DNA of 64,000 bases from Pseudooceanicola sediminis (GTDB taxonomy: Bacteria; Pseudomonadota; Alphaproteobacteria; Rhodobacterales; Rhodobacteraceae): the NCBI RefSeq assembly GCF_003575965.1, contig NZ_QWJJ01000003.1, positions 62,001 through 126,000 on the forward strand, given 5' to 3'. Of this stretch, positions 1 through 64,000 are shown piece after piece. The translations under genes were made by a program, and so were the position numbers. Positions within the stretch are counted from its first letter, which is position 1. Each line of letters opens with the position of its first letter. The notes beneath the pieces were generated by a model. The model was not told where the DNA came from, searched no databases, and saw only the letters and a list, made by a program, of their open reading frames with translations.

Positions 1-1
1 T

Positions 2-961
2 TCCAACTGGGATGGCTACATGGCCCCCGACGCCATCGACGCCTTCAACACCGACACCGACAATACCGCCGAACTCGTGCTGCACGGCACGAACGAGGAG
101 ATCATGGGCAAGCTGATTGCCTCAAAGGGCGCGGGCTACGACGTGGTTTTCGTCTCCTCTCCCTTTGCCGAGGTGCTGAACAAGCTCGGCATCGCGGAAA
201 CGCTGGATCATGCCAAGCTGCCCAATATCGCCAACCTCTATCCGGCTGCGAACGAACTCAAGCACGATCCGGGCAACGCCTTCTCCGTGCCCTACGCCTG
301 GGGCACCACCGGGCTGTGCTACCGCGCCGATCTCATCGACGAGACGCCCGACAGCTGGTGGGATCTGCTGACCCCGCCGGATGATCTCAAGGACAAGGTG
401 ACGATGCTGGCGACCGACCGCTGGCTGCTGGCCGCGGCGCAGCTGGCCAATGGCTATTCCGTCAACACGACTGACGAGGCCGAGCTGGCCAAGGTCAAGG
501 AAGACCTGATTTCGGCCAAGCAGACGCTGCTGGCCTACGACGACACCACCTTCTACGCCAAGCTGGTCTCGGGCGAGGCGGACCTGGTGCAGGCATGGGA
601 CGGCTGGTGCAACTACGGCATCGCGGAAAACGCCGACATCAAGTACGTGATCCCGGCCGAGGGCTCCGACCTGTGGGTCGACACCATGGTGATCATCAAG
701 GGCAGCGAGCACAAGGACGCCGCCTATGCCTTCGTCAACTGGATGCTGGACGCCGAACACCACCGCTGGGCGGCGGAAAACATCCTCTACAAGGTGCCGA
801 ACAAGGCCGCGATGGAGGGTCTTGACCCGTCGCTGATCGCGACCTTCCCGAACATGGGGATCACCCCCGAGGACCTGCTGGGCTACGAACAGCTGCTCGA
901 CGTGGGCGAGGCACAGCGCGCCTATTCGCGCATCGTGTCCGAAATCAAGGCCGCCGACTGA
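2..961 (+). CDS. Polyamine-type ABC transporter substrate-binding protein, 5' truncated by window edge
   Basis: Periplasmic solute-binding protein of the PotD/PotF (spermidine/putrescine) type, inferred to deliver a cationic polyamine-like ligand to the permeases encoded next. The frame is open from base 2 and the first visible residues (SNWDGYMAPDAIDAF) match the start of the mature lobe in this family, so the signal peptide lies outside the window. Family-like features are the GTTGLCYR strand near residue 100, the DSWWDLL segment and QAWDGW in the second lobe. 319 residues are visible. It is followed 61 bases later by two permease genes and an ATPase, the standard order for this importer. 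The ligand cannot be read from sequence; putrescine, spermidine or a related amine are all possible. Confidence 0.9.
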   Translation, partial: SNWDGYMAPDAIDAFNTDTDNTAELVLHGTNEEIMGKLIASKGAGYDVVFVSSPFAEVLNKLGIAETLDHAKLPNIANLYPAANELKHDPGNAFSVPYAWGTTGLCYRADLIDETPDSWWDLLTPPDDLKDKVTMLATDRWLLAAAQLANGYSVNTTDEAELAKVKEDLISAKQTLLAYDDTTFYAKLVSGEADLVQAWDGWCNYGIAENADIKYVIPAEGSDLWVDTMVIIKGSEHKDAAYAFVNWMLDAEHHRWAAENILYKVPNKAAMEGLDPSLIATFPNMGITPEDLLGYEQLLDVGEAQRAYSRIVSEIKAAD

Positions 962-1022
962 GGCCTCCCTCCCCTGGCTCTTTGCCGCTCCGCCATGCGC
1001 GGGGCGGCGCAAAGGTGCATTG

Positions 1023-1871
1023 ATGCGTGACCGCAGACCCCTCTACCTGATGACGCCCGCGCTGGGCTGGCTCACGGCCTTCATGGTGGTGCCCTGCCTG
1101 TTGATCCTCGGCCTCGCCTTCTTTCGGCGCGGGCTTTACGGCGGCATCGAATACACCCTGACCTGGGAAAACATCCGCCTGGTGTTCGACCCGCTCTATG
1201 CCGGCATCTTTCTGAAATCGGCCTGGATTGCCGGGCTGTCGGCGCTGATCGCGGTGGTGCTGGGCTATGCCGCCGCCTATGCCATCGCCGCCATGCCCCG
1301 CCGCCACCAGCCCCTGCTGCTGTTCTTTGCCGTGCTGCCGTTCTGGTCGAACTACCTGGTGCGCACCTATGCCTGGATCGTGCTGCTGAACCGCGAAGGG
1401 CTGATCGTCCACCTTGCCCGGCTTTTGGGGTTTGAGGGAGAGCTGCCCAGCATGCTCTATACCGAAACCGCCGTCGTCGTCGGCCTGGTCTACAATTACC
1501 TGCCCTTCGTGATCCTCGCCTGCTACGCGCCCCTGTCGCGCCTCAACCCCGAGGTGTCCGAGGCCTCGCGCGATCTGGGGGCGGGCGGCTGGACCACCTT
1601 TCGCCGCGTCGTGCTGCCGATGACCGTGCCCGGCATCGCCACCGGGTTCACCTTCGTCTTCGTGCTGTCCATCGGCAATTTCGTCACCCCGGCGCTGCTG
1701 GGCGGCGGACAGTTCCAGATGATCGGCAACCTGGTCTATGCGCAGTTCCTGACGGCGAATGACTGGCCCTTTGGCGCGGCGCTGTCGATCTTCCTGATCG
1801 CCATCATGATGGGCCTGCTGACGCTCCAGACCTTCGCGTCGGAAAAGGCCTCCGGTGGCCGCAATGCGTAA
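1023..1871 (+). CDS. ABC transporter permease, PotB-like
   Basis: Inner-membrane subunit of a polyamine-type importer with about six hydrophobic segments. The cytoplasmic EAA loop that contacts the ATPase is visible near residue 180 (EASRDLGAGGWTTFRRVVLP). I chose the ATG at 1023 over the in-frame TTG at 1020 because AAAGGTG at 1011-1017 gives a usable ribosome site. The length of 282 residues is normal for PotB. Its end overlaps the start of the second permease, indicating translational coupling. Confidence 0.9.
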   Translation: MRDRRPLYLMTPALGWLTAFMVVPCLLILGLAFFRRGLYGGIEYTLTWENIRLVFDPLYAGIFLKSAWIAGLSALIAVVLGYAAAYAIAAMPRRHQPLLLFFAVLPFWSNYLVRTYAWIVLLNREGLIVHLARLLGFEGELPSMLYTETAVVVGLVYNYLPFVILACYAPLSRLNPEVSEASRDLGAGGWTTFRRVVLPMTVPGIATGFTFVFVLSIGNFVTPALLGGGQFQMIGNLVYAQFLTANDWPFGAALSIFLIAIMMGLLTLQTFASEKASGGRNA

Positions 1872-2652
1872 CGCCCCGCTGCCCCTGATGCTGGCCATCC
1901 TCGCCGCTGTCTTCGCTTTCCTCTACCTGCCGATCTCTGTCCTTGTCGCGCTGTCGTTCAACGACGGCGGCCTGCCGACCGCTTGGACCGGCTTTTCGAC
2001 CCGCTGGTACGCAGAGCTGTTCAGCAACGCCGACATCATCGGCGCGGCGCTCAACACCCTGATCGTCGCTGTCGTCTCGACGATCCTCGCCACGCTGTTC
2101 GGCACCCTGCTGGCCGTCGGGGTCGAGATCCGCCGCCGCAAGGGGCGTTTTCTTGAGACGATCATTTTCGCCCCGATGATCATCCCCGACATCGTGCTGG
2201 CCATCGCGCTGCTGTCGTTCTTCTCGCTGCTCGGCGTGACCATGGGGCTGCACACGATCATCCTGGCGCATGTCGTCTTCAACCTCGCCTTCGTCTGCTC
2301 CGTCGTGCGGGCCCGGCTGAAAACCTTCGACTGGTCGATTGTCGAGGCTTCGACCGACCTCGGCGCGCCGACCCTGACCACCCTGCGCCGCGTCATCCTG
2401 CCGGTCCTCAGCCCCGCCATCGTCGCCGGCGCGCTGCTGGCCTTTACCCTGTCGGTCGATGAATTCGTCATCGCCTTCTTTACCGCCGGGGCCGGGCGGG
2501 CCTCGACCACGCTGCCGATGCAGATCTTTGCCATGATCCGGTTCGGCGTGACCCCGGAAATCAACGCGCTTGCGACCATCGTGATGGGCATCTCGGTGCT
2601 TGCCCTCACCCTGTCGCAACGCCTCAACCGCGGTGGACTACCCGGCCAATGA
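1855..2652 (+). CDS. ABC transporter permease, PotC-like
   Basis: Second inner-membrane subunit of the importer. It has six predicted membrane segments and an EAA loop near residue 164 (EASTDLGAPTLTTLRRVILP). The start taken is GTG at 1855, 6 bases after GGAAAAGG; ATG at 1864 is the alternative and would shorten the protein by three residues. The gene overlaps the previous permease by 17 bases and the next gene by ATGA at 2649-2652. The 265-residue length is usual for PotC. Confidence 0.9.
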   Translation: MAAMRNAPLPLMLAILAAVFAFLYLPISVLVALSFNDGGLPTAWTGFSTRWYAELFSNADIIGAALNTLIVAVVSTILATLFGTLLAVGVEIRRRKGRFLETIIFAPMIIPDIVLAIALLSFFSLLGVTMGLHTIILAHVVFNLAFVCSVVRARLKTFDWSIVEASTDLGAPTLTTLRRVILPVLSPAIVAGALLAFTLSVDEFVIAFFTAGAGRASTTLPMQIFAMIRFGVTPEINALATIVMGISVLALTLSQRLNRGGLPGQ

Positions 2653-3701
2653 CCCTGCTTTCCCTCCAGAACCTGCAAAAAGACTTCGGCAAGATGCGCG
2701 CCGTCGATGACGTGTCCCTCGATATTGCCGGGAATGAATTCTTCGCCCTGCTCGGCGCGTCAGGCTCGGGCAAGACCACCCTTCTGCGGATGCTTGCGGG
2801 GTTTGAACTGCCCAGCGCCGGCCGGATCCTGCTGGATGGCCGCGACATCGCCCAGATCCCGCCGAACAAGCGCCCGGTCAACCTGATGTTTCAAAGCTAC
2901 GCGTTGTTCCCGCACATGTCCGTCGCCAAGAACATCGCCTACGGGCTTGAGATGGAGCATCTGCCGCGCGCCGAAATCAGATCCCGCGTCGGGGACATTC
3001 TGGAAACCATCCAGCTCTCCGCCCTCGCCAACCGCAAGCCTGACCAACTGTCGGGCGGTCAGCGCCAGCGCGTTGCCCTGGCCCGCGCGCTGGTCAAACG
3101 CCCGCGTCTGCTGCTGCTCGATGAACCCCTCGGTGCGCTCGACAAGAAACTGCGCGGCGACATGCAGCTGGAACTGAAACGCATTCAGGCCGATTTCGGC
3201 ATCACCTTCATCGTCGTCACCCACGATCAGGAAGAGGCGCTGGTCATGGCCGACCGCATCGCCATCCTGAAAGACGGTGCGCTGCTTCAGGTCGGCACCC
3301 CGCACGACATCTACGAACACCCCACCAGCCGCTTTGCCGCCGACTTCATCGGCGTGATGAACTTCTTTCCCGTTCACAGCGACGGCACCATCCTGCGCGC
3401 CGACGACGGTACGCAGATTGCCGCCCCGATCCCGCCGGGTCTGACGGGGGCGGCGATTGCCGCGATCCGCCCCGAACGCCTGCACCTCGATGGCTATGCC
3501 AGTGAAAATGCCCTGACGGCCCGGGTCACCGCGCTGGCCTATCACGGGCTGGATCTGCAACTGCACGTCGAAACCCCGCTGTCGCCGCGCCCCGTCATCC
3601 TGCGCCTGACCGCCGATCAGGCCGAATCCCGCGCGCCAAGGCCCGGCGATACCGTCACCCTCGGCTGGTCTGCCCGCGACACCCGCGTCTTTCCCGCCTG
3701 A
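2649..3701 (+). CDS. ABC transporter ATP-binding protein, PotA-like
   Basis: Cytoplasmic ATPase that energises the polyamine-type importer. Walker A is GASGSGKTT at residues 36-44. The signature LSGGQRQRVALARAL lies near residue 136 and the Walker B LLLLDEP follows about 20 residues later. After the nucleotide-binding domain come about 110 residues resembling a TOBE regulatory domain (DFIGVMNFFP onward, then IRPERLHL), as in PotA/UgpC proteins. Length 350 is typical. The start overlaps the permease stop (ATGA). A 55-base gap with a good ribosome site separates it from the glycosyltransferase gene, which is probably in the same transcript. Confidence 0.93.
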   Translation: MTLLSLQNLQKDFGKMRAVDDVSLDIAGNEFFALLGASGSGKTTLLRMLAGFELPSAGRILLDGRDIAQIPPNKRPVNLMFQSYALFPHMSVAKNIAYGLEMEHLPRAEIRSRVGDILETIQLSALANRKPDQLSGGQRQRVALARALVKRPRLLLLDEPLGALDKKLRGDMQLELKRIQADFGITFIVVTHDQEEALVMADRIAILKDGALLQVGTPHDIYEHPTSRFAADFIGVMNFFPVHSDGTILRADDGTQIAAPIPPGLTGAAIAAIRPERLHLDGYASENALTARVTALAYHGLDLQLHVETPLSPRPVILRLTADQAESRAPRPGDTVTLGWSARDTRVFPA

Positions 3702-3756
3702 CCCGTCCCAAGAAAACGCCCCGCCAGAGGGCCGATCCCACCGCAGAGGAGCCACC

Positions 3757-5034
3757 ATGACCCAGAAAACCTTCGCCTTCTTCCCCGAGGCCGCCTTTGG
3801 CCCCGCCCTCAACTCGGTCGGCATCGCGCAGGCGGTCGAACGCATGGGCCACAAGGCCGTCTTCCTGTCCGACCCCGGCTTTGTCGATGTCTACAAGGGC
3901 TACGGGTTCGAGGCCCACGCCGTGAACCTTTCCGCCCCCATGCCCCCCGAACAGATGGCAAAGTTCTGGGAGGATTTCATCAACGGCCACATCCCGAACT
4001 TCCGCAAGGCCCCCATCGACCAGCTGGACAACTACGTGAAGGAGTGCTGGGAGGCGATCGTGGATTCCGCCAAATGGGCCGAAAAGGACCTGCCCTCGGT
4101 CCTCGCCGCGATCAAACCCGACGTGATTTCCGTCGACAACGTGATCCTGTTCCCCGCGATCAAGCAATATGGCGTGCCCTGGGTCCGCATCATCTCCTGC
4201 TCGGAGAACGAGATCGAGGATGACGCGATCCCGCCGCACCTCTCGGGCATGTCGGAAACCGACACCGAAGGCCACGCCGCCTTTCGCGCGAAATTCCACG
4301 AGGTGATCAAGCCGATCCACGACGATTTCAACGCCTTCCTCGCCACCACCGGCGAAGATCCGTACCCCCTCGGCCAGTTCTTCGAGGCGTCGCCCTTCAT
4401 GAACCTGCTGCTCTACCCCGAGCAGGTGAAATACCACCGCCCCGAACCGCTGAACCCCGCGCAGTTTCAATACCTTGAAGGCTGCGTGCGTCAGGATGCC
4501 CCCTACACGGTGCCGACCTTCAAGGCCAACAACGACGGCCCTCTGCTTTATATCTCCTTCGGTTCGCTAGGGGCAGGGGATACCGACCTGCTGAAACGCC
4601 TGATCACCCTGATCGGCACCACCCGCTACCGAGCGCTGGTCAACGTGGGCGACTACAAGGACCAATACGGCGACCTGCCCGACAACGTCATCATCGACAG
4701 CTGGTTCCCCCAGCCTTCGGTCATCCCGCAGGTCGATGCGGTCATCCACCACGGCGGCAACAACTCTTTCACCGAATGCCTTTATTTCGGCAAACCCGCG
4801 ATCATCATGTCCTATGTCTGGGATGGCCACGACAACGCCATGCGCGTGCAGGAAACCGGCCACGGCTTCCGCTCGGACCGGTACGAGTGGACCGACGAGG
4901 AGCTGATCGCCAAGATCGAGGCCTGCCTGAGCGATGCCGACATGGCCGCGCGCCTCGCCACCACCTCCGCCCATATGCAATCGCAAAACGGCCAGGAAAA
5001 GGCCGCCAAGATCCTCGTGAGCCTGACAGAATGA
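3757..5034 (+). CDS. GT1-type glycosyltransferase (macrolide/UDP-glycosyltransferase-like)
   Basis: Predicted soluble GT-B-fold transferase of the GT1/MGT type. The N-terminal half has the acceptor-domain pattern (GIAQAVERMGHKAVFLSDPGF). The C-terminal half has the donor-nucleotide motif HHGGNNSFTECLYFGKP near residues 331-347, equivalent to the HCG/HGG-GxxS/T-E box. Length 425 is normal. GAGGAG sits 8 bases before the ATG. Its place between a polyamine-type importer and cupin/aldehyde dehydrogenase genes is unusual, since these enzymes normally modify small hydrophobic acceptors. The acceptor is unknown. It may glycosylate the imported compound or a derivative, but that is inference from position only. 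The stop overlaps the next start (ATGA). Confidence 0.82.
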   Translation: MTQKTFAFFPEAAFGPALNSVGIAQAVERMGHKAVFLSDPGFVDVYKGYGFEAHAVNLSAPMPPEQMAKFWEDFINGHIPNFRKAPIDQLDNYVKECWEAIVDSAKWAEKDLPSVLAAIKPDVISVDNVILFPAIKQYGVPWVRIISCSENEIEDDAIPPHLSGMSETDTEGHAAFRAKFHEVIKPIHDDFNAFLATTGEDPYPLGQFFEASPFMNLLLYPEQVKYHRPEPLNPAQFQYLEGCVRQDAPYTVPTFKANNDGPLLYISFGSLGAGDTDLLKRLITLIGTTRYRALVNVGDYKDQYGDLPDNVIIDSWFPQPSVIPQVDAVIHHGGNNSFTECLYFGKPAIIMSYVWDGHDNAMRVQETGHGFRSDRYEWTDEELIAKIEACLSDADMAARLATTSAHMQSQNGQEKAAKILVSLTE

Positions 5035-5387
5035 CGCTTTCCTCCTCCGCCCCGCATATCCACGCCGCCAGCACGTACGACGACCTTGTCGACTGGGGCG
5101 ACCAGCCCGACATGATCGCGGGTCAGTCGCACAACACCGGCCGCCTGCTGTTCAAGGGGCCCAACAACAGCCCCGAAACCGGCATCTGGGTCTGCACCCC
5201 CGGCACCTGGCGCCTGTCCATCCCGCGCGACGAATTCTGCCATTTCACCGCCGGGCGCGCCACCTACACAAGCGACGACGGCGAGGTGATCGAGGTCACC
5301 CCCGGCACCTGCGTCCTGTTCCCCGCCGGCTGGAGCGGACAGGCGACGATTCACCAGACCATCCGCAACATCTACATGCTGAGCTGA
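5031..5387 (+). CDS. Small cupin, DUF861/Cupin_3 family (copy 1)
   Basis: 118-residue single-domain cupin of the DUF861 type (also found in ureidoglycine aminohydrolase-like proteins). The conserved block IPRDEFCHFTAGRATYTSDD is followed by GEVIEVTPGTCVLFPAGWSG, the usual two-part barrel signature. The start at 5031 overlaps the glycosyltransferase stop. It is a paralogue of the next gene; the two share the layout DW-----MI-GxSH--G-LL-KGP and DEFCHF. In other bacteria such cupins sit beside polyamine catabolism genes, which fits the importer and aldehyde dehydrogenase here. The catalytic or binding role is not established. Confidence 0.85.
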   Translation: MTLSSSAPHIHAASTYDDLVDWGDQPDMIAGQSHNTGRLLFKGPNNSPETGIWVCTPGTWRLSIPRDEFCHFTAGRATYTSDDGEVIEVTPGTCVLFPAGWSGQATIHQTIRNIYMLS

Positions 5388-5392
5388 CACAT

Positions 5393-5737
5393 ATGAAAAC
5401 CCCCGTCATGACCTCCCCCCTCTCCATCACCGACACCACCGACTGGGGCCTGATCCCCACGATGATCGAGGGCGAGAGCCACACCTCCGGCAAGCTGCTG
5501 CACAAGGGGCCGAATGGTGAAAACGAATGCGGCCTCTGGATCTGCACGCCCGGCAAATGGGCCTGCCACGTCACCCGTGACGAATTCTGCCACTTCCTGC
5601 AAGGCCGCGCGACCTACGTCCACGAGGATGGCGAGGTGATCGAGATCACGCCCGACACCGCCGCCTTCTTTCCGCAGGACTGGCGCGGCACCTGCACCGT
5701 GCATGAGACGGTCAAGAAGGTCTATATGATCAGATGA
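5393..5737 (+). CDS. Small cupin, DUF861/Cupin_3 family (copy 2)
   Basis: 114-residue paralogue of the preceding cupin, probably from tandem duplication. It contains VTRDEFCHFLQGRATYVHED and GEVIEITPDTAAFFPQDWRG. The ATG at 5393 follows the first cupin by only 5 bases; an internal ATG at 5408 is a possible shorter start. The stop overlaps the aldehyde dehydrogenase start (ATGA at 5734-5737), so all genes from 5031 to 7218 look translationally coupled. Two adjacent diverged copies suggest either a heteromer or separate ligands. Confidence 0.85.
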   Translation: MKTPVMTSPLSITDTTDWGLIPTMIEGESHTSGKLLHKGPNGENECGLWICTPGKWACHVTRDEFCHFLQGRATYVHEDGEVIEITPDTAAFFPQDWRGTCTVHETVKKVYMIR

Positions 5738-7218
5738 GCTATTACCGCGCCCCCGGTCTGCACCCCTCCGCAGGCCCCCAGCACCCCGTCATCGACCCGG
5801 CCACGCTGGAAACCGTCGGCCAGCGCGTCACGGTGACGCAAACCGAACTCGACGACACGATCACCCGCGTCGACGCCGCACAGGCCCTCTGGAAAAAGGT
5901 CGACGCCAAGACCCGCGCCCAGATCCTGCACCGCCTCGCCAACCGCATCGAATCCAGCGATTTCACCGACTGCGCCATCCTGATGAGCCGCGAGATGGGC
6001 AAACCCTATCCCGACGCCATAGGCGAGCTGGCGAACGTCGCCCCGGTGTTCCGCTACTACGCCGAAATGGCGCGCGATGACGCGGGCAAGATCGCGGGCA
6101 CCACGCAGGCGGGATCGCTGCAATACGCCCGCTACGAACCGCTGGGCGTGTCGGTCCACATCATGCCCTTCAACTTTCCGGTGCTGCTGATGTGCTGGAC
6201 GGTCGCGGCCTCGCTGGCCGCCGGCAACGGCTGCATCATCAAACCGGCCGAGGCGACGACCCTGTCGACCCTCGACTTCTGCCGCGTCTTCGATGACCTT
6301 CCCCAAGACCTTGTTGCCTGCCTGCCGGGCGGGGCCGCGACCGGTCAGGCGCTGGTCGAAAGCCCGCGCACCCATGCCGTCGCCTTCACCGGATCGGTCG
6401 CCGCAGGCCGCGCGGTTGCCGCCGCCGCCGGGGCCCGGATGAAACCCGCGGTGATCGAGGCGGGCGGTTCGGACCCGATGATCATCACCGCCTCCGCGCC
6501 GATCGAGATCGCCGCCGCAGGCGCAGTCACCGGCGCGTTCCACCTCACGGGCCAAGTCTGCACCTCGACCGAACGCCTCTATGTGGTGGACAGCATCCAC
6601 GATGCCTTCGTGGCCGAATTCAAAACCCAGACCGAGGCCCTGCGCATCGGCAACGGGCTGGAAAAATCCGAAATCGGCCCGCTGGTCAGTGAACCGGCCC
6701 GCCAGAAGGTCGAACGCCTTGTCGCGGATGCGCTGGCCAAGGGCGCGACCCTGATCACCGGCGGCACGCGTGGCACCTACGGCCCCGGCTGGTTCTACGC
6801 GCCGACCATCCTGACCGGGTGCACCCCCGACATGGATATCCTGCACGAGGAATGCTTCGGCCCCGTCGCCGCCATCTGCCGCGTGCCCGATTTCGACGCC
6901 GCGATCGCAGCGGCAAACGACACGCCCTTCGGCCTCGGCGCGGCGATCTTCACCACCGACCTGGCCGAGGCGCACGAGGCGTCAGAGCGGCTCGACTCCG
7001 GCATGGTCTGGATCAACAACCCGATGATCGACAACGATGCGCTGCCCTTCGGCGGCTGGAAGGCGTCGGGCATGGGCCGCGAACTGGGGCGGCAGGGCCT
7101 CGATGCCTTCCGGCGCTCGAAAATGGTGATCCTCGATCACAGACCGAAACGTCACGACTGGTGGTATCCCTACCCGGACGAATGGTTCCTCGATGCGGGC
7201 GGGCGCAAACTGGTGTGA
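5734..7218 (+). CDS. NAD(P)-dependent aldehyde dehydrogenase family protein
   Basis: Oxidises an aldehyde to an acid using NAD(P). Catalytic features: oxyanion Asn147 in PFNFPV, FTGS at 218-221 of the nucleotide fold, general-base Glu242 in IEAGGSDP, and nucleophile Cys276 in GQVCTSTE. Length 494 is standard. The pattern is closest to succinate-semialdehyde/aminoaldehyde-type dehydrogenases. As the last gene of a polyamine-type import operon it plausibly oxidises an aminoaldehyde or semialdehyde formed from the imported amine. No amine oxidase or transaminase that would form the aldehyde is present in the visible part of the operon. Confidence 0.9.
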   Translation: MSYYRAPGLHPSAGPQHPVIDPATLETVGQRVTVTQTELDDTITRVDAAQALWKKVDAKTRAQILHRLANRIESSDFTDCAILMSREMGKPYPDAIGELANVAPVFRYYAEMARDDAGKIAGTTQAGSLQYARYEPLGVSVHIMPFNFPVLLMCWTVAASLAAGNGCIIKPAEATTLSTLDFCRVFDDLPQDLVACLPGGAATGQALVESPRTHAVAFTGSVAAGRAVAAAAGARMKPAVIEAGGSDPMIITASAPIEIAAAGAVTGAFHLTGQVCTSTERLYVVDSIHDAFVAEFKTQTEALRIGNGLEKSEIGPLVSEPARQKVERLVADALAKGATLITGGTRGTYGPGWFYAPTILTGCTPDMDILHEECFGPVAAICRVPDFDAAIAAANDTPFGLGAAIFTTDLAEAHEASERLDSGMVWINNPMIDNDALPFGGWKASGMGRELGRQGLDAFRRSKMVILDHRPKRHDWWYPYPDEWFLDAGGRKLV

Positions 7219-7575
7219 TCAACCTCGGCTAACGCGCCAATCGCAAAAAAGTTCACCATGATTCCGCCGCCTCACGCCGCTTTGGACGCTGTGTGAGGCG
7301 GCGAGAACGGCAAAACAGCCTCGGATTCCGTGCCGAATTGCCCGATAAATGCGGGAAAAACCCCGCTCGGCGGCCCGCCGCCACCCAATAAAACAACGCT
7401 TTCCCCAATAAATCAGCGCGCCGATGCTGCATTGGTGCGCGGTTACTGAAAAGTTGACGGCGAAAAGCCGCCGTTCACCAATTGCGCACTTTGAATTTAC
7501 CAAGAAATTTCCGATGGTCGGTCAGGGCCGCTCGGGACAGGGGCCTGTTTGCATACCTAGACCTAGAGAGATCGA
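7219..7575. other. 357-bp intergenic region with hairpin and structured leader candidate
   Basis: No convincing gene here; a 94-codon frame on the minus strand at 7219-7503 has no family features or good ribosome site. The region holds a strong inverted repeat at 7265-7303 (separate entry). It also holds a nested inverted structure: ATTGGTG at 7431-7437 pairs with CACCAAT at 7476-7482, enclosing CGGC-GAAAA-GCCG. The second structure ends about 94 bases before the CHAP gene, so it may be part of its promoter or leader. TTGACG at 7454-7459 resembles a -35 box but lacks a good -10. Confidence 0.4.
7265..7303 (+). terminator. 11-bp stem hairpin after the aldehyde dehydrogenase gene
   Basis: Perfect arms CGCCGCCTCAC (7265-7275) and GTGAGGCGGCG (7293-7303) with a 17-base loop, 47 bases after the operon stop. 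There is no T-run, so it may be a factor-assisted terminator or a 3' stabilising hairpin rather than a classical intrinsic terminator. Confidence 0.45.
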
Positions 7576-8124
7576 ATGAGCGTGACAAACGCCCGTGCGC
7601 CTTGGCTCAAGCTGCCGATGCTCTGCGCACTCCTTCTGACCGCTGCGGCCTGTTCGCAAACCAATTCCTCCCAGACGATGTCTGGCCTGGACCCTGACCG
7701 GGAAGCTTTCGCCTTTGCCGAAGTGCAAAGCCTCAAGGCTGCCGGACGCCGCGTCTGGTGCGTGCCCTTCGCGCGCAACGTCAGCGGTATCGACATCTAC
7801 GGCGATGCCCGCACATGGTGGAGCCAGGCCCGCGGCACATTCGTGCAGGCCCAGACGCCCAAGGTCGGCGCCGTGATGGCCTTCAAGGCGACCGGCTCCA
7901 TGCCGTTGGGCCATGTCGCCGTCGTTTCCGGCATCAAGTCGAGCCGTGAAATCCTGGTCGACCACGCCAATTGGGAACGCAACGAGATTTCGGTCGCGAT
8001 GGACGTGATCGACGTGTCGGAAAAGAACGACTGGACCAAGGTGCGCCTTGAAAGCAATCCCAACCAGTTCGGCAGCGTCTATCCCACCCACGGTTTCATC
8101 CTGCCCGCCAAGATCACCGAGTGA
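7576..8124 (+). CDS. CHAP-domain lipoprotein (putative peptidoglycan amidase/endopeptidase)
   Basis: 182-residue predicted lipoprotein with an NlpC/P60-like CHAP domain, a fold that cuts peptidoglycan cross-links or the amide bond. The signal segment ends in the lipobox LTAAAC with lipidated Cys26. The catalytic pattern is Cys62 in WCVPFARNVSG and His113 in GHVAVVSG, with DHANW at 129-133 supplying the third polar residue. The VPFAR context is common in proteobacterial CHAP proteins. It stands alone, with a terminator just downstream at 8160-8190. AGAGAG about 6 bases before the ATG is the ribosome site. The exact bond cleaved is unknown. Confidence 0.82.
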   Translation: MSVTNARAPWLKLPMLCALLLTAAACSQTNSSQTMSGLDPDREAFAFAEVQSLKAAGRRVWCVPFARNVSGIDIYGDARTWWSQARGTFVQAQTPKVGAVMAFKATGSMPLGHVAVVSGIKSSREILVDHANWERNEISVAMDVIDVSEKNDWTKVRLESNPNQFGSVYPTHGFILPAKITE

Positions 8125-8159
8125 TCGGCCGATCCCGGCCAGGCACCTGACCATGCGCG

Positions 8160-8190
8160 CGCCCCGGATCCCGCAGGGCCGGGGCGTTTT
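8160..8190 (+). terminator. Intrinsic terminator of the CHAP gene
   Basis: Arms CGCCCCGG (8160-8167) and CCGGGGCG (8179-8186), with an inner CCC/GGG pair, followed by TTTT at 8187-8190. Confidence 0.75.
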
Positions 8191-8253
8191 GCATAGGTTA
8201 AGCACGGTCCGTCAACCCGGCCCCGCCGGGACAGGAACCGCTTTGAAAAACCG

Positions 8254-8318
8254 TTCAGATACCGCTCAGACACCGTCAAGATACCGACGTCGGGATTCGC
8301 GGGTTTCCTGAATTAACC
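8254..8318. repeat. 11-bp iteron-like tandem repeat, locus 1 (3 units) plus conserved TTAACC tail
   Basis: Units TTCAGATACCG, CTCAGACACCG and TCAAGATACCG lie end to end at 8254-8286 with an exact 11-bp period. ACGT follows directly, and after 26 bases TTAACC at 8313-8318. The whole block is matched at 62648-62712 with identical spacing; the unit type also occurs at 29894-29937. The consensus is NNNAGAYACCG. TTAACC resembles the CtrA half-site used by alphaproteobacteria, but that link is inference. Confidence 0.85.
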
Positions 8319-8453
8319 GGCGATTTCGGGGGGCTGCACCGACACATGCACCGAAACCCGCACCGTCACGCCGCCCGCTGCGTTAACACCCGCCCATGAA
8401 AAGGGCCGCCCCCCATCGCTGGGGAACGGCCCGACCCGTGCGTGGCTTTTGCC

Positions 8454-9401
8454 TTACGCGGCTTCGAACTTGACCAGTTCCGGCTCGGCCGACCCGATCA
8501 GATACCAGACCGTCGCGGCCTGCGCGCCGTTGTTGCGGAACCAGTGCTTGCGCCCGGCGGGGGTCTTGACCAGATCGCGCGGTCCCAGCTCGGTCTCGAC
8601 GGTTTCGCCGTCCTCTTCCCAACCCACGATCAGCGACCCTTCCAGCACCATGAAGGCATCTTCGACGTCGCGCACAAAGGGTTTCACGCCGACGCGGCTG
8701 GGGATGCCCAGCATCTCCTTGCGGCAGGTGTCCGTTTCCACGCCGCCGGGGCCGCAATAGATCTTGCGGGTAAAGCCTGCGGCATCCCAGCGGGTCTCGA
8801 GCTCGCTGTGGCGCACGACGTACTTGGCCATCAGCTGTTGCAGGGGGTGGTCGCCGTTTGCGTCGAATTTCAAGGTCTTGCCCGGCTCGGCACCAAAGGC
8901 GCGGGCCAGCTCGGGGGCATGTTCCTTGGGGTGATAGTGGTAGACGGGCGGCAGCGGTTTGCCCACGTCGACGCTGATCGACATCACGACCGGCTCGACC
9001 CCGTCAACGCGGAACCCGTGGCCGATTTCGCGGGCGTTCAGGATCATGTCCTTGGGGCCAAGGTTCACCTCGACGACCTCGCCATCCTTTTCCCAGCCGA
9101 CGATCAGCGCGCCGTCGATGATCAGGAAAGACTCCTCGATCTCGTGGCTGTGGCAGGCGGCGTATTTGCCCGGCTCCTTATAGATCAGCGAGACGGTGAA
9201 ATGGTCGGGTTTCAGCGTGCTGGTGTCGCCGACCTTGGGCGAACCGCCCGCCCCGATATAGCGCATCTGCGCGCGCGCCAGATCGTCATAGCCTTCGTTC
9301 GAAGGAAACGCGTGCCAGTCGAAGGTCTTGTCGACAAAGCGCCCCGTATGGGCCTTCAATGCGTCCTTAAGGGTTTTGAACTCAGTATCCTGAACCGTCA
9401 T
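8454..9401 (-). CDS. Bicupin protein, gentisate 1,2-dioxygenase-like
   Basis: 315-residue protein with two cupin barrels in tandem. The first barrel has metal ligands HSH plus Glu (CHSHEIEESFLIIDG, about residues 83-97) and a third His in the second motif (REIGHGF). The second barrel repeats the layout (VEDAFMVLEGSLIVGW, PAGRKHWFRN) but has lost the first HxH pair, so only one barrel looks metal-competent. That asymmetry is seen in gentisate-type ring-cleaving dioxygenases, although this protein is shorter than the usual 340-370 residues. I chose the start at 9401, preceded by AAGGATGG; the frame extends upstream only as a shadow of the IclR gene. It is divergent from an IclR gene, the likely regulator. 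A non-oxygenase cupin role remains possible. Confidence 0.75.
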   Translation of the reverse strand: MTVQDTEFKTLKDALKAHTGRFVDKTFDWHAFPSNEGYDDLARAQMRYIGAGGSPKVGDTSTLKPDHFTVSLIYKEPGKYAACHSHEIEESFLIIDGALIVGWEKDGEVVEVNLGPKDMILNAREIGHGFRVDGVEPVVMSISVDVGKPLPPVYHYHPKEHAPELARAFGAEPGKTLKFDANGDHPLQQLMAKYVVRHSELETRWDAAGFTRKIYCGPGGVETDTCRKEMLGIPSRVGVKPFVRDVEDAFMVLEGSLIVGWEEDGETVETELGPRDLVKTPAGRKHWFRNNGAQAATVWYLIGSAEPELVKFEAA

Positions 9402-9480
9402 GGTGCCATCCTTTTCGATGTTGAGTCTCTGATCCGTCTGATCCAAAACTACCCTGCTTGCGTTTTGCATGGCATGTCGC

Positions 9481-9515
9481 GTTTTACTGGTAAAACATCC
9501 ATCCATGAGACATGG
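9481..9515. promoter_or_regulatory. Palindromic operators between bicupin and IclR genes
   Basis: GTTTTACTGGTAAAAC at 9481-9496 is a perfect 16-bp palindrome, and CCATG-AGA-CATGG at 9503-9515 is a second one. They lie 80-114 bases upstream of the bicupin start and 31-65 bases upstream of the IclR start, as expected for an autoregulating IclR protein. Binding is inferred. Confidence 0.6.
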
Positions 9516-9545
9516 TTGGCGCGATGGCCGCGAAAAGGGATCGGA

Positions 9546-10328
9546 ATGACGGAAAACCGTAATGATGACAGGTACCTGGTGCCCGGGCTGATGCGTGGCC
9601 TCGGAGTGTTGAAATTGTTCACCCCGGATCGTTCTGCCCTGTCGCTCAGCGATATTGCCGCGGCTTTGGGCATCACCCGGTCCGCCGCCTTCCGCACGGT
9701 CTACACCCTGAACGAGGCCGGTTGCCTGCTGCATGACCAGCGCAGCCAGCTCTATTCCCTCGGCCCCGGCGTGCTGCGCCTGACCTACGGCTATGTCGCC
9801 ACCCGCGAAGTCGTTGAAATCGCTCAGCCTGAACTGGAACGGATGCGCGACCGCATCGGCTGGTCGGCGCATCTGGGCGTGCTGGAGGGGACATCGGTTC
9901 TCTATGTGCTGCGGGTGCCGGGGCCGCAGCGCGACACCTCCATCGTGCAGGTCGGCAGCCGCCTGCCGGCCCGTGCCACGACGATGGGCCGCGTCCTGCT
10001 TGCGGACCTGTCGGAGGAGGAGCTGGTGGCCCTGTTCCGCTCGGACGGGGCGCGGGGCAAGGGGCCATCTCTGCCCGGCATCGTCAAGCAGGCGGCCGAG
10101 GATGCCCACAGCCAGAGCGTTGTTCATACAGGGGATTTCGAGGCCGGCATCGTTTCTGCCGCCGCGCCGCTGCGCGACATGACGGGCCGCGTCATCGCCG
10201 CGATCAACGTCACGGCCCCGCAGTCGAGCGAGACTCAGCGCATGGTGTCAGGGGCGTTGCGCGATGATCTGATCGCCACGGCACGGCGCATCTCGACCCT
10301 GCTGGGATGGGATGGGGCAGCGGCCTGA
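9546..10328 (+). CDS. IclR-family transcriptional regulator
   Basis: 260-residue dimeric repressor/activator. The N-terminal winged helix spans about residues 15-75 (LSLSDIAAALGITRSAAFRTVY is the helix-turn-helix). The C-terminal IclR ligand domain includes SAHLGVLEG, SRLPARATTMGRVLLA and AINVTAPQS. ATG 9546 follows AAAAGGGA by 5 bases. The divergent bicupin and the palindromes between them suggest it controls that gene and itself in response to an aromatic-type effector. Confidence 0.9.
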   Translation: MTENRNDDRYLVPGLMRGLGVLKLFTPDRSALSLSDIAAALGITRSAAFRTVYTLNEAGCLLHDQRSQLYSLGPGVLRLTYGYVATREVVEIAQPELERMRDRIGWSAHLGVLEGTSVLYVLRVPGPQRDTSIVQVGSRLPARATTMGRVLLADLSEEELVALFRSDGARGKGPSLPGIVKQAAEDAHSQSVVHTGDFEAGIVSAAAPLRDMTGRVIAAINVTAPQSSETQRMVSGALRDDLIATARRISTLLGWDGAAA

Positions 10329-10340
10329 TCGCCCGGCGGC

Positions 10341-11189
10341 TCAGATGGCGATATGTCCCATGATCGACGACAGGCGTTCGGCCGCCTGCCGCACCGAGGT
10401 GGCGATCAGCGCGCGTTCCTCGGCGGCCTCGTCGAACACGGCCTGCTGCCCGGACACGCTGATCGCGGCAATCGGGGCGCCATTGTGATCGCGCACGACG
10501 CCGGCGCACGACCCGATGCCCTGTTCGAAATAGGCCACGGACCAGGCCAGCCCGGCCTCCCGGTCCGCATCCAGCTGCCGTCCCAGGCTGGCCATCGTTG
10601 TCGCGGTTTTCTCGGTGATGGCCGAAAAGTTGTAATCGCTCAGCAGGGCTTCGACCTCGGCGCGGGGCATGTTCGACAGGATCATCCGGCCCATCACCGT
10701 GGCATGGGCGGGCAGGCGGCTGCCCTCGCGGATATTGCTCACCAGCTGCACGTCCGGCGTTTCGCGCACCAGGACGATCACATCCGTTCCAGAAAGCACG
10801 CCCAGATGCGCCGACAGCCCCGTCTGCGCCGCCAGATGGCTCAGCACCGGGCGCGACACCCGGACGATATCGCGACTGGACAACAGGTTGGAGGCCAGCT
10901 CCAACACGCCATAAGACAGCGCATAGCCGGTGCCCTTTGGGTCCAGTTCGATCATCTGCTCGCGTTCCAGCGTGTGCAGCAGGCGGATCAGGGTGGTGCG
11001 ATTGATGCTCAGGTCCGCTGCGGCGCGCGACATGTTCCGGCACCGGTTGCCCGCCGCGATATAGCGCAACAGGTTGAATGCGCGGGTGACAGGCGGCACA
11101 TCATAGGCGGTCTTTTTTTCGGCTACGTCTTCGATGGGACCGGCTCCACTGTCTGTCGGTTTGTGAACACTCACCAATATTTTGAACAT
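10341..11189 (-). CDS. IclR-family transcriptional regulator
   Basis: 282-residue IclR protein with the helix-turn-helix at about residues 50-72 (NMSRAAADLSINRTTLIRLL) and the effector domain after residue 100 (SAHLGVLSGTDVIVL, SRLPAHATVMGRMIL). It carries about 25 extra residues before the DNA-binding domain. The start at 11189 begins MFKILVSV; the upstream in-frame extension has no family likeness. It lies just downstream of the FAD monooxygenase on the same strand, separated by an intrinsic terminator, and converges with the other IclR gene leaving 12 bases. Likely target: the monooxygenase gene, by proximity. Confidence 0.88.
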   Translation of the reverse strand: MFKILVSVHKPTDSGAGPIEDVAEKKTAYDVPPVTRAFNLLRYIAAGNRCRNMSRAAADLSINRTTLIRLLHTLEREQMIELDPKGTGYALSYGVLELASNLLSSRDIVRVSRPVLSHLAAQTGLSAHLGVLSGTDVIVLVRETPDVQLVSNIREGSRLPAHATVMGRMILSNMPRAEVEALLSDYNFSAITEKTATTMASLGRQLDADREAGLAWSVAYFEQGIGSCAGVVRDHNGAPIAAISVSGQQAVFDEAAEERALIATSVRQAAERLSSIMGHIAI

Positions 11190-11300
11190 GGGCCGATGCG
11201 ATGGCAAGGGGCGTGACGCGCAAACGCGTCGGCCGCCCCCAACGGCCGCCAAAGAGTTGCGGGAAAAGCACCCGCCACAACCCACCGGGGGCCTGTGCAA

Positions 11301-11331
11301 AAGAAAACCCCGACACATCGCTGTGCCGGGG
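11301..11331 (-). terminator. Intrinsic terminator after the FAD monooxygenase gene
   Basis: On the minus strand, CCCCG-(mismatch)-CACA pairs with TGTG-(mismatch)-CGGGG across a 4-base loop (11308-11331), followed by TTTTCTT (11307-11301). It lies 34 bases after the monooxygenase stop. Confidence 0.75.
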
Positions 11332-11364
11332 CAGTCGGGGAGGTAACCTCTTGAAATCCTGTGC

Positions 11365-12492
11365 TTAGGCGGCAACGTCGTCAGCAAAGACGTTCCAGGC
11401 CTTGTAGGCATAGACCCAATCCGCGTTCTCCGGCTTTTTCAGCCATTCGTTCGCCAGCGATCCGCGTTGCACACGGGCCGTGCGGTCGCGGCGCGCATTT
11501 TCGTACCGGGCCAGCGCGGCGGGCACGCCGTCGACATCCGTATCGGCCAGCGCCAGCGCCAGCACGACGCCGTCCTCGATCGCCATCGTCGCCCCCTGCG
11601 CCATGAACGGCACCATGGGATGCGCCGCATCGCCCAGGATGGTGATGTGCCCCTTCGACCAGCAGTCCATAGGTTCGCGCACATGCAGGGCAGACCGCGT
11701 GACCTCGGTGCAGCAGTCCAGGATGGCGCGCGCCTCGGGGTGGAAATCGGCATAGATCCCGCGCAGCTCGTCAATGTCGCCGGGCAGGGTCCAGCCCTCT
11801 TCCGACCATGCGTCCTGCGGGGTGGTCGCAAAGACAAAGACCTCTTCGCCACGCAGCAGCGGAAAGACGACCAGTTGATGATCCGCCGTCTCGCCCCACC
11901 ACTTGGTGAAACTGTCGAGGTTGGGAATATCGACAGCGCGTTCGCGCGGGAACACGGCGCGATAGGACACGAGGCCGGTGTATTTCGGATCGTCCTCGCC
12001 AAACAGCGTGCGGCGCACCTCGGAGTGGATGCCATCGGCACCGATCACCAGATCAAAGGTTTCTTTACCTCCGTCCGCCAGTGTGACGCTGGCACCTTGG
12101 TCAAGATGCTCGACCGCTTCGATGCTGCTGCCCAGACGCAAAACCCCCTCGGGCAGGGCGGTCGACAGGGCGGTGATCAGATCGGCACGGTGGATCGTCA
12201 GTTGCGGCGTGTCATAGCGTCCGCCCTGCATTTCAAGGCGGGATGTTTCCTCGCCCGTGTCCCAGGTCCGGCTGATGCGATATTGCGGGCGGGCCGCCGT
12301 TTCGCGCAGCGCCGCGCCGATGCCCAGACCGTCAAGGGCATGTACGGCGTTCGGGGTCAGGTTGATGTCCGCACCGATGCGGCCGAACTGGCGGGCGCGT
12401 TCAAAGACGGTAACGTCATGCCCCTGTTTCAGCAGGGCAATCGCCGCAACCAAGCCGCCCACGCCGCCGCCGCAGATCCCGATCCTAAGCAT
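11365..12492 (-). CDS. FAD-dependent aromatic hydroxylase (salicylate/3-hydroxybenzoate hydroxylase-like)
   Basis: 375-residue class A flavoprotein monooxygenase. It has the N-terminal dinucleotide motif GGGVGG at 8-13, the DG motif GADGIHS at 151-157 and the GD motif GDAAHPMVPFMAQGA from 287. Such enzymes use NAD(P)H and O2 to hydroxylate a phenolic or N-heteroaromatic acid. The pattern fits the salicylate, 3-hydroxybenzoate and 6-hydroxynicotinate hydroxylase group, and the bicupin nearby would suit cleavage of a gentisate-like product; the pathway is inference. GGAGAATGAC precedes the ATG. A palindrome-rich promoter lies upstream. Confidence 0.85.
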   Translation of the reverse strand: MLRIGICGGGVGGLVAAIALLKQGHDVTVFERARQFGRIGADINLTPNAVHALDGLGIGAALRETAARPQYRISRTWDTGEETSRLEMQGGRYDTPQLTIHRADLITALSTALPEGVLRLGSSIEAVEHLDQGASVTLADGGKETFDLVIGADGIHSEVRRTLFGEDDPKYTGLVSYRAVFPRERAVDIPNLDSFTKWWGETADHQLVVFPLLRGEEVFVFATTPQDAWSEEGWTLPGDIDELRGIYADFHPEARAILDCCTEVTRSALHVREPMDCWSKGHITILGDAAHPMVPFMAQGATMAIEDGVVLALALADTDVDGVPAALARYENARRDRTARVQRGSLANEWLKKPENADWVYAYKAWNVFADDVAA

Positions 12493-12518
12493 GTCATTCT
12501 CCGTCTCTTGATCGATAT

Positions 12519-12542
12519 GTTCAATAAAGAACTATATGTTCT
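12519..12542. promoter_or_regulatory. Palindromic operator upstream of FAD monooxygenase
   Basis: AGAAC-TATAT-GTTCT at 12528-12542 is a perfect 15-bp palindrome. It overlaps GTTC-(N6)-GAAC beginning at 12519. The site is 27-50 bases before the start codon, in an AT-rich patch. Probable IclR-type operator. Confidence 0.6.
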
Positions 12543-12652
12543 ATATTGCATCGGGCCGGGAGTCGCAACAATTTTGCGCCTTGTCTCGTGATTGGGGCCT
12601 GCCTCGCTGACCTGTCGCGGTAATTTTGCGCACATGGCCCCGGGGGCGGTGA

Positions 12653-15600
12653 TCAGGGGGTGCGGCGTGCACGGCGAACCCGCCGGTATCGCACCATGCG
12701 GCGCGTGGTGGTCAGGGCCCGCGCAAGGTCATGCTGGATGACCACCAGCGACGGCACGATCAGCAGCACCACGAAGAACCCCACGCCCAGTCCATAGCAC
12801 AGCGTCACCACCATCGGTTTCAGGAATTCGGCCTGCGAACTGCGTTCGAACAACAGCGGTGCCAACCCCAGAACCGTCGTCAGCGTGGTCAACAGGACGG
12901 GGCGCAGCCGCTCCGAGGTTGCCTCGATCACTGCCGGAATGGTGGCGCGGCGCGGCAGCTTTTCGCCAAAGGCCGACACCAACACAATGGAATCGTTCAC
13001 GATAATCCCGCTCATCCCGATCAGCCCGACGATGGAAAAGATCGACATCGGCAGGCCTTGCGCATAATGGCCCCAGATCACGCCGGTCACGCCAAAGGGC
13101 ACGACGGCCATGATGGTCAACGGCTGCGTCCAGCTGCCCAGCACCAGCGCCAGCGTCATGTAGATGCCCAGCAGGCAGATGCCATAGCCGATGGCGGCCT
13201 GCCCCAGAAAGTCGGCCTCCTGCGCCGCAAGACCGTCGAGCCGATAGCTCACGCCATAGGTCTGGGCGATGCGGGGCAGCGTGACCTCCTGCACCTCGGT
13301 CATGATGTCTTCGGCGCGCGTGGCATCTTCGTCCGCCACCGACCCGGTGACACGGATCAGGTTCAGTCCGGCCTCGCGCCGCAGGCTGGTGACCGCGGGG
13401 GTCGCGCCGACATCGACAACCTCGCCCAGCCGCACCCATTCGCCGGTCGGGGCCTCCAGCCGGATCTCGTCCAGGTAGGCCGCCGTGATGCTGCCTTCGG
13501 GCAGTTCCACCTCGATGGTCGCGTCACGGCTGCCATCCAGATAGCTCAGCGCGGTGATCCCTGAAATCCGCGCTCGCAGCTCGCTGGCCAGCGACGCCGC
13601 CGAAAACCCCAGGGCCCGGCCATAGCCGTTCAGCGTCAGCGCGTGATCAAAGCCCGAAAACGTCAGGTTATCCTCGACCCCTGTCACCTCGGGTACCTGC
13701 GCCATCGCGTCCTGCAACGCCAGCGAGGCCGCCTTCAGCCGCTCCAGGTCCTGCCCGTAGAACACCACGTCCAGGCTGTCGCCGCCGGGTCCGAACCGCC
13801 CCCCGCGAAACGAAAATGTCTCGAGCGCGTCAGGGCGTTTCAGCTCGGCCTCCAGCGCCTGGATAAAGACGTCCGTTCCATAGGGGCGGCGGTCTTCGTC
13901 GACCAGCTCCATGGTGATCGCGGCAATCAGATCGGCATCCTTGTCGTCCGACGTGGCCAGGCCAGGGCCAGAGGATCCACCGATTTCGCTCAGGATAAAC
14001 ACAACCGGATCAGTGCCATACTGCGTCTTCAACTGGGTGCGCACGACGCCTGCGGCGCGGTTCAGCTCCTCCAGCATGGCGACGGTGTCGCTGCGGCTCG
14101 ACCCGTCACGCATCGCGATATTGGCGCTGATCGTCGGGGTCGAGGGGGCTGAAAAGAACCGCCAGGCCACGTCGCGGTCGGTCACCATCAGGATGGATTG
14201 GAACAGCGCCGCCAGCGCCAGCAGCACGACCGCATACCGCAGGCGGATGACCAGCCGCAGCAGCGGCGCGAAGGCCCGCAGCCGCATCCAGTCAAAGCCA
14301 CGGGTGACCAGCCGGGCAGGGGCTCCGACCCAACTTGCATCCAACCGGTTCAGCCCGTGCGCCATGTGGTGCGGCAACACCAGGAAACACTCCGCCAGAG
14401 AGGCCAGCAGCACCGCCGCCACGACCAGCGGAATGGTCGCGATGAAGGCGCCAAAACGCCCGCCGACGAATTCCAGCGACAAAAACGCCACCACGGTCGT
14501 CACGGTCGATGCCAGCACCGGCCCCAGCATCCGTATCGCGGCACGTTCGGCGGCGCGGGCACGGGGTTCGCCCAGCGTGCGGTTTCGGTGCTCGGTGTGT
14601 TCCGCGATGACGATGGCATCGTCGACGATGATGCCCAGGCACAGGATCAGCGCGAACAGCGAGATCATGTTCAGCGACTGTCCCGAAATCCACATCAGCC
14701 CTATTCCGGCTGCCACCGACACCGGAATGCCCGCCGCCACCCAGATCGCGGCCGAGGGAGACAGGAACAGGTACAGCAGCCCCAGCACCAGCAGCAGGCC
14801 AAAGACCCCGTTGTCGATCAGCAGCGCCAGGCGGTCACCGATCTCGGCGGCGCGGTTGCGGATCAGGTCGATCTTCAGCCCCTCCGGTGCCGTCGCCAGA
14901 AAGCTGTCGGCAACCGCCTTGACGCTCGACTGCAACTTCAGGGCATCGCCCCCGACGCCCCGCTCCACCCCGATCGACACGGCGGGACGCCCCTCCAGGT
15001 AATAGGCCCGCCCGCTGCCCGCGGAATCGACCACGATCCGGGCCAGCTGGTCGATCGGCACGGGGCCGGTCGCCGTCTCGATCTCGATCCCGCGGATCGC
15101 GTCGGCATCGCGCCTGTCGGTGCCGGCCCGCAATCGCGCCGCCGAATTGTCCAGCTGCCCTGACGCGGTCTGCTGTGCTTCGGTGCCGACCGCGCTGGCC
15201 AAGTCGGACAGCGTCAGCCCGTATTCCGCAAGGGCCGCCGGATCCGCGATCAGGGCGATGCGCGGCGCGGTCAGGCCCCGCAGGCTGGCCCGCGTCACCC
15301 CGGCCCGTTGCAAGGCGCTTTCAAGCTGCTCGCCCAGGCGCTCCATCTGGCTGCGGTCCAGATCGCCGGACAGAACCACGTCCAGCACCTGATCGCGCCA
15401 GGCGCTGCGGCTGATTTCCGGGGTTTCGGCGCCCTCGGGCAGCGATGCGGCGCCCGGCATGGCCGCTTCGACGTCGTTCAGCGCGCGGTCCAGATTCCAA
15501 CCCGGCTCGAACTCCAGCATGATGCGCGCGCGGCCTTCGCGGGCCACGGCCGACAGCTCGGTCACGCCTTCGACGGCCAACAGCGGCGGGCTGGCGACCG

Positions 15601-15793
15601 CAATGATGCTCTTGTCGATGTCCTCGGGGGCGGCATCGTCCCATTCGACCGAAACCGAGATGGATTCTATAACGACATCAGGCATGTACTGGGTGCGGAT
15701 CTGTGTCGCGGCATACAGGCCAAAGGCCAGTATGCCCATCAGCAGCAGGTTGGCCGCAGTGCCGTGCCGGGTGAAGAACCGCAGGATGCCCAT
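12653..15793 (-). CDS. RND-family efflux transporter, inner-membrane pump (system 1)
   Basis: 1046-residue proton-driven pump of the AcrB/HAE-type superfamily, with two repeats of membrane helices and large periplasmic loops. The conserved acidic pair in TM4 is visible in ILCLGIIVDDAIVIAEHTEH. Gly/Pro-rich helices such as GLIGMSGIIVNDSIVL mark TM10-11. It starts 3 bases after the adaptor stop, so adaptor and pump are one operon. No outer-membrane factor gene is present, so a TolC-like channel encoded elsewhere is assumed. Substrates are unknown. Confidence 0.9.
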   Translation of the reverse strand: MGILRFFTRHGTAANLLLMGILAFGLYAATQIRTQYMPDVVIESISVSVEWDDAAPEDIDKSIIAVASPPLLAVEGVTELSAVAREGRARIMLEFEPGWNLDRALNDVEAAMPGAASLPEGAETPEISRSAWRDQVLDVVLSGDLDRSQMERLGEQLESALQRAGVTRASLRGLTAPRIALIADPAALAEYGLTLSDLASAVGTEAQQTASGQLDNSAARLRAGTDRRDADAIRGIEIETATGPVPIDQLARIVVDSAGSGRAYYLEGRPAVSIGVERGVGGDALKLQSSVKAVADSFLATAPEGLKIDLIRNRAAEIGDRLALLIDNGVFGLLLVLGLLYLFLSPSAAIWVAAGIPVSVAAGIGLMWISGQSLNMISLFALILCLGIIVDDAIVIAEHTEHRNRTLGEPRARAAERAAIRMLGPVLASTVTTVVAFLSLEFVGGRFGAFIATIPLVVAAVLLASLAECFLVLPHHMAHGLNRLDASWVGAPARLVTRGFDWMRLRAFAPLLRLVIRLRYAVVLLALAALFQSILMVTDRDVAWRFFSAPSTPTISANIAMRDGSSRSDTVAMLEELNRAAGVVRTQLKTQYGTDPVVFILSEIGGSSGPGLATSDDKDADLIAAITMELVDEDRRPYGTDVFIQALEAELKRPDALETFSFRGGRFGPGGDSLDVVFYGQDLERLKAASLALQDAMAQVPEVTGVEDNLTFSGFDHALTLNGYGRALGFSAASLASELRARISGITALSYLDGSRDATIEVELPEGSITAAYLDEIRLEAPTGEWVRLGEVVDVGATPAVTSLRREAGLNLIRVTGSVADEDATRAEDIMTEVQEVTLPRIAQTYGVSYRLDGLAAQEADFLGQAAIGYGICLLGIYMTLALVLGSWTQPLTIMAVVPFGVTGVIWGHYAQGLPMSIFSIVGLIGMSGIIVNDSIVLVSAFGEKLPRRATIPAVIEATSERLRPVLLTTLTTVLGLAPLLFERSSQAEFLKPMVVTLCYGLGVGFFVVLLIVPSLVVIQHDLARALTTTRRMVRYRRVRRARRTP

Positions 15794-15796
15794 GGC

Positions 15797-17320
15797 TCAG
15801 TCCTGCGCCTCGATACGGTTTACCAGCGCCTCGGGCACCTCGTCGGATTGCAGCATCTGCAACATCCGTTCGCGGGCGCGCGGGGGCATCTGGTCCGAGG
15901 CTTCGAGGCGCGCGATCAACGCGGCGCGGCGCTCGGGTTCCAGCTTGATGGCGGGGCCATCCATCGCCACAGGGCCACGCGGGCGCGGGCCGGTGGGCGC
16001 TTCGGGCTGCGATTGCGCCGCACCGGCTGTCCCGTCGGGGCCGTCAGTGCGTTGCGGCGCGATCACCAGCCCCGCACCCAGCTGCGGGGTGCGTTCGGCG
16101 ACGTATTCGACGGGGTCCGCCGGTGGCGTCACCGCGACGCGCTCACCCAGGCGGCGCAGCACCTGCATCTGGCGCGCCTCCAGCGTGTCCCCTTCGCCCA
16201 GCACCAGCAACTCGCCATCAAATGTCAGCGCCTCGGCGGGCAACATGCTGACATTCTCCAGCGCCGGTTCATGGATCGTCGCGGCCACGAAATCGCCCGG
16301 CAACAGGCAGGGGCAGCTTGCCGGATCGACAAAGGCCACCACCTGGCGCAGGCTGATCGTTTCGGTTGAATCGGTCAGGGAAATATGGTGCAGCCGTGCC
16401 TCGAACCGCCGATCGCTGCCCGGCGCGGACAGCGTGACCGGCAGCGGCATCAGCCCGCCCTGCGGCGCGGTAACCCGCGCGATTTCCTGTGCCGTCAGAT
16501 CCAGCTGCACGGAAAGAGACGTCATGTCGATGATCGCGCCCGGCTCGGCCCCGCTGGCCAGCCGTTCGCCGACCACCGGGACGCTGCCGTGGTAGGTGCC
16601 CGTTATCCCGGCCTTGATCTGCTGATCGGAAACCGTGCGCTCGGCGCTGGCAACCGCGCGGCGGGCATCTTCGATATCCAGCTTCTGCTGCTCGCGCAGG
16701 GCAACCAGATCGTCCTGCGCGCTCCTGTTGGCCGCCAGCGCCTGTTGCGCCGAAATCAGGGCCAGCCTCGCGGTGTCCAGATCGGTCTTCAGCCCCCGGC
16801 CCTTGGTGACAAGCGCGTTTACCCGGTCTACCTCTTCCTGCCGGATGTCGCGAACCTGCACCAGTGGGGTGCTGTCGGCCTCCAACGTCGCCGCCTGGCG
16901 CACGGAATCGCGCAGGGCCAGCTCGGCGCGCGCCAGGTCCGCCTGGGCCAGCGACAGGGCCGCACGCGCATCCGTGTCATCCAGTTGTATCAGAACGCTG
17001 CCGGCGCGCACGTCGGCGCCATCGGCCAGCGCGGGGCTGACGTCGGCCACCGTACCTGCATCGGGCACGCGCAACGTGACTTCGGCGCGGCTCGCCAACC
17101 GTCCATAGGCCTGGATGACGGGGTGCACCGTGGCAACCTGCGTACGCTCCACCGCGACTTCGGGCGCGCGAAATCCGCCCGCGCGGGATGCACCACCCCC
17201 GGGTCGGCCCGTCGTGTCGGCCTGCATGTGCTGATACAGGCGATGGCCTTCGACGACCGCCGCCCAGCCCGCAAGGCATGTCAGAACCAGCACGACGGCC
17301 AGCCGTGAAATCACCCGCAT
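15797..17320 (-). CDS. RND efflux periplasmic adaptor (HlyD/MFP family, system 1)
   Basis: 507-residue membrane-fusion protein linking pump 1 to an outer-membrane channel. N-terminal hydrophobic anchor (RLAVVLVLTCLAG); barrel-sandwich part (VTLRVPDAGTVADVSPALAD and TGTYHGSVPVVGERLASGAEPG) split by a coiled-coil hairpin of about 120 residues. The last 90 residues are an extra Pro-rich linker and helical tail (PEAPTGPRPRGP, then PERRAALIARLEASDQMPP) not usual in adaptors, which are mostly 350-420 residues. ATG 17320 was preferred over an upstream TTG because GAGGGAGA sits just before it. Confidence 0.88.
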   Translation of the reverse strand: MRVISRLAVVLVLTCLAGWAAVVEGHRLYQHMQADTTGRPGGGASRAGGFRAPEVAVERTQVATVHPVIQAYGRLASRAEVTLRVPDAGTVADVSPALADGADVRAGSVLIQLDDTDARAALSLAQADLARAELALRDSVRQAATLEADSTPLVQVRDIRQEEVDRVNALVTKGRGLKTDLDTARLALISAQQALAANRSAQDDLVALREQQKLDIEDARRAVASAERTVSDQQIKAGITGTYHGSVPVVGERLASGAEPGAIIDMTSLSVQLDLTAQEIARVTAPQGGLMPLPVTLSAPGSDRRFEARLHHISLTDSTETISLRQVVAFVDPASCPCLLPGDFVAATIHEPALENVSMLPAEALTFDGELLVLGEGDTLEARQMQVLRRLGERVAVTPPADPVEYVAERTPQLGAGLVIAPQRTDGPDGTAGAAQSQPEAPTGPRPRGPVAMDGPAIKLEPERRAALIARLEASDQMPPRARERMLQMLQSDEVPEALVNRIEAQD

Positions 17321-17555
17321 CGGCGTCTCCCTCAAATCTCGTTGGTACTACGTCCGGGCTGGCGGCTTCCGTCGGAAAAAAATCCTCGCGCGTGCATATC
17401 CGCCCGGGGGTTTTGCGCGGGGCCTTGATCTGGGCTGGCTGATGGCGCGTATCTGTTCGCGATACTGGCTTTTCCCGGCGCTGTCGACGGCCCTGAGTGC
17501 ACATGCGGCATGCTGTTGCACCGGGGTTTCGCAAGATATCTCAAATTGAATGATC

Positions 17556-17577
17556 TGTCATGTTGACATTACTGTCA
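17556..17577. promoter_or_regulatory. Overlapping palindromic operator, likely for the TetR regulator of RND system 2
   Basis: TGTCA-TGT-TGACA-TTAC-TGTCA forms two overlapping inverted repeats: 17556-17568 and 17564-17577. It covers TTGACA, a candidate -35. The operon it precedes ends in a TetR gene (22907), which commonly autoregulates through such sites. Confidence 0.6.
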
Positions 17578-17628
17578 CTATTGAGGATGCAGCCTGCAAG
17601 GAATGACTCACTGGCGTCTCGGCGCCGC

Positions 17629-17634
17629 AGGAGG
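17629..17634 (+). promoter_or_regulatory. Ribosome binding site deciding the start of the first adaptor
   Basis: A perfect AGGAGG lies 4 bases before ATG 17639. It selects this start over the in-frame ATG at 17603, and the chosen start places a signal peptide at the N-terminus. Confidence 0.75.
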
Positions 17635-17638
17635 CGAC

Positions 17639-18742
17639 ATGACCCCTAAGGCTTTGTTGGTGGCGTTCGGCGCAATGGCGCTGTTGCTCGATCCCGGACT
17701 TGCGCGCGCGGCCGACGACGCTGCGGACGATCCCGCAGGCCCCTCTGCTCCTGCGGCCTTGCCGGTTCACGTGGTCACCGTTGCCACGACCCCGCGCACC
17801 CGCGATTTTCACCTGACCGGCACGATTGCCGCAAAAGACAGCTATTCTGCCGGGTTCCGCGACGGCGGGCGGGTGATCTCTGTCAATGTCGATGTCGGGG
17901 ATGTGCTGCGCGCCGGCGACGAAATCGCGCAGGTCGACCCGGCCCAGACCGATGCATCGCTGCGGGCTGCGCAGGCCTCGCTCGATGCTGCTGCGGCGGC
18001 CCTGGTGCAGGCCGAACAGGCGCGCGATCGCGCGTCCGGGCTGCTCAAGCGTGGCTCGGGAACGCAGTCCGATCTTGAATCCGCCACCGAAACCTATCTC
18101 AAGGCCAAGGCGTCGCGCGATCAGGCGCAGGCCCAGTTGGCCTCGGCCAAGCGCGCCTCCGAAGATACCGTGTTGCGCGCGGTCGAAGACGCGGTGGTCA
18201 CCGACCGCTCCGCAGAACCGGGGCAGGTCGTCGGCGCGGGGCAGGCCATCGTCACCCTGGCCAATTCGGCGGGCCGCGAAGCGGTGTTCCTGACCCCGGA
18301 TTTGCCGGATCTGAACGAATTCCTCAGTCAGCCGATCCGACTGACCCCGCTTGAGGGCGGCGACGAGATTGTCGTGCCCGTGTCCGAGATTTCACCCGTC
18401 GTTTCGGAAAACGGCACGGTCACCGCCAAGGCGGCGATCGAGGGCGACGCGGCGCGCACCTTTACCATCGGAGAGCCGGTGATCGGGGAACTGACCATCG
18501 AAGGCGACCCGGTGATCAGCGTTCCCTGGACGGCACTGACCGCACAGGACGCCGGCCCGGCCGTCTGGATCGTGCGCGAAGGCGATCTGCACGCGGAACT
18601 GCGCCAGGTCACCATCGCCGCCTATTCCAGTGACAAGGTCGAGATTTCGGAGGGGCTGACGGATGGCGACATCGTTGTCACCGACGGTGCACAATCGCTG
18701 TTTCCGGGGCGGTCCGTTATCATCAAGGAGGCCGGGCAATGA
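17639..18742 (+). CDS. RND efflux periplasmic adaptor A (system 2)
   Basis: 367-residue membrane-fusion protein. Signal peptide MTPKALLVAFGAMALLLDPGLARA, then the lipoyl-like half FHLTGTIAAKDSYSAGFRDGG, a helical hairpin (about residues 100-170) and the second half VVTDRSAEPGQVVGAGQAIV. It is the first of two adaptors in one operon, with ATGA coupling to the second. Two different adaptors for one pump recalls TriABC of Pseudomonas (established for that system); here the parallel is inferred from layout. Confidence 0.88.
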   Translation: MTPKALLVAFGAMALLLDPGLARAADDAADDPAGPSAPAALPVHVVTVATTPRTRDFHLTGTIAAKDSYSAGFRDGGRVISVNVDVGDVLRAGDEIAQVDPAQTDASLRAAQASLDAAAAALVQAEQARDRASGLLKRGSGTQSDLESATETYLKAKASRDQAQAQLASAKRASEDTVLRAVEDAVVTDRSAEPGQVVGAGQAIVTLANSAGREAVFLTPDLPDLNEFLSQPIRLTPLEGGDEIVVPVSEISPVVSENGTVTAKAAIEGDAARTFTIGEPVIGELTIEGDPVISVPWTALTAQDAGPAVWIVREGDLHAELRQVTIAAYSSDKVEISEGLTDGDIVVTDGAQSLFPGRSVIIKEAGQ

Positions 18743-19830
18743 ACCGTCTGCTGTTTGTCGTGGCACTGCTTTGCCCCGTTTTCGTGTGGCCCGTCTCTGT
18801 GTCCCCCGCCTTTGCATCGGCGGAAGAGGCCGGGGCGCCACCTGCCGGGCCGCGCCCCGCCGTCAGCGAAATCGTCACCGCAGATCCGACCCGCGAACGC
18901 ATGTTCCCCGGTGTGATCGAGGCGGCGCATGAAACCAATCTGGCCTTTCAGACCATCGGTCGGATCGCCAGCCTCGACGCCGCCCCCGGCGACCTCGTCG
19001 ATGCGGGCCAGGTGCTGGCGACCCTCGACCGGGTCTCGCTGCAAGAAGACGTCGCCTCGGCCGAGGCTGCACTTTCCTCGGCGCGGGCGGCTGCGGATTT
19101 TGCCGAACAATCCTACAGCCGGGCACGGGCGCTGGCCGACCGCGACATCGCCACCAAGGCCGATGTCGAAAAGGCCGAGGCGAACCGAAACGCCACCGCC
19201 GCCCAGGTGAAGGCGGCCGAGGCAGATCTGACCAGCGCAAGAGAGGCGCTGAGCTATGGCAGCCTGTCCGCGCCCGAGGCGGGCGTTGTTCTGGATACAC
19301 CGGTCGAACAGGGCACTGTCGTGTCCGCCGGAACCACGGTGGTGACGCTGGCCGACCTGAAAGGCCGCGAAGCGGTGATCGACGTGCCCAGCGAATTCCT
19401 TGCGCTGCTGGCGCCGGATGCCGCGTTCAGGCTGTCGGGTCACGAAGGCGCCGACGATCCTGTGATGGCCAGGCTGCGCCTGATCGAACCCGTGGCCGAC
19501 GACACCCTGCGCGGGCGTCGCCTGCGGCTGGCGATCGACGATGATCAGGACCGGTTCCGCATCGGCAGCCTTGTCAGCGCGACCTATGCCGCCGTCGGGG
19601 ACGAGATCATCACCCTGCCGCAAAGCGCGATCACGGGTGGCCCAGACCAGCCGACCGTGTGGCGCGTCACCGGCCCGGCGCGCACGGTCAACGCGATCCC
19701 GGTCACCCTGGGGTCTGCCATCGGTGACCGTATCGAGGTCATGGCGGGTGTGTCCGTCGGGGACGAAATCATCGTCAAGGGGGCCAACTCGTTGGAAGAA
19801 GGCCAGAGCGTCGGGGAGCGCGCACAATGA
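18739..19830 (+). CDS. RND efflux periplasmic adaptor B (system 2)
   Basis: 363-residue membrane-fusion protein with a signal peptide (LLFVVALLCPVFVW, cleavage near SPAFASA). The barrel-sandwich halves are ETNLAFQTIGRIASLDAAPGD and PEAGVVLDTPVEQGTVVSAG around a hairpin rich in Ala, Glu and Arg. It is diverged from the preceding adaptor, so the pair is unlikely to be a recent duplication. Coupled by ATGA to the pump gene at 19827. Confidence 0.88.
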   Translation: MNRLLFVVALLCPVFVWPVSVSPAFASAEEAGAPPAGPRPAVSEIVTADPTRERMFPGVIEAAHETNLAFQTIGRIASLDAAPGDLVDAGQVLATLDRVSLQEDVASAEAALSSARAAADFAEQSYSRARALADRDIATKADVEKAEANRNATAAQVKAAEADLTSAREALSYGSLSAPEAGVVLDTPVEQGTVVSAGTTVVTLADLKGREAVIDVPSEFLALLAPDAAFRLSGHEGADDPVMARLRLIEPVADDTLRGRRLRLAIDDDQDRFRIGSLVSATYAAVGDEIITLPQSAITGGPDQPTVWRVTGPARTVNAIPVTLGSAIGDRIEVMAGVSVGDEIIVKGANSLEEGQSVGERAQ

Positions 19831-22800
19831 AAAAGGGTTTCAACCTGTCGGACTGGGCGCTGCATCATCGCTCCTTCGTGTGGTTCCTGATGGTCGTGTC
19901 CCTGTTCGCCGGGGCCTTCGCCTATGTCTCGATGGGCCGCGAGGAGGATCCGACATTCGCCATCAAGACGATGGTCGTCAGCGCGGTCCTGCCGGGCGCC
20001 ACGGCCGAGGAAACGGTGACCCAGGTCACCAACCGGATCGAGAAAAAGCTGCAGGAACTCGATCCGCTCGACTATACACGCTCGGTCACCTACCCCGGCG
20101 CGGCGGTGGTCTATGTCGAATTGCGCGCCGATACCAAGCCGCAGGACGTGCCCGGCACCTGGTCCAAGGTGCGCAACATGATGCACGATATCGAGGGCGA
20201 TTTTCCCGACGAATTCGGCGGCTTCTTCTTCAACGACGATTTCGGCGACGTCTACGGCAGCATCTATGCCTTCACCTCCGACGGCTTCTCCCCGCGTGAG
20301 ATGGAGCAGCGCGTTGAAAAGGTGCGCACCTCGATCCTGCAACTGGACGAGGCCGGCAAGGTCGATCTGGTTGGCGTGCGTGATCCCGTCGTGCACATCG
20401 AATTTTCCAACAGCCGGCTTGCCGCGCTTGGGCTGGATCGCCAGACGGTGCTCAGCACGCTTGCGGCGCAAAACGCGATCGTGCCTTCGGGAATCATCCA
20501 CACAGGGGCGGAACAGATCCTCGTGCGGGTCAGCGGACAATTCGATTCAGCAGAAGAGCTGGCCTATGCGCCGCTGCGCAGCGGCGACACGTTCTTCACG
20601 CTCGCCGATGTCGCGGATGTGACCGCAGGCTACGAAGATCCGCCATCCGAACTGTTCCGGTACAATGGCAAGGAAGCGATCGGTCTCATGATCGGGATGC
20701 GCGCAGGCGGAAACATCCTCGATTTCGGAGAGCAGCTGAGCGCGATGATGGACAAGATCGCGGCAGATCTGCCCATCGGGATCGAGGTGCATCGCGTCGC
20801 GGATCAACCCCACGTGGTCGAGGAATCCGTCAGCCACTTCATCCGTTCGCTGATCGAGGCGGTGGTGATCGTGCTGGCGGTCAGCTTCGTCTCTCTCGGG
20901 TTCAGGGCGGGGATGGTGGTGTCGCTATCGATCCCGCTGGTGCTGGCCATGACCTTTGTCATCCTGGACGCGATGGGGATCACGCTTCAGCGGATCTCGC
21001 TCGGGGCGCTGATCATTGCGCTCGGGCTGCTGGTCGATGATGCGATGATCGCGATCGAGACGATGATTTCCCGCCTGGAACTGGGCGAAAGCCTCGGAAA
21101 GGCGGCGTCCTATGCCTGGACATCCATCGCCTTCCCCATGCTGACCGGCACGTTGGTCACCGTGGCGGGGTTCATCCCCATCGGCCTCAACAGCAGCCAG
21201 GCAGGTGAATACACCCGGTCGCTTTTCTACGTGATCGCCATCTCGCTCGTGCTCAGCTGGGTTGTGGCGGTGTTGTTTGCCCCGGTCCTCGGCTCGACCT
21301 TCCTGTCCAGGAAGATGAAGCATCACGAAGAACACAAGGCCGGTCGCATTCGCCGCATGTTCCACGTCGTGCTGCGCGCCGCGATGCGTTTCAAATGGGT
21401 CACCATTCTCGCCACGATCTTGATCTTTGCCCTCTCTGTCGTGGGCCTGGGCCGCGTCGAACAGCAATTCTTTCCAACCTCGGACCGACCGGAAATCCTG
21501 GTCGACGTCACACTGCGCCAGAACGCCGATTTCGAGGCGACGAATGCCATGATCAAGGGCTTCGAAGACTGGCTGGGCCAGCAGCAGGAAACCTCCTTCT
21601 GGTCGACATATATCGGGCGCGGTGCGCCACGGTTCATCCTGACGCTGGATTCGCTGACAGCGACGCCGAATATCGGGCAGCTGGTCATCATGACCCCGGA
21701 CCTGGATGCCCGCGATGCCCTGGCGGACAAGATCCGCGCGTATGACGCCCAGACAGTCGGCGCCGAGTTCTTTCCGAAATACATCGAACTGGGTCCGCCC
21801 GTCGGCAAGCCCGTCCAGTACCGCGTCTCGGGACCGGACCCGGATGTGCTGCGCGATACCGCGCGCGAACTGGCGGCGGCCATTTCCACCGATGTCCGCC
21901 TGACGTCGATCAGCCTGGATTGGAACGAACCGGCCCGCGTCGTGCGCGTCGTGCTGGATCAGGCCAAGCTGCGCCAGCTCGGCTTGACACAGTCCGACGT
22001 CGCGCAATCGCTCTACCAGCTTTTCGAAGGGTCGAGCGTTACCGACCTGCGCGATGGCGACAAGCTGGTCGAGGTGCTGGCCCGCGGCGTGAGAGAGGAC
22101 CGCACGTCGCTCGACGTGCTGGAAAACCTGCAATTCGGCAATGCGCAGGGCCAGCCGATCCCGCTGTCCTCCTTCGCGCGCCTTGAATGGACCACGGAAC
22201 AGCCCGTGATCTATCAGCGCAACCGGGTGCCCACGATCACGGTCAAGGCCGCCATCCTGGGCGGTGATCAGCCCGATACACTGGTCAAGGACCTCGCCGG
22301 CGTGATCGACGATTTCCGCCAGACGATGCCCGCGGGTTACCTGGTCGAAGTGGGCGGATCGGCGGAATCCAGCGCCGAAAGTCAGGCGCCCATCGTGGCT
22401 GTCGTGCCGATCATGCTGCTGATCATGCTGACGCTGGTGATGGTGCAGATGCAGAGCTTCCGGCTGATGTTCGTGGTTCTGGCGGTTGCGCCGCTGGGCC
22501 TGATCGGCGTGGTCGCCGCATTGCTGCCTGCGGGTGCCCCCCTGGGCTTTGTCGCGATCCTCGGCGTCCTTGCACTGATCGGCATCCTGATCCGGAATTC
22601 GATCATCCTGTTCCAGGAGGTGAAGGATCTGTTGCTGGCCGGGCGCAGCAAATGGGACGCGGTGTTCGGCGCCACCGACAGCCGGGCGCGCCCGATCCTG
22701 TTGACCGCCGCCGCCGCCAGCCTGGCGCTGATTCCGATTTCGCGGCAGGTGTTCTGGGGGCCGATGGCCTATGCCATGATGGGCGGCATCATCGCCGGCA

Positions 22801-22910
22801 CGATGATCACGCTGCTGTTCGCACCGGCCCTGTATTGCGCCGTCTTCGGCGTCCGCCCGCCCGACAAGGCGGACAAGGCCAGGGCCGAAACCGAAAGCGC
22901 CTCCGCATGA
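19827..22910 (+). CDS. RND-family efflux transporter, inner-membrane pump (system 2)
   Basis: 1027-residue RND pump. TM4 carries the proton-relay acidic pair in ALGLLVDDAMIAIETMISRL. The N-terminal porter domain begins YVSMGREEDPTFAIKTMVVS, a form seen in the less-studied RND branch with two-adaptor operons. It overlaps both neighbours by ATGA, giving adaptor-adaptor-pump-TetR in one coupled operon. No outer-membrane channel gene is adjacent. Confidence 0.9.
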   Translation: MKKGFNLSDWALHHRSFVWFLMVVSLFAGAFAYVSMGREEDPTFAIKTMVVSAVLPGATAEETVTQVTNRIEKKLQELDPLDYTRSVTYPGAAVVYVELRADTKPQDVPGTWSKVRNMMHDIEGDFPDEFGGFFFNDDFGDVYGSIYAFTSDGFSPREMEQRVEKVRTSILQLDEAGKVDLVGVRDPVVHIEFSNSRLAALGLDRQTVLSTLAAQNAIVPSGIIHTGAEQILVRVSGQFDSAEELAYAPLRSGDTFFTLADVADVTAGYEDPPSELFRYNGKEAIGLMIGMRAGGNILDFGEQLSAMMDKIAADLPIGIEVHRVADQPHVVEESVSHFIRSLIEAVVIVLAVSFVSLGFRAGMVVSLSIPLVLAMTFVILDAMGITLQRISLGALIIALGLLVDDAMIAIETMISRLELGESLGKAASYAWTSIAFPMLTGTLVTVAGFIPIGLNSSQAGEYTRSLFYVIAISLVLSWVVAVLFAPVLGSTFLSRKMKHHEEHKAGRIRRMFHVVLRAAMRFKWVTILATILIFALSVVGLGRVEQQFFPTSDRPEILVDVTLRQNADFEATNAMIKGFEDWLGQQQETSFWSTYIGRGAPRFILTLDSLTATPNIGQLVIMTPDLDARDALADKIRAYDAQTVGAEFFPKYIELGPPVGKPVQYRVSGPDPDVLRDTARELAAAISTDVRLTSISLDWNEPARVVRVVLDQAKLRQLGLTQSDVAQSLYQLFEGSSVTDLRDGDKLVEVLARGVREDRTSLDVLENLQFGNAQGQPIPLSSFARLEWTTEQPVIYQRNRVPTITVKAAILGGDQPDTLVKDLAGVIDDFRQTMPAGYLVEVGGSAESSAESQAPIVAVVPIMLLIMLTLVMVQMQSFRLMFVVLAVAPLGLIGVVAALLPAGAPLGFVAILGVLALIGILIRNSIILFQEVKDLLLAGRSKWDAVFGATDSRARPILLTAAAASLALIPISRQVFWGPMAYAMMGGIIAGTMITLLFAPALYCAVFGVRPPDKADKARAETESASA

Positions 22911-23593
22911 CGAAACCCGACCACCGCATCGCGGTTGCTGCCCAGAGACGGGAAAAGATGCATGCCCGCCTGGTCGAGGCGACGATCTTCGTGATCGCCG
23001 CCAAAGGCCCGGCGGGCGCGGTGATCGACGACATCATCACCGAGGCCGGGGTGTCGCGGGGCACGTTCTACAAGTACTTTGCCACCGTGAACGACGTCCT
23101 GCTGGCCGCCAAGATCGCCCTCAAGGACGAGTTGATCCACCTTGTCATGCAAGCGGATCAGACCAGCAAGGATCCCGCCGCTGCGGTTGCCCTCAGCATC
23201 CTGCGGTTCATGGCGACGTTTCACCGCTACCCCCTGATCGGCCAGTTCGCGGCGCAGCTCGGCGTGGACGAGCCCGGCGGGCCGAGCGCCGCCATCCAGG
23301 ATGTCGCGCCACGGCTGCTTGCGTGGGGGCTGGAGACGGGACGGTTCTGCCCCATGCCCGACTATCTTGCCTGCTATTTCCTGCAAGCGGGGGTCATGGG
23401 CGTGCTTCAGCGCGAACGCGACGGCTACCAGACCGACCGTGCCGCCGCCGTCGCCGCCCTGCTGCGGCTGCTCGGCGTCCCTCACGCAGAAGCCGAAGTG
23501 CTGTCGCATCAACCCTGCGACCCGCTTGATGCCCCGGCGGACAGCCTGATCGCGCGCGCCGAGGCAGTTCGCCAGCAGCACGCCCCCGACTAG
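22907..23593 (+). CDS. TetR-family transcriptional regulator
   Basis: 228-residue regulator with an N-terminal helix-turn-helix at about residues 35-65 (VIDDIITEAGVSRGTFYKYF) and a variable ligand domain. As the last gene of the two-adaptor efflux operon, coupled by ATGA, it probably represses the operon through the palindromes at 17556-17577 until a pump substrate binds. The start overlaps the pump stop. Its 3' end overlaps the convergent ligase gene by 4 bases. Confidence 0.88.
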   Translation: MTKPDHRIAVAAQRREKMHARLVEATIFVIAAKGPAGAVIDDIITEAGVSRGTFYKYFATVNDVLLAAKIALKDELIHLVMQADQTSKDPAAAVALSILRFMATFHRYPLIGQFAAQLGVDEPGGPSAAIQDVAPRLLAWGLETGRFCPMPDYLACYFLQAGVMGVLQRERDGYQTDRAAAVAALLRLLGVPHAEAEVLSHQPCDPLDAPADSLIARAEAVRQQHAPD

Positions 23594-24930
23594 CGGCCCG
23601 GTGCCGCGACCAGAGCCGGACCAGCGGCCTGCACGTGGCCCTGTCGGCGTGCGCGGGCGTCCCGGCTCATCTCAGCGGCGTGAATGCCCAGGATCATCAG
23701 GCCCGGCCACAGCATGTAGGCCTCGATCTCCAGGTTCTCGCCAAACGACAGCAGGATGATCGTCATCATGACGGCCAGCGGCAGCCGACCACGCGGGCCT
23801 CGGGCGGCATCGGTCAGCGCCAGCAACGTCTGGTAGGCCAGCGGCACCAGCAACGCCAACATACCCACCAGCCCCTTCACGAACAGCAGCCCCCACCAGG
23901 TATGGTGGCTGCCGATCGGCATGAATTCGACCACATGCGCCCCGGGCTGTACCGTGCCATGTCCGAACCAGTAGGCCTCGTTCTCCCACCGCTCTCCGGC
24001 GATGCGTTGCAGGGTTTCCCGCACCCGCGTGCTGTCGGCCCGCGCGCCCTTGAAGGCCGCAACGCCATCCTTCAACGCCTGCAACAGATAGGTGCCGACA
24101 ACGGCCAGCGATGCCGTGATACCCGCCAGCACCTGCCAGGCCCAGCCCTTCAGCAGCAGGGGCAGCATGCGCGGCCCGACGGTGCAGGCGACCAGACCGA
24201 TCATCCCCATGCGCGACTTCGACAGCAGGATCATGGTGATGCCGGCCGCAATGCCGATGCTGCGCCACTTGATCGATTTCTCCTCCAGGGCAAAGCAGAC
24301 CTGAAGCACCCCCAGCAGGGCGGCAAAGGGCGACCAGGGCGCATAGAACTGCCACCTCGGGGTCCAGCTCGACGGGTCCCAGGTGAACAGGAAGACGCTG
24401 AAATATTCCGGCCCCGGCCCCCCGATGGCCTTGAGCGGAGAGGTAAAGAGGCGCTCGGGCAGGCCGATCTGCGGCGCGATGAACAGGATCGGCGTCAGGC
24501 ACAACGTCCAGAGACCGACGATGCACTGCGCCCGGATCAGCACCTCGCGCCGGATCGGCAGGACCGACCCGACAAACGGAAACAGCGCCAGCAGCGCCCA
24601 GCCCTTGGCCCAGCCGATCGACGATTTGATCGTCTGCTTGGTGCCAAGGCCCCAATCCAGGTGCCCGACCCACAGCGCGATCAGCATCACGCCCATGCCC
24701 GCGAACCACAGCCAGACGGCGCCCGGCACCGGACCCCGCGCCCGCAGGTCGGCCCGGATCGCCGGGCCGAGGTAAAGCGACAGGAACGCCAGCGCGGCCA
24801 GGCTCCAGGCCAGGATCGGCCCGACGACGTACAAGGCCCCGACAAAGTAGAAGGGCCAGGTCCATTTCAGCGCCTTGAACACGACGGCTTCGGCGGGATT
24901 GGCGGGGCGAATGTCCATCTCGGTTTTCAC
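23590..24930 (-). CDS. O-antigen ligase/polymerase-like membrane protein (Wzy/WaaL type)
   Basis: 446-residue protein with about 10-12 hydrophobic segments and one large periplasmic loop in the C-terminal half (about residues 270-345), the layout of Wzy/WaaL proteins that polymerise or transfer lipid-linked repeat units. The loop contains RVRETLQRIAGERWENEAYWFGHG followed by GSHHTWWGLLFVKG, matching the usual N/GxGxG...SHN pattern position. It is coupled to the upstream chain-length gene by a 4-base overlap (24927-24930). Role in the exopolysaccharide cluster: polymerisation of the repeat unit. Confidence 0.75.
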   Translation of the reverse strand: MKTEMDIRPANPAEAVVFKALKWTWPFYFVGALYVVGPILAWSLAALAFLSLYLGPAIRADLRARGPVPGAVWLWFAGMGVMLIALWVGHLDWGLGTKQTIKSSIGWAKGWALLALFPFVGSVLPIRREVLIRAQCIVGLWTLCLTPILFIAPQIGLPERLFTSPLKAIGGPGPEYFSVFLFTWDPSSWTPRWQFYAPWSPFAALLGVLQVCFALEEKSIKWRSIGIAAGITMILLSKSRMGMIGLVACTVGPRMLPLLLKGWAWQVLAGITASLAVVGTYLLQALKDGVAAFKGARADSTRVRETLQRIAGERWENEAYWFGHGTVQPGAHVVEFMPIGSHHTWWGLLFVKGLVGMLALLVPLAYQTLLALTDAARGPRGRLPLAVMMTIILLSFGENLEIEAYMLWPGLMILGIHAAEMSRDARARRQGHVQAAGPALVAAPGR

Positions 24931-26417
24931 TCTGCCGCAACCATGTGACCGGGCGTCGACGGGGCGGTGCGCCCCTCATGCAGAAGGCTGCCGATCAGGG
25001 GGCGGCGCAGCCAGCCCAGCAGCAGGCCCATGAACAGAAAGAAGGTGGCGGCGATACCCGCGGCCAGGGCCAGCTTGCGGCGCGGCGATGACGGCTCGAC
25101 CGGCAGCGACGGATCTTCCAGCACCTGCACCAACGGGTAGGAGGCATAGAGATCGGTCTTGGAGGTCTGCGATTTCGCCATGGCCGAGGCAAAGACGGCC
25201 TCGGAAACGGAAAAGTCGCGTTGCAGATCCTCCAGCCGCGCCGCGACGTCGATCAGCGCCAGCTTGCGCGCCTGCGATGTTTGCAGGCGCGTGGTCATGG
25301 CGTCATGTTCCGCGATCAACCCGGCCCGCTCGGCGTCCAGTTTCACCAGGTCGCTCAGCAGCGCGGCCCGGCTGCCGACATGGCTGATGTCCAGGGTGGT
25401 CAGTTCTTCGGCGGACAGGCCGGTCAGCATCTTGGCGCGGATGTTCGCCTCGGTTTCCGCGGCTGCGTGGCCGGCACGGGCGCTGGCGACCTGCGGGTGC
25501 CGTTCACCGAACCGCCCGCGCAGTTGCGAAAGCTCGGTCGCGCGCAGCGACATTTCCTCGGTCAGCGCGACGAACTGGGTGTCGGCATGCAGGCGCAGCG
25601 CCGCCGCCGCCAGGTGGGGGCTGGTGTCCAGTGCCGCTTCCAGACGTTCCACCGCCTTGGTCTTTTCATCCAGCGTCACCGACAGATCCCGCGTCGCGCG
25701 CGCCAGCGCGTCGGCTTCGGCCACCAGCGCATCATATTGTTCCGCCGAGATCAGACCGCTTTCGCGTTGCAATGCGGATATTTCCGCCCGCGTCGCGATG
25801 ACGGAGTTGCGGTATTCGTCGATGGCGGACTGGCCGCTGTCCTGGCGCATCCGCACCTCGTTCGCGCGCAGTGCCTCGATCTCGGAAAAGAACGCGGCCA
25901 GCAACGCCTGGTTGCGGGCCTGCGCGTCCTCGGGGGAATTGCCGGTGATGGCGACGTGGATCAGCCCGGTCTGATCGACCAGCTCGATCCGGGCCTGCCC
26001 GAAATCGCGGCTCTGCATCCCCATCGACCCAGAGGCGGCGGTCAGGATACGCTCGGCCCCCAACAGGCGCTTGTAGGTTTCGGTCGGGCTGACCGAGCCG
26101 TTGGAAAAGGCCGAATTCGCAAAGGAGGACGCTTGCCCGATCTGGCTGAGGCTGACCGAGGAAGAGGCCCCCGAACCGGGCAGGATCAGCGACAGATGGC
26201 TGGTATAGCGCAGCGGTGCCGTGGCCAGGTAGCTCGAAATCGGCATCCAGATGCAGGCCACCCCGATGGAAAAGATCCCGGCATACCGTGGCAGGCGGCC
26301 CAGATCGGTCGGGCGACCGCCGCGAAACAGACGCGAAACCGACAGGTCGCGCAGCGGCAGGCGCACGATCCTGGGCAGTCCGAAGGGGCGGGCAGGGCGG
26401 TATGTCTTGCTGGGCAT
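24927..26417 (-). CDS. Polysaccharide chain-length determinant (Wzz/GumC-type co-polymerase)
   Basis: 496-residue inner-membrane protein with one helix near residue 50 (YAGIFSIGVACIWMPISSYL) and a second near 460 (LALAAGIAATFFLFMGLLLGW), flanking a long coiled-coil periplasmic region (about 180-410). The Pro-rich patch before the second helix (LEDPSLPVEPSSPRRK) is the hallmark of these proteins. There is no cytoplasmic tyrosine-kinase domain after TM2, so it is the GumC/Wzz form without fused BY-kinase. It sits 93 bases downstream of a CTATCC-type palindrome (26510-26525). Confidence 0.88.
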   Translation of the reverse strand: MPSKTYRPARPFGLPRIVRLPLRDLSVSRLFRGGRPTDLGRLPRYAGIFSIGVACIWMPISSYLATAPLRYTSHLSLILPGSGASSSVSLSQIGQASSFANSAFSNGSVSPTETYKRLLGAERILTAASGSMGMQSRDFGQARIELVDQTGLIHVAITGNSPEDAQARNQALLAAFFSEIEALRANEVRMRQDSGQSAIDEYRNSVIATRAEISALQRESGLISAEQYDALVAEADALARATRDLSVTLDEKTKAVERLEAALDTSPHLAAAALRLHADTQFVALTEEMSLRATELSQLRGRFGERHPQVASARAGHAAAETEANIRAKMLTGLSAEELTTLDISHVGSRAALLSDLVKLDAERAGLIAEHDAMTTRLQTSQARKLALIDVAARLEDLQRDFSVSEAVFASAMAKSQTSKTDLYASYPLVQVLEDPSLPVEPSSPRRKLALAAGIAATFFLFMGLLLGWLRRPLIGSLLHEGRTAPSTPGHMVAAE

Positions 26418-26509
26418 GGCGGTTCTCCTTGCCCCTGGACATACAAGGTTACGCCCGCCGATGTGCCTGCGCGACGGTATGTGCGCACCGCGCAGGAGGA
26501 GAGTGCACC

Positions 26510-26525
26510 CATCCGAAAGGGTAGG
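26510..26525. promoter_or_regulatory. EPS-cluster palindrome, site A (upstream of chain-length gene)
   Basis: CATCC-GAAA-GGGTA followed by GG, a degenerate version of the palindrome at 29946-29963 and 34677-34692. It lies between the response regulator stop (26527) and the chain-length gene start (26417). Confidence 0.55.
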
Positions 26526-26526
26526 T

Positions 26527-27141
26527 TCAGAACAGCCCCTGTTCCTTGGCGATCATCGCGGCCTGTGTCCGGTTGGCCGCGCCGATCTTGCGATACAGCG
26601 TTTTCACATGCAGCTTTACCGTCGGCTCGCGGATATCCAGATCGCGGGCAATTTCCTTGTTCGACTTGCCCTGCGTCAGCCCCTCCAGCACCTCGTATTC
26701 GCGTTGCGACAGCTTTTCCGCCAGCGGATGCGCCGGGGTATCGTCACTGGCGCGCAGGAAATCCAGCGGGGCGTATTGCTCGCCCATGGACATGAAGCGT
26801 ACCGCATTCACCAGAGACTTTGCCGACAAGGTCTTGGGCAGGAACCCTGCCGCGCCCGAGGCCAGTACCTCCTCGGCCACCTCCTTGTTCGCGGTGCCCG
26901 AGATGATGGCGACATGGGCGGCACCGGGTTCCCGCGACATCCGCCGCAATCCCTCCAGCCCGTCCATACCGGGCATCATGAAATCCAGCAGCACCAGATC
27001 GTATCCGGGATTTTGCTGCACCATCTGCAGGGCCGACGGGAAATCGGCAGCGGTGTCGGCTTCGAACCCGCTCTCGTTTTCGAGGTACAGCACCAGCGTA
27101 TCCCGCAGCAGATCGTGATCGTCAGCGATCAGAATGCGCAT
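26527..27141 (-). CDS. Response regulator, NarL/FixJ (LuxR-HTH) family
   Basis: 204-residue two-domain regulator. Receiver domain with acidic residues Asp7/Asp8 (LIADDHD), phospho-acceptor Asp53 (VLLDFMMPGMDG) and a conserved Lys in FLPKTLS. The LuxR-type helix-turn-helix begins LSQREYEVLEGLTQGKSNKEI at about residue 140. The start at 27141 gives a receiver beginning MRILIADDHD. No kinase is adjacent; the hybrid kinase at 30617 in the same cluster, with an Hpt domain, is a candidate phosphodonor. It is a candidate binder of the shared palindromes in this cluster. Confidence 0.92.
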   Translation of the reverse strand: MRILIADDHDLLRDTLVLYLENESGFEADTAADFPSALQMVQQNPGYDLVLLDFMMPGMDGLEGLRRMSREPGAAHVAIISGTANKEVAEEVLASGAAGFLPKTLSAKSLVNAVRFMSMGEQYAPLDFLRASDDTPAHPLAEKLSQREYEVLEGLTQGKSNKEIARDLDIREPTVKLHVKTLYRKIGAANRTQAAMIAKEQGLF

Positions 27142-27491
27142 CTCTTCTCCACTCAATGCACCGGTGCGAACCAGGCCGCGCGCCGCGCCGGCCCCAGGGC
27201 GCGGCGCCGGATGGCATGGGAACGGACCAGCTTTGTGTCGAACGTAGATCATCACTTGCCCATTGGCGAACAAAAACAACGGCAAGGCCACCCGTGTTGC
27301 CACTGCGCCGCTACCCCTTCGGCTATCGCGCTATCCGTGTGGATGGTGGGGGCCGCACAAACGGGGCCGGGGCCTACCCGCGCGGTCAGCGGGGCTGGCC
27401 GCGCGGGGCGTCCCGCCCTCCCTCCGCGCCGTTGAAAGGGCGGGGGGATTGGCGGCATCTCATTGGCAACTCACGCAAACTGGAGACCGCC
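27142..27491. other. 350-bp divergent intergenic region, response regulator / WecG-WcaJ fusion
   Basis: Should contain both promoters. It carries palindrome site D at 27331-27346 and a related CTACC-CCTTC-GGCTA at 27311-27325. Open frames crossing it have no ribosome site or family likeness. Confidence 0.55.
27311..27346. promoter_or_regulatory. EPS-cluster palindrome, site D (tandem)
   Basis: CTATCC-GTGT-GGATGG at 27331-27346, with a weaker copy CTACC-CCTTC-GGCTA at 27311-27325. It is 146 bases before the fused transferase gene and about 190 before the response regulator gene. Confidence 0.5.
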
Positions 27492-28904
27492 ATGACCTTC
27501 GTAGATTCTGCCAAGATGCCCGCGCCCCGCCCGGCGCTCGATGCGCTCAACGCGTTTGCACCGCGCCAATCGCGGCTGTCGCATGTCAGCCTGTTCGGCC
27601 TCGACCTCGTCAGCGGCACAACCGCGGCGGTCATTCACGATCTGCTGCACACCACCGGTCGCCGCCGGGTGGCCTTCCTGAACGCCCACTGCGGCAACGT
27701 GATGGCAAGGGACGCCACCTATGCCGATGCGCTGGCCACGGCTGACATGATCCTGCCGGATGGGATCGGCATCGAACTGGCTGCCAGGTTCTGCGGAGCA
27801 CGCTTTGCGGAAAACCTCAACGGCACCGATTTCACCCCGGCCCTGCTCAAGGCGGCGGCGGCAAAGGGGCTGGGTGTCTACCTGCTGGGCGCCCGCCCGG
27901 GGGTGGCCGAGGCCGCCGCCCGCCAGCTCTGCCTGTCGATCCCCGGCCTGCGCATCGTGGGCACCCGCGACGGCTACGACGGCATGGCCGACGAAGACGC
28001 CGTGATTGCCGCGATCAATGCCGCCCGACCGGATATCCTGATCACCGCACTGGGCGTGCCGATGCAGGATGTCTGGCTGGCGCGCAATGCGCACCGCCTT
28101 GACGCCCGTATCACGATGGGTGTCGGTGCGTTGCTGGATTTCCTGGCCGGGCGTGTCCGTCGTGCCCCTGCGCTGGTGCGCCGGGCGCGCGCCGAATGGG
28201 CCTGGCGGCTCGCTTGCGAACCGCGTCGCATGGCCAGACGCTATCTTGCCGGAAACGTCACCTTTCTGGCCCGTGCCGCCGCCCACGCCGTGGGTCGGGT
28301 CGACGGATACGGCCTTCGTCGCCGGGTGATGGACATCGCGTCGGCAGGTGCGGCGGTGGCCCTTCTGGCCCCGGTCGCGCTGGTGCTGGCCGCCGCGATC
28401 CGTATCGAAAGCGGTGGCCCCGTCCTGTTTCGCCAGACCCGGATCGGGCGCAATGGCAAACCCTTCACGATGTACAAGTTCCGCTCGATGTACGCCGATG
28501 CAGAGCAGCGCCGCGCCGCGTTGCTGGCCACTTCGGACCGCGAAGGGATCTGTTTCAAATCCCGCAACGACCCACGCGTGACCCGCGTCGGACGCCTGTT
28601 GCGTCGCCTGTCGCTGGATGAATTGCCCCAGTTGCTGAACATCCTGCGCGGCGACATGTCGATCGTCGGCCCCCGCCCCGCGCTGCCGGAAGAGGTCGCG
28701 GCCTATCCCGACCGCGCCCTTGGCCGGCTGGCCGTCAACCCCGGCCTGACCGGGATCTGGCAGGTCTCGGGCCGTGCCGAGATCGGCTTCGACCGGATGG
28801 TCGACATGGATCTTGCCTATGCCGATGCCCGCTCGACCCTGCTGGACCTTGTCATCATGGCAATGACCTTTCGTGCCGTCGTCGGCGGGCGTGGCGCCTA
28901 CTGA
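27492..28904 (+). CDS. Fused WecG/TagA/CpsF glycosyltransferase and undecaprenyl-phosphate sugar transferase
   Basis: 470-residue fusion of two exopolysaccharide enzymes. Residues about 25-245 form a GT26 WecG/TagA-type transferase (FLNAHCGNVMARDATY, ADMILPDGIGIELA, LGVPMQDVWLARN, MGVGALLDFLAGR). Residues about 280-470 form a WcaJ/ExoY-type sugar transferase that starts repeat-unit assembly on undecaprenyl phosphate: a membrane segment (VMDIASAGAAVALLAPVALV), then GPVLFRQTRIGRNGKPF, KFRSM, DELPQLLNILRGDMSIVGPR and PGLTGIWQVSGR. One chain may thus add the first and second sugars. ATG 27492 is preceded by GGAG. Confidence 0.9.
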   Translation: MTFVDSAKMPAPRPALDALNAFAPRQSRLSHVSLFGLDLVSGTTAAVIHDLLHTTGRRRVAFLNAHCGNVMARDATYADALATADMILPDGIGIELAARFCGARFAENLNGTDFTPALLKAAAAKGLGVYLLGARPGVAEAAARQLCLSIPGLRIVGTRDGYDGMADEDAVIAAINAARPDILITALGVPMQDVWLARNAHRLDARITMGVGALLDFLAGRVRRAPALVRRARAEWAWRLACEPRRMARRYLAGNVTFLARAAAHAVGRVDGYGLRRRVMDIASAGAAVALLAPVALVLAAAIRIESGGPVLFRQTRIGRNGKPFTMYKFRSMYADAEQRRAALLATSDREGICFKSRNDPRVTRVGRLLRRLSLDELPQLLNILRGDMSIVGPRPALPEEVAAYPDRALGRLAVNPGLTGIWQVSGRAEIGFDRMVDMDLAYADARSTLLDLVIMAMTFRAVVGGRGAY

Positions 28905-28940
28905 CCGCACTGCCCACGCATCTGAGCGAGGAGCTCTCGC

Positions 28941-29863
28941 ATGTCCCATGTCAAGATCGCAGTCTTTCCCGTCGCCGGTCTCGGAACCCGCTTTCGCCCC
29001 GCCACCAAGGCCGTCCCGAAGGAGATGCTGCCGCTGGTCGATCGCCCCCTGATAGACGACGCGGTCGAGGAGGCCCGCGCGGCGGGGATCGAACAGTTCA
29101 TCTTCGTCACCTCGCGCGACAAACCTGCGATCGAAACGCACTATGGCAGGGTCCCGCATCTTGAACGCAGGCTTCACCGTGCGGGCAAGACCGCCGCCCT
29201 TCAGGCCGTTCAGGCGGGTATCCTGCCGCGCGGAACCGCCCGTTTCCTGCGTCAGGATCGCCCGCTCGGGCTTGGTCACGCCGTGGGCCTGGCGCGTCAT
29301 CTGGTGGGGGATCAACCCTTTGCCCTGCTGCTGCCCGACGATGTGATCATGGCGCCAAGGGGCTGCCTGGCGCAGATGGTTGCCGCGATGGAGGTCGCAC
29401 CCGACGCCGTGCGCGCCGACGGAATCCTGCCGACGGAATCATGGACGTCGACCGCAGCGAAGGGCCGATCGCATTCCCGCGTGGTCTGGTGGAAAAACCC
29501 GAACCCGCACAGGCACCATCGCGCCTGGCCGTTGTCGGGCGCTACATCCTGGAGCCGTCGATCTTCGCGCGTCTGTCGGAAACCCGGCCGGGCGCGGGCG
29601 GCGAAATTCAACGGATCGATGCCATCAACGCGGATGCCGCGACGGGCGTTATCACGGGCCTGCGCTTTCGAGGAGAACGCTTCGACTGCGGCTCGGTCGC
29701 GGGCTACCTCGCGGCGACACTGGCCCATGCGATGCAACGCGCCGATGTCGGCCCCGCCGTCGCTGCGGCCATGCGGCGCCACCTGGCGCATGTGCGGCCA
29801 GGCTGCTCGCTGCACCCTGAACACCCCTCCGGGTCGGCGCGCTCCCTCCAAGGTGTCGCGTGA
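28941..29863 (+). pseudogene. galU: galU-like UTP-glucose-1-phosphate uridylyltransferase, frameshifted
   Basis: The intact enzyme makes UDP-glucose for polysaccharide synthesis. The first part reads correctly (VAGLGTRFRPATKAVPKEMLPLVDRPL, RPLGLGHAVGLAR, LLPDDVIM). The C-terminal part (GLVEKPEPAQAPSRLAVVGRYIL, PGAGGEIQRIDAI, RGERFDCGS) continues only in another frame. The break coincides with a 14-bp tandem duplication, 29415-29428 and 29429-29442, differing at one base. Removing one copy restores a single 302-residue frame. The region just before the break also looks about 10 residues short relative to the family as I recall it. It is a true pseudogene or an assembly/sequencing error. Good ribosome site GAGGAG. 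Confidence 0.82.
29415..29442 (+). repeat. 14-bp tandem duplication disrupting galU
   Basis: GCCGACGGAATCCT is followed directly by GCCGACGGAATCAT. The 14-base insertion shifts the reading frame. Confidence 0.9.
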
Positions 29864-29893
29864 CCTTGCGCCGCCCGGCAGGGCGAAAAACTG

Positions 29894-29937
29894 CAAAGAC
29901 ACCGCAAAGACACCGCAAAGACACCGACCAGATACCG
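29894..29937. repeat. 11-bp iteron-like tandem repeat, locus 2 (4 units)
   Basis: Three perfect copies of CAAAGACACCG followed by ACCAGATACCG, exact 11-bp period, then ACGT as at the other two loci. It lies 31 bases after the galU stop and 9 bases before the palindrome at 29946. The 26-nt/TTAACC tail of loci 1 and 3 is absent. Confidence 0.85.
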
Positions 29938-29945
29938 ACGTGAAA

Positions 29946-29963
29946 CCTATCCGTTCGGATAGG
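29946..29963. promoter_or_regulatory. EPS-cluster palindrome, site B (perfect 18 bp)
   Basis: CCTATCCGTTCGGATAGG is a perfect palindrome 78 bases upstream of the periplasmic protein gene at 30041 that precedes the hybrid kinase. It is the best copy of the four-site family. Confidence 0.75.
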
Positions 29964-30040
29964 CCGGATGTGCCGATGCCCCTCTGCCGCAGAGGCCGGT
30001 TTCAGGGCACACAGTAACCACCTCAACAGCAGGAGACGTC

Positions 30041-30571
30041 ATGACCATCGCACCCCACAAACCCCGTTTCCCGGTCCTTTCCCTTGTCGTGGCGGGACTG
30101 CTGGCCTCTGCTCCCTTCGGCACGCAGGCCGCCGACCTCGCCGCACCCGAAGGTGACGTTCTGCTGACCGTGACCGGCGCGATCACCAACACCAATGCCG
30201 ACAATGCCGCGCGCTTTGACCGAAAAATGCTCGAGGCGCTGCCCGCCGTGACGATCCGCACCAGCACCATCTGGACCGAGGGCGTGCAGACCTTCACCGG
30301 CGTGCAACTGATTGATCTTGCTGCCGCCGTTGGAACCGATGCCGATGAATTGCGCGCCATGGCGGTCAATGATTATGCGGTCACCATTCCCGGTGAAGAC
30401 TGGGTCGATGGTGGTCCGATCATCGCCTACCTCAATAACGGCGCACCGATGAGCCTGCGTGACAAGGGCCCGCTTTGGGTGATCTATCCCTATGACAGCA
30501 AACCCGCGTATCAGTCAGAGGTCGCATATTCGCGCAGCATCTGGCAGCTTGATCGCATCGAGATGGAGTAG
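30041..30571 (+). CDS. Periplasmic molybdopterin-binding-domain-like protein (cofactor Cys absent)
   Basis: 176-residue secreted protein: signal peptide ending GTQA, then a compact domain resembling the oxidoreductase molybdopterin-binding (sulfite-oxidase/YedY) fold (VTGAITNTN, FTGVQLIDLAAAVG, AVNDYAVTIPGEDW, GPLWVIYPYD). It is far shorter than YedY and shows no cysteine after the signal peptide, so it should not hold Moco and is more likely a binding or sensing protein. The hybrid histidine kinase gene starts 46 bases later; such pairs suggest that it supplies a periplasmic signal to the kinase (inference). A perfect palindrome lies upstream. Confidence 0.65.
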   Translation: MTIAPHKPRFPVLSLVVAGLLASAPFGTQAADLAAPEGDVLLTVTGAITNTNADNAARFDRKMLEALPAVTIRTSTIWTEGVQTFTGVQLIDLAAAVGTDADELRAMAVNDYAVTIPGEDWVDGGPIIAYLNNGAPMSLRDKGPLWVIYPYDSKPAYQSEVAYSRSIWQLDRIEME

Positions 30572-30616
30572 CGGAACAGGGCGGCTGTCGTCGCCCCCCG
30601 GACAACGGAGCGACAC

Positions 30617-33244
30617 ATGAGCCTGCCCGAAGATCAGCCGCGCGTCCGCACCCTTGCCGCCCGGTTGTGGACCCGCACCACCGCGACGGTCCTCGCGCTG
30701 GTCTTTTGCGTCGGACTGGTCGGCGCAATGGCTCTCGGCGTCCTGCGGGAGATCGATACGCTCAGCACGTCCAATTCGGACAACCTTCAATGGAGCCTGG
30801 CCCAGGCTGACGTCGAATACATGCAGTTCCGGCTGGCCCTTGAGCTGGCCGAGGAAAATCAGGTCACCCTGCAGGACGTGCGGCGCCGTTTCGACATTTT
30901 CTACAGCCGGCTCAACACGCTCGAGTCCGGCGAAGTCTATCGCGGGATGCGGGATAAGAGCGAACTGATCCAGCCGCGTCAAAACATTCGTGAATTCATG
31001 GACTTCGCGGTCCCGATCATCGACGGATCGGATGCGGATCTGCGGGCAGGATTGCCAGAGATGCAGGCGCGGGCCAATGCGATCATGGGGGATGTGCGCG
31101 ACCTTACGCTTGCTGGCCTTGCCGCCTTTGCCAATGAGTCCGATCGCCAGCGTCAGCAGGTCATGGGGACGCTGATCCGCCTTGCAGCCGTGCTGGCCAT
31201 CGTTCTGGCCGGCCTCATGTTGCTGGCTCTGGCGCTCTGGCGCCTGAACCGTCTCGCCTCTCTGCGCGAAGCCGAGGTCGAGCGTACGGCGGGCCGTATG
31301 CGCACCATCGTGGAAACCTCGCTCGACGCGATGGTGCTGAGCGATGCGGACGGGCGCATCCGAGAATTCAATTCCGCAGCCCAGACCATCTTTGGCTATT
31401 CGAGGGATGAAGCGCGCGAGCGGGACATGCTGGAATTGCTGATCGTGCCCGAAAGCCGGGAAAAGATCATGCGCCTCGCCCGCGACCAGTTCGACCCCGA
31501 TGCGAATGCCCCGGCGCTTCAGGCGGCTGACCGGACGCTGCAGGTCGTGGCGATGGCGCGCGGCGGGCGCACCTTTCCCGCTGAAATCACCTTTGACCGG
31601 GCCGAGGGCACGGATGGGCCCGTCTACGTGGCATTCATCCGCGATATCTCTCGTCGCAAAGCCGCCGAAGAGGGGCTGACCGACGCACGGGACCGGGCGC
31701 TGGCTGGCGAACGCGCCAAGGCCGAGTTCCTCGCCGTGATGAGCCACGAGATGCGCACGCCCCTGAACGGCCTGCTCGGCACGATGCAATTGCTGAGGGA
31801 CCATCAGATGAGTGAGGCGCAGAGCGATCTGCTGGACCACATGCAGTCCTCGGGTCAGCTGTTGCTGGGCTTGGTGAATGACGTTCTGGACCTTGCGAAG
31901 TTCGAAGCCGGAAAACTGTCGGTCGAGCAGAAACCGCTCTCGGTCACGCGTCTGCTGGATGGCGTGGTGGAAACGATCGCACCGCTGGCGGCCGCCAATG
32001 CCACGGCCCTTGAATGGCACTGGGAAGGCGAAGCACAGGATGCGATCGCGGGGGATGCCCGCAGATTGCGGCAGGTGCTTTTGAATCTGCTTGGCAATGC
32101 GGTGAAATTTACGCGTGGCGGCCGGGTCGATATCGAGGTCGAGACTCTCGGCTTTCGCGACCCCCAGCTGGAATTTCGCGTCATCGATACCGGGATCGGC
32201 ATCGCCGACAGCGATCTGGAGCGGATCTTCCAGGATTTCGAGACACTCGATTCGTCCTACGCGCGCCAGGCCGGGGGTACGGGTCTTGGCCTCGGGATCG
32301 CCCGACGCATGGTCGGTCTGATGGGGGGGGCGATCGGCGCCGAAAGCGAGGTGGGCGAGGGCAGCCTGTTCTGGATTCGGATCCCGATGATCCCGGTTGC
32401 GCAAATGCCCGCGTTCGAAGGGCCCGACAGACGGACGAAAACCCCAGCGGCGTCCCGCCAGACCACGCTGGCGCCGATGTCGATCCTGCTGGTCGAGGAT
32501 AACGAGATAAACCGCTTCGTTGCCCGCCAGATGCTGACCGCCGAAGGACACGAGGTCGTCGAGGCAAACGATGGCATGGCAGGCGTCGAAATGGCCAATA
32601 CCCGTGCCTTTGATATGATCCTGATGGATATTTCCATGCCGGTCCTCGATGGGCAGGCCGCGGCACGGCGAATCCGTGCGGGCAATGGCCCCTGCGTGCG
32701 CACGCCCATTCTGGCGGTCACCGCCCATGCCCTGCCCGAAGAAATTGCCCAGTTCCGTGACGCAGGAATGGAATACTGCATATCGAAACCGTTGGACCGG
32801 GGCGAGTTGCTGGCAACTCTGGCCGCCGCGCGCGGTCAAGCGGGCGATGCAGGTGCACAGTTGGACGTGCCGCCCGAATTGTCGCCCTCGATGCTCGATG
32901 CGCTGCTGGATACGGCCCATCTTGAACGCTTCTGGATCGATCTGCCCGAAAGCGCGCGCGACGCGTTGCTGCGCCGCTTCGTCGAGGAAACGCAAAAGGA
33001 CATCAGCTGGTTCGTGGGCCGGGCGGCAGATGATCCGGGTCTTCAGGCCCGGGCCCACCGGGTCGCGGGCAGTTGTGCCGCCTTCGGACTTAAGGCCCTG
33101 CGCGGGCACCTCGGGCAGATCGAGTCCGCGCTAAAGCAGGGGCAGATCGTCGACCCGGCTCTGATCGCGGCATTGCCGGACCTGTGGGCACGCAGCCGCA
33201 CCGCGCTGGATATCTGGTGCGACGAAGCGCGCCAGACGGCCTGA
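30617..33244 (+). CDS. Hybrid sensor histidine kinase with PAS, receiver and Hpt domains
   Basis: 875-residue inner-membrane phosphorelay protein. Order: TM1 near residue 25, helical periplasmic sensor to about 170, TM2 near 190-210 (LAAVLAIVLAGLMLLALAL), PAS about 225-345, HisKA with His377 in MSHEMRTPLNG, ATPase with LLNLLGNAVKF, DTGIGI and GGTGLGLGIA, receiver with Asp671 in ILMDISMPVLDG, and Hpt with His814 in AHRVAGSCAAFG. The BarA/TorS-like His-Asp-His chain needs a final response regulator; the LuxR-type one at 26527 is the nearest candidate. ATG 30617 follows CGGAGCGAC. Confidence 0.93.
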   Translation: MSLPEDQPRVRTLAARLWTRTTATVLALVFCVGLVGAMALGVLREIDTLSTSNSDNLQWSLAQADVEYMQFRLALELAEENQVTLQDVRRRFDIFYSRLNTLESGEVYRGMRDKSELIQPRQNIREFMDFAVPIIDGSDADLRAGLPEMQARANAIMGDVRDLTLAGLAAFANESDRQRQQVMGTLIRLAAVLAIVLAGLMLLALALWRLNRLASLREAEVERTAGRMRTIVETSLDAMVLSDADGRIREFNSAAQTIFGYSRDEARERDMLELLIVPESREKIMRLARDQFDPDANAPALQAADRTLQVVAMARGGRTFPAEITFDRAEGTDGPVYVAFIRDISRRKAAEEGLTDARDRALAGERAKAEFLAVMSHEMRTPLNGLLGTMQLLRDHQMSEAQSDLLDHMQSSGQLLLGLVNDVLDLAKFEAGKLSVEQKPLSVTRLLDGVVETIAPLAAANATALEWHWEGEAQDAIAGDARRLRQVLLNLLGNAVKFTRGGRVDIEVETLGFRDPQLEFRVIDTGIGIADSDLERIFQDFETLDSSYARQAGGTGLGLGIARRMVGLMGGAIGAESEVGEGSLFWIRIPMIPVAQMPAFEGPDRRTKTPAASRQTTLAPMSILLVEDNEINRFVARQMLTAEGHEVVEANDGMAGVEMANTRAFDMILMDISMPVLDGQAAARRIRAGNGPCVRTPILAVTAHALPEEIAQFRDAGMEYCISKPLDRGELLATLAAARGQAGDAGAQLDVPPELSPSMLDALLDTAHLERFWIDLPESARDALLRRFVEETQKDISWFVGRAADDPGLQARAHRVAGSCAAFGLKALRGHLGQIESALKQGQIVDPALIAALPDLWARSRTALDIWCDEARQTA

Positions 33245-33309
33245 GATCGCGCCCCGCGCCCACCTGGGCTGGCAGCGCGGGCAGGGGCCACGCAGCCCGG
33301 GTCGTGCAA
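33245..33309. terminator. Possible bidirectional hairpin between convergent genes
   Basis: CCCGCGC and GCGCGGG, separated by about 15 bases, lie between the hybrid kinase and exporter gene ends. There is no T-run on either side, so support is weak. Confidence 0.3.
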
Positions 33310-34587
33310 TCATTTCAGCAGCGTCGCGGCACCGACAATGCCCAGCACCCTGCCGATTTCAGTCACGTTGGTGATAGTGCTGTCGTAGCAGGCAATGGCA
33401 TCGCCCGGCAGCAGGTAGGGGTCATAGTCGTCCCGCTCGGCGCGCGTGCGCATGTCTTCGATGCCCCGTTCGATAACGACAGAAACCTTGGTCACGGGGT
33501 TTCGCGAAAACAGCGCGGCGGATCGGTTGGCGCTGGTTGCACGTGCGCCGCCGACACAGTTGGAATCCACAACCGCCTGCATGAAACGCGTACCATAGGG
33601 CACCTCGCGCACGGTTTGCCCAATGGCTGACGGGGCATTTCCGGTCGCTGGTTGCGTCAGGTTCGACAGGTACAGCGACACGCCAGGGGGGCTGATCGGA
33701 CCCGGCACCAGCATCCAATCCTGGAAACAGTCGCGCGTGGGCACAAAGACCTCGTCGCCGGTGATCAGCATCACGTCGTCAAAGCTGCGTCCCTCCAGCG
33801 CGCCCCGCAGATCCAGGCGATAGTTGGTGCCACCGCGGGTCAGCCGCACCGCAGACAGATCGGCATCCGGGCGCACCCCGCCGGCCACACGCAGCGCGAC
33901 CGAAATGTTGCGCCCCTCGGTGGAGTCGCCTAGCGCGCCTTGCCGTCGCACATCCACCTGATCGCCCGGCACACCGCCGATATCAGCGGTGCGCGGTTCG
34001 AACACTGCCCCTGAAATGGCAACGCGGGCCGCGGCGAAATCTTCGACCAACAGCGAAATCGCCGGCTCTTCGGTATAGAACCCGCCCTCTACCAGGCCGC
34101 TGCGAACAGCCCCCGCCACTGCCGTGGTAGAGCGCCCCTGCGCAGGGATGGGGGTCAGGTAGGGCAGCTTCAGCGTGCCATCACGCGACACGACGTATTC
34201 GTCGGTAAAGGTCGCATCCTCCGGCAGCCGCAGATCCAGCAGATCGCCACGCGACAGCAGTTCCCCGCGCAGTGCGATCGGGGCCCGCCCGCCCAGCTTG
34301 CCGCCGCTGCCGTCACCCGCCCCCCCGGCAAAGGGTCGGCAGCGCGCGGCATTCATCTGGGCCGAACGCAGAAACGGCTGTGCTTCGCGCCGGACCTCGG
34401 GGTCACGGTATTGCGCCTGGTAGGCGCCGCCCTGCGCCGCTGGTTCCAGGTTCGCGGGGCTTTTCGGCGGAGCGCAGGCCGTCAGGGCCATGACGACGAC
34501 CGCGGTACCCCGCCGGACGAAAGCGCGGCGTCGCGCGGCACCTTGGGTGGGGCCGGAAACTGGACCGGGACGGAAAGTAGCGGCCAC
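33310..34587 (-). CDS. Polysaccharide export lipoprotein (Wza-like)
   Basis: 425-residue outer-membrane export protein of the Poly_export/SLBB family. Lipobox MALTAC with Cys38 after an Arg-rich N-region. Poly_export domain (GDLLDLRLPEDATFTDEYVVSRDGTLKLPYL) and SLBB-like segments (VAISGAVFEPRTADIGGVPGD; MLITGDEVFVPTRD). It would form the channel for the exopolysaccharide, paired with the chain-length protein at 24927. The GTG start at 34587 is set by GGAGGT six bases upstream. It is divergent from the flippase operon, with palindrome site C between them. Confidence 0.85.
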   Translation of the reverse strand: MAATFRPGPVSGPTQGAARRRAFVRRGTAVVVMALTACAPPKSPANLEPAAQGGAYQAQYRDPEVRREAQPFLRSAQMNAARCRPFAGGAGDGSGGKLGGRAPIALRGELLSRGDLLDLRLPEDATFTDEYVVSRDGTLKLPYLTPIPAQGRSTTAVAGAVRSGLVEGGFYTEEPAISLLVEDFAAARVAISGAVFEPRTADIGGVPGDQVDVRRQGALGDSTEGRNISVALRVAGGVRPDADLSAVRLTRGGTNYRLDLRGALEGRSFDDVMLITGDEVFVPTRDCFQDWMLVPGPISPPGVSLYLSNLTQPATGNAPSAIGQTVREVPYGTRFMQAVVDSNCVGGARATSANRSAALFSRNPVTKVSVVIERGIEDMRTRAERDDYDPYLLPGDAIACYDSTITNVTEIGRVLGIVGAATLLK

Positions 34588-34593
34588 TCAGGC

Positions 34594-34599
34594 ACCTCC
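34594..34599 (-). promoter_or_regulatory. Ribosome binding site supporting a GTG start
   Basis: On the minus strand GGAGGT lies 6 bases before GTG 34587 of the Wza-like gene. Confidence 0.7.
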
Positions 34600-34676
34600 G
34601 GAGGATTCGGTAGCGATTACATCGCCTTGAACAAGTCGGCTACGCGATGACCGCAGGTCTGGCGGCGTGTCGCGAA

Positions 34677-34692
34677 TATCCGAAAGGATAGG
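34677..34692. promoter_or_regulatory. EPS-cluster palindrome, site C
   Basis: TATCC-GAAA-GGATA followed by GG, in the divergent region 90 bases before the Wza-like gene and 115 bases before the flippase gene. Confidence 0.65.
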
Positions 34693-34806
34693 TCGCTCGA
34701 CCTTTGGGCGCAACAACTGTCCCGTCGGGACCGCGACGGTTGCACGTCGGGCGCGGTATAGAACACACACCGCCGATTGCCGGCACACCTCACGGAACAG
34801 ACCGCC

Positions 34807-36045
34807 ATGATGATCACGGATCGCCTCGGACCATTTGCGCGCCACCTGATGGCTTATTGCCTGTCAGAAGTGGCTGCAAAGGCATCGCGGCTTCTTGTCG
34901 TCGTGGCGGTCGCCCGGACGATGGACGCCACCGCAATCGGCGTGGCCGCAGCGGCCCTTGCCGCCGCCGACATCCTGAAGTCACTGACCGACAACGGCGT
35001 CGGCCAGCGCATCATTTCCGCCCGTCCCGACGCGCTGGAGGCGACCTGCCGGACGGCTCGGCGCATCTTCGACGTCTGGTGCTTTGGCCTGTTCGCCCTG
35101 CAAATCGCAATTGGCGGCCTCGTGTTCGCCGTGAACGGCGATGTGGCCTTGTTCATGCTGATCGCGGTTCTGGCCGGCGAATACATCTTCATGCCTGCGG
35201 GCCTGGTGCAATGCGCCCTCGCAATGCGGGAGGGCCGTTTGCAGGAAACCGCGGCCATCGCCGCAGGGCAGGTCGTCGGGGCCAACGTGATGTCGGCCGT
35301 CCTGGCCGTGGTCGTTCCCGGCCCGCTCGCGCTGGTTCTTCCGCGTCTGCTGGCCGCGCCGATCTGGCTGATTGCCATGCGCCGCCTGCGCCCATGGTCG
35401 CCCGATCTGCGGGTGCGCCCGGCACCGCTGCGTCCCTTCGTGCGCTACGGCATGTCGGTTCTCGGGGTCGAGGTGGTCAAGGCATTGCGCCTTCAGGCGG
35501 ACAAGCTGGTTATCGTCGCCCTGTTGGGAACCGAGGCTCTCGGCATCTACTTCATGGCATTCAATGCGGGTCTCGGCCTTGCGACGTCCTTTGCCCAGGC
35601 ATTTTCGGTCGCGCTGTTCCCGCATCTGTGCGCGGCCAGCGACCCCGCTGCGGCGCTGCGTCGTGCCATGGGCCTCAGCCTTGCGGTGATTGCGCCGGTC
35701 GTGATCGCCCAGGCCATGGCTGCACCCTTTTACGTGCCGATCCTGTTCGGTGACGCCTGGCAGGGCATCGACATCATCGTCTCCGTTCTGTGCCTGGCCG
35801 CCATACCCGGGGTGCTCTGGTCGGGGGCGGCACAGTGGCTGCGCGCCCGCAACCAACCGCACGTGGAACTGATGATGACCCTCGGCATGACGCTGGCCCT
35901 GGTTGCGAACACTGCCGTGCTGGCCCGTTACGGGCTGACCTCCGTCGCCTTCGGCTATCTGGCCGTGGCGATCCTGACCCAGATCGGCGCGGCCCTGTTC
36001 GTGCTTGCCCCGGTCTTTAGCTTCACCCGTCAAGAGGCCTTTTGA
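34807..36045 (+). CDS. Oligosaccharide flippase, Wzx-like
   Basis: 412-residue membrane protein with about 12 helices, of the MATE-like flippase group that moves lipid-linked repeat units across the inner membrane. Family-like features: RLLVVVAVARTMDATAIGVAA at the N-terminus, SLTDNGVGQRIIS, and DKLVIVALLGTEALGIYFMAF mid-protein. I chose ATG 34807; an upstream TTG at 34777 is less likely. It begins the operon that encodes the glycosyltransferases downstream. Confidence 0.82.
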   Translation: MMITDRLGPFARHLMAYCLSEVAAKASRLLVVVAVARTMDATAIGVAAAALAAADILKSLTDNGVGQRIISARPDALEATCRTARRIFDVWCFGLFALQIAIGGLVFAVNGDVALFMLIAVLAGEYIFMPAGLVQCALAMREGRLQETAAIAAGQVVGANVMSAVLAVVVPGPLALVLPRLLAAPIWLIAMRRLRPWSPDLRVRPAPLRPFVRYGMSVLGVEVVKALRLQADKLVIVALLGTEALGIYFMAFNAGLGLATSFAQAFSVALFPHLCAASDPAAALRRAMGLSLAVIAPVVIAQAMAAPFYVPILFGDAWQGIDIIVSVLCLAAIPGVLWSGAAQWLRARNQPHVELMMTLGMTLALVANTAVLARYGLTSVAFGYLAVAILTQIGAALFVLAPVFSFTRQEAF

Positions 36046-36046
36046 A

Positions 36047-36982
36047 ATGACCACTGTTCCCGCGTACACCTGCCGTTTCACGATTGTCGTTCCCTGCTGG
36101 AATGCCGCTGCGACCCTGCGCGAAACTCTTGCCAGCCTCGACGCCCAGACGTTTACCGACTGGGAGGCCCTGTTGATCGACGATGGCAGTACCGATGCCA
36201 CGCCGACCCTGATTGCCGAAGCCGTTGCCCGTGACCCCCGCTATCGCGCCCTGCGTCCCACGGGAAAAGGCCCCAGCGACGCCCGCAACATGGCGCTGCG
36301 CGAGGCACGCGGTGAAATCCTGTCGTTCTGCGACGCCGATGACCTGTTCGAACCAAACAAGCTCGCCCTGATGAATACGGCGTTTCAGGACGCCTCGGTG
36401 GCGGGCGCGTATGGGCGCATTGCCTTTTTCGATGGCGCGCGCAGTCGGACCCAATCCTCGGTCCCGAAAGAAGATCTGGGCGTGCCGATGCTGTTGGGCG
36501 AAAACCCGGTCTGCACGATGTCGAACCTCTGCGTGCGGCATTCGGTTTTCGCCGTCACCGGCGGATTTGACGGCAATATCGTACACAACGAAGATCTGGA
36601 GTGGCTGATCCGTCTGGTGGCCGAAGGTCACCGGGTGATCGCGATCGACGAGTTGCTGGCCTACTACCGCACCTGCGCGGCGGGTCTGTCGGCCGACCTC
36701 GACGCGATGCGCGCCGGTCGCGCCGCAGCGGTCAAGGCTGCCGCCGAATACGGCTACCGGCCGAATGCGGCACAAGAGGCCGTCTATCTGCGCTACCTGG
36801 CCCGTCGTGCCCTGCGCACGAATGCGCCGTCTCACCAGGCCCTGCGCCTGACTGCGGCGGGGGTTCTCAAAAGCCCGCTCGGCTTTTTTTCGGACCCGTT
36901 TCGCGGTGGACTCACGGCGATCGGCGCGGTCCTGGCGCTTGTGCTGCCGCGCCCTGTGCGCGCCATCCTCTTTGCTGCGTGA
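36047..36982 (+). CDS. Glycosyltransferase family 2
   Basis: 311-residue GT-A transferase. N-terminal FTIVVPCWNAAATLRETLAS, nucleotide site LLIDDGSTDAT, metal-binding CDADDLF and an acceptor-side HNEDLEWLIRL motif. ATG 36047 begins one base after the flippase stop. Adds a sugar to the growing repeat unit; sugar unknown. The C-terminus has a hydrophobic stretch (LTAIGAVLALVLPRPVRAIL) that may attach it to the membrane. Confidence 0.88.
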   Translation: MTTVPAYTCRFTIVVPCWNAAATLRETLASLDAQTFTDWEALLIDDGSTDATPTLIAEAVARDPRYRALRPTGKGPSDARNMALREARGEILSFCDADDLFEPNKLALMNTAFQDASVAGAYGRIAFFDGARSRTQSSVPKEDLGVPMLLGENPVCTMSNLCVRHSVFAVTGGFDGNIVHNEDLEWLIRLVAEGHRVIAIDELLAYYRTCAAGLSADLDAMRAGRAAAVKAAAEYGYRPNAAQEAVYLRYLARRALRTNAPSHQALRLTAAGVLKSPLGFFSDPFRGGLTAIGAVLALVLPRPVRAILFAA

Positions 36983-37081
36983 GCTGATCCGCCTCCTCTG
37001 ACCCGCTCTGCCACGCCGCGCTCACCTCGCCACTACCCGTCCCGACCGTACCCGCCAAAACCCGATCAAAGGAAGATCCCG

Positions 37082-38080
37082 ATGACCCAGTCGATGCCCA
37101 AGGCGACCATCGTCGTTCCGGCCTACAACGTTGCCGCCACCCTGCAAGAGACGCTGCGCAGCTTGCTGGCTCAGACCTATGGCGATTTCGAAGTGGTCGT
37201 GGTGGATGACGGATCCGTCGATGACACCGTTGCGATCGCGCGCGGTCTTGGCGATGCCCGCATCCGTATCGTGTCGCAGGACAATCGGGGCCTGGCGGGG
37301 GCGCGCAACACCGGCATTGCCGCCGCTCGTGGTGACTATATCGGGTTCTGTGACGCTGATGATCTGTGGCGTCCGGGCAAGCTTGCGGCCCATGTCGCGC
37401 ACCTAGATGGCAACTCCGATATCGGGATCAGCTTTTCCGGCGCGACCCTGATCGACGAGGACAGCCAGCCGATCGGGCTGTCGCAGCGCCCCCGCCTGCG
37501 TGGCATCACCGCCGCGCACATGTTCCGCCGCAACCCCATCGGCAACGGGTCGTCCCCGGTCATTCGGCGCGCGGCGCTTGACGACATTGCCTTTCGTCCG
37601 ATGCACGAAGAACTGCGCGACTGGTATTTCGACGAACGCCTGCGCCAGTCTGAGGATATCGAGCTTTGGTTGCGCCTGATGCTGACGACCGACTGGGTGG
37701 TCGAAGGTGTCTCAGGGGCACTGACCAGCTACCGCGTTGCGGCGCAGGGGCTGTCGGCGGGTATCACGGCCCAATACGGCAACTGGCAGCGCATGGTGAC
37801 CAAGCTGGCACCGCTGGACCCCGCATTCTTTGCCCGCACGCTGCCGGCGGCACGCGCCTACCAATTGCGCTACCTCGCGCGGCGCGCTGTCAGTGCGGGC
37901 CAGCGGGACGAGGCACTGTGCCTGATGCAGCAGGCATTTGCCGCGTCGTTCCGACCCCTGTGGGAAGAGCCGGTCAAGACGCTCTCCACCCTTTCGGCAG
38001 CCGCTGTTCTGCGCCTGGTCGGGCCGAAACCCGTTGACGTCATTCGCCGCCGCCTGCGCCGCCGCGCCGCAAACAGCTGA
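37082..38080 (+). CDS. Glycosyltransferase family 2
   Basis: 332-residue GT-A transferase similar in layout to the preceding one: ATIVVPAYNVAATLQETLRS, VVVVDDGSVDDT, CDADDLW, and QSEDIELWLRLML near residue 195. AAAGGAAG precedes the ATG. The two GT2 genes probably arose by duplication, but the middle regions differ, so acceptor or donor may differ. Confidence 0.88.
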   Translation: MTQSMPKATIVVPAYNVAATLQETLRSLLAQTYGDFEVVVVDDGSVDDTVAIARGLGDARIRIVSQDNRGLAGARNTGIAAARGDYIGFCDADDLWRPGKLAAHVAHLDGNSDIGISFSGATLIDEDSQPIGLSQRPRLRGITAAHMFRRNPIGNGSSPVIRRAALDDIAFRPMHEELRDWYFDERLRQSEDIELWLRLMLTTDWVVEGVSGALTSYRVAAQGLSAGITAQYGNWQRMVTKLAPLDPAFFARTLPAARAYQLRYLARRAVSAGQRDEALCLMQQAFAASFRPLWEEPVKTLSTLSAAAVLRLVGPKPVDVIRRRLRRRAANS

Positions 38081-38100
38081 TCTAGTGATCCAGTAAAAGG

Positions 38101-39120
38101 ATGAAACCCATGCTTCGCATCGCTCACCTTGTTGATGATACCAGCCCCGGCGGTGTCACCCGTTATCTCGATTTCCTGACGCGCGATCCGGCCATGCAGG
38201 CATTCGCCCGGCACGATGTCATCGCCGTTCCACGCAACAGTCCGGCGCTGCGGCCGATCACTGCGGACATCATCGTCTCGCACCTGACCGTAACCTGGCG
38301 GGGGCTGCCCGGCCTGATGATGCTGCGCGCGCGCCACGCCGGTACGCCGCTGGTCCATGTCGAACACAGCTATTCCGGCGGCTTTGTCGCAGCGCGCGTT
38401 ACGGCGCGCGCCCGTTTCCAGGCGCTGCTGCGCTGCGCCTACGCCCTGTTTGATCGGGTCGTGGCGGTGTCGGAGGGGCAGCGGTTCTGGCTGGTCAGCC
38501 GAAACCTGATTCCGGCAGCCAAGGTCGACGTGATCCACCCCTGTGTCGACCTGTCGGCCTTTCGTGCGCTGCCGGCCATTGCCGGGCCCGCGCGAACCTT
38601 TGGCCTGATCGGGCGCTTTGATGCGCAAAAGGGTTTCGATATCGCGATCCATGCCTTCCGCGCCCTGCCTGACGCAGACGTCCGCCTCAACATCTATGGC
38701 AGTGGCGCAGAAGAGGCGACGCTGCGCGATGCGGCGGGCAACGACCCCCGTATCCGCTTTCATCCCTTCGTTGCGGACCCGGCAGCGGCAATGGCCCAAT
38801 GCGATGCCATCGTGATGCCGTCCCGCTGGGAACCTTATGGCATCGTCGCACTGGAGGCACGCGCCGCGGGCCGTCTGCTGGCTGTCTCCTTTGTCGACGG
38901 GCTGCGCGATCACGCCGAAACGGTGTCGCACCCCTGTCGCGGCCAGTCGGTCAGTGACTGGACCGATACGCTTGCCAACATGGCCCATCACACGCGCGGG
39001 ATGACGGTACGTTCCGCATCCGATCCCTCGCCGGAACGCCAGACCCGCGAAGGTTGGCTCGGATTGTTCGAAAACCTGACCGGCAAGGTTCTGCGCCGCT
39101 CGCCCTATCTGGTCGCCTGA
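38101..39120 (+). CDS. Glycosyltransferase family 4
   Basis: 339-residue GT-B transferase. N-terminal domain RIAHLVDDTSPGGVTRYLDF, and C-terminal donor domain with GLIGRFDAQKGFDIAI and the EPYGIVALEA motif near residue 240, the E-x7-E signature of GT4. Last gene of the exopolysaccharide cluster, followed by a strong terminator at 39213-39246. Confidence 0.88.
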   Translation: MKPMLRIAHLVDDTSPGGVTRYLDFLTRDPAMQAFARHDVIAVPRNSPALRPITADIIVSHLTVTWRGLPGLMMLRARHAGTPLVHVEHSYSGGFVAARVTARARFQALLRCAYALFDRVVAVSEGQRFWLVSRNLIPAAKVDVIHPCVDLSAFRALPAIAGPARTFGLIGRFDAQKGFDIAIHAFRALPDADVRLNIYGSGAEEATLRDAAGNDPRIRFHPFVADPAAAMAQCDAIVMPSRWEPYGIVALEARAAGRLLAVSFVDGLRDHAETVSHPCRGQSVSDWTDTLANMAHHTRGMTVRSASDPSPERQTREGWLGLFENLTGKVLRRSPYLVA

Positions 39121-39212
39121 GACCACCCCGGATCCGCCACGTGCGCGGAATCGCCATTGCATCCCCAGTGCCCGATTCCGCCCAGACCTGCCCCCGCAGG
39201 TTGCGGGTATCT

Positions 39213-39246
39213 GAGCCCGAGCGAAGTCCCTCGCTCGGGCTCTTTT
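39213..39246 (+). terminator. Strong intrinsic terminator ending the exopolysaccharide cluster
   Basis: Perfect 12-bp arms GAGCCCGAGCGA (39213-39224) and TCGCTCGGGCTC (39231-39242), 6-base loop, then TTTT. Confidence 0.92.
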
Positions 39247-39287
39247 CATTAGAGCTGTCAGCGGCCGGCATCACAACTTGTTCAGTA

Positions 39288-39307
39288 CGTTCATTTCTTA
39301 TTGAACG
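39288..39307. promoter_or_regulatory. Palindromic operator before the GbsR/MarR-like gene
   Basis: CGTTCA-(N8)-TGAACG, perfect 6-bp arms, with an extra direct GTTCA at 39280-39284. It is 30 bases before ATG 39337; autoregulation is likely. Confidence 0.6.
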
Positions 39308-39336
39308 ATACATACGAATCTGTCAGCCACGGTTGC

Positions 39337-39843
39337 ATGAGCGAAAACCCGATCAACCGATTCATCGAGACCATGGGAATGTTGTCGCAAGGCGACGGTG
39401 GCACTCGGATCTCAGGCCAGATTCTGGCCTATCTCCTGACCGAGGGCGAACCCCGGACCTTGCAGCAGATGACGACGGCGCTGCGCATTTCCAAGGCGTC
39501 GGCCTCGACCAATGCACGGATGTTGGAACTGCACGGTCTGGTGCACCGGGTTTCGCACCTCGGGTCCCGCCAGGACGCGTGGGAGACGGTCCCGGACCCG
39601 CATTACCAGTTGCTCACGCGTCTGATCGATCGGTTTCGGCGCAACTATCTGGTGATCGAAGACATCGCCGCCAGCTTTCCGTCAGACCGCGCCGACGCCC
39701 GTGAACGGGTCGAAAACTTCAACAAATTCTATAGCCAGTCCGCCGACTTCTTCGAGGAATGGCTGTCACACCTGTCCGATGAAACCGCCGTGCAATCTGG
39801 GGGCGGTCATCCGCAGCACCCCTCCCGAACGTCAGAGGATTGA
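39337..39843 (+). CDS. MarR/GbsR-type transcriptional regulator
   Basis: 168-residue winged-helix protein of the GbsR-like MarR branch (FIETMGMLSQGDGGTRISGQILAYLL, then TTALRISKASASTNARMLELHGLV as the DNA-binding helices, and a C-terminal helical region with FNKFYSQSADFFEEWLSHL). The ATG at 39337 is used; an in-frame TTG at 39301 lies inside the operator and is unlikely. It immediately precedes the adaptor and pump of RND system 3, which it probably controls. Confidence 0.82.
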   Translation: MSENPINRFIETMGMLSQGDGGTRISGQILAYLLTEGEPRTLQQMTTALRISKASASTNARMLELHGLVHRVSHLGSRQDAWETVPDPHYQLLTRLIDRFRRNYLVIEDIAASFPSDRADARERVENFNKFYSQSADFFEEWLSHLSDETAVQSGGGHPQHPSRTSED

Positions 39844-39848
39844 TCCCC

Positions 39849-41084
39849 ATGGTCAGCGAAAAACCCGACACGGTTGGGAAACCCGATTGGGCGCTCTCCG
39901 GGCGCGAACGAAAGGCGGCCGAGCGTGCCAAGGCCGGGCTCCCGCCTCGTAAACGTCGCGGTTGGCTGATCGTCATCGTGCTCGTGCTGATTGCGGCGGC
40001 GGCTCTGTGGTGGATGAGATCGCCCTCCGCCACGCCCGACGCGGAACAGGCCGAGGCAGGCACCACGCAGACATCGGCAGATGTGGTGGTGATGCAGATC
40101 ATGCCATCCGAACTGATGACGATCGAACCGCGCCTTCTGCGGGAAACGGTCAAGGTGACCGGATCATTGGCCCCGCAACGTCAGCTGCACCTGTCCGCCG
40201 AGGTGTCCGGCCGTGTCGAGGATGTGACTGGTCGCGAAGGCGATGCGGTACAGGCCGGGCAGGAGCTGATCCAGATCGATATCGAAACCCTGACCAATCA
40301 GCTCGAACAGCAGCGCGCCAGTGCCGAGGCGACGCGCGCCCAATTGCGACTGGCGCAGAACCAGCTGGAACGCACGCAAAGTCTGGTCAACCGTGGCTTG
40401 ACCCCGTCCTCCGAGCTGGAAGCAGGGCAGGCGAATGTCGATCAGCTTGCCGCCAGCCTGGCTGCGCAGGAAAAGCAGGTGGAAAGCGCTGAAAACTCGC
40501 TTGGCCATGCCCGCGTCACTGCGCCGTTCGATGCGATGATATCCGAACGCAGCGTCGATCCCGGCGCCTACGTCGGTATCGGGTCCGCATTGATGTCCCT
40601 CGTGGACCTGTCGCATCTCGAATTCGAGGCGACAGTACCGGTGCGATACGCAGCCTCCGTGAAGCGCGGTCTGGAGGTCGAGCTGACGGTCGAAGGCGTC
40701 GGATCCGTGCAATTCCAGGGCGCGGTCGAGCGGATCAACCCGGTCGCCATTTCCGGGTCGCGGATGCTGCCGATCTATGTCGGGATCGACAATTCCGACG
40801 GGCTGTTGCGGGGCGGCATGTTCGCATCCGGTCGGCTCGTCCTGGAGGAAAAGCCGCAGGCGATCGGCGTCCCTTATGACGCGGTCTATACCGATGATGC
40901 GGGACGCTATGTCTTCAAGCGCGACGGCGATACCGTCATCCGCCAGGCTGTCGAGGTGGCGCGTGAATGGGACGGCGGGCGGATCGTGGAAATCGCTTCG
41001 GGTCTCGCGCCCGGCGACGTGATCATTTCGCAACCGCTGCAACAATTGCGCGCCGGGGCGTCGATCTCGGTCGTGGGGGAATAG
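39849..41084 (+). CDS. RND efflux periplasmic adaptor (system 3)
   Basis: 411-residue membrane-fusion protein anchored by one N-terminal helix (GWLIVIVLVLIAAAALWWM) after a 40-residue charged cytoplasmic segment. Barrel-sandwich halves LHLSAEVSGRVEDVTGREGD and APFDAMISERSVDPGAYVGIG enclose a coiled coil. The start at ATG 39849 follows AGAGGA. The pump gene begins 3 bases after the stop. Confidence 0.9.
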   Translation: MVSEKPDTVGKPDWALSGRERKAAERAKAGLPPRKRRGWLIVIVLVLIAAAALWWMRSPSATPDAEQAEAGTTQTSADVVVMQIMPSELMTIEPRLLRETVKVTGSLAPQRQLHLSAEVSGRVEDVTGREGDAVQAGQELIQIDIETLTNQLEQQRASAEATRAQLRLAQNQLERTQSLVNRGLTPSSELEAGQANVDQLAASLAAQEKQVESAENSLGHARVTAPFDAMISERSVDPGAYVGIGSALMSLVDLSHLEFEATVPVRYAASVKRGLEVELTVEGVGSVQFQGAVERINPVAISGSRMLPIYVGIDNSDGLLRGGMFASGRLVLEEKPQAIGVPYDAVYTDDAGRYVFKRDGDTVIRQAVEVAREWDGGRIVEIASGLAPGDVIISQPLQQLRAGASISVVGE

Positions 41085-41087
41085 ATC

Positions 41088-44000
41088 ATGTTCCTGACCC
41101 GGATTTCCGTCAACCAGCCGGTTTTTGCCACCATGGTCATGGTGGCGATGCTGGTGATCGGCCTGTTCGCCTATTCGCGTCTTCCGGTGGAACAGTTGCC
41201 CGATGTGGATTTTCCCATCGTCGCCGTTGTCACCAGCTATCCCGGTGCCACCCCCGAAGCGGTCGAGAACGATATCATCGACCCGATCGAAGAAGCGGTC
41301 TCGACCCTCAGCGGTCTCGATACCGTGTCCAGCACCGCCCAGACCAGCGCCGCCATCGTCCTGCTTCAGTTCCAGCTTGAGGTCGACAGTGCGACCGCTG
41401 CGCAGGACGTGCGTGAAAAGGTCCAGCAGATCTCCGCGAATTTCCCGGACGCCGCCGAAGATCCGCAGATCCTGCGGTTCGATCCCAACGAATTGCCTGT
41501 GCTGTCCATCGGCGTCTCGTCCGAAACCCTGTCTGCCGGGCCGCTGACCCGGCTGACCGAAGACGTGATCGCCACCCGGCTTGCCAATATCAATGGAGTA
41601 GGACGCGCCTCGGTCGTCGGCGGCCTGCCAAGCGAGGTGCAGGTGCTGATCGACCCGGATCGCCAGACCGCCCTCGGCATCGGCGTGGCCGAGGTGACCA
41701 GTGCGCTGTCGGCCGACAACCTCGACCTGCCTGCCGGCAGCGTCACCAGCGGGTCCAGCGAACAATCGGTTCAGGTCGAAGGGCGCATCATCGGACTGCG
41801 CGATTTCGATGACGTGATCATCGCGCGGCGCGGCGGTCAGCCGGTGCGGTTGGGCGATATCGCGACGGTGGGGACCGATCTGGCAGATGCCGATTCCCTT
41901 GCCATGCTCAACGGCCAGAGGGCGTTGGCGGTCGATATCGTCAAGACGCAGGGCTCCAACACCGTCGGCGTTGCCGAAGGCGTGCGCAAGGAACTGGACA
42001 AGATGATGACCGAGCCGCAGTTCGAGGGTGTCACCCTCGAGGTGCTGCGCGACAATGCCAAGCCGGTCGAGGCGAGCTTTGAATCCGTCCAGTCCATGCT
42101 GGTCGAGGGTGCCTTGCTGGCCACCGCGATCGTGTTCCTCTTCCTCAACTCCTGGCGCTCGACGGTGATCACCGGGCTGACGCTGCCGATTTCCGTGATC
42201 GGCACCATGGCCGCGATCTATTTCCTCGGCTTCACGCTGAACATGATGACGATGATGGCGCTGTCTCTGTCGGTCGGCCTGCTGATCGACGATGCCATCG
42301 TGGTGCGCGAAAACATCATGCGCCACCTGCACATGGGCAAATCGCACCACGACGCCGCGCTGGACGGCACCAATGAAATTGGCCTTGCCGTGCTGGCGAC
42401 CACCCTGTCGATCTGTGCGGTCTTCCTGCCGGTCGCCTTCATGGATGGGATCATCGGGCGGTTTTTCCTGCAATTCGGCATCACGGTGTCTGTCGCGGTG
42501 CTGATCTCGCTCTTCGTGTCGTTCACGCTCGATCCGATGATGTCGTCGGTCTGGTACGACCCTTCGGCCATGCCGGGTGCCAGGCGCGGCCCGATCGGGC
42601 GGGCGGTGGCCCAGTTCGACCGTTTCTTCGAATGGATCTCGCGCGGCTACGTGTCCCTGCTGCGCACCTGCCTGCGCTGGCGCAAGATGACGCTGCTGGC
42701 TGCGCTGGCCGCCTTTGTTGCCGGGCTGATGACCTTTCCCATCGTCGGGACGGAATTCGTGCCCCCCGCCGACAATTCCGAGATGCAGGTCGAACTGACC
42801 ACGCCCGTCGGCTCCACCCTGGACCGCACGGCGGAAAAGATCACCCAGGTCGACCGCGTCCTGCGCCAGTTCCCTGAATTCACCGGCACCTATGCCACGG
42901 TAAATTCCGGCACCTCCAGTGCGTCGAACGTGGCCACCATCTATGCCCAGATGACGCCGCCGCAGGAACGCACCCGCTCGCCCGAACAGATGACGGGCCT
43001 CGTGCGCGATGCGCTGAAAACCGTTCCCGGGGCGAAATACAAGGTTGCCGCCGATCCGGGCCTCGGTGGTATCTCCGCCCCGGTCGTGATCAAGATATTC
43101 GGGGACAACCTGGATGTCCTGGAACGCCTCGCGCAGGACCTTGCGGACAGCTTGCAGGGCATTGACGGCCTGGTCGATATCGGGACGTCGCTCGATGATC
43201 CCCAGCCGACGCTGGGCGTGCAGATCGACCGCGATGCGGCCTCCGACCTGGGCATCACACTGTCGCAGGTGGGCAATGCGCTGAACCCGATGCTGGGGGG
43301 GACGACCGTTTCCGACTGGACCGACCCGCAGGGACAAAGCATGGATGTCATCGTCCGCCTGCCCGAGGCATATCGCGACGATGTCGGTGCCCTCGGGGCG
43401 CTGCCGATTGCCGCCAATGCCAGCGGCGATGGGGTCATCCGCCTGGATCAGGTCGCCAATATCGTGCAATCCCAAGGGCCTGGCGAAATCACGCGCGAAG
43501 ATCGCCAGCGCTCGGTTCAGGTCACCGCCAACCTGGACGGCAAGAAGGTGGGGGATGTGACCAAGGCGGTACAGGCCAAGGTCGATGCGCTGGCGGTCCC
43601 CCCGGGCTACCGTGCCACGATGGGCGGCGACGCCGAGGATATTGCCGAAACCAGCGCCACCGCAGGCACGGCCCTACTGCTGGCACTGGTCTTTATCTAC
43701 CTCGTTCTGGCGTCGCAGTTCGGCAGCTTCCTGCAACCGCTCGCGATCATGTCGTCGCTGCCACTGGCCCTGGTCGGGGTGATGCTTGGACTGCTGGTGG
43801 GGGGATCGACGTTGAACATGTTCTCGGCCATCGGGTTCATCATGTTGATGGGTCTCGTGGTGAAAAACGCCATTCTGCTGGTCGACAACGCCAATCACCG
43901 CACGGCCGAAGGCATGCACCTGTTCGACGCGCTGCTCGAAGCGGGCGCGACCCGGTTCCGTCCCATCGTCATGACGACGCTGGCGATGATCTTCGGGATG

Positions 44001-44186
44001 CTGCCGCTGGCGCTGAACATTCACGGTGGCTCCGGGCAGAACGCGCCGATGGCACATGCGGTGATCGGGGGGCTGATCTCGTCCTCGCTGCTGACGCTGG
44101 TCGTTGTGCCGGTGATCCTGACCTACGTCGATACCTTCGGCAAACGCGTGTCGGGCCTGTTTCCCCGGGCCCCCGATCACGCATGA
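41088..44186 (+). CDS. RND-family efflux transporter, inner-membrane pump (system 3)
   Basis: 1032-residue RND pump, closest in pattern to the AcrB/MdtBC-type branch: N-terminal [20 protein letters not shown] and [25 protein letters not shown]4 acidic pair in [19 protein letters not shown]. Operon with the preceding adaptor and regulator; no outer-membrane channel gene. Its end faces the ABC permease gene convergently. Confidence 0.92.
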
Positions 44187-44242
44187 TCGCCGGTCAGGCT
44201 CCTGCCGTCGCGATGCCGCCGCCAGAGGGGGCGCAGAGGGGG

Positions 44243-45823
44243 CTATTCGGCGGTCTGCATCCCCAATCGGCGCAGAACCCGCCGTTCCGCCACGACGACC
44301 AACTGGTAGAACACGACGGACAGCAGCACCGACACTGCGGCCACGGTCCAGATCATGCCATAATCCATGAAGCCGCGTGACTGGTTCAGCAGGTTGCCCA
44401 GGCCCTTTCCCGTGGCCAGCCATTCCGCGATCATCACCCCCAGCAATGCGCGTGGCACCGTCAACCGCGTCGCGGCAAAAAGATAGGGCAGAGAGGCGGG
44501 GATCGTGACCAGCCTCATTTCGGTCCAGGCGCTTGCCCCATAGGCCCGCGGTACATCCTGGGCCGAGCGTGGCACCAGGGCAATCCCCTGCGCCAGCGTC
44601 ACGAAGGCGGGAAAGAACGTGACCGAGATCGTCACCCACAGCGTCAACGACATGCCCCGCCCAAGCACCAGCACCAGCAGCGGCGTCAGCGCCACCAGCG
44701 GCATGGTCTGCGTCACCAGGGCGACCGGCATGAAGGCCCGGATCGCACGTGGAAACAGCCGCGACGATATCGCCAGCAAAAAGGCAAAGCCCAGCCCGGC
44801 CACCATGCCAAGCGCGGTGACGGGCAAGGTCTGGCCCATGGCCTCCAGCAACCGCGAACGGGCGGACGCAGAAGCGGGCGAAAAGAACAGGTAATCGACC
44901 ACGCCCAGCGGTGTCTTGGCGATCAGCGCAGGCACCCCGGTGCCCCAGATGAACATCCACCACAATGCGAACGGCAGGGCGATCATGCCCGCCCGCAGCG
45001 CAACCGCCAGCAGCGGGTGTTCCTTCTCGGTCGGGGCGTCGGGCAGGGCGGCATTCATCGTCACCGCCCGACTTGCCCCGATCAAGCGGCCCGCCAGCAG
45101 GGCAAACCCGGCATAACTCAGCCCTGCGATGGCGGTCGCGATCAGCCCGATTCCCCACAGGCGCTCCGGCTCGCCCCGGCCCAGCGATCCCAGCAGATAG
45201 GCGCCCAGCCCCCAACGGCCCCCGCCGCCGAATTCGGCCAGGATCGCGCCCAGCACCGCGTTCGGTGCGGCAATGCGCAGCCCGGCCAGGATCGACGGCA
45301 GCGCCCCGCGAAACGACACCAGGCGCAGCTGTTGGCGGCGATTGCCGCCGTAGGCCCGGATCAGGTCGGTGGCGCGGCTGTCTGCCTGGCTCAGCCCGAT
45401 CACCGTGGCCGACATCGTCACGAAATAGACGCCCAGGGCGGCCAGCGTGATCCGAGGGGCCATGCCGCTCAGCGTCAGTGCCAGGATCGGGGCGATGGCG
45501 ATCGGGGGCAGCGCGAAAACCGCAATGTTCACGCCACGAAACAGCCGCAGCATGGCGGGGGACAGGGCAAAGATCACACCGGCCAGCACCCCGGCAAGGT
45601 TGCCGATCACGAACCCGGCCGCCGAGGCGTAGAGCGTGGCAAGCACGTGCCGGGGGTAATCCGCTCCGTCGATCCACAGTCGCATCAGGATGGCGCTCGG
45701 GGCGGGCAGGGCGCCGCCTGCCACCAGATCCAGCTGGCCGATGACTTCCCACAGGATCAGCAGGGCCAGGGCGGTGCGCAGGCCGCTCCTGTGAAACAGG
45801 TGCCGCGGATCACGCGCCGCCAT
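44243..45823 (-). CDS. ABC transporter permease, tandem double-domain (NitT/TauT type)
   Basis: 526-residue inner-membrane protein made of two permease domains in one chain, about 12 helices. Each half has its own EAA loop for ATPase contact: ATDLIRAYGGNRRQQLRLV in the first and SAQDVPRAYGASAWTEMRLV in the second. Most permeases of this group are about 260 residues and homodimerise, so this is a fused pseudo-dimer. The start at 45823 overlaps the ATPase gene end by 14 bases. Confidence 0.88.
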   Translation of the reverse strand: MAARDPRHLFHRSGLRTALALLILWEVIGQLDLVAGGALPAPSAILMRLWIDGADYPRHVLATLYASAAGFVIGNLAGVLAGVIFALSPAMLRLFRGVNIAVFALPPIAIAPILALTLSGMAPRITLAALGVYFVTMSATVIGLSQADSRATDLIRAYGGNRRQQLRLVSFRGALPSILAGLRIAAPNAVLGAILAEFGGGGRWGLGAYLLGSLGRGEPERLWGIGLIATAIAGLSYAGFALLAGRLIGASRAVTMNAALPDAPTEKEHPLLAVALRAGMIALPFALWWMFIWGTGVPALIAKTPLGVVDYLFFSPASASARSRLLEAMGQTLPVTALGMVAGLGFAFLLAISSRLFPRAIRAFMPVALVTQTMPLVALTPLLVLVLGRGMSLTLWVTISVTFFPAFVTLAQGIALVPRSAQDVPRAYGASAWTEMRLVTIPASLPYLFAATRLTVPRALLGVMIAEWLATGKGLGNLLNQSRGFMDYGMIWTVAAVSVLLSVVFYQLVVVAERRVLRRLGMQTAE

Positions 45824-46598
45824 GCAACACCTCGGCAATCCGGTCACAGAGCGCATGAAACGCGGGGTGGGAAAAAATTGCCGGGTCGCGCGGGCGGGCG
45901 AACGGCACTTCGATGACATCGACGATCCGGCCCGGATTGGCGTGCATGACGACCACCCGGTCGGCCAGAAAGACCGCCTCGTCGATCCCATGCGTGACCA
46001 GCAGCGTCGTGGCGCCCGTCTCGGCCCAGATCCGTTGCAGCTCGACGTTCATCAGCCGGCGCAGAATCTGATCCAAAGCGCCAAAGGGTTCGTCCATGAA
46101 CAGCACGCGGGGCCGTGTGACCAACGCGCGTGCAATGGCGACCCGCTGGCGCATGCCGCCCGACAATTCGCCCGGCAGCGCGTTCTCGTACCCCGCCAAT
46201 CCGACCAGGCGGATCAGGGCCTCGACATCGTCGGCGTGGTCTGCGGGTCTGCGCCCCAGCACCTGCAAGGGCAACTCGACATTGCGGCGGACGCTCCGCC
46301 AGGGCAGAAGCGCGGCGTCTTGAAACGCCACCCCCGTCAGCCCCGCCCTGGCGGCCGCCAGTGGCATGTCCCCTGCGATTGCGATGTTCCCGGCGTCGGC
46401 CTCTTCCAGACCTGACGCCAAACGCATTACGGTGGACTTGCCACATCCCGAGGGACCGATGATCGCGGTAAAGGACCCGGCGGGGCAGGAAAGGGAAATG
46501 TCCCGCAAGGCCTCTACATCACGTCCTCTCCCCCGGAAGGTCTTGCCAACCCCGGTAAGCGCGATCCCGTCAGGGAGGTTTTGCTCCGGGGCAGGCAT
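45810..46598 (-). CDS. ABC transporter ATP-binding protein (NitT/TauT/SsuB type)
   Basis: 262-residue ATPase. Walker A GPSGCGKST near residue 48, signature LSGGMRQRVAIARAL, Walker B VLFMDEPFGALD and the switch His in LLVTHGIDEAVFLADR. It shares one base with the substrate-binding gene stop (TGATG at 46598). It powers import of a small organic compound together with the double permease. Confidence 0.92.
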   Translation of the reverse strand: MPAPEQNLPDGIALTGVGKTFRGRGRDVEALRDISLSCPAGSFTAIIGPSGCGKSTVMRLASGLEEADAGNIAIAGDMPLAAARAGLTGVAFQDAALLPWRSVRRNVELPLQVLGRRPADHADDVEALIRLVGLAGYENALPGELSGGMRQRVAIARALVTRPRVLFMDEPFGALDQILRRLMNVELQRIWAETGATTLLVTHGIDEAVFLADRVVVMHANPGRIVDVIEVPFARPRDPAIFSHPAFHALCDRIAEVLHGGA

Positions 46599-47569
46599 CA
46601 GATCTCCTCAAGCAGCGTGGTGTCGAACATGTCCCGCGTTGCCTTGATGCCAACGGCCTCCAGCGCGGCGATATTCCCCTCGATCCCGTCTTCGGTCATC
46701 GCGAAAATGCCCGCGGGGCTTTCGATCAGCGGCTTCTGCGCGGTGTTGAAGTAGATCTCGTTTTCGATGCTGCGACCGGTGCCGTCGAAATGGCTGTCGG
46801 CCCATTTCGCAGGCCACTCTGCCGGGTCTTCCAGTGCGGCTGTCCAGCCCTGGCGGCTGGCGCGCAGCCAGGCAACCAGGTCGGCGCGGCGGGTCTTCAG
46901 GGTCTCTTCGGTCACGACGACCGTGTCGTTGTAGGTGGTGAAGCCGTAGTCATACAGCAGGAAGGATGTCGCCTCGGCCCCCTGAAGGCCGATCGTGTAG
47001 GGCACGTTCGTGGTGAAATCCAGGCTTGCGTCGATCTCGCCCTTGATCAGCGGTGTCGGATCATAGGCATAGGGCACGATATTGACGTCTGCCACGTCGA
47101 TGCCGTTCATCTTCAGCATTGCCTGCACGGAAATCACGTTGACCGGCGGCACGGCCAGCGTCTTGCCCACCAGTTCGGCGGGGCTGTTGATCGGGTTTGA
47201 TTTCAGCGACACGATGCCCAGTGGGTTCTTCTGGTACTGCGCCCCGATGATGCGAAAGGGGGCGCCCTGTTCGCTGATCGCCTTGATCGTGGTGTCCGGG
47301 GTGGTCAACGTCAGGTCGGCCCGCCCGGCGATGATCGTGCTTTCGGGGATCACGTCAGGCCCGCCGGACAGATAGGTCAGGTCCAGCCCCTCGGCCTGGT
47401 ACAGCCCCAGGTCCATCGCGGCGAAATAACCGCTGAATTCGGCATCGTTGATCCAGCTGGCCTGAAAGGTGAACGGAGTCGCGGCACGGGCGCGCAGCGG
47501 CAGGCCGGCGGCGGCAAGGCCGCAGGCCGCAGTGCCAAGGAAATGGCGGCGGTTCAGTCTGAGGGTCAT
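46598..47569 (-). CDS. ABC transporter substrate-binding protein, NMT1/THI5-like, Tat-exported
   Basis: 323-residue periplasmic protein. Twin-arginine signal NRRHFLGTAACGLAAAGLPLRARA, then the NMT1/THI5-like fold (QASWINDAEFSGYFAAMDLGLYQAEGLDLTYLSGGPD, about residues 36-72) typical of pyrimidine-precursor, taurine and sulfonate binding proteins. ATG 47569 is favoured over GTG 47575 because GAGGAG lies 7 bases before it. With a cyclo-ligase-like gene upstream, a thiamine-pyrimidine or related heterocyclic ligand is possible but unproven. Confidence 0.87.
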   Translation of the reverse strand: MTLRLNRRHFLGTAACGLAAAGLPLRARAATPFTFQASWINDAEFSGYFAAMDLGLYQAEGLDLTYLSGGPDVIPESTIIAGRADLTLTTPDTTIKAISEQGAPFRIIGAQYQKNPLGIVSLKSNPINSPAELVGKTLAVPPVNVISVQAMLKMNGIDVADVNIVPYAYDPTPLIKGEIDASLDFTTNVPYTIGLQGAEATSFLLYDYGFTTYNDTVVVTEETLKTRRADLVAWLRASRQGWTAALEDPAEWPAKWADSHFDGTGRSIENEIYFNTAQKPLIESPAGIFAMTEDGIEGNIAALEAVGIKATRDMFDTTLLEEI

Positions 47570-47685
47570 GGTCACTCTCCTCTGTTGGGGTGCAGTTTGT
47601 TATCTGGTGTCTTGCTAATCGGGGCCACGCGCCACGAAGGGCCGCCGCGCATGGTCTGTCGGTGGTGCGCAAGTCTGTGCAATGC

Positions 47686-48423
47686 TCAGGCAAGCCCTTG
47701 AATGCGCTGCAATTCCTGCAATGGCGGCGTTGCCTCGATCTGCTTGGGTTCCAGCAGCGGCCATTTCACGCCCTTGGGGCGGCGGGCGCGGCGCTCGACC
47801 GTGTGGCAGCCGCCCGGCGTATAGATCCGGTCGACCAGGATATCGGTTTCCGAGGGTTGCAGATTGTCCTGCACGACCTGGACATCATGCACCACGGCAT
47901 GAACCGGCGTCTGCTCGTCCACCAGCCCGAGGTCGGTGAACATGCCCCATTCCAGGTCGAAGAAGCCGTGCCCCTTGCCAAAGCGCACGCCATTGACCGA
48001 CACCGCCGAGGCCCCCGTCACAAGATAGTCGAACCGTCCCATGCCCGCGATTTCCTCCAGCGTGATGGGCGTGCCGAAATGCTCCATCCCGTCCAGCCAG
48101 CTGGCATACAGCGCGGCCCCCTCGGGCACCTTCGCCGGGTCCAGCAGCAGGAAACCGCGATAGATCCCGTAGGTGGACATCACGAATGTCTTGCCATCCT
48201 CGATCATCCGCCGGCGCAGGTCTGCCAGGCAATTGTCAGGCGTGATGAAGGCAAATTGCGATTGCTGGTAGGCCGGGTCCTGCACCAGCAGCTCGGTCGC
48301 TGCCTCCGATCCGTCGAAATCCGGGATCACCTCGGCAAAGTTCATGTGAAACCGGGTATCCGGTCTGGCCACGTCCCGCAGCCTTGTCCATATTCTTTCG
48401 CGGATGACCCTGGAGGTTGACAT
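47686..48423 (-). CDS. 5-formyltetrahydrofolate cyclo-ligase-like protein (COG0212)
   Basis: 245-residue protein with the cyclo-ligase fold: N-terminal VIRERIWTRLRDVARPD, central DYLVTGASAVSVNGVRFGKGHGFFDLEWGMF, where GKGHGFFD replaces the ATP/folate loop GRGxGYYD, and VVHDVQVV near the end. The altered loop argues for a paralogue with a different substrate rather than housekeeping folate metabolism. It heads the operon for the THI5-like ABC system and is divergent from an RpiR regulator. COG0212 paralogues have been linked to thiamine metabolism in other organisms (established there, inferred here). Confidence 0.75.
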   Translation of the reverse strand: MSTSRVIRERIWTRLRDVARPDTRFHMNFAEVIPDFDGSEAATELLVQDPAYQQSQFAFITPDNCLADLRRRMIEDGKTFVMSTYGIYRGFLLLDPAKVPEGAALYASWLDGMEHFGTPITLEEIAGMGRFDYLVTGASAVSVNGVRFGKGHGFFDLEWGMFTDLGLVDEQTPVHAVVHDVQVVQDNLQPSETDILVDRIYTPGGCHTVERRARRPKGVKWPLLEPKQIEATPPLQELQRIQGLA

Positions 48424-48459
48424 CGTGGTTCCCTTGTTCGTTTCGCAGCGCGTTTCACT

Positions 48460-48509
48460 GTTTCATATTATTGAAACTCGTGTTTCAATGGTCAATGAAA
48501 ATCTGAAAC
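48460..48509. promoter_or_regulatory. Array of GTTTCA/TGAAAC palindromes (RpiR operator)
   Basis: GTTTCA-TATTAT-TGAAAC at 48460-48477 is a perfect 18-bp palindrome. GTTTCA at 48482-48487, TGAAA at 48496-48500 and CTGAAAC at 48503-48509 make further half-sites. It lies between the divergent cyclo-ligase-like and RpiR genes, in a marked AT-rich patch. Confidence 0.75.
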
Positions 48510-48531
48510 AAGTCAGGGGAAACCGGCTCTG

Positions 48532-49380
48532 ATGGCGTCCCGTCTCATCCTTCGCATTCATGAAAAGCAGCAGCGCCTGACCGGCAGCGAGCAAAAGATC
48601 GCCAAGGTTCTGCTTGAGAATCAGGGCCTTATTGAAACGCACACGGCCACCGAGCTGGCCAGTTTCGCTGGCGTCTCAAAAGCAACGACTGCCCGTTTTT
48701 TCCGCACTCTCGGTTACACCGACTTTGAAGAGGTCCGCCTTCAGGCGCGCGAGGAACGCAATAGCCTGGAACCCTACCGCAAAACTGAAACGCACCCCGA
48801 CCCGACGATTCTGGGGCGTTCTATCGGTGATCACCTGGATCTTGAAATCGCCAACCTCACACGCACCTTCGAAGAACTGCGTTCGGATCGTCTGCCCGAG
48901 ATCGCCGACATCATCGCGGCCGCGCCGCGGGTCTGGTTCCTGGGATTCGGTGCCGAGGATGGCGCGGCGCGGCTGGGCAAGGTGCTGTTTTCGCGCCTGC
49001 GCCACGGCGTGCGCCAGCTGGAAGGCGCGGGACAGGACTGGGCCAGCGACCTGGCGGTGATCGGTCCCCGGGACGTTCTGATCCTGCTGACGCTGGAGCC
49101 GCGACCGCGGATGCTGCGCGCGCTGCTGGCCTATGCCCGCACCTCGCGGATGCGGATCGTGACGCTGACCGATCACGGTTTCATGGCCCAGGCCGAACGC
49201 TTTTCCGAAGCGGTGCTGCCCTGCCACGTCTCCAGTTTCGGCATCCTGCCGACCCACGCGACCTTGCTGTCGATGCTGCGCCTGCTGGCCATCGCCTACA
49301 TCGGCAAGAACCCCGAGGCGGTAAAGCAGCGCGCCGATACCCTCGACGCGATCAACGAGGAACTGGATCTGTTCGAATAG
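48532..49380 (+). CDS. RpiR/MurR-family transcriptional regulator with SIS domain
   Basis: 282-residue regulator. N-terminal HTH_6 domain (residues 1-80, with ATELASFAGVSKATTARFFRTL) and a C-terminal SIS fold (about 125-260: VWFLGFGAEDGAARLGKVLF, DVLILLTLEPRPRMLRALLAYA, RIVTLTDHGF) that usually binds a phosphosugar or similar effector. Multiple GTTTCA palindromes just upstream suggest that it controls itself and the divergent ABC operon. RpiR regulators of non-sugar uptake genes are known, so the effector is open. Confidence 0.9.
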   Translation: MASRLILRIHEKQQRLTGSEQKIAKVLLENQGLIETHTATELASFAGVSKATTARFFRTLGYTDFEEVRLQAREERNSLEPYRKTETHPDPTILGRSIGDHLDLEIANLTRTFEELRSDRLPEIADIIAAAPRVWFLGFGAEDGAARLGKVLFSRLRHGVRQLEGAGQDWASDLAVIGPRDVLILLTLEPRPRMLRALLAYARTSRMRIVTLTDHGFMAQAERFSEAVLPCHVSSFGILPTHATLLSMLRLLAIAYIGKNPEAVKQRADTLDAINEELDLFE

Positions 49381-49541
49381 CGCAGGCAGCCCGCGCGACG
49401 GCCAACACGGCCCCCGCTGCGCCTCGGAATGTGGCACCTCAAAGCGACAAGTTTTCTTTATCTTTCCGGTCTTCGGCAGAGATCGTTACCGGGCGTTAAG
49501 ATTTCAGTCGCTACTGTCCTCGCAGCGCAGGAGAGTCACAC

Positions 49542-49976
49542 ATGATTGACCATCACATCACGGGCGGCAGGCACGGTGGCAGTGGCCTCGCCGATCATTC
49601 AGACGATTTCCCACATCGCGGTGGGGAATCCGGCCCCGACGTCCGCCCTGCGGCTGCGTCCGTGCAAGGGGCGGCGACAGGCGACACAGGCGCCGTCGTT
49701 CGGGGGTCGCCCAGCGGGCCGGGGTTCGTGATTGCCATCCTCGGCGGTCTTGGCGGTGTCTTCATGGCGGCGCTTGCCTATCATTTCGGGGCCGGTGTCA
49801 TCCTCTCCCTGCTGGTGCATGTCACGGTGACACCTCTGCTCGCCATCCTGGTCGGCGTCTGCCTGGTATACCGCCCGCAACGACGCCTCGCCCGCATTCG
49901 CGATGTCCCTCGGGCGCCTAGGCCGCACTTTCGGACCCCGGCGCCCTTTCGCGGGACGTCACGACGCCTGCGGTGA
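49542..49976 (+). CDS. Hypothetical small membrane protein
   Basis: 144 residues, not recognised. The N-terminal 45 residues are polar, His/Gly-rich (MIDHHITGGRHGGSG). Two hydrophobic segments follow at about 60-80 (GFVIAILGGLGGVFMAALAY) and 84-107 (VILSLLVHVTVTPLLAILVG), then a basic tail (YRPQRRLARIRDVPRAPRP). CAGGAGAG lies before the ATG at good distance, which supports a real gene. The stop codon falls in the first unit of the 19-bp repeat array, so repeat changes could alter the C-terminus. Confidence 0.55.
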   Translation: MIDHHITGGRHGGSGLADHSDDFPHRGGESGPDVRPAAASVQGAATGDTGAVVRGSPSGPGFVIAILGGLGGVFMAALAYHFGAGVILSLLVHVTVTPLLAILVGVCLVYRPQRRLARIRDVPRAPRPHFRTPAPFRGTSRRLR

Positions 49977-50119
49977 CCATCCCGGCCTGCGGTGACCATC
50001 CCGGCCTGCGCTGAACGGCCCGGCCTGCGCTGAACAGCCCGGCCCGCGCTGAATGGCCCGGCCTGCGCTGAACGGCCCGGCCTGCGCTGAATGGCTCGGC
50101 CTGCACTGAACGGCCGGGG
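49966..50119. repeat. 19-bp tandem repeat array (minisatellite), about 8 units
   Basis: Units of consensus GCTGAACGGCCCGGCCTGC repeat with an exact 19-bp period from 49972. The first two units have a variant GGTGACCAT head, and later units differ at 1-3 bases. There are no spacers, so it is not a CRISPR array. It fills most of the gap between the small membrane protein and the TetR-TetR gene. Confidence 0.88.
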
Positions 50120-50211
50120 ATCGCCACCGCGCATCTACGCCCGTGGTCGCCGCGACGACGTCTGATCACTTCCAGATGACACTGACCGCTCCGGCCTGCT
50201 AATCAGGGCGG

Positions 50212-51447
50212 ATGGACGATACATTCACCGCCTCAAGCACCGACAACAGCGACCGATTCCTGCGCAAGCGGGATGAAATCGTCGCCGCAGCAGCCGTGCA
50301 GATCGCCCAGCGTGGGCTAAAGGGGCTGACGCTGGTCGGTGTGGCGCAGATGGTGGGGCTCAACACCACCTCCATCACCTATTATTTCAAGCGAAAGGAG
50401 CTGCTGGCCGCCGCGGCCGTTCAGGATGCGCTGAACCGTTTTGCCGCGATCCTGCTGCCTGAGGCCGACCTGGACGCCGATCCCCGGACCTATCTTGCCG
50501 GGGTGCTCAGTCGCAACAGTGCCTATTATGCCGCGATCCGCCGGGGCGAAGCGGCCCCGCTGACCATCCTGTCGGATACCCGCGCACTTGAGGAACCGGA
50601 TCGCACGCGGCTGATTTCCGATTACTTCCGCCTTGTCGCGCAGGTCTCGACACGCTTCGGTATCGCAACCGACAGCGCGGAAAAGGCCCGCAATATCGCA
50701 CGCGGTCAATTGCTCTGCGATATCCTGCACTGGTCCCGCAGCTGGCTGGAACTCTACGCCGAGGCGGATCTGCCGCGCGTTCAGGCCCGCCTGCTTGATC
50801 TGCTGACCCACGGCTTTGCCCGCCCCGGCGCCACATGGCAGCCAAAGGTCTTTCCCATCGATCCCGAAGGGCCGGCGCCTGCCGCGATCAGCGCCGATAC
50901 CTACCTGCGCACCGCCACGCGCCTGATCAACGAACGCGGCTATCGCGGGGCGTCGGTCGAGCGGATCGTCGCGCAGCTACAGGTGTCCAAGGGCAGTTTC
51001 TATCACCACCTGTCGGGCAAGGATGACCTTGTGACCGCCTGTTTCGACCGCAGCTATTCCCGCGTCTCGGCGGCCCAGCACCATGCCATCGCGCTGCCCG
51101 GCGACCAGTGGCATCGCCTGACCAGCGCCCTGGCCAGCCTGCTCGAGGTGCAGGTCGCCGGCCACCTGCCGCTGTTGCGCGACACCGCCATGCTGGCGCT
51201 GCCGCCTGACATGCGGCCCCATGTCGTGCGCAGGTCGGACCGCCTGGCGCGGCGCTTTGCGGGCATGATCAGCGACGGCATCGCCGAAGGTTCGATCCGG
51301 CCTGTCGATCCGACAATCGCCGCGCAATGCCTGATGGGCATGGTCAATTCGGCGGCCGACATGGCCTCGCGCGCTGGCCGATGGCCATCGGCCCAGGCGG
51401 CGATCCGCGACTACGCCGGACCGCTCGCCTTCGGTTTTTTCGACTAG
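50212..51447 (+). CDS. Tandem TetR-TetR fusion transcriptional regulator
   Basis: 411-residue protein with two complete TetR modules. Module 1: helix-turn-helix about residues 38-62 ([25 protein letters not shown]) and ligand helices to about 205. Module 2: helix-turn-helix about 247-272 ([25 protein letters not shown]) and ligand helices to the end. Normal TetR proteins are about 200 residues and dimerise, so a single chain may bind one operator alone or two as a dimer. No palindrome was seen directly upstream. It converges on tex with a 1-base gap. Confidence 0.87.
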
Positions 51448-51448
51448 G

Positions 51449-53818
<2,370 letters not shown>

Positions 53819-54073
53819 GGCAAGGTCTCCGAACTGTTGGGGCAGGCTGTTGGATCGCCTACATATCCAGCCCCCGCCGCCCCGCCAAGGGCCAACCGCA
53901 CCCGGCCGCGCCCGCCTGCGGCGGATCGCGAAATGCCGCCGCCGCACGGTGCTGCCCCAGCGGGCAATCGCGCCACGCATCGGGATCAGGCAAACCGGCG
54001 GGCCGCACAATCATTTGTAAGCGCGGGACAAACGTGGAAGGCTGATCCCAGGCAATTCAAGGCAGGCGAGTAT
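53819..54073. other. 255-bp divergent intergenic region, tex / transglutaminase operon
   Basis: Promoters for both directions are expected here. I see no clear palindrome, terminator or small gene; it is very GC-rich. Confidence 0.4.
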
Positions 54074-57000
54074 ATGTCGATCACAGCGGCGATCCACCAC
54101 GTAACGCACTACAAATACGACCGTCCCGTCACGCTCGGGCCGCAGATCATACGGCTGCGCCCCGCGCCGCATTCGCGCACGCGGGTGATCTCGCATTCCC
54201 TCAAGATCCTGCCGGAAAAGCATTTCGTGAACTATCAGCAGGATGCCTATGGCAACTGGCTGGCCCGCTATGTCTTTCCCGAGCCGGTGCATGAATTCAA
54301 GATCGAGGTCGACCTCGTCGCGGATATGACGGTCTACAACCCCTTCGATTTCTTTGTCGAGGAGGAGGCCGAGGTCTGGCCGTTCGACTATCCCGAAGAC
54401 ATCCGCGACGACCTGTCGATCTATCGCACGCCCGAACCCGTCGGGCCGAAATTGCAGGCGTTTCTCGACACCATCGACAAGGGCGAACAGCGCACGGTCG
54501 ACATGGTCGTCGGACTGAATGCGCGCCTTTCCAACGAAATCGGCTATGTCATCCGCATGGAACCGGGCGTGCAGACGCCCGAGGAAACCTTCACGACCGG
54601 CACCGGATCGTGCCGCGATACGACATGGCTGCTGGTGCAGACGCTGCGCAACCTGGGCTTTGCCGCGCGTTTCGTCTCGGGCTACCTGATCCAGCTGAAA
54701 CCTGACCTCGTCGCCATCGACGGCCCCGCCGGCACCGATCACGATTTCACCGACCTGCACGCCTGGTGCGAGGTGTTTCTGCCCGGTGCCGGCTGGATCG
54801 GCCTTGATCCGACCTCGGGCCTGCTGGCGGGAGAGAGCCATATTCCGCTGGCCGCCACGCCGCATTACCGGACCGCCGCCCCGATTTCCGGCGTTGCGTC
54901 CTTTGCCGAGGTCGATTTCGGCTTTGAAATGGACGTCACGCGCACCGCCGAACACCCCCGCATCACCAAGCCGTTCTCGGATGACTCCTGGGATGCCCTC
55001 GATGCGCTGGGCGGCAAGGTGGATCAGGCCCTCGCTGCCGCCGACATGCGCCTGACCATGGGCGGGGAACCCACCTTCGTCTCCATCGACGACTTTGAAA
55101 GCTCCGAGTGGAACACTGGCGCCGTCGGGCCGATGAAACGCGGCCTCGCGGATGAGCTGATCCGCCGGTTGCGCGACCGTTTCGCCCCCGGCGGTTTCCT
55201 GCATTACGGTCAGGGCAAATGGTACCCCGGCGAAACCCTGCCGCGCTGGACGTTCTCGCTCTACTGGCGCAAGGACGGCAAGCCGATCTGGCGCAACCCG
55301 GAGCTGATCGCCAAGGAGGTTGCCGACACGGGCGCCACCGAAAAGGACGCAGGAAAACTGCTGCGCGAAATCGCCACCTCTCTGGGGGTCGAGCCGGATT
55401 ATACCGTGCCCGCCTACGAAGATCCCGCCGAATGGATCCTCAAGGAGGGCAACCTGCCCGACAACGTGACCCCGGAAAATTCCAAGCTCAAGGACCCCGA
55501 GGAACGCCATCGCCTGGCCCGTGTCTTCGGGCGCGGCCTCACCAAACCCTCCGGCTATATCCTTCCCGTGCAACGCTGGCAGAGCAAGGCCGCCGGCACC
55601 CGCTGGCGCTCCGAGATGTGGAAGCCCCGGCGCGGCCACCTCTACCTTGTGCCCGGTGACAGCCCGGTCGGCTATCGCCTGCCGCTGGGGGCGCTGCCCT
55701 ACGTCCCGCCCTCCAGCTATCCCTATATCAACGACGCCGACCCGACGGTGCAACGCGGCGACCTGCCCGATTTCCAGCGCCGCGCAGGCGGGGCGGGCGA
55801 TGCTTCGGGCAGTCAGGCGGAATCCGAAATGCGCGAAAATGCCCGCGCCAGCTTTCGCGCGGATGGTGAAACGCAGGATCGCGTCGAACAGGACACCACC
55901 GGCGTCGGCGGTGTCGTGCGCACCGCCATTGCCGTGGAACCCCGCGATGGCCGCCTCTGCGTCTTCATGCCCCCGGTCGAGGCGATCGAGGATTACCTCG
56001 AACTGCTCTCCGTGGCCGAAGACGCCGCTGAAAAGCTCGGCCTGCCGGTGCATATCGAGGGGTACTCGCCCCCCGGCGACCCCCGCCTGAACGTGATCCG
56101 CGTCGCCCCCGATCCCGGCGTGATCGAGGTCAACGTCCACCCCGCCGCCAACTGGGAAGAGTGCAAGCAGATCACCGCCGGCGTCTATGACGAGGCCCGC
56201 CAGTGCCGTCTCGGCGCCGACAAGTTCATGATCGATGGCAAGCACGTCGGCACGGGCGGCGGCAATCACGTCGTCGTCGGCGGGGCCACCACCAACGACT
56301 CGCCCTTCCTGCGCCGCCCCGACCTGATGCGCTCGCTCGTGCTGCACTGGCAGCGGCACCCGGCCATGTCCTATCTCTTTTCCGGCCTCTTCATCGGGCC
56401 GACCAGCCAGGCGCCCCGCGTCGACGAAGGCCGCGCCGACAACCTCTATGAACTGGAAATTGCGCTGGCCCAGATCCCGGCGCCGGGGCAGGGCACGCCG
56501 CCGTTGCCCTGGCTGACCGACCGTCTGCTGCGCAACCTGCTGACGGATGTCACCGGCAACACCCACCGGGCCGAAATCTGCATCGACAAGATGTTTTCGC
56601 CCGACGGTCCCACCGGCCGCCTCGGCCTTGTCGAATTCCGCGGCTTCGAGATGCCGCCAGACCCGCGCATGTCGCTGGCACAGCAACTGCTGATCCGCGC
56701 CCTGCTGGTGCGCTACTGGAATCAGCCCATCGGGGGTGATTTCACGCGGTGGGGCACCACGCTGCATGACCGCTTCATGCTGCCGCATTTCGTCTGGACC
56801 GATTTCCTCGATGTGCTGGCCGACCTGCGCCGCCACGGCTTCGACTTCCGCCCCGAGTGGTTCGAGGCCCAGTCCGAATTCCGCTTCCCCTTCTGTGGCG
56901 AGGTTGAATACGAAGGCGTCCACCTGGAACTGCGCCAGGCCCTGGAACCCTGGCACGTCCTTGGTGAAACCGGCGCCATCGGCGGCACCGTGCGCTTTAC

Positions 57001-57433
57001 CGACAGTTCCACCGAACGGCTTCAGGTGAAACTCTCGACCGGCGATACCGGGCGCTACATCGTCACCTGCAACGGCCGCCGCGTGCCGCTGGCCAAGACG
57101 GAAACCAACGGCGTCGTGGTGGGGGGCATCCGCTTCAAGGCCTGGCAGGCCGCCAGCGCGATGCACCCCGTCGTGCCGGTCAATGCGCCGCTGACCATCG
57201 ACATCTTCGACACCTGGACGGGCCGGGCACTGGGCGGCTGCGTCTATCACGTGGCGCATCCGGGGGGGCGCAACTACGACACCTTCCCCGTCAATGCGAA
57301 CGAGGCCGAGGCCCGCCGCCTGTCGCGGTTCGAACCGCATGGCCATACCCCGGGCCTCTACATGCCGCCGCCCGAAAACAGCCATGGCGAATTCCCGATG
57401 ACGCTTGACCTCAGGCGCCCGGCGGGCGTCTAA
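54074..57433 (+). CDS. Transglutaminase-like / DUF2126 protein
   Basis: 1119-residue protein of the bacterial transglutaminase-like system. N-terminal beta domain ([21 protein letters not shown]), then the papain-like core with Cys180 ([11 protein letters not shown]), His229 (DLHAWCE) and Asp245 (LDPTSG). From about residue 300 a long DUF2126 region follows ([53 protein letters not shown]). First gene of an operon with an ATP-grasp/alpha-E protein and a second transglutaminase. Comparative work (Iyer, Aravind and colleagues) predicts such systems make or modify peptide-like amides. Start ATG 54074 follows GGCGAG. Confidence 0.9.
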
Positions 57434-57529
57434 GGGCCTCTGACGCCGCGCATCCCCCCGGATTTCCCGGGGGGCGGGGCGCGCGGGGGGCACGGTGCCC
57501 CGCCGCAAGAAAGAACGGCAAGGCGGCCT

Positions 57530-60136
57530 GTGGCCGGCCTTGGATGGGCGCAGGACCCTGCGCCGTTTGAACGGGTTGCAAGGACCAGGGGGGGCGCAAC
57601 GGTGACATCTGACGTTCCGCAAAACGGCGTGCCCGGCCGCGATCCCGTCGCCACGGCGCACGGCACCGGGCCTGACACCGCCGCCGCGATCCCGCCCCAG
57701 ACGACCCCGGAGACGACGCCAGAGACGCCGACAGAGAGTGGGCCAGAAACCACCCCCGAACAGCGTCTCGCGGAACTGCTGGCCAATTATCGCCCCCTCG
57801 AAGGCGTCGCGGACGAACTGATGGATGCCCGGGGCAATGTCCGCCCCGTCTGGCAGCCCTTTCTCGCCGAAGTGTCCCGCCTCTCGCCCGAGGATCTGAC
57901 CCATGCCACCGCCCGCGGCAGCCAGTACCTGCGCGACGCCGGGGTCTACTTTCGCCACTACGGCCCGGATTCCGAGGAAGAGCGCGACTGGCCGCTGGCC
58001 CACCTGCCGCTGCTGATCGATTCCGGTGAATGGAGCCAGATTTCCGCCGGGCTGGTCGAACGCGCCGATCTGCTGGAACGCATCATGGCCGATCTTTATG
58101 GCCCCGGCGCGCTGGTGCAACAGGGGCTTATCCCGCCCGATCTTTTGACGGCCAATCCCGAATGGCTGCGCCCGCTGGTCGGGATCCGGCCGCGCTCGGG
58201 GCATTTCCTGCACATGATGGCCTTTGACATCGGGCGTGGGCCGGATGGCAAATGGTGGGTACTGGATGATCGCACGCAGGCGCCCTCGGGGGCCGGTTTC
58301 GCGCTGGAAACCCGCATGGCCACCTCGCGCAGCTTTCCCGGCATCATGGCGCGCTCGAACGTCACGCGGCTGGCGGGGTTCTTTCGCGCCTTTCGCGATG
58401 CCCTGCTGGCCTTGCGCTCGGATGGCGACAGCCGCGTCACCATCCTGACGCCCGGTCCGATGACCGACACCTACTACGAACATGCCTATATCGCGCGTTA
58501 CCTCGGGTTCCTGCTGGTGCAGGGCGAAGACCTTGTGGTGCGCGATGGCCGCCTGATGGTGCATACCGTGGGCGGTCTGCAACCGATCTCGGTGCTGTGG
58601 CGGCGGCTCGATTCCGAATGGCTCGACCCGCTGGAACTGCGCGAAGACAGCCAGATCGGCACGCCGGGCCTGCTGGGCGCGCTGCGCTCGGGGCAGCTGA
58701 CGATGGTCAACGCGCCCGGCTCGGGCGTGCTGGAAACCCGCGCGCTGATGGCCTTCATCCCGCGTATCGCCCGCAAGTGGCTGGGCCGGGACCTGTCGCT
58801 GCCCAATATCGCGACGTGGTGGTGCGGTGCCGCGTCGGCCCGCAGCTACGTGCGGGCCAATGCCGCGCGCATGACCATCGACCGCGCCTTGTCGACGAAC
58901 CTGCCGTTCGATCATGGCCCCGACGTCGTGATCGCGGGCCGCCATCCCGATGGCCAACCGCTCGATCCCGACTGGATAGACCGGCGCGCCGAAACCCTCG
59001 CGGCGCAGGAAATCGTCTCGCTCTCGACCGCGCCCGCCCTCGTCGATGGCCGGCTCGAGGCCCGCCCGATGAGCCTGCGCGTGATCCTCGGACGCACCGC
59101 GCAAGGCTGGCAGGTGATGCCCGGCGGCTTTGCCCGCATCGGCAATTCCGACACCTCGGCCGATATCTCGATGCAGCGCGGCGGCGCGGTCTCCGATGTC
59201 TGGGTAGTCTCGCCCGTGGCCCCGCCCGAAGACACGCTGCTGACCACGCCCAGCCCGCACCACAGCCAGCCGCAATATGCCGCCCTGCCGGTGCGCGCCG
59301 CCGACAACCTGTTCTGGCTGGGCCGCTACAGCGAACGTGCCCAGCAAAAGATCCGCCTGCTGCGCGCCTACCACCTGCGCCTTGCCGAAAATGGCCTGGC
59401 CGACCTGCCGCTGACGCACCACCTCTCCGAAGCTCTCTCGGTCATGGGCGTGGACACCGGTGAAACCATGCCCGAGGGCCTGATGGCCGACCTCGGCAGC
59501 GCCATCGCCGGGGCAGGGCGCATCCGTGACCGCTTTTCCGCAGACGGCTGGAACGCCCTGACGGACCTGCAACGCACCGCCGCCAATATCGGCCCGCGCC
59601 TGCAACCCGGCGACGATTGCGCCCGCGCGATGAGCGTGCTGCTGCGCAAGGTCTCGGGCTTTTCCGGCCTCGTGCACGAAAACATGTACCACGCGACCGG
59701 CTGGCGTTTCCTGTCGCTGGGCCGCGCGGTTGAACGCGCCTGGGCCACCACCAACATGCTGGCCACCTTCACCGATCCCGACGCCCCCGAAGGTGCGCTC
59801 GACATCGCGATCGAGGCGGGCGATGCCATCATGATCCACCGCCAGCGCTTTCCCTCGGTGATCAGCCGCGACACCGTGCTCGACCTGCTGCTGCTGGACG
59901 AGGCGAACCCCCGCTCGGTGCTGACCCAGCTGGGCGATATCCTGCGGCACCTCGACTGGCTGGACAAGCTGGCGACGCCGCAGGGTCAGATGACCTCGCT
60001 CCGCCGCGAGGTTCTGCGCCTGCAAACCGCCCTCGCCATCGCCGTCGCGCCCGAAATCGACCCACCCCGCCTGGCCGAGATTTCCGACGCGACGGCCAGC
60101 TTCTCCGGCCTGCTGGCCGACAGTTACCTGAGGTAG
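57530..60136 (+). CDS. Circularly permuted ATP-grasp fused to alpha-E domain (DUF404/DUF407-DUF403)
   Basis: 868-residue fusion. Residues about 100-560 are a circularly permuted ATP-grasp amide ligase (YLRDAGVYFRHYG, GIRPRSGHFLHMMAFDIGRG, WVLDDRTQAPSGAGFALETR, EHAYIARYLGFLLVQGEDL). Residues about 595-868 are the alpha-E helical domain (RAADNLFWLGRYSERAQQKIRLL, HENMYHATGWRFLSLGRAVERA). In many genomes these are two genes. A variable Thr/Pro-rich stretch (QTTPETTPETPTESGPETTP) precedes the conserved part. The start is uncertain: GTG 57530 or GTG 57602. The third operon gene follows after 3 bases. Predicted to form amide bonds using ATP; substrate unknown. Confidence 0.88.
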   Translation: MAGLGWAQDPAPFERVARTRGGATVTSDVPQNGVPGRDPVATAHGTGPDTAAAIPPQTTPETTPETPTESGPETTPEQRLAELLANYRPLEGVADELMDARGNVRPVWQPFLAEVSRLSPEDLTHATARGSQYLRDAGVYFRHYGPDSEEERDWPLAHLPLLIDSGEWSQISAGLVERADLLERIMADLYGPGALVQQGLIPPDLLTANPEWLRPLVGIRPRSGHFLHMMAFDIGRGPDGKWWVLDDRTQAPSGAGFALETRMATSRSFPGIMARSNVTRLAGFFRAFRDALLALRSDGDSRVTILTPGPMTDTYYEHAYIARYLGFLLVQGEDLVVRDGRLMVHTVGGLQPISVLWRRLDSEWLDPLELREDSQIGTPGLLGALRSGQLTMVNAPGSGVLETRALMAFIPRIARKWLGRDLSLPNIATWWCGAASARSYVRANAARMTIDRALSTNLPFDHGPDVVIAGRHPDGQPLDPDWIDRRAETLAAQEIVSLSTAPALVDGRLEARPMSLRVILGRTAQGWQVMPGGFARIGNSDTSADISMQRGGAVSDVWVVSPVAPPEDTLLTTPSPHHSQPQYAALPVRAADNLFWLGRYSERAQQKIRLLRAYHLRLAENGLADLPLTHHLSEALSVMGVDTGETMPEGLMADLGSAIAGAGRIRDRFSADGWNALTDLQRTAANIGPRLQPGDDCARAMSVLLRKVSGFSGLVHENMYHATGWRFLSLGRAVERAWATTNMLATFTDPDAPEGALDIAIEAGDAIMIHRQRFPSVISRDTVLDLLLLDEANPRSVLTQLGDILRHLDWLDKLATPQGQMTSLRREVLRLQTALAIAVAPEIDPPRLAEISDATASFSGLLADSYLR

Positions 60137-60139
60137 GCG

Positions 60140-61018
60140 ATGATCTATTCCATCCGTCTGCGCATCAGCTATGCCTACGAACGCCCCGCCGACGTCGGCC
60201 GCCACCTGCTGCGCCTGCTGCCGATCAGCCTGCCGGGGGTGCAGATCGTGCACGACGCCCGCCTCGCGTTTCAGCCCCGCCCGTCCGAGGTGATCAACCG
60301 CCGCGACTTCTTCGGCAACGAATGCACCGAAATCGCCTATGTCGACCGGCAGGAACGGACCGAGTTCGAAATGCTGGCCCGCGTCGAACGTCTCGAACTG
60401 ACGCCGCGCCTCGACGTATCGCCCCGCCGCCGTGATTTCGAAGCCGAGATGGCAGGCACCCCATCCCTGTCGCCCCATGCGCCGCACCAGTTCCTGTGGT
60501 CTTCGCCGCGCGTGCCCCGCCACGCCGGTATCGCCGCATGGGCCGCGGAACAGGCGCGCGACGCCGAAACCGCCTTTGCCACCGCCGATGCCATCTGCAC
60601 GGCGTTGCACCGCGACATGACCTTCGATGCAAAGGCCACGCTGGTCGACACCCCGATTGCCAGGGCATTCGAACTGCGCCGGGGTGTCTGTCAGGATTTC
60701 ACCCATATCGCCATCTGCGCCCTGCGCAGCCTCGGGATTCCGGCGGGCTATGTCTCGGGGTTCCTGCGCACCCTGCCGCCCAAGGGCAAGGAACGCCTCG
60801 AAGGTGCCGATGCCATGCACGCCTGGGTCCGGGCCTGGTGCGGCAATGAAATGGGCTGGGTCGAATTCGATCCCACCAATGCCATGCTGGCAGGCACCGA
60901 TCACGTCGTCATCGGCTATGGCCGCGACTATTTCGATGTCTCGCCCGTCAAGGGCGCGCTGCGCTTTACCGGTGGGCGCAGCACCAAGCAGGCGGTCGAC
61001 GTGGTCGAGGCCACCTGA
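60140..61018 (+). CDS. Transglutaminase family protein
   Basis: 292-residue compact transglutaminase-like cysteine enzyme: N-terminal beta domain (YSIRLRISYAYERPADVGRH) and catalytic Cys184 (RRGVCQDFTHIAI), His227 (DAMHAWV) and Asp244 (EFDPTN). It has no DUF2126 extension. It closes the operon with the large transglutaminase and ATP-grasp/alpha-E proteins. No signal peptide, so it should act in the cytoplasm, probably as a peptidase or amidase on the product or a precursor of the ATP-grasp partner (inference). The proteasome-like Anbu gene that often accompanies this trio is not in the window. Confidence 0.92.
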   Translation: MIYSIRLRISYAYERPADVGRHLLRLLPISLPGVQIVHDARLAFQPRPSEVINRRDFFGNECTEIAYVDRQERTEFEMLARVERLELTPRLDVSPRRRDFEAEMAGTPSLSPHAPHQFLWSSPRVPRHAGIAAWAAEQARDAETAFATADAICTALHRDMTFDAKATLVDTPIARAFELRRGVCQDFTHIAICALRSLGIPAGYVSGFLRTLPPKGKERLEGADAMHAWVRAWCGNEMGWVEFDPTNAMLAGTDHVVIGYGRDYFDVSPVKGALRFTGGRSTKQAVDVVEAT

Positions 61019-61075
61019 CCCCGCCCCCTAAACCCCCTCTCGCCAAACCGGTTTCGCCGCGCTACGACTTGGCCC

Positions 61076-62485
61076 ATGAACACCGATGATTTTGCCGAAT
61101 GGTCCGCCCGCGCCGCCCAATGGGGCGCTGACTACCGCGCCAGCCTGCGTGACCGCGCCGTCCGTCCCCGCGTCGCGCCGGGCCAGACCTACCGTTCCAT
61201 CCCCGCCGCGCCCCCCGAACGGGCCGAAGACATGGAACAGATCTTTGCCGATTTCGAAGGCATCATCGCCCCCGGCATGACCCACTGGCAACACCCCCGT
61301 TTCTTTGCCTATTTCCCCGCCAATGCCGCGCCGGTGTCCGTGGTGGCCGAATACCTCGTCTCGGCCATGGCCGCGCAATGTATGCTCTGGCAGACCTCAC
61401 CGGCGGCGACCGAGCTTGAGACGCGCATGATGCAATGGCTGCGCGATGCCATCGGCCTGCCGGACAGCTTCGAAGGCGTCATTCAGGACAGCGCCTCCTC
61501 GGCCACCCTTGCCGCCGTTCTGGTGATGCGCGAACGCGCCCTCGGCTGGGCGGGCAACAGCGCCGGCCTGCGCGCCGGGCCGCAACTGCGCATCTATTGC
61601 TCGGCCGAGGTGCACAGCTCCATCGACCGCGCGATCTGGATTTCCGGCATCGGGGCGGACAACCTGGTCAAGATCCCCTCGACCGGTCCGCGTCATTCGA
61701 TGGACGCCGCAGCGCTGGACGCGGCCATCCGCGCCGACATCGCCGCCGGGCACCGCCCTGCCGGTGTCATCGGCTGTACCGGCGGCACCTCCATCGGCGG
61801 CTGCGATGACCTCGGGGCGGTGATCGCCGTCGCCCGCGCGCATGATCTCTATACCCATGTCGATGCCGCATGGGCTGGCTCGGCCATGATCTGTCCTGAG
61901 TTCCGCAGCCTCTGGGCGGGGGTCGAGGGCGCGGATTCCGTGGTCTTCAATCCGCACAAATGGCTCGGCGCGCAATTCGACTGTTCGGCGCATTTCCTGC
62001 GCAACCCCGACGACCTCGTGCGCACCCTCGCCATCCAGCCCGAATTCCTCAAGACACATGGTGCCGACGGCATCATCAACTATTCCGAATGGTCGGTCCC
62101 CCTTGGCCGCCGCTTTCGCGCGCTCAAGCTCTGGTTCCTGCTGCGCGCGCACGGGCTTGAGGGGCTGCGCGACATGATCCGCAATCACGTCCGCTGGTCG
62201 GTTGACCTGTGCGAGAAACTCCGCGCCACCGAGGGGATCGAGATCCTGACCGAGCCGATGCTGTCGCTCTTCACCTTTCGCCCCGCAGGTGCCGATGATA
62301 CCGCCACACTGGCGCTGGTCGAGGCGATCAACAACGACGGCCGCATCTACCTGACCCAGACGCGGGTGGGGGATGCGCTGGCGATCCGTTTTCAGGCGGG
62401 CCAGTTCGACATGCAGGAACAGGATGCGCAGGTCGCCTATGACGTGATCTGCGAACTGGCCGGCGTGGCCCCCGTCGCGCGCTGA
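61076..62485 (+). CDS. PLP-dependent group II amino acid decarboxylase (aromatic-L-amino-acid type)
   Basis: 469-residue cytosolic decarboxylase. PLP Lys295 in NPHKWLG, stacking/phosphate motif SASSATLAAVLVMRERA, HVDAAWAGSAMICPE and the N-terminal FEGIIAPGMTHWQHPRFFAYFPAN typical of aromatic amino acid decarboxylases. It removes CO2 from an amino acid such as Phe, Tyr or Trp; specificity cannot be fixed by eye. It lies 57 bases after the transglutaminase operon on the same strand and could be co-transcribed. Convergent with two 2OG-Fe oxygenase genes. Confidence 0.88.
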   Translation: MNTDDFAEWSARAAQWGADYRASLRDRAVRPRVAPGQTYRSIPAAPPERAEDMEQIFADFEGIIAPGMTHWQHPRFFAYFPANAAPVSVVAEYLVSAMAAQCMLWQTSPAATELETRMMQWLRDAIGLPDSFEGVIQDSASSATLAAVLVMRERALGWAGNSAGLRAGPQLRIYCSAEVHSSIDRAIWISGIGADNLVKIPSTGPRHSMDAAALDAAIRADIAAGHRPAGVIGCTGGTSIGGCDDLGAVIAVARAHDLYTHVDAAWAGSAMICPEFRSLWAGVEGADSVVFNPHKWLGAQFDCSAHFLRNPDDLVRTLAIQPEFLKTHGADGIINYSEWSVPLGRRFRALKLWFLLRAHGLEGLRDMIRNHVRWSVDLCEKLRATEGIEILTEPMLSLFTFRPAGADDTATLALVEAINNDGRIYLTQTRVGDALAIRFQAGQFDMQEQDAQVAYDVICELAGVAPVAR

Positions 62486-62506
62486 CAGCTGCCCCCGTAT
62501 CGGGCC

Positions 62507-62557
62507 CCAATTTCGGAGCGCAGTTTCGGGCCCAGTTTCGGAGCCCAGTTTCTGGCC
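62507..62557. repeat. Degenerate tandem repeat, CCAGTTTCGGRGC-like, four units
   Basis: Four successive copies of a 12-13-base unit around AGTTTCGG (first copy AATTTCGG, last AGTTTCTGG) just after the decarboxylase stop. Confidence 0.7.
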
Positions 62558-62647
62558 GCTCGGTAGACGGCAGGCAGCGCACGCTTGCGCCCTCCAGCCT
62601 CCCCGACCGCTGCGTTAACGACCCTCTCCGCACCACCCCGCGCACCG

Positions 62648-62712
62648 TTCAGATACCGCACTGATACCGTCAAGATACCGACGTTGCATTTCGCCGGTTT
62701 CCTCAATTAACC
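62648..62712. repeat. 11-bp iteron-like tandem repeat, locus 3 (3 units) plus conserved TTAACC tail
   Basis: Units TTCAGATACCG, CACTGATACCG and TCAAGATACCG at 62648-62680 with exact 11-bp period, then 26 bases and TTAACC at 62707-62712. The 26-base spacer matches locus 1 at most positions, including ACGT at its start and GGTTTCCT near its end. Confidence 0.85.
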
Positions 62713-62752
62713 ACTCGATTCCGCGCTTTTCGGCAAAATCCCCCTACCGACG

Positions 62753-63706
62753 TCAGCGCGCCGCCTTGTAGGTTCGCTCATACATGCTGCGCAGGTGCTG
62801 CTCGACCGTGATCGGCGGATAGCGCGGGGTCTCGCCGTCATACAGGCAGGTCGGGATGCACGATACCTCGTGGTCGGGAAAACCCGAGTAAAAGAAGGGA
62901 ACCGAGTACCGCTCGCGCCCTGATTTGTTGATCACCCGGTGAAGGGTCGAGCGGTAGCGATCATTGGTCCACCGGGCAATCATGTCGCCCAGGTTGACCA
63001 CGTAAGCCCCTGGAATCGGGGGCGCATCTATCCAGCTTCCATCTTCGTCGCGCACCTGAAGCCCGCCGACGTTGTCCTGCAACAGCATGGTCAGCCCGCC
63101 GAAATCCGTATGCGCCCCGGCGCCCATCTCGTCGGGGTTGTCGGGCTGCGCAGGGGGATAGTGCAGCAACCGCAGCGTCGCCAGCGGCTGGTCGCAAAAC
63201 CCTGAAAAGTAATCTTCTTCCAGATCCAGCGACAGCGCCATGCCCCGCATCAGCAGCGCCCCCAGCGTCGTCATGGCGGCGAAATAGGCCATCATCGTCG
63301 GGCGAAATCCGGGCAGGTCGCTGGGCCACTGGTTCGGTCCGTGATTGAACTTGCCCGCCGCCACACGCCCGTCCCGCGCCGTCAGTTCCTCGCCGATGTA
63401 ATAGCCTTCCTTGCGGTCCGGCAGCGCCCCCTGCTGAAGGGTCTGGCCCCCCAATTGCTCATATCCGCGATTGCAGGGGGAATTGGCCTTGTCCAGCGCG
63501 TCCTTGCAGGCATCCGGTATGTCGAACAGGGCGCGCGTCTCGCTCATCACCGCCTCGATCAGGCCTTCGGGAATGCCATGGCCAGTGACATAGAAAAAAC
63601 CATGCGCCAGGCAGGCCGCACGGATCTTTTCGCCCACCATGACCCGCTCGCACGGGTCTGATGAAGACAGGCCCGCGACATCTATGATCGGCAGTGTTTT
63701 CGCCAT
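62753..63706 (-). CDS. 2-oxoglutarate/Fe(II) oxygenase, isopenicillin-N-synthase-like
   Basis: 317-residue non-haem iron oxygenase. Iron ligands His199 and Asp201 (GAHTDFGGLTML) and His256 (STLHRV); co-substrate Arg266/Ser268 in RERYSVPFF. The N-terminal DIOX_N domain includes ACLAHGFFYVTGHGIP. Length and motifs are typical of bacterial IPNS-family proteins of unassigned substrate. The start at 63706 follows AGAGG; an upstream GTG in frame is less likely. A related oxygenase gene lies just upstream on the same strand. Confidence 0.9.
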   Translation of the reverse strand: MAKTLPIIDVAGLSSSDPCERVMVGEKIRAACLAHGFFYVTGHGIPEGLIEAVMSETRALFDIPDACKDALDKANSPCNRGYEQLGGQTLQQGALPDRKEGYYIGEELTARDGRVAAGKFNHGPNQWPSDLPGFRPTMMAYFAAMTTLGALLMRGMALSLDLEEDYFSGFCDQPLATLRLLHYPPAQPDNPDEMGAGAHTDFGGLTMLLQDNVGGLQVRDEDGSWIDAPPIPGAYVVNLGDMIARWTNDRYRSTLHRVINKSGRERYSVPFFYSGFPDHEVSCIPTCLYDGETPRYPPITVEQHLRSMYERTYKAAR

Positions 63707-63760
63707 GCTCTCAACCTCTTGCACAGGAATGGGGCGGCCCTGCGCAGGCCGCCCGCAGCG

Positions 63761-64000
63761 TCATTTCTTCGCGAAATTCGCGCCCAGACGCATCTGGATG
63801 TACTCATGCCCGGTCATCGGGTCGTACTTGCCTTCCGGCCCCTCCAGCACGGTGTCCATGTTGGCCTGCGCGAAATACGCCATCGAATAGCGCGGCCCGA
63901 GGTATTCTTCGGGCCGTGGCATCCGCACCCGGTGCAGCGTCGATTGCAGCTTGTCATCCGACCACCGCATCAGCATGTCGCCGATGTTGCAGGTGATCAC
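63761..64000 (-). CDS. 2-oxoglutarate/Fe(II) oxygenase, C-terminal part; 5' end beyond window
   Basis: The last 79 codons of a second IPNS-like oxygenase, with the distal iron His in STLHRVRMP and RYSMAYF as the co-substrate motif. The frame is open to the window edge, so the N-terminal two-thirds are missing. It is a paralogue of the adjacent oxygenase (DDKLQSTLHRV versus NDRYRSTLHRV), probably in one operon with a 54-base gap. Confidence 0.88.
   Translation of the reverse strand: MITCNIGDMLMRWSDDKLQSTLHRVRMPRPEEYLGPRYSMAYFAQANMDTVLEGPEGKYDPMTGHEYIQMRLGANFAKK

Follow-up and report, generated by a model that had tools for sequence, protein, structure and literature searches.

Polar arrays of short direct repeats, usually four units at an 11-bp step, are dispersed through the intergenic DNA of Pseudooceanicola sediminis, and arrays built in the same frame from other repeat words occur in other genera of the Rhodobacteraceae. 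We interpret the arrays as dispersed double-stranded DNA binding sites for a predicted protein that would bind head to tail, with a role in chromosome organization favored over one in the regulation of neighboring genes, and we give this interpretation an even chance of being correct.

The original prediction was made from a 64,000-nucleotide stretch of the P. sediminis genome (referred to here as the window) and described a family of tandem repeats with an 11-bp period, each array closed by ACGT, at three loci. The family is real. In the window, AGAYACCG-N3-AGAYACCG (two or fewer mismatches) matched eight times (shuffle mean, 0.02; 0 of 100 shuffles reached 8). In the whole genome (4.44 Mb; 54 contigs), GAYACCG-N4-GAYACCG matched 162 times (98 on the + strand and 64 on the - strand; reversed control, 0); these matches are pairs of units, so that a four-unit array can be counted more than once. 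The predicted three, four, and three units of NNNAGAYACCG are present as described (Table 1), except that the middle unit of the 62648 locus (TGATACCG) has one mismatch to AGAYACCG. Beyond the prediction, arrays 1 and 3 are each preceded by one more ACCG unit, a degenerate one (8250-8253 and 62644-62647), and are thus four-unit arrays as well; GTTAAC boxes and genus-specific words, described below, were also new. The 8254 and 62648 loci do lie between convergent genes, as had been noted, and the 29894 locus lies between codirectional genes. No GTTAAC boxes were seen at array 2. In P. spongiae (genome G459; NZ_CP045201.1), the counterpart of array 1 has GTTAACC at an equal distance as its tail box, and that of array 3 occupies the same intergenic place and has the head box.

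Table 1. Arrays and associated boxes in the window
Feature	Position	Strand	Description
Array 1	8250..8290	+	Four units at 11 bp (ACCG, ATACCG, ACACCG, ATACCG), read directly; three full units at 8254-8286; ACGT end at 8287-8290
Tail box TTAACC, array 1	8313..8318	+	22 bp past ACGT
Array 2	29894..29941	+	Four units (CAAAGACACCG three times, then ACCAGATACCG) at 29894-29937; ACGT at 29938-29941
Head box GTTAAC, array 3	62614..62619	+	Starts 30 bp ahead of the first ACCG
Array 3	62644..62684	+	Four units at 11 bp; three units at 62648-62680; ACGT end at 62681-62684
Tail box TTAACC, array 3	62707..62712	+	22 bp past ACGT
GATTC (GANTC)	62717..62721	+	Directly beyond the array 3 tail box

Three other features of the window were recorded. 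A perfect inverted repeat (CCTATCCGTTCGGATAGG; 29946-29963) stands right behind array 2 and was not seen behind arrays 1 and 3. A single extra unit (TACCGACGT; 62745-62753) at the end of an oxygenase gene resembles the lone downstream unit that follows several P. sediminis arrays. The galU gene (28941-29863) appears split by a frameshift or sequence error: its first frame corresponds to positions 1 to 147 of 261 of the GalU model, below the curated cutoff, and the continuation at 29441-29863 lies in another frame, in which there was no Pfam match.

The pattern ACCG-N7-ACCGACGT was found at 147 places in the P. sediminis genome (control, 0), and the stretches around 100 of these places were aligned together with the window; the 100 matches correspond to 91 distinct arrays. 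The commonest element was C-ACCG-N7-ACCG-N7-ACCG-N7-ACCGACGT. Four units were the modal length in P. sediminis (48 of 91), P. spongiae (18 of 25), P. atlanticus (genome G443, NZ_AQQX01000001.1; 23 of 37), and the loci of a public scan (58 of 108 among the matches listed, including 5 P. atlanticus loci). A Rayleigh test did not resolve a period of 11 from 10.5 or 12. Read as a 7-bp word plus a 4-bp spacer, a contrast helped by the search pattern, the word is GATACCG; spacers are often NTCR or TCAR in P. sediminis and ACGY in P. atlanticus and many other loci. Some P. sediminis spacers spell the LexA-type motif GTTC-N7-GTTC by chance, but other species have other spacers, and this reading was rejected.

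Part of the copies is flanked by GTTAAC-like boxes, one some 28 bp upstream and the other some 25 bp downstream, with distances and words partly shaped by the patterns used to find the arrays. In the public-scan loci listed, GTTAA peaked at -28 (15 of 48) and at +24 to +26 (24 of 61), and 52 of 55 TTAA-to-TTAA distances (53 elements) fell at 78-83, 91-94, or 101-102 bp. In the same loci, GTTAAC occurred at 2.98 per kb (74 in 24,840 bp) within 120 bp of arrays versus 0.17 per kb (14 in 84,063 bp) in other intergenic DNA. Boxes are a minority feature in P. sediminis, where a regular-expression pattern placed a TTAA[CT] box near 18 of 95 copies (5 of the 100 matches were excluded because their last unit was neither [AT]TACCG nor ACACCG). 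The P. sediminis tails fall into subfamilies that were described from the alignment, without counts, and that a regular expression did not separate: one runs on as ATTTCAAnGGCTTR, one has TTAAC boxes, some copies lie close to start codons, and others continue with TGAAACCG or GAATACCG. Tandem duplications of whole elements (80 to 90 bp) were seen in L240 (end of G000:C27), in L175, and at the start of G000:C6; the two at contig ends look as if longer minisatellites broke the assembly. L177 and L185, at both ends of G000:C2, share an array and its flank in inverted orientation.

A scan of the complete genome and of related Rhodobacterales had been proposed as a check, and it placed the pattern far above its control and present in relatives, that is, neither at chance frequency nor without conservation. 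Few of 292 genomes of the order were rich in the GATACCG class (P. sediminis, 162; G176, 36; G090, 16; G018 and G196, 9 each; G041, G093, G107, and G109, 6 to 7 each). Among 198 genomes of the family, the single unit RATACCGACGT was frequent in P. sediminis (157), G408 (38), G382 (25), G002 (21), and G426 (14) and near the control level in most others. Of 23 Pseudooceanicola genomes, five were rich (147, 146, 81, 34, and 34 matches) and the other 18 had 0 to 3; a search for box pairs in these 23 genomes gave few pairs outside the rich ones, and the sequences listed for the poor ones contained no arrays. The element is therefore dispensable or lost in array-poor Pseudooceanicola, and most genomes searched in the order, family, and genus scans were without array enrichment. 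The public scan returned at least 113 stretches, carrying, among the matches listed, the names Roseovarius, Shimia, Pseudooceanicola, Boseongicola, Salinihabitans, Silicimonas, Sedimentitalea, Roseobacter, Thiosulfatihalobacter, Pseudohalocynthiibacter, Rhodobacteraceae, and Alphaproteobacteria.

Gaps and gene contexts were obtained with a simple gene caller written for this work. The 100 P. sediminis matches comprised 30 sense tandem, 25 convergent, 18 antisense tandem, and 7 divergent placements; 11 overlapped a called gene, and 9 were cut by an end. Counted as distinct arrays in disjoint sets, the placements in the same order were 28, 23, 18, and 6 in P. sediminis (91 in total, 16 unclassed), 10, 9, 2, and 1 in P. 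spongiae (25 in total), 16, 8, 6, and 5 in P. atlanticus (39 in total), and 26, 32, 24, and 8 for other names among the matches listed (103 in total). Thus, convergent gaps hold many arrays and divergent gaps few. Among gaps of at least 60 bp within the same loci, arrays occupied 25 of 61 convergent versus 8 of 62 divergent gaps in P. sediminis (p = 0.0005), 35 of 71 versus 9 of 120 in the public-scan loci listed (p = 1e-10; this set, unlike the disjoint ones above, included 12 Pseudooceanicola loci), and 9 of 26 versus 5 of 40 in P. atlanticus (p = 0.06). Compared with all other gaps, the convergent preference was weak in P. sediminis (p = 0.02), clear in the public-scan loci listed (p = 1e-7), and absent in P. 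atlanticus (p = 0.32). The depletion of divergent gaps bears out the expectation that ordinary promoter function is unlikely.

Tandem placements leaned to the sense strand within the genus (28:18 in P. sediminis, 16:6 in P. atlanticus, and 10:2 in P. spongiae; p = 0.18, 0.05, and 0.04) and showed no strand preference outside it (26:24 among the matches listed); overall, counting distinct arrays, 50 of the 130 in tandem placement were antisense to both neighbors, the public-scan part again being the matches listed. The suggested mapping relative to origin and terminus was carried out in P. spongiae, with the origin taken at parS and the terminus as the opposite point. The 95 sites of this genome lie about 46 kb apart on average and are more evenly spaced than random (coefficient of variation, 0.77 versus 0.98 in simulations, 0.4% of which were as even; one genome and one pattern). 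Array strand showed no correspondence to the replichore, 58 running against the fork and 38 with it (p = 0.05), unlike KOPS-type polar sequences, whose strand follows the replichore, and no gap in array positions near the terminus was seen by eye. The identified flanking genes have unrelated functions (secE, leuD, radC, dnaJ, a RegA-type regulator gene, and arfB). A start codon (secE or leuD) is only tens of bases away from some copies, which could be regulatory. In L230, L306, and L062 (two Pseudooceanicola species and a Shimia), an array stands directly behind an ActR/PrrA/RegA-type regulator gene, identified as such in the P. sediminis locus.

Array sites are shared between species. All 16 array-flanking P. 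sediminis genes (9 arrays) with a sampled ortholog in P. spongiae flank an array there, in agreement in side and orientation (39 P. spongiae array calls were used, including repeats from overlapping loci). In P. atlanticus, 13 of 18 such genes (the 13 from 9 arrays) do so, 12 of the 13 agreeing in side and orientation. The corresponding values for nonflanking P. sediminis genes, used as a control, were 0 of 11 and 4 of 27. At shared sites, the words were 95% identical to those of P. spongiae (142/150), the spacers 58% (56/96), and the flanks 52% (6 of 9 arrays, hand-picked for clean register); the values for P. atlanticus were 90%, 42%, and 35% (5 of 9 arrays). This contrast between words and spacers is an upper estimate, as the search pattern favors ACCG. 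Between arfB and the gene of a queuosine-precursor transporter (both named in the P. sediminis locus), the gap holds the element in the same orientation in P. sediminis, P. atlanticus, Shimia marina, and Roseovarius. Three further P. sediminis loci (L168, L169, and L181) have a flanking gene in common with a public-scan array in another arrangement.

A paired-box search (GTTAAC-N(72-100)-GTTAAC) gave matches in 94 of the 198 family genomes. The reversed control was often equal or higher, so that, by count alone, box pairs are enriched in only some of the genomes (G343, 41 versus 1; G035, 9 versus 1; G425, 8 versus 0; G372, 6 versus 0; P. sediminis, 9 versus 4). In further genomes, the box pairs (e.g., L352, L354, L356-L359, and L361) enclosed no array. 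Nine other genera were selected among genomes that showed several box pairs or visible repeats. Between their boxes lie units, usually four, at a step near 11 bp (12 in G403; mixed in G299), spelled in other words, for example, GTCCGAC in G339 (11 elements), CAGCC/GCACG/CACC in G343 (20 distinct loci of 41 pairs), TTCCGAT in G422 (5 elements), GTATGAC and GTCGGAC in G404 (8), CATACG/CCGACG/GGGACG in G425 (8), and GATGCCG, one base from GATACCG, in G401 (3). Against 500 shuffles that kept base composition only, the lag-11 self-match was above all shuffles in seven of these nine dialect genera; lag 12 was so in G403, and G035 (2 elements) reached 0.39, slightly less than the top shuffle value. 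All shuffles were likewise exceeded at lag 14 in G343 and at lags 12 and 15 in G299, and 11 was the best lag in 33 of 50 between-box segments (some counted twice).

The frame common to these sites is a GTTAAC head box, usually four 11-bp units, and a GTTAAC tail box, with GATTC in some lineages. Box-to-box lengths in the dialects were 87-90, 97-101, and 107-111 bp, with 91-93 bp in G343 and G299. GATTC stood 2 to 5 bp past one box, never on both sides, in 15 of 35 elements, all from G339, G401, G422, and G425; GANTC occurred beyond the tail box in 21 of 68 elements versus 0 of 68 at the head, a partly circular bias, GANTC having been used in orienting the groups. The 68 dialect elements were placed as convergent (25), antisense tandem (19), sense tandem (12), divergent (7), at an edge (3), or over a called gene (2). 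Homologs in GATACCG-class loci were available for 26 of the genes that flank dialect elements. Of these, 16 lie next to an array there when every hit scoring at least 80% of the best is considered, and 15 when only the best hit is (expected, 29%, i.e., 486 near of 1,704 distinct genes; p = 0.002 for 15 of 26); a first comparison with fewer loci had given 6 near and 7 far. Side and orientation agree for 8 of the 16, the orientation of some dialects (e.g., G035) being arbitrary. The arfB gap of G299 holds an element in the G299 dialect and in the same orientation, and G299 and G343 have four sites in common in the same orientation, with one further shared gene (L364/L448) in disagreement.

What the arrays do was weighed against three alternatives. 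A 3'-end RNA element was among the roles originally suggested; it could be a Rho loading (rut) site, which has evenly spaced pyrimidine-C steps, or a protein-bound repeat in transcripts. The GATACCG-class strand is C rich (C, 0.34 to 0.37; G, 0.19 to 0.23), and the upstream gene usually points at the array in P. sediminis (55 versus 25 of the classed matches above). The C excess, however, is not kept in five of the nine dialects (e.g., 0.16/0.22 for C/G in G404 and 0.30/0.39 in G425) and is at most 0.05 in the other four, the antisense tandem placements noted above do not fit a transcript element, none of six folds improved on shuffles (z, -0.94 to +1.06), and Rfam gave no match above the gathering score in the window and 12 loci. 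We consider an RNA-level role improbable. Small repeats that move or amplify nonautonomously (MITE-, BOX-, or REP-like) and are homogenized by copying would account for about a hundred dispersed copies, for subfamilies with diagnostic tails (our reading of the alignments), for the tandem duplications in L175 and L240, and for the patchy distribution among genomes. Sites are nevertheless common to species, and some to genera, in the same orientation; the repeats are direct, with no palindrome; and the words differ inside a similar frame, which speaks against copying because copying would replace the whole element. A GATACCG-class scan of IMG/VR gave 0 matches, and blastn of one 91-base copy (a short, repetitive query) against a plasmid collection gave none. 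MITE-like elements have terminal inverted repeats and insertion polymorphism at orthologous sites; the array sites are largely shared with P. spongiae and P. atlanticus. A mobile origin appears improbable.

The arrays might also be operators of a large ordinary regulon, in which a winged-helix response regulator of the OmpR/PhoB type on 7+4 direct repeats controls the neighboring genes and the GTTAAC boxes are CtrA half-sites. The accessible text of PMC4832192 gives this geometry, that of PMC7232146 writes the CtrA site as TTAAC-N5-GTTAAC, and some copies do lie just upstream of secE, leuD, and other genes. Such a regulon is nonetheless unlikely in our judgment, given the depletion of divergent relative to convergent gaps, identified neighbors without evident common function, and words that differ among genera, which would be unusual for a regulon of this size.

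We return to DNA binding sites for a head-to-tail protein. A common frame, exchangeable words, partly conserved places, and unrelated neighbors point to a protein whose binding specificity changes as its sites do. Each array is a directional row of units, usually four, that repeat every 11 bp (7-bp word plus 4-bp spacer). Along it, four protomers of a single sequence-specific protein could line up head to tail, nearly on the same side of the helix; the earlier suggestion of a protein on one DNA face fits the 11-bp step. The GTTAAC boxes around part of the copies may bind a second factor, and the sites would be candidates for anchoring, domain, or segregation sites of the chromosome. Copy number, four-unit architecture, box positions, intergenic placement, site sharing, and dialects are results of computation; judged from them, the arrays are perhaps bound by protein, perhaps as DNA rather than RNA, and perhaps serve chromosome organization. 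A purely structural role is countered by the sense lean within the genus, which such a role does not predict, by copies near start codons, and by absence from most genomes examined.

More broadly, we propose, at a little less than an even chance, that several Rhodobacteraceae lineages share an undescribed class of sites in which the frame is common, the words are rewritten genome-wide, and sites and orientation persist. The words would change together because binding domain and sites coevolve into dialects, with segregation or recombination, and not gene regulation, as the possible driver. No named element with this unit was known to the original prediction, and the part of the literature covered by our searches held no paper describing these arrays; among papers with the exact string ATACCGACGT, no listed title concerned such an element. 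If correct, the proposal means that several lineages of a mostly marine family mark their chromosomes at dozens of fixed places in a lineage-specific spelling; it would expose a new chromosome-organizing (or regulatory) protein and offer a rare natural series of matched recognizer and target dialects, in which a specificity change of a protein and its many sites is testable. The sites are defined well enough for direct use as bait.

Several known systems resemble the arrays in part. The DNA uptake sequences of the Neisseriaceae are likewise a dispersed motif with lineage-specific dialects, but they are a single motif, without array or frame, in far more copies. Rho utilization sites are C rich, G poor, and in the sense orientation; the arrays have this composition only in the GATACCG class, and their orientation is mixed. 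REP/BIME elements, according to the portion of PMC2817692 consulted, also have many extragenic copies, but these are palindromes, whereas the arrays are nonpalindromic direct repeats of nearly fixed length, and the six folds gave no sign of hairpin units. The GTTAAC boxes share their spelling with the CtrA sites of Rhodobacterales in the excerpted PMC7232146, but CtrA boxes are 5 bp apart and the array boxes about 80 to 110 bp apart, around the array. Mycobacterium tuberculosis PhoP, of the OmpR/PhoB family, binds a 7-bp motif with a 4-bp spacer head to tail, and the accessible text of PMC4832192 names tandem trimers and tetramers; the arrays have the same motif length, spacer length, and direct repetition, although promoter location is not their general rule (divergent gaps, 8/62 in P. 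sediminis and 9/120 in the public-scan loci listed) and their words differ between genera. The ParR/parC plasmid centromere of R1 has 11-bp repeats, and the Clostridium perfringens families described in extracts of PMC9426499 differ in repeat sequence and binder specificity; the arrays, too, are tandem direct repeats of about 11 bp that differ between groups. Unlike parC, a plasmid centromere upstream of parM, they number about a hundred on the chromosome, and GTTAAC boxes accompany part of them; ParM and ParR were absent from the 16 neighbor proteins identified or scanned, and 91 distinct arrays depart from one centromere per replicon. By analogy, the head-to-tail binding on 11-bp repeats proposed here has precedent in the ParR and OmpR/PhoB proteins.
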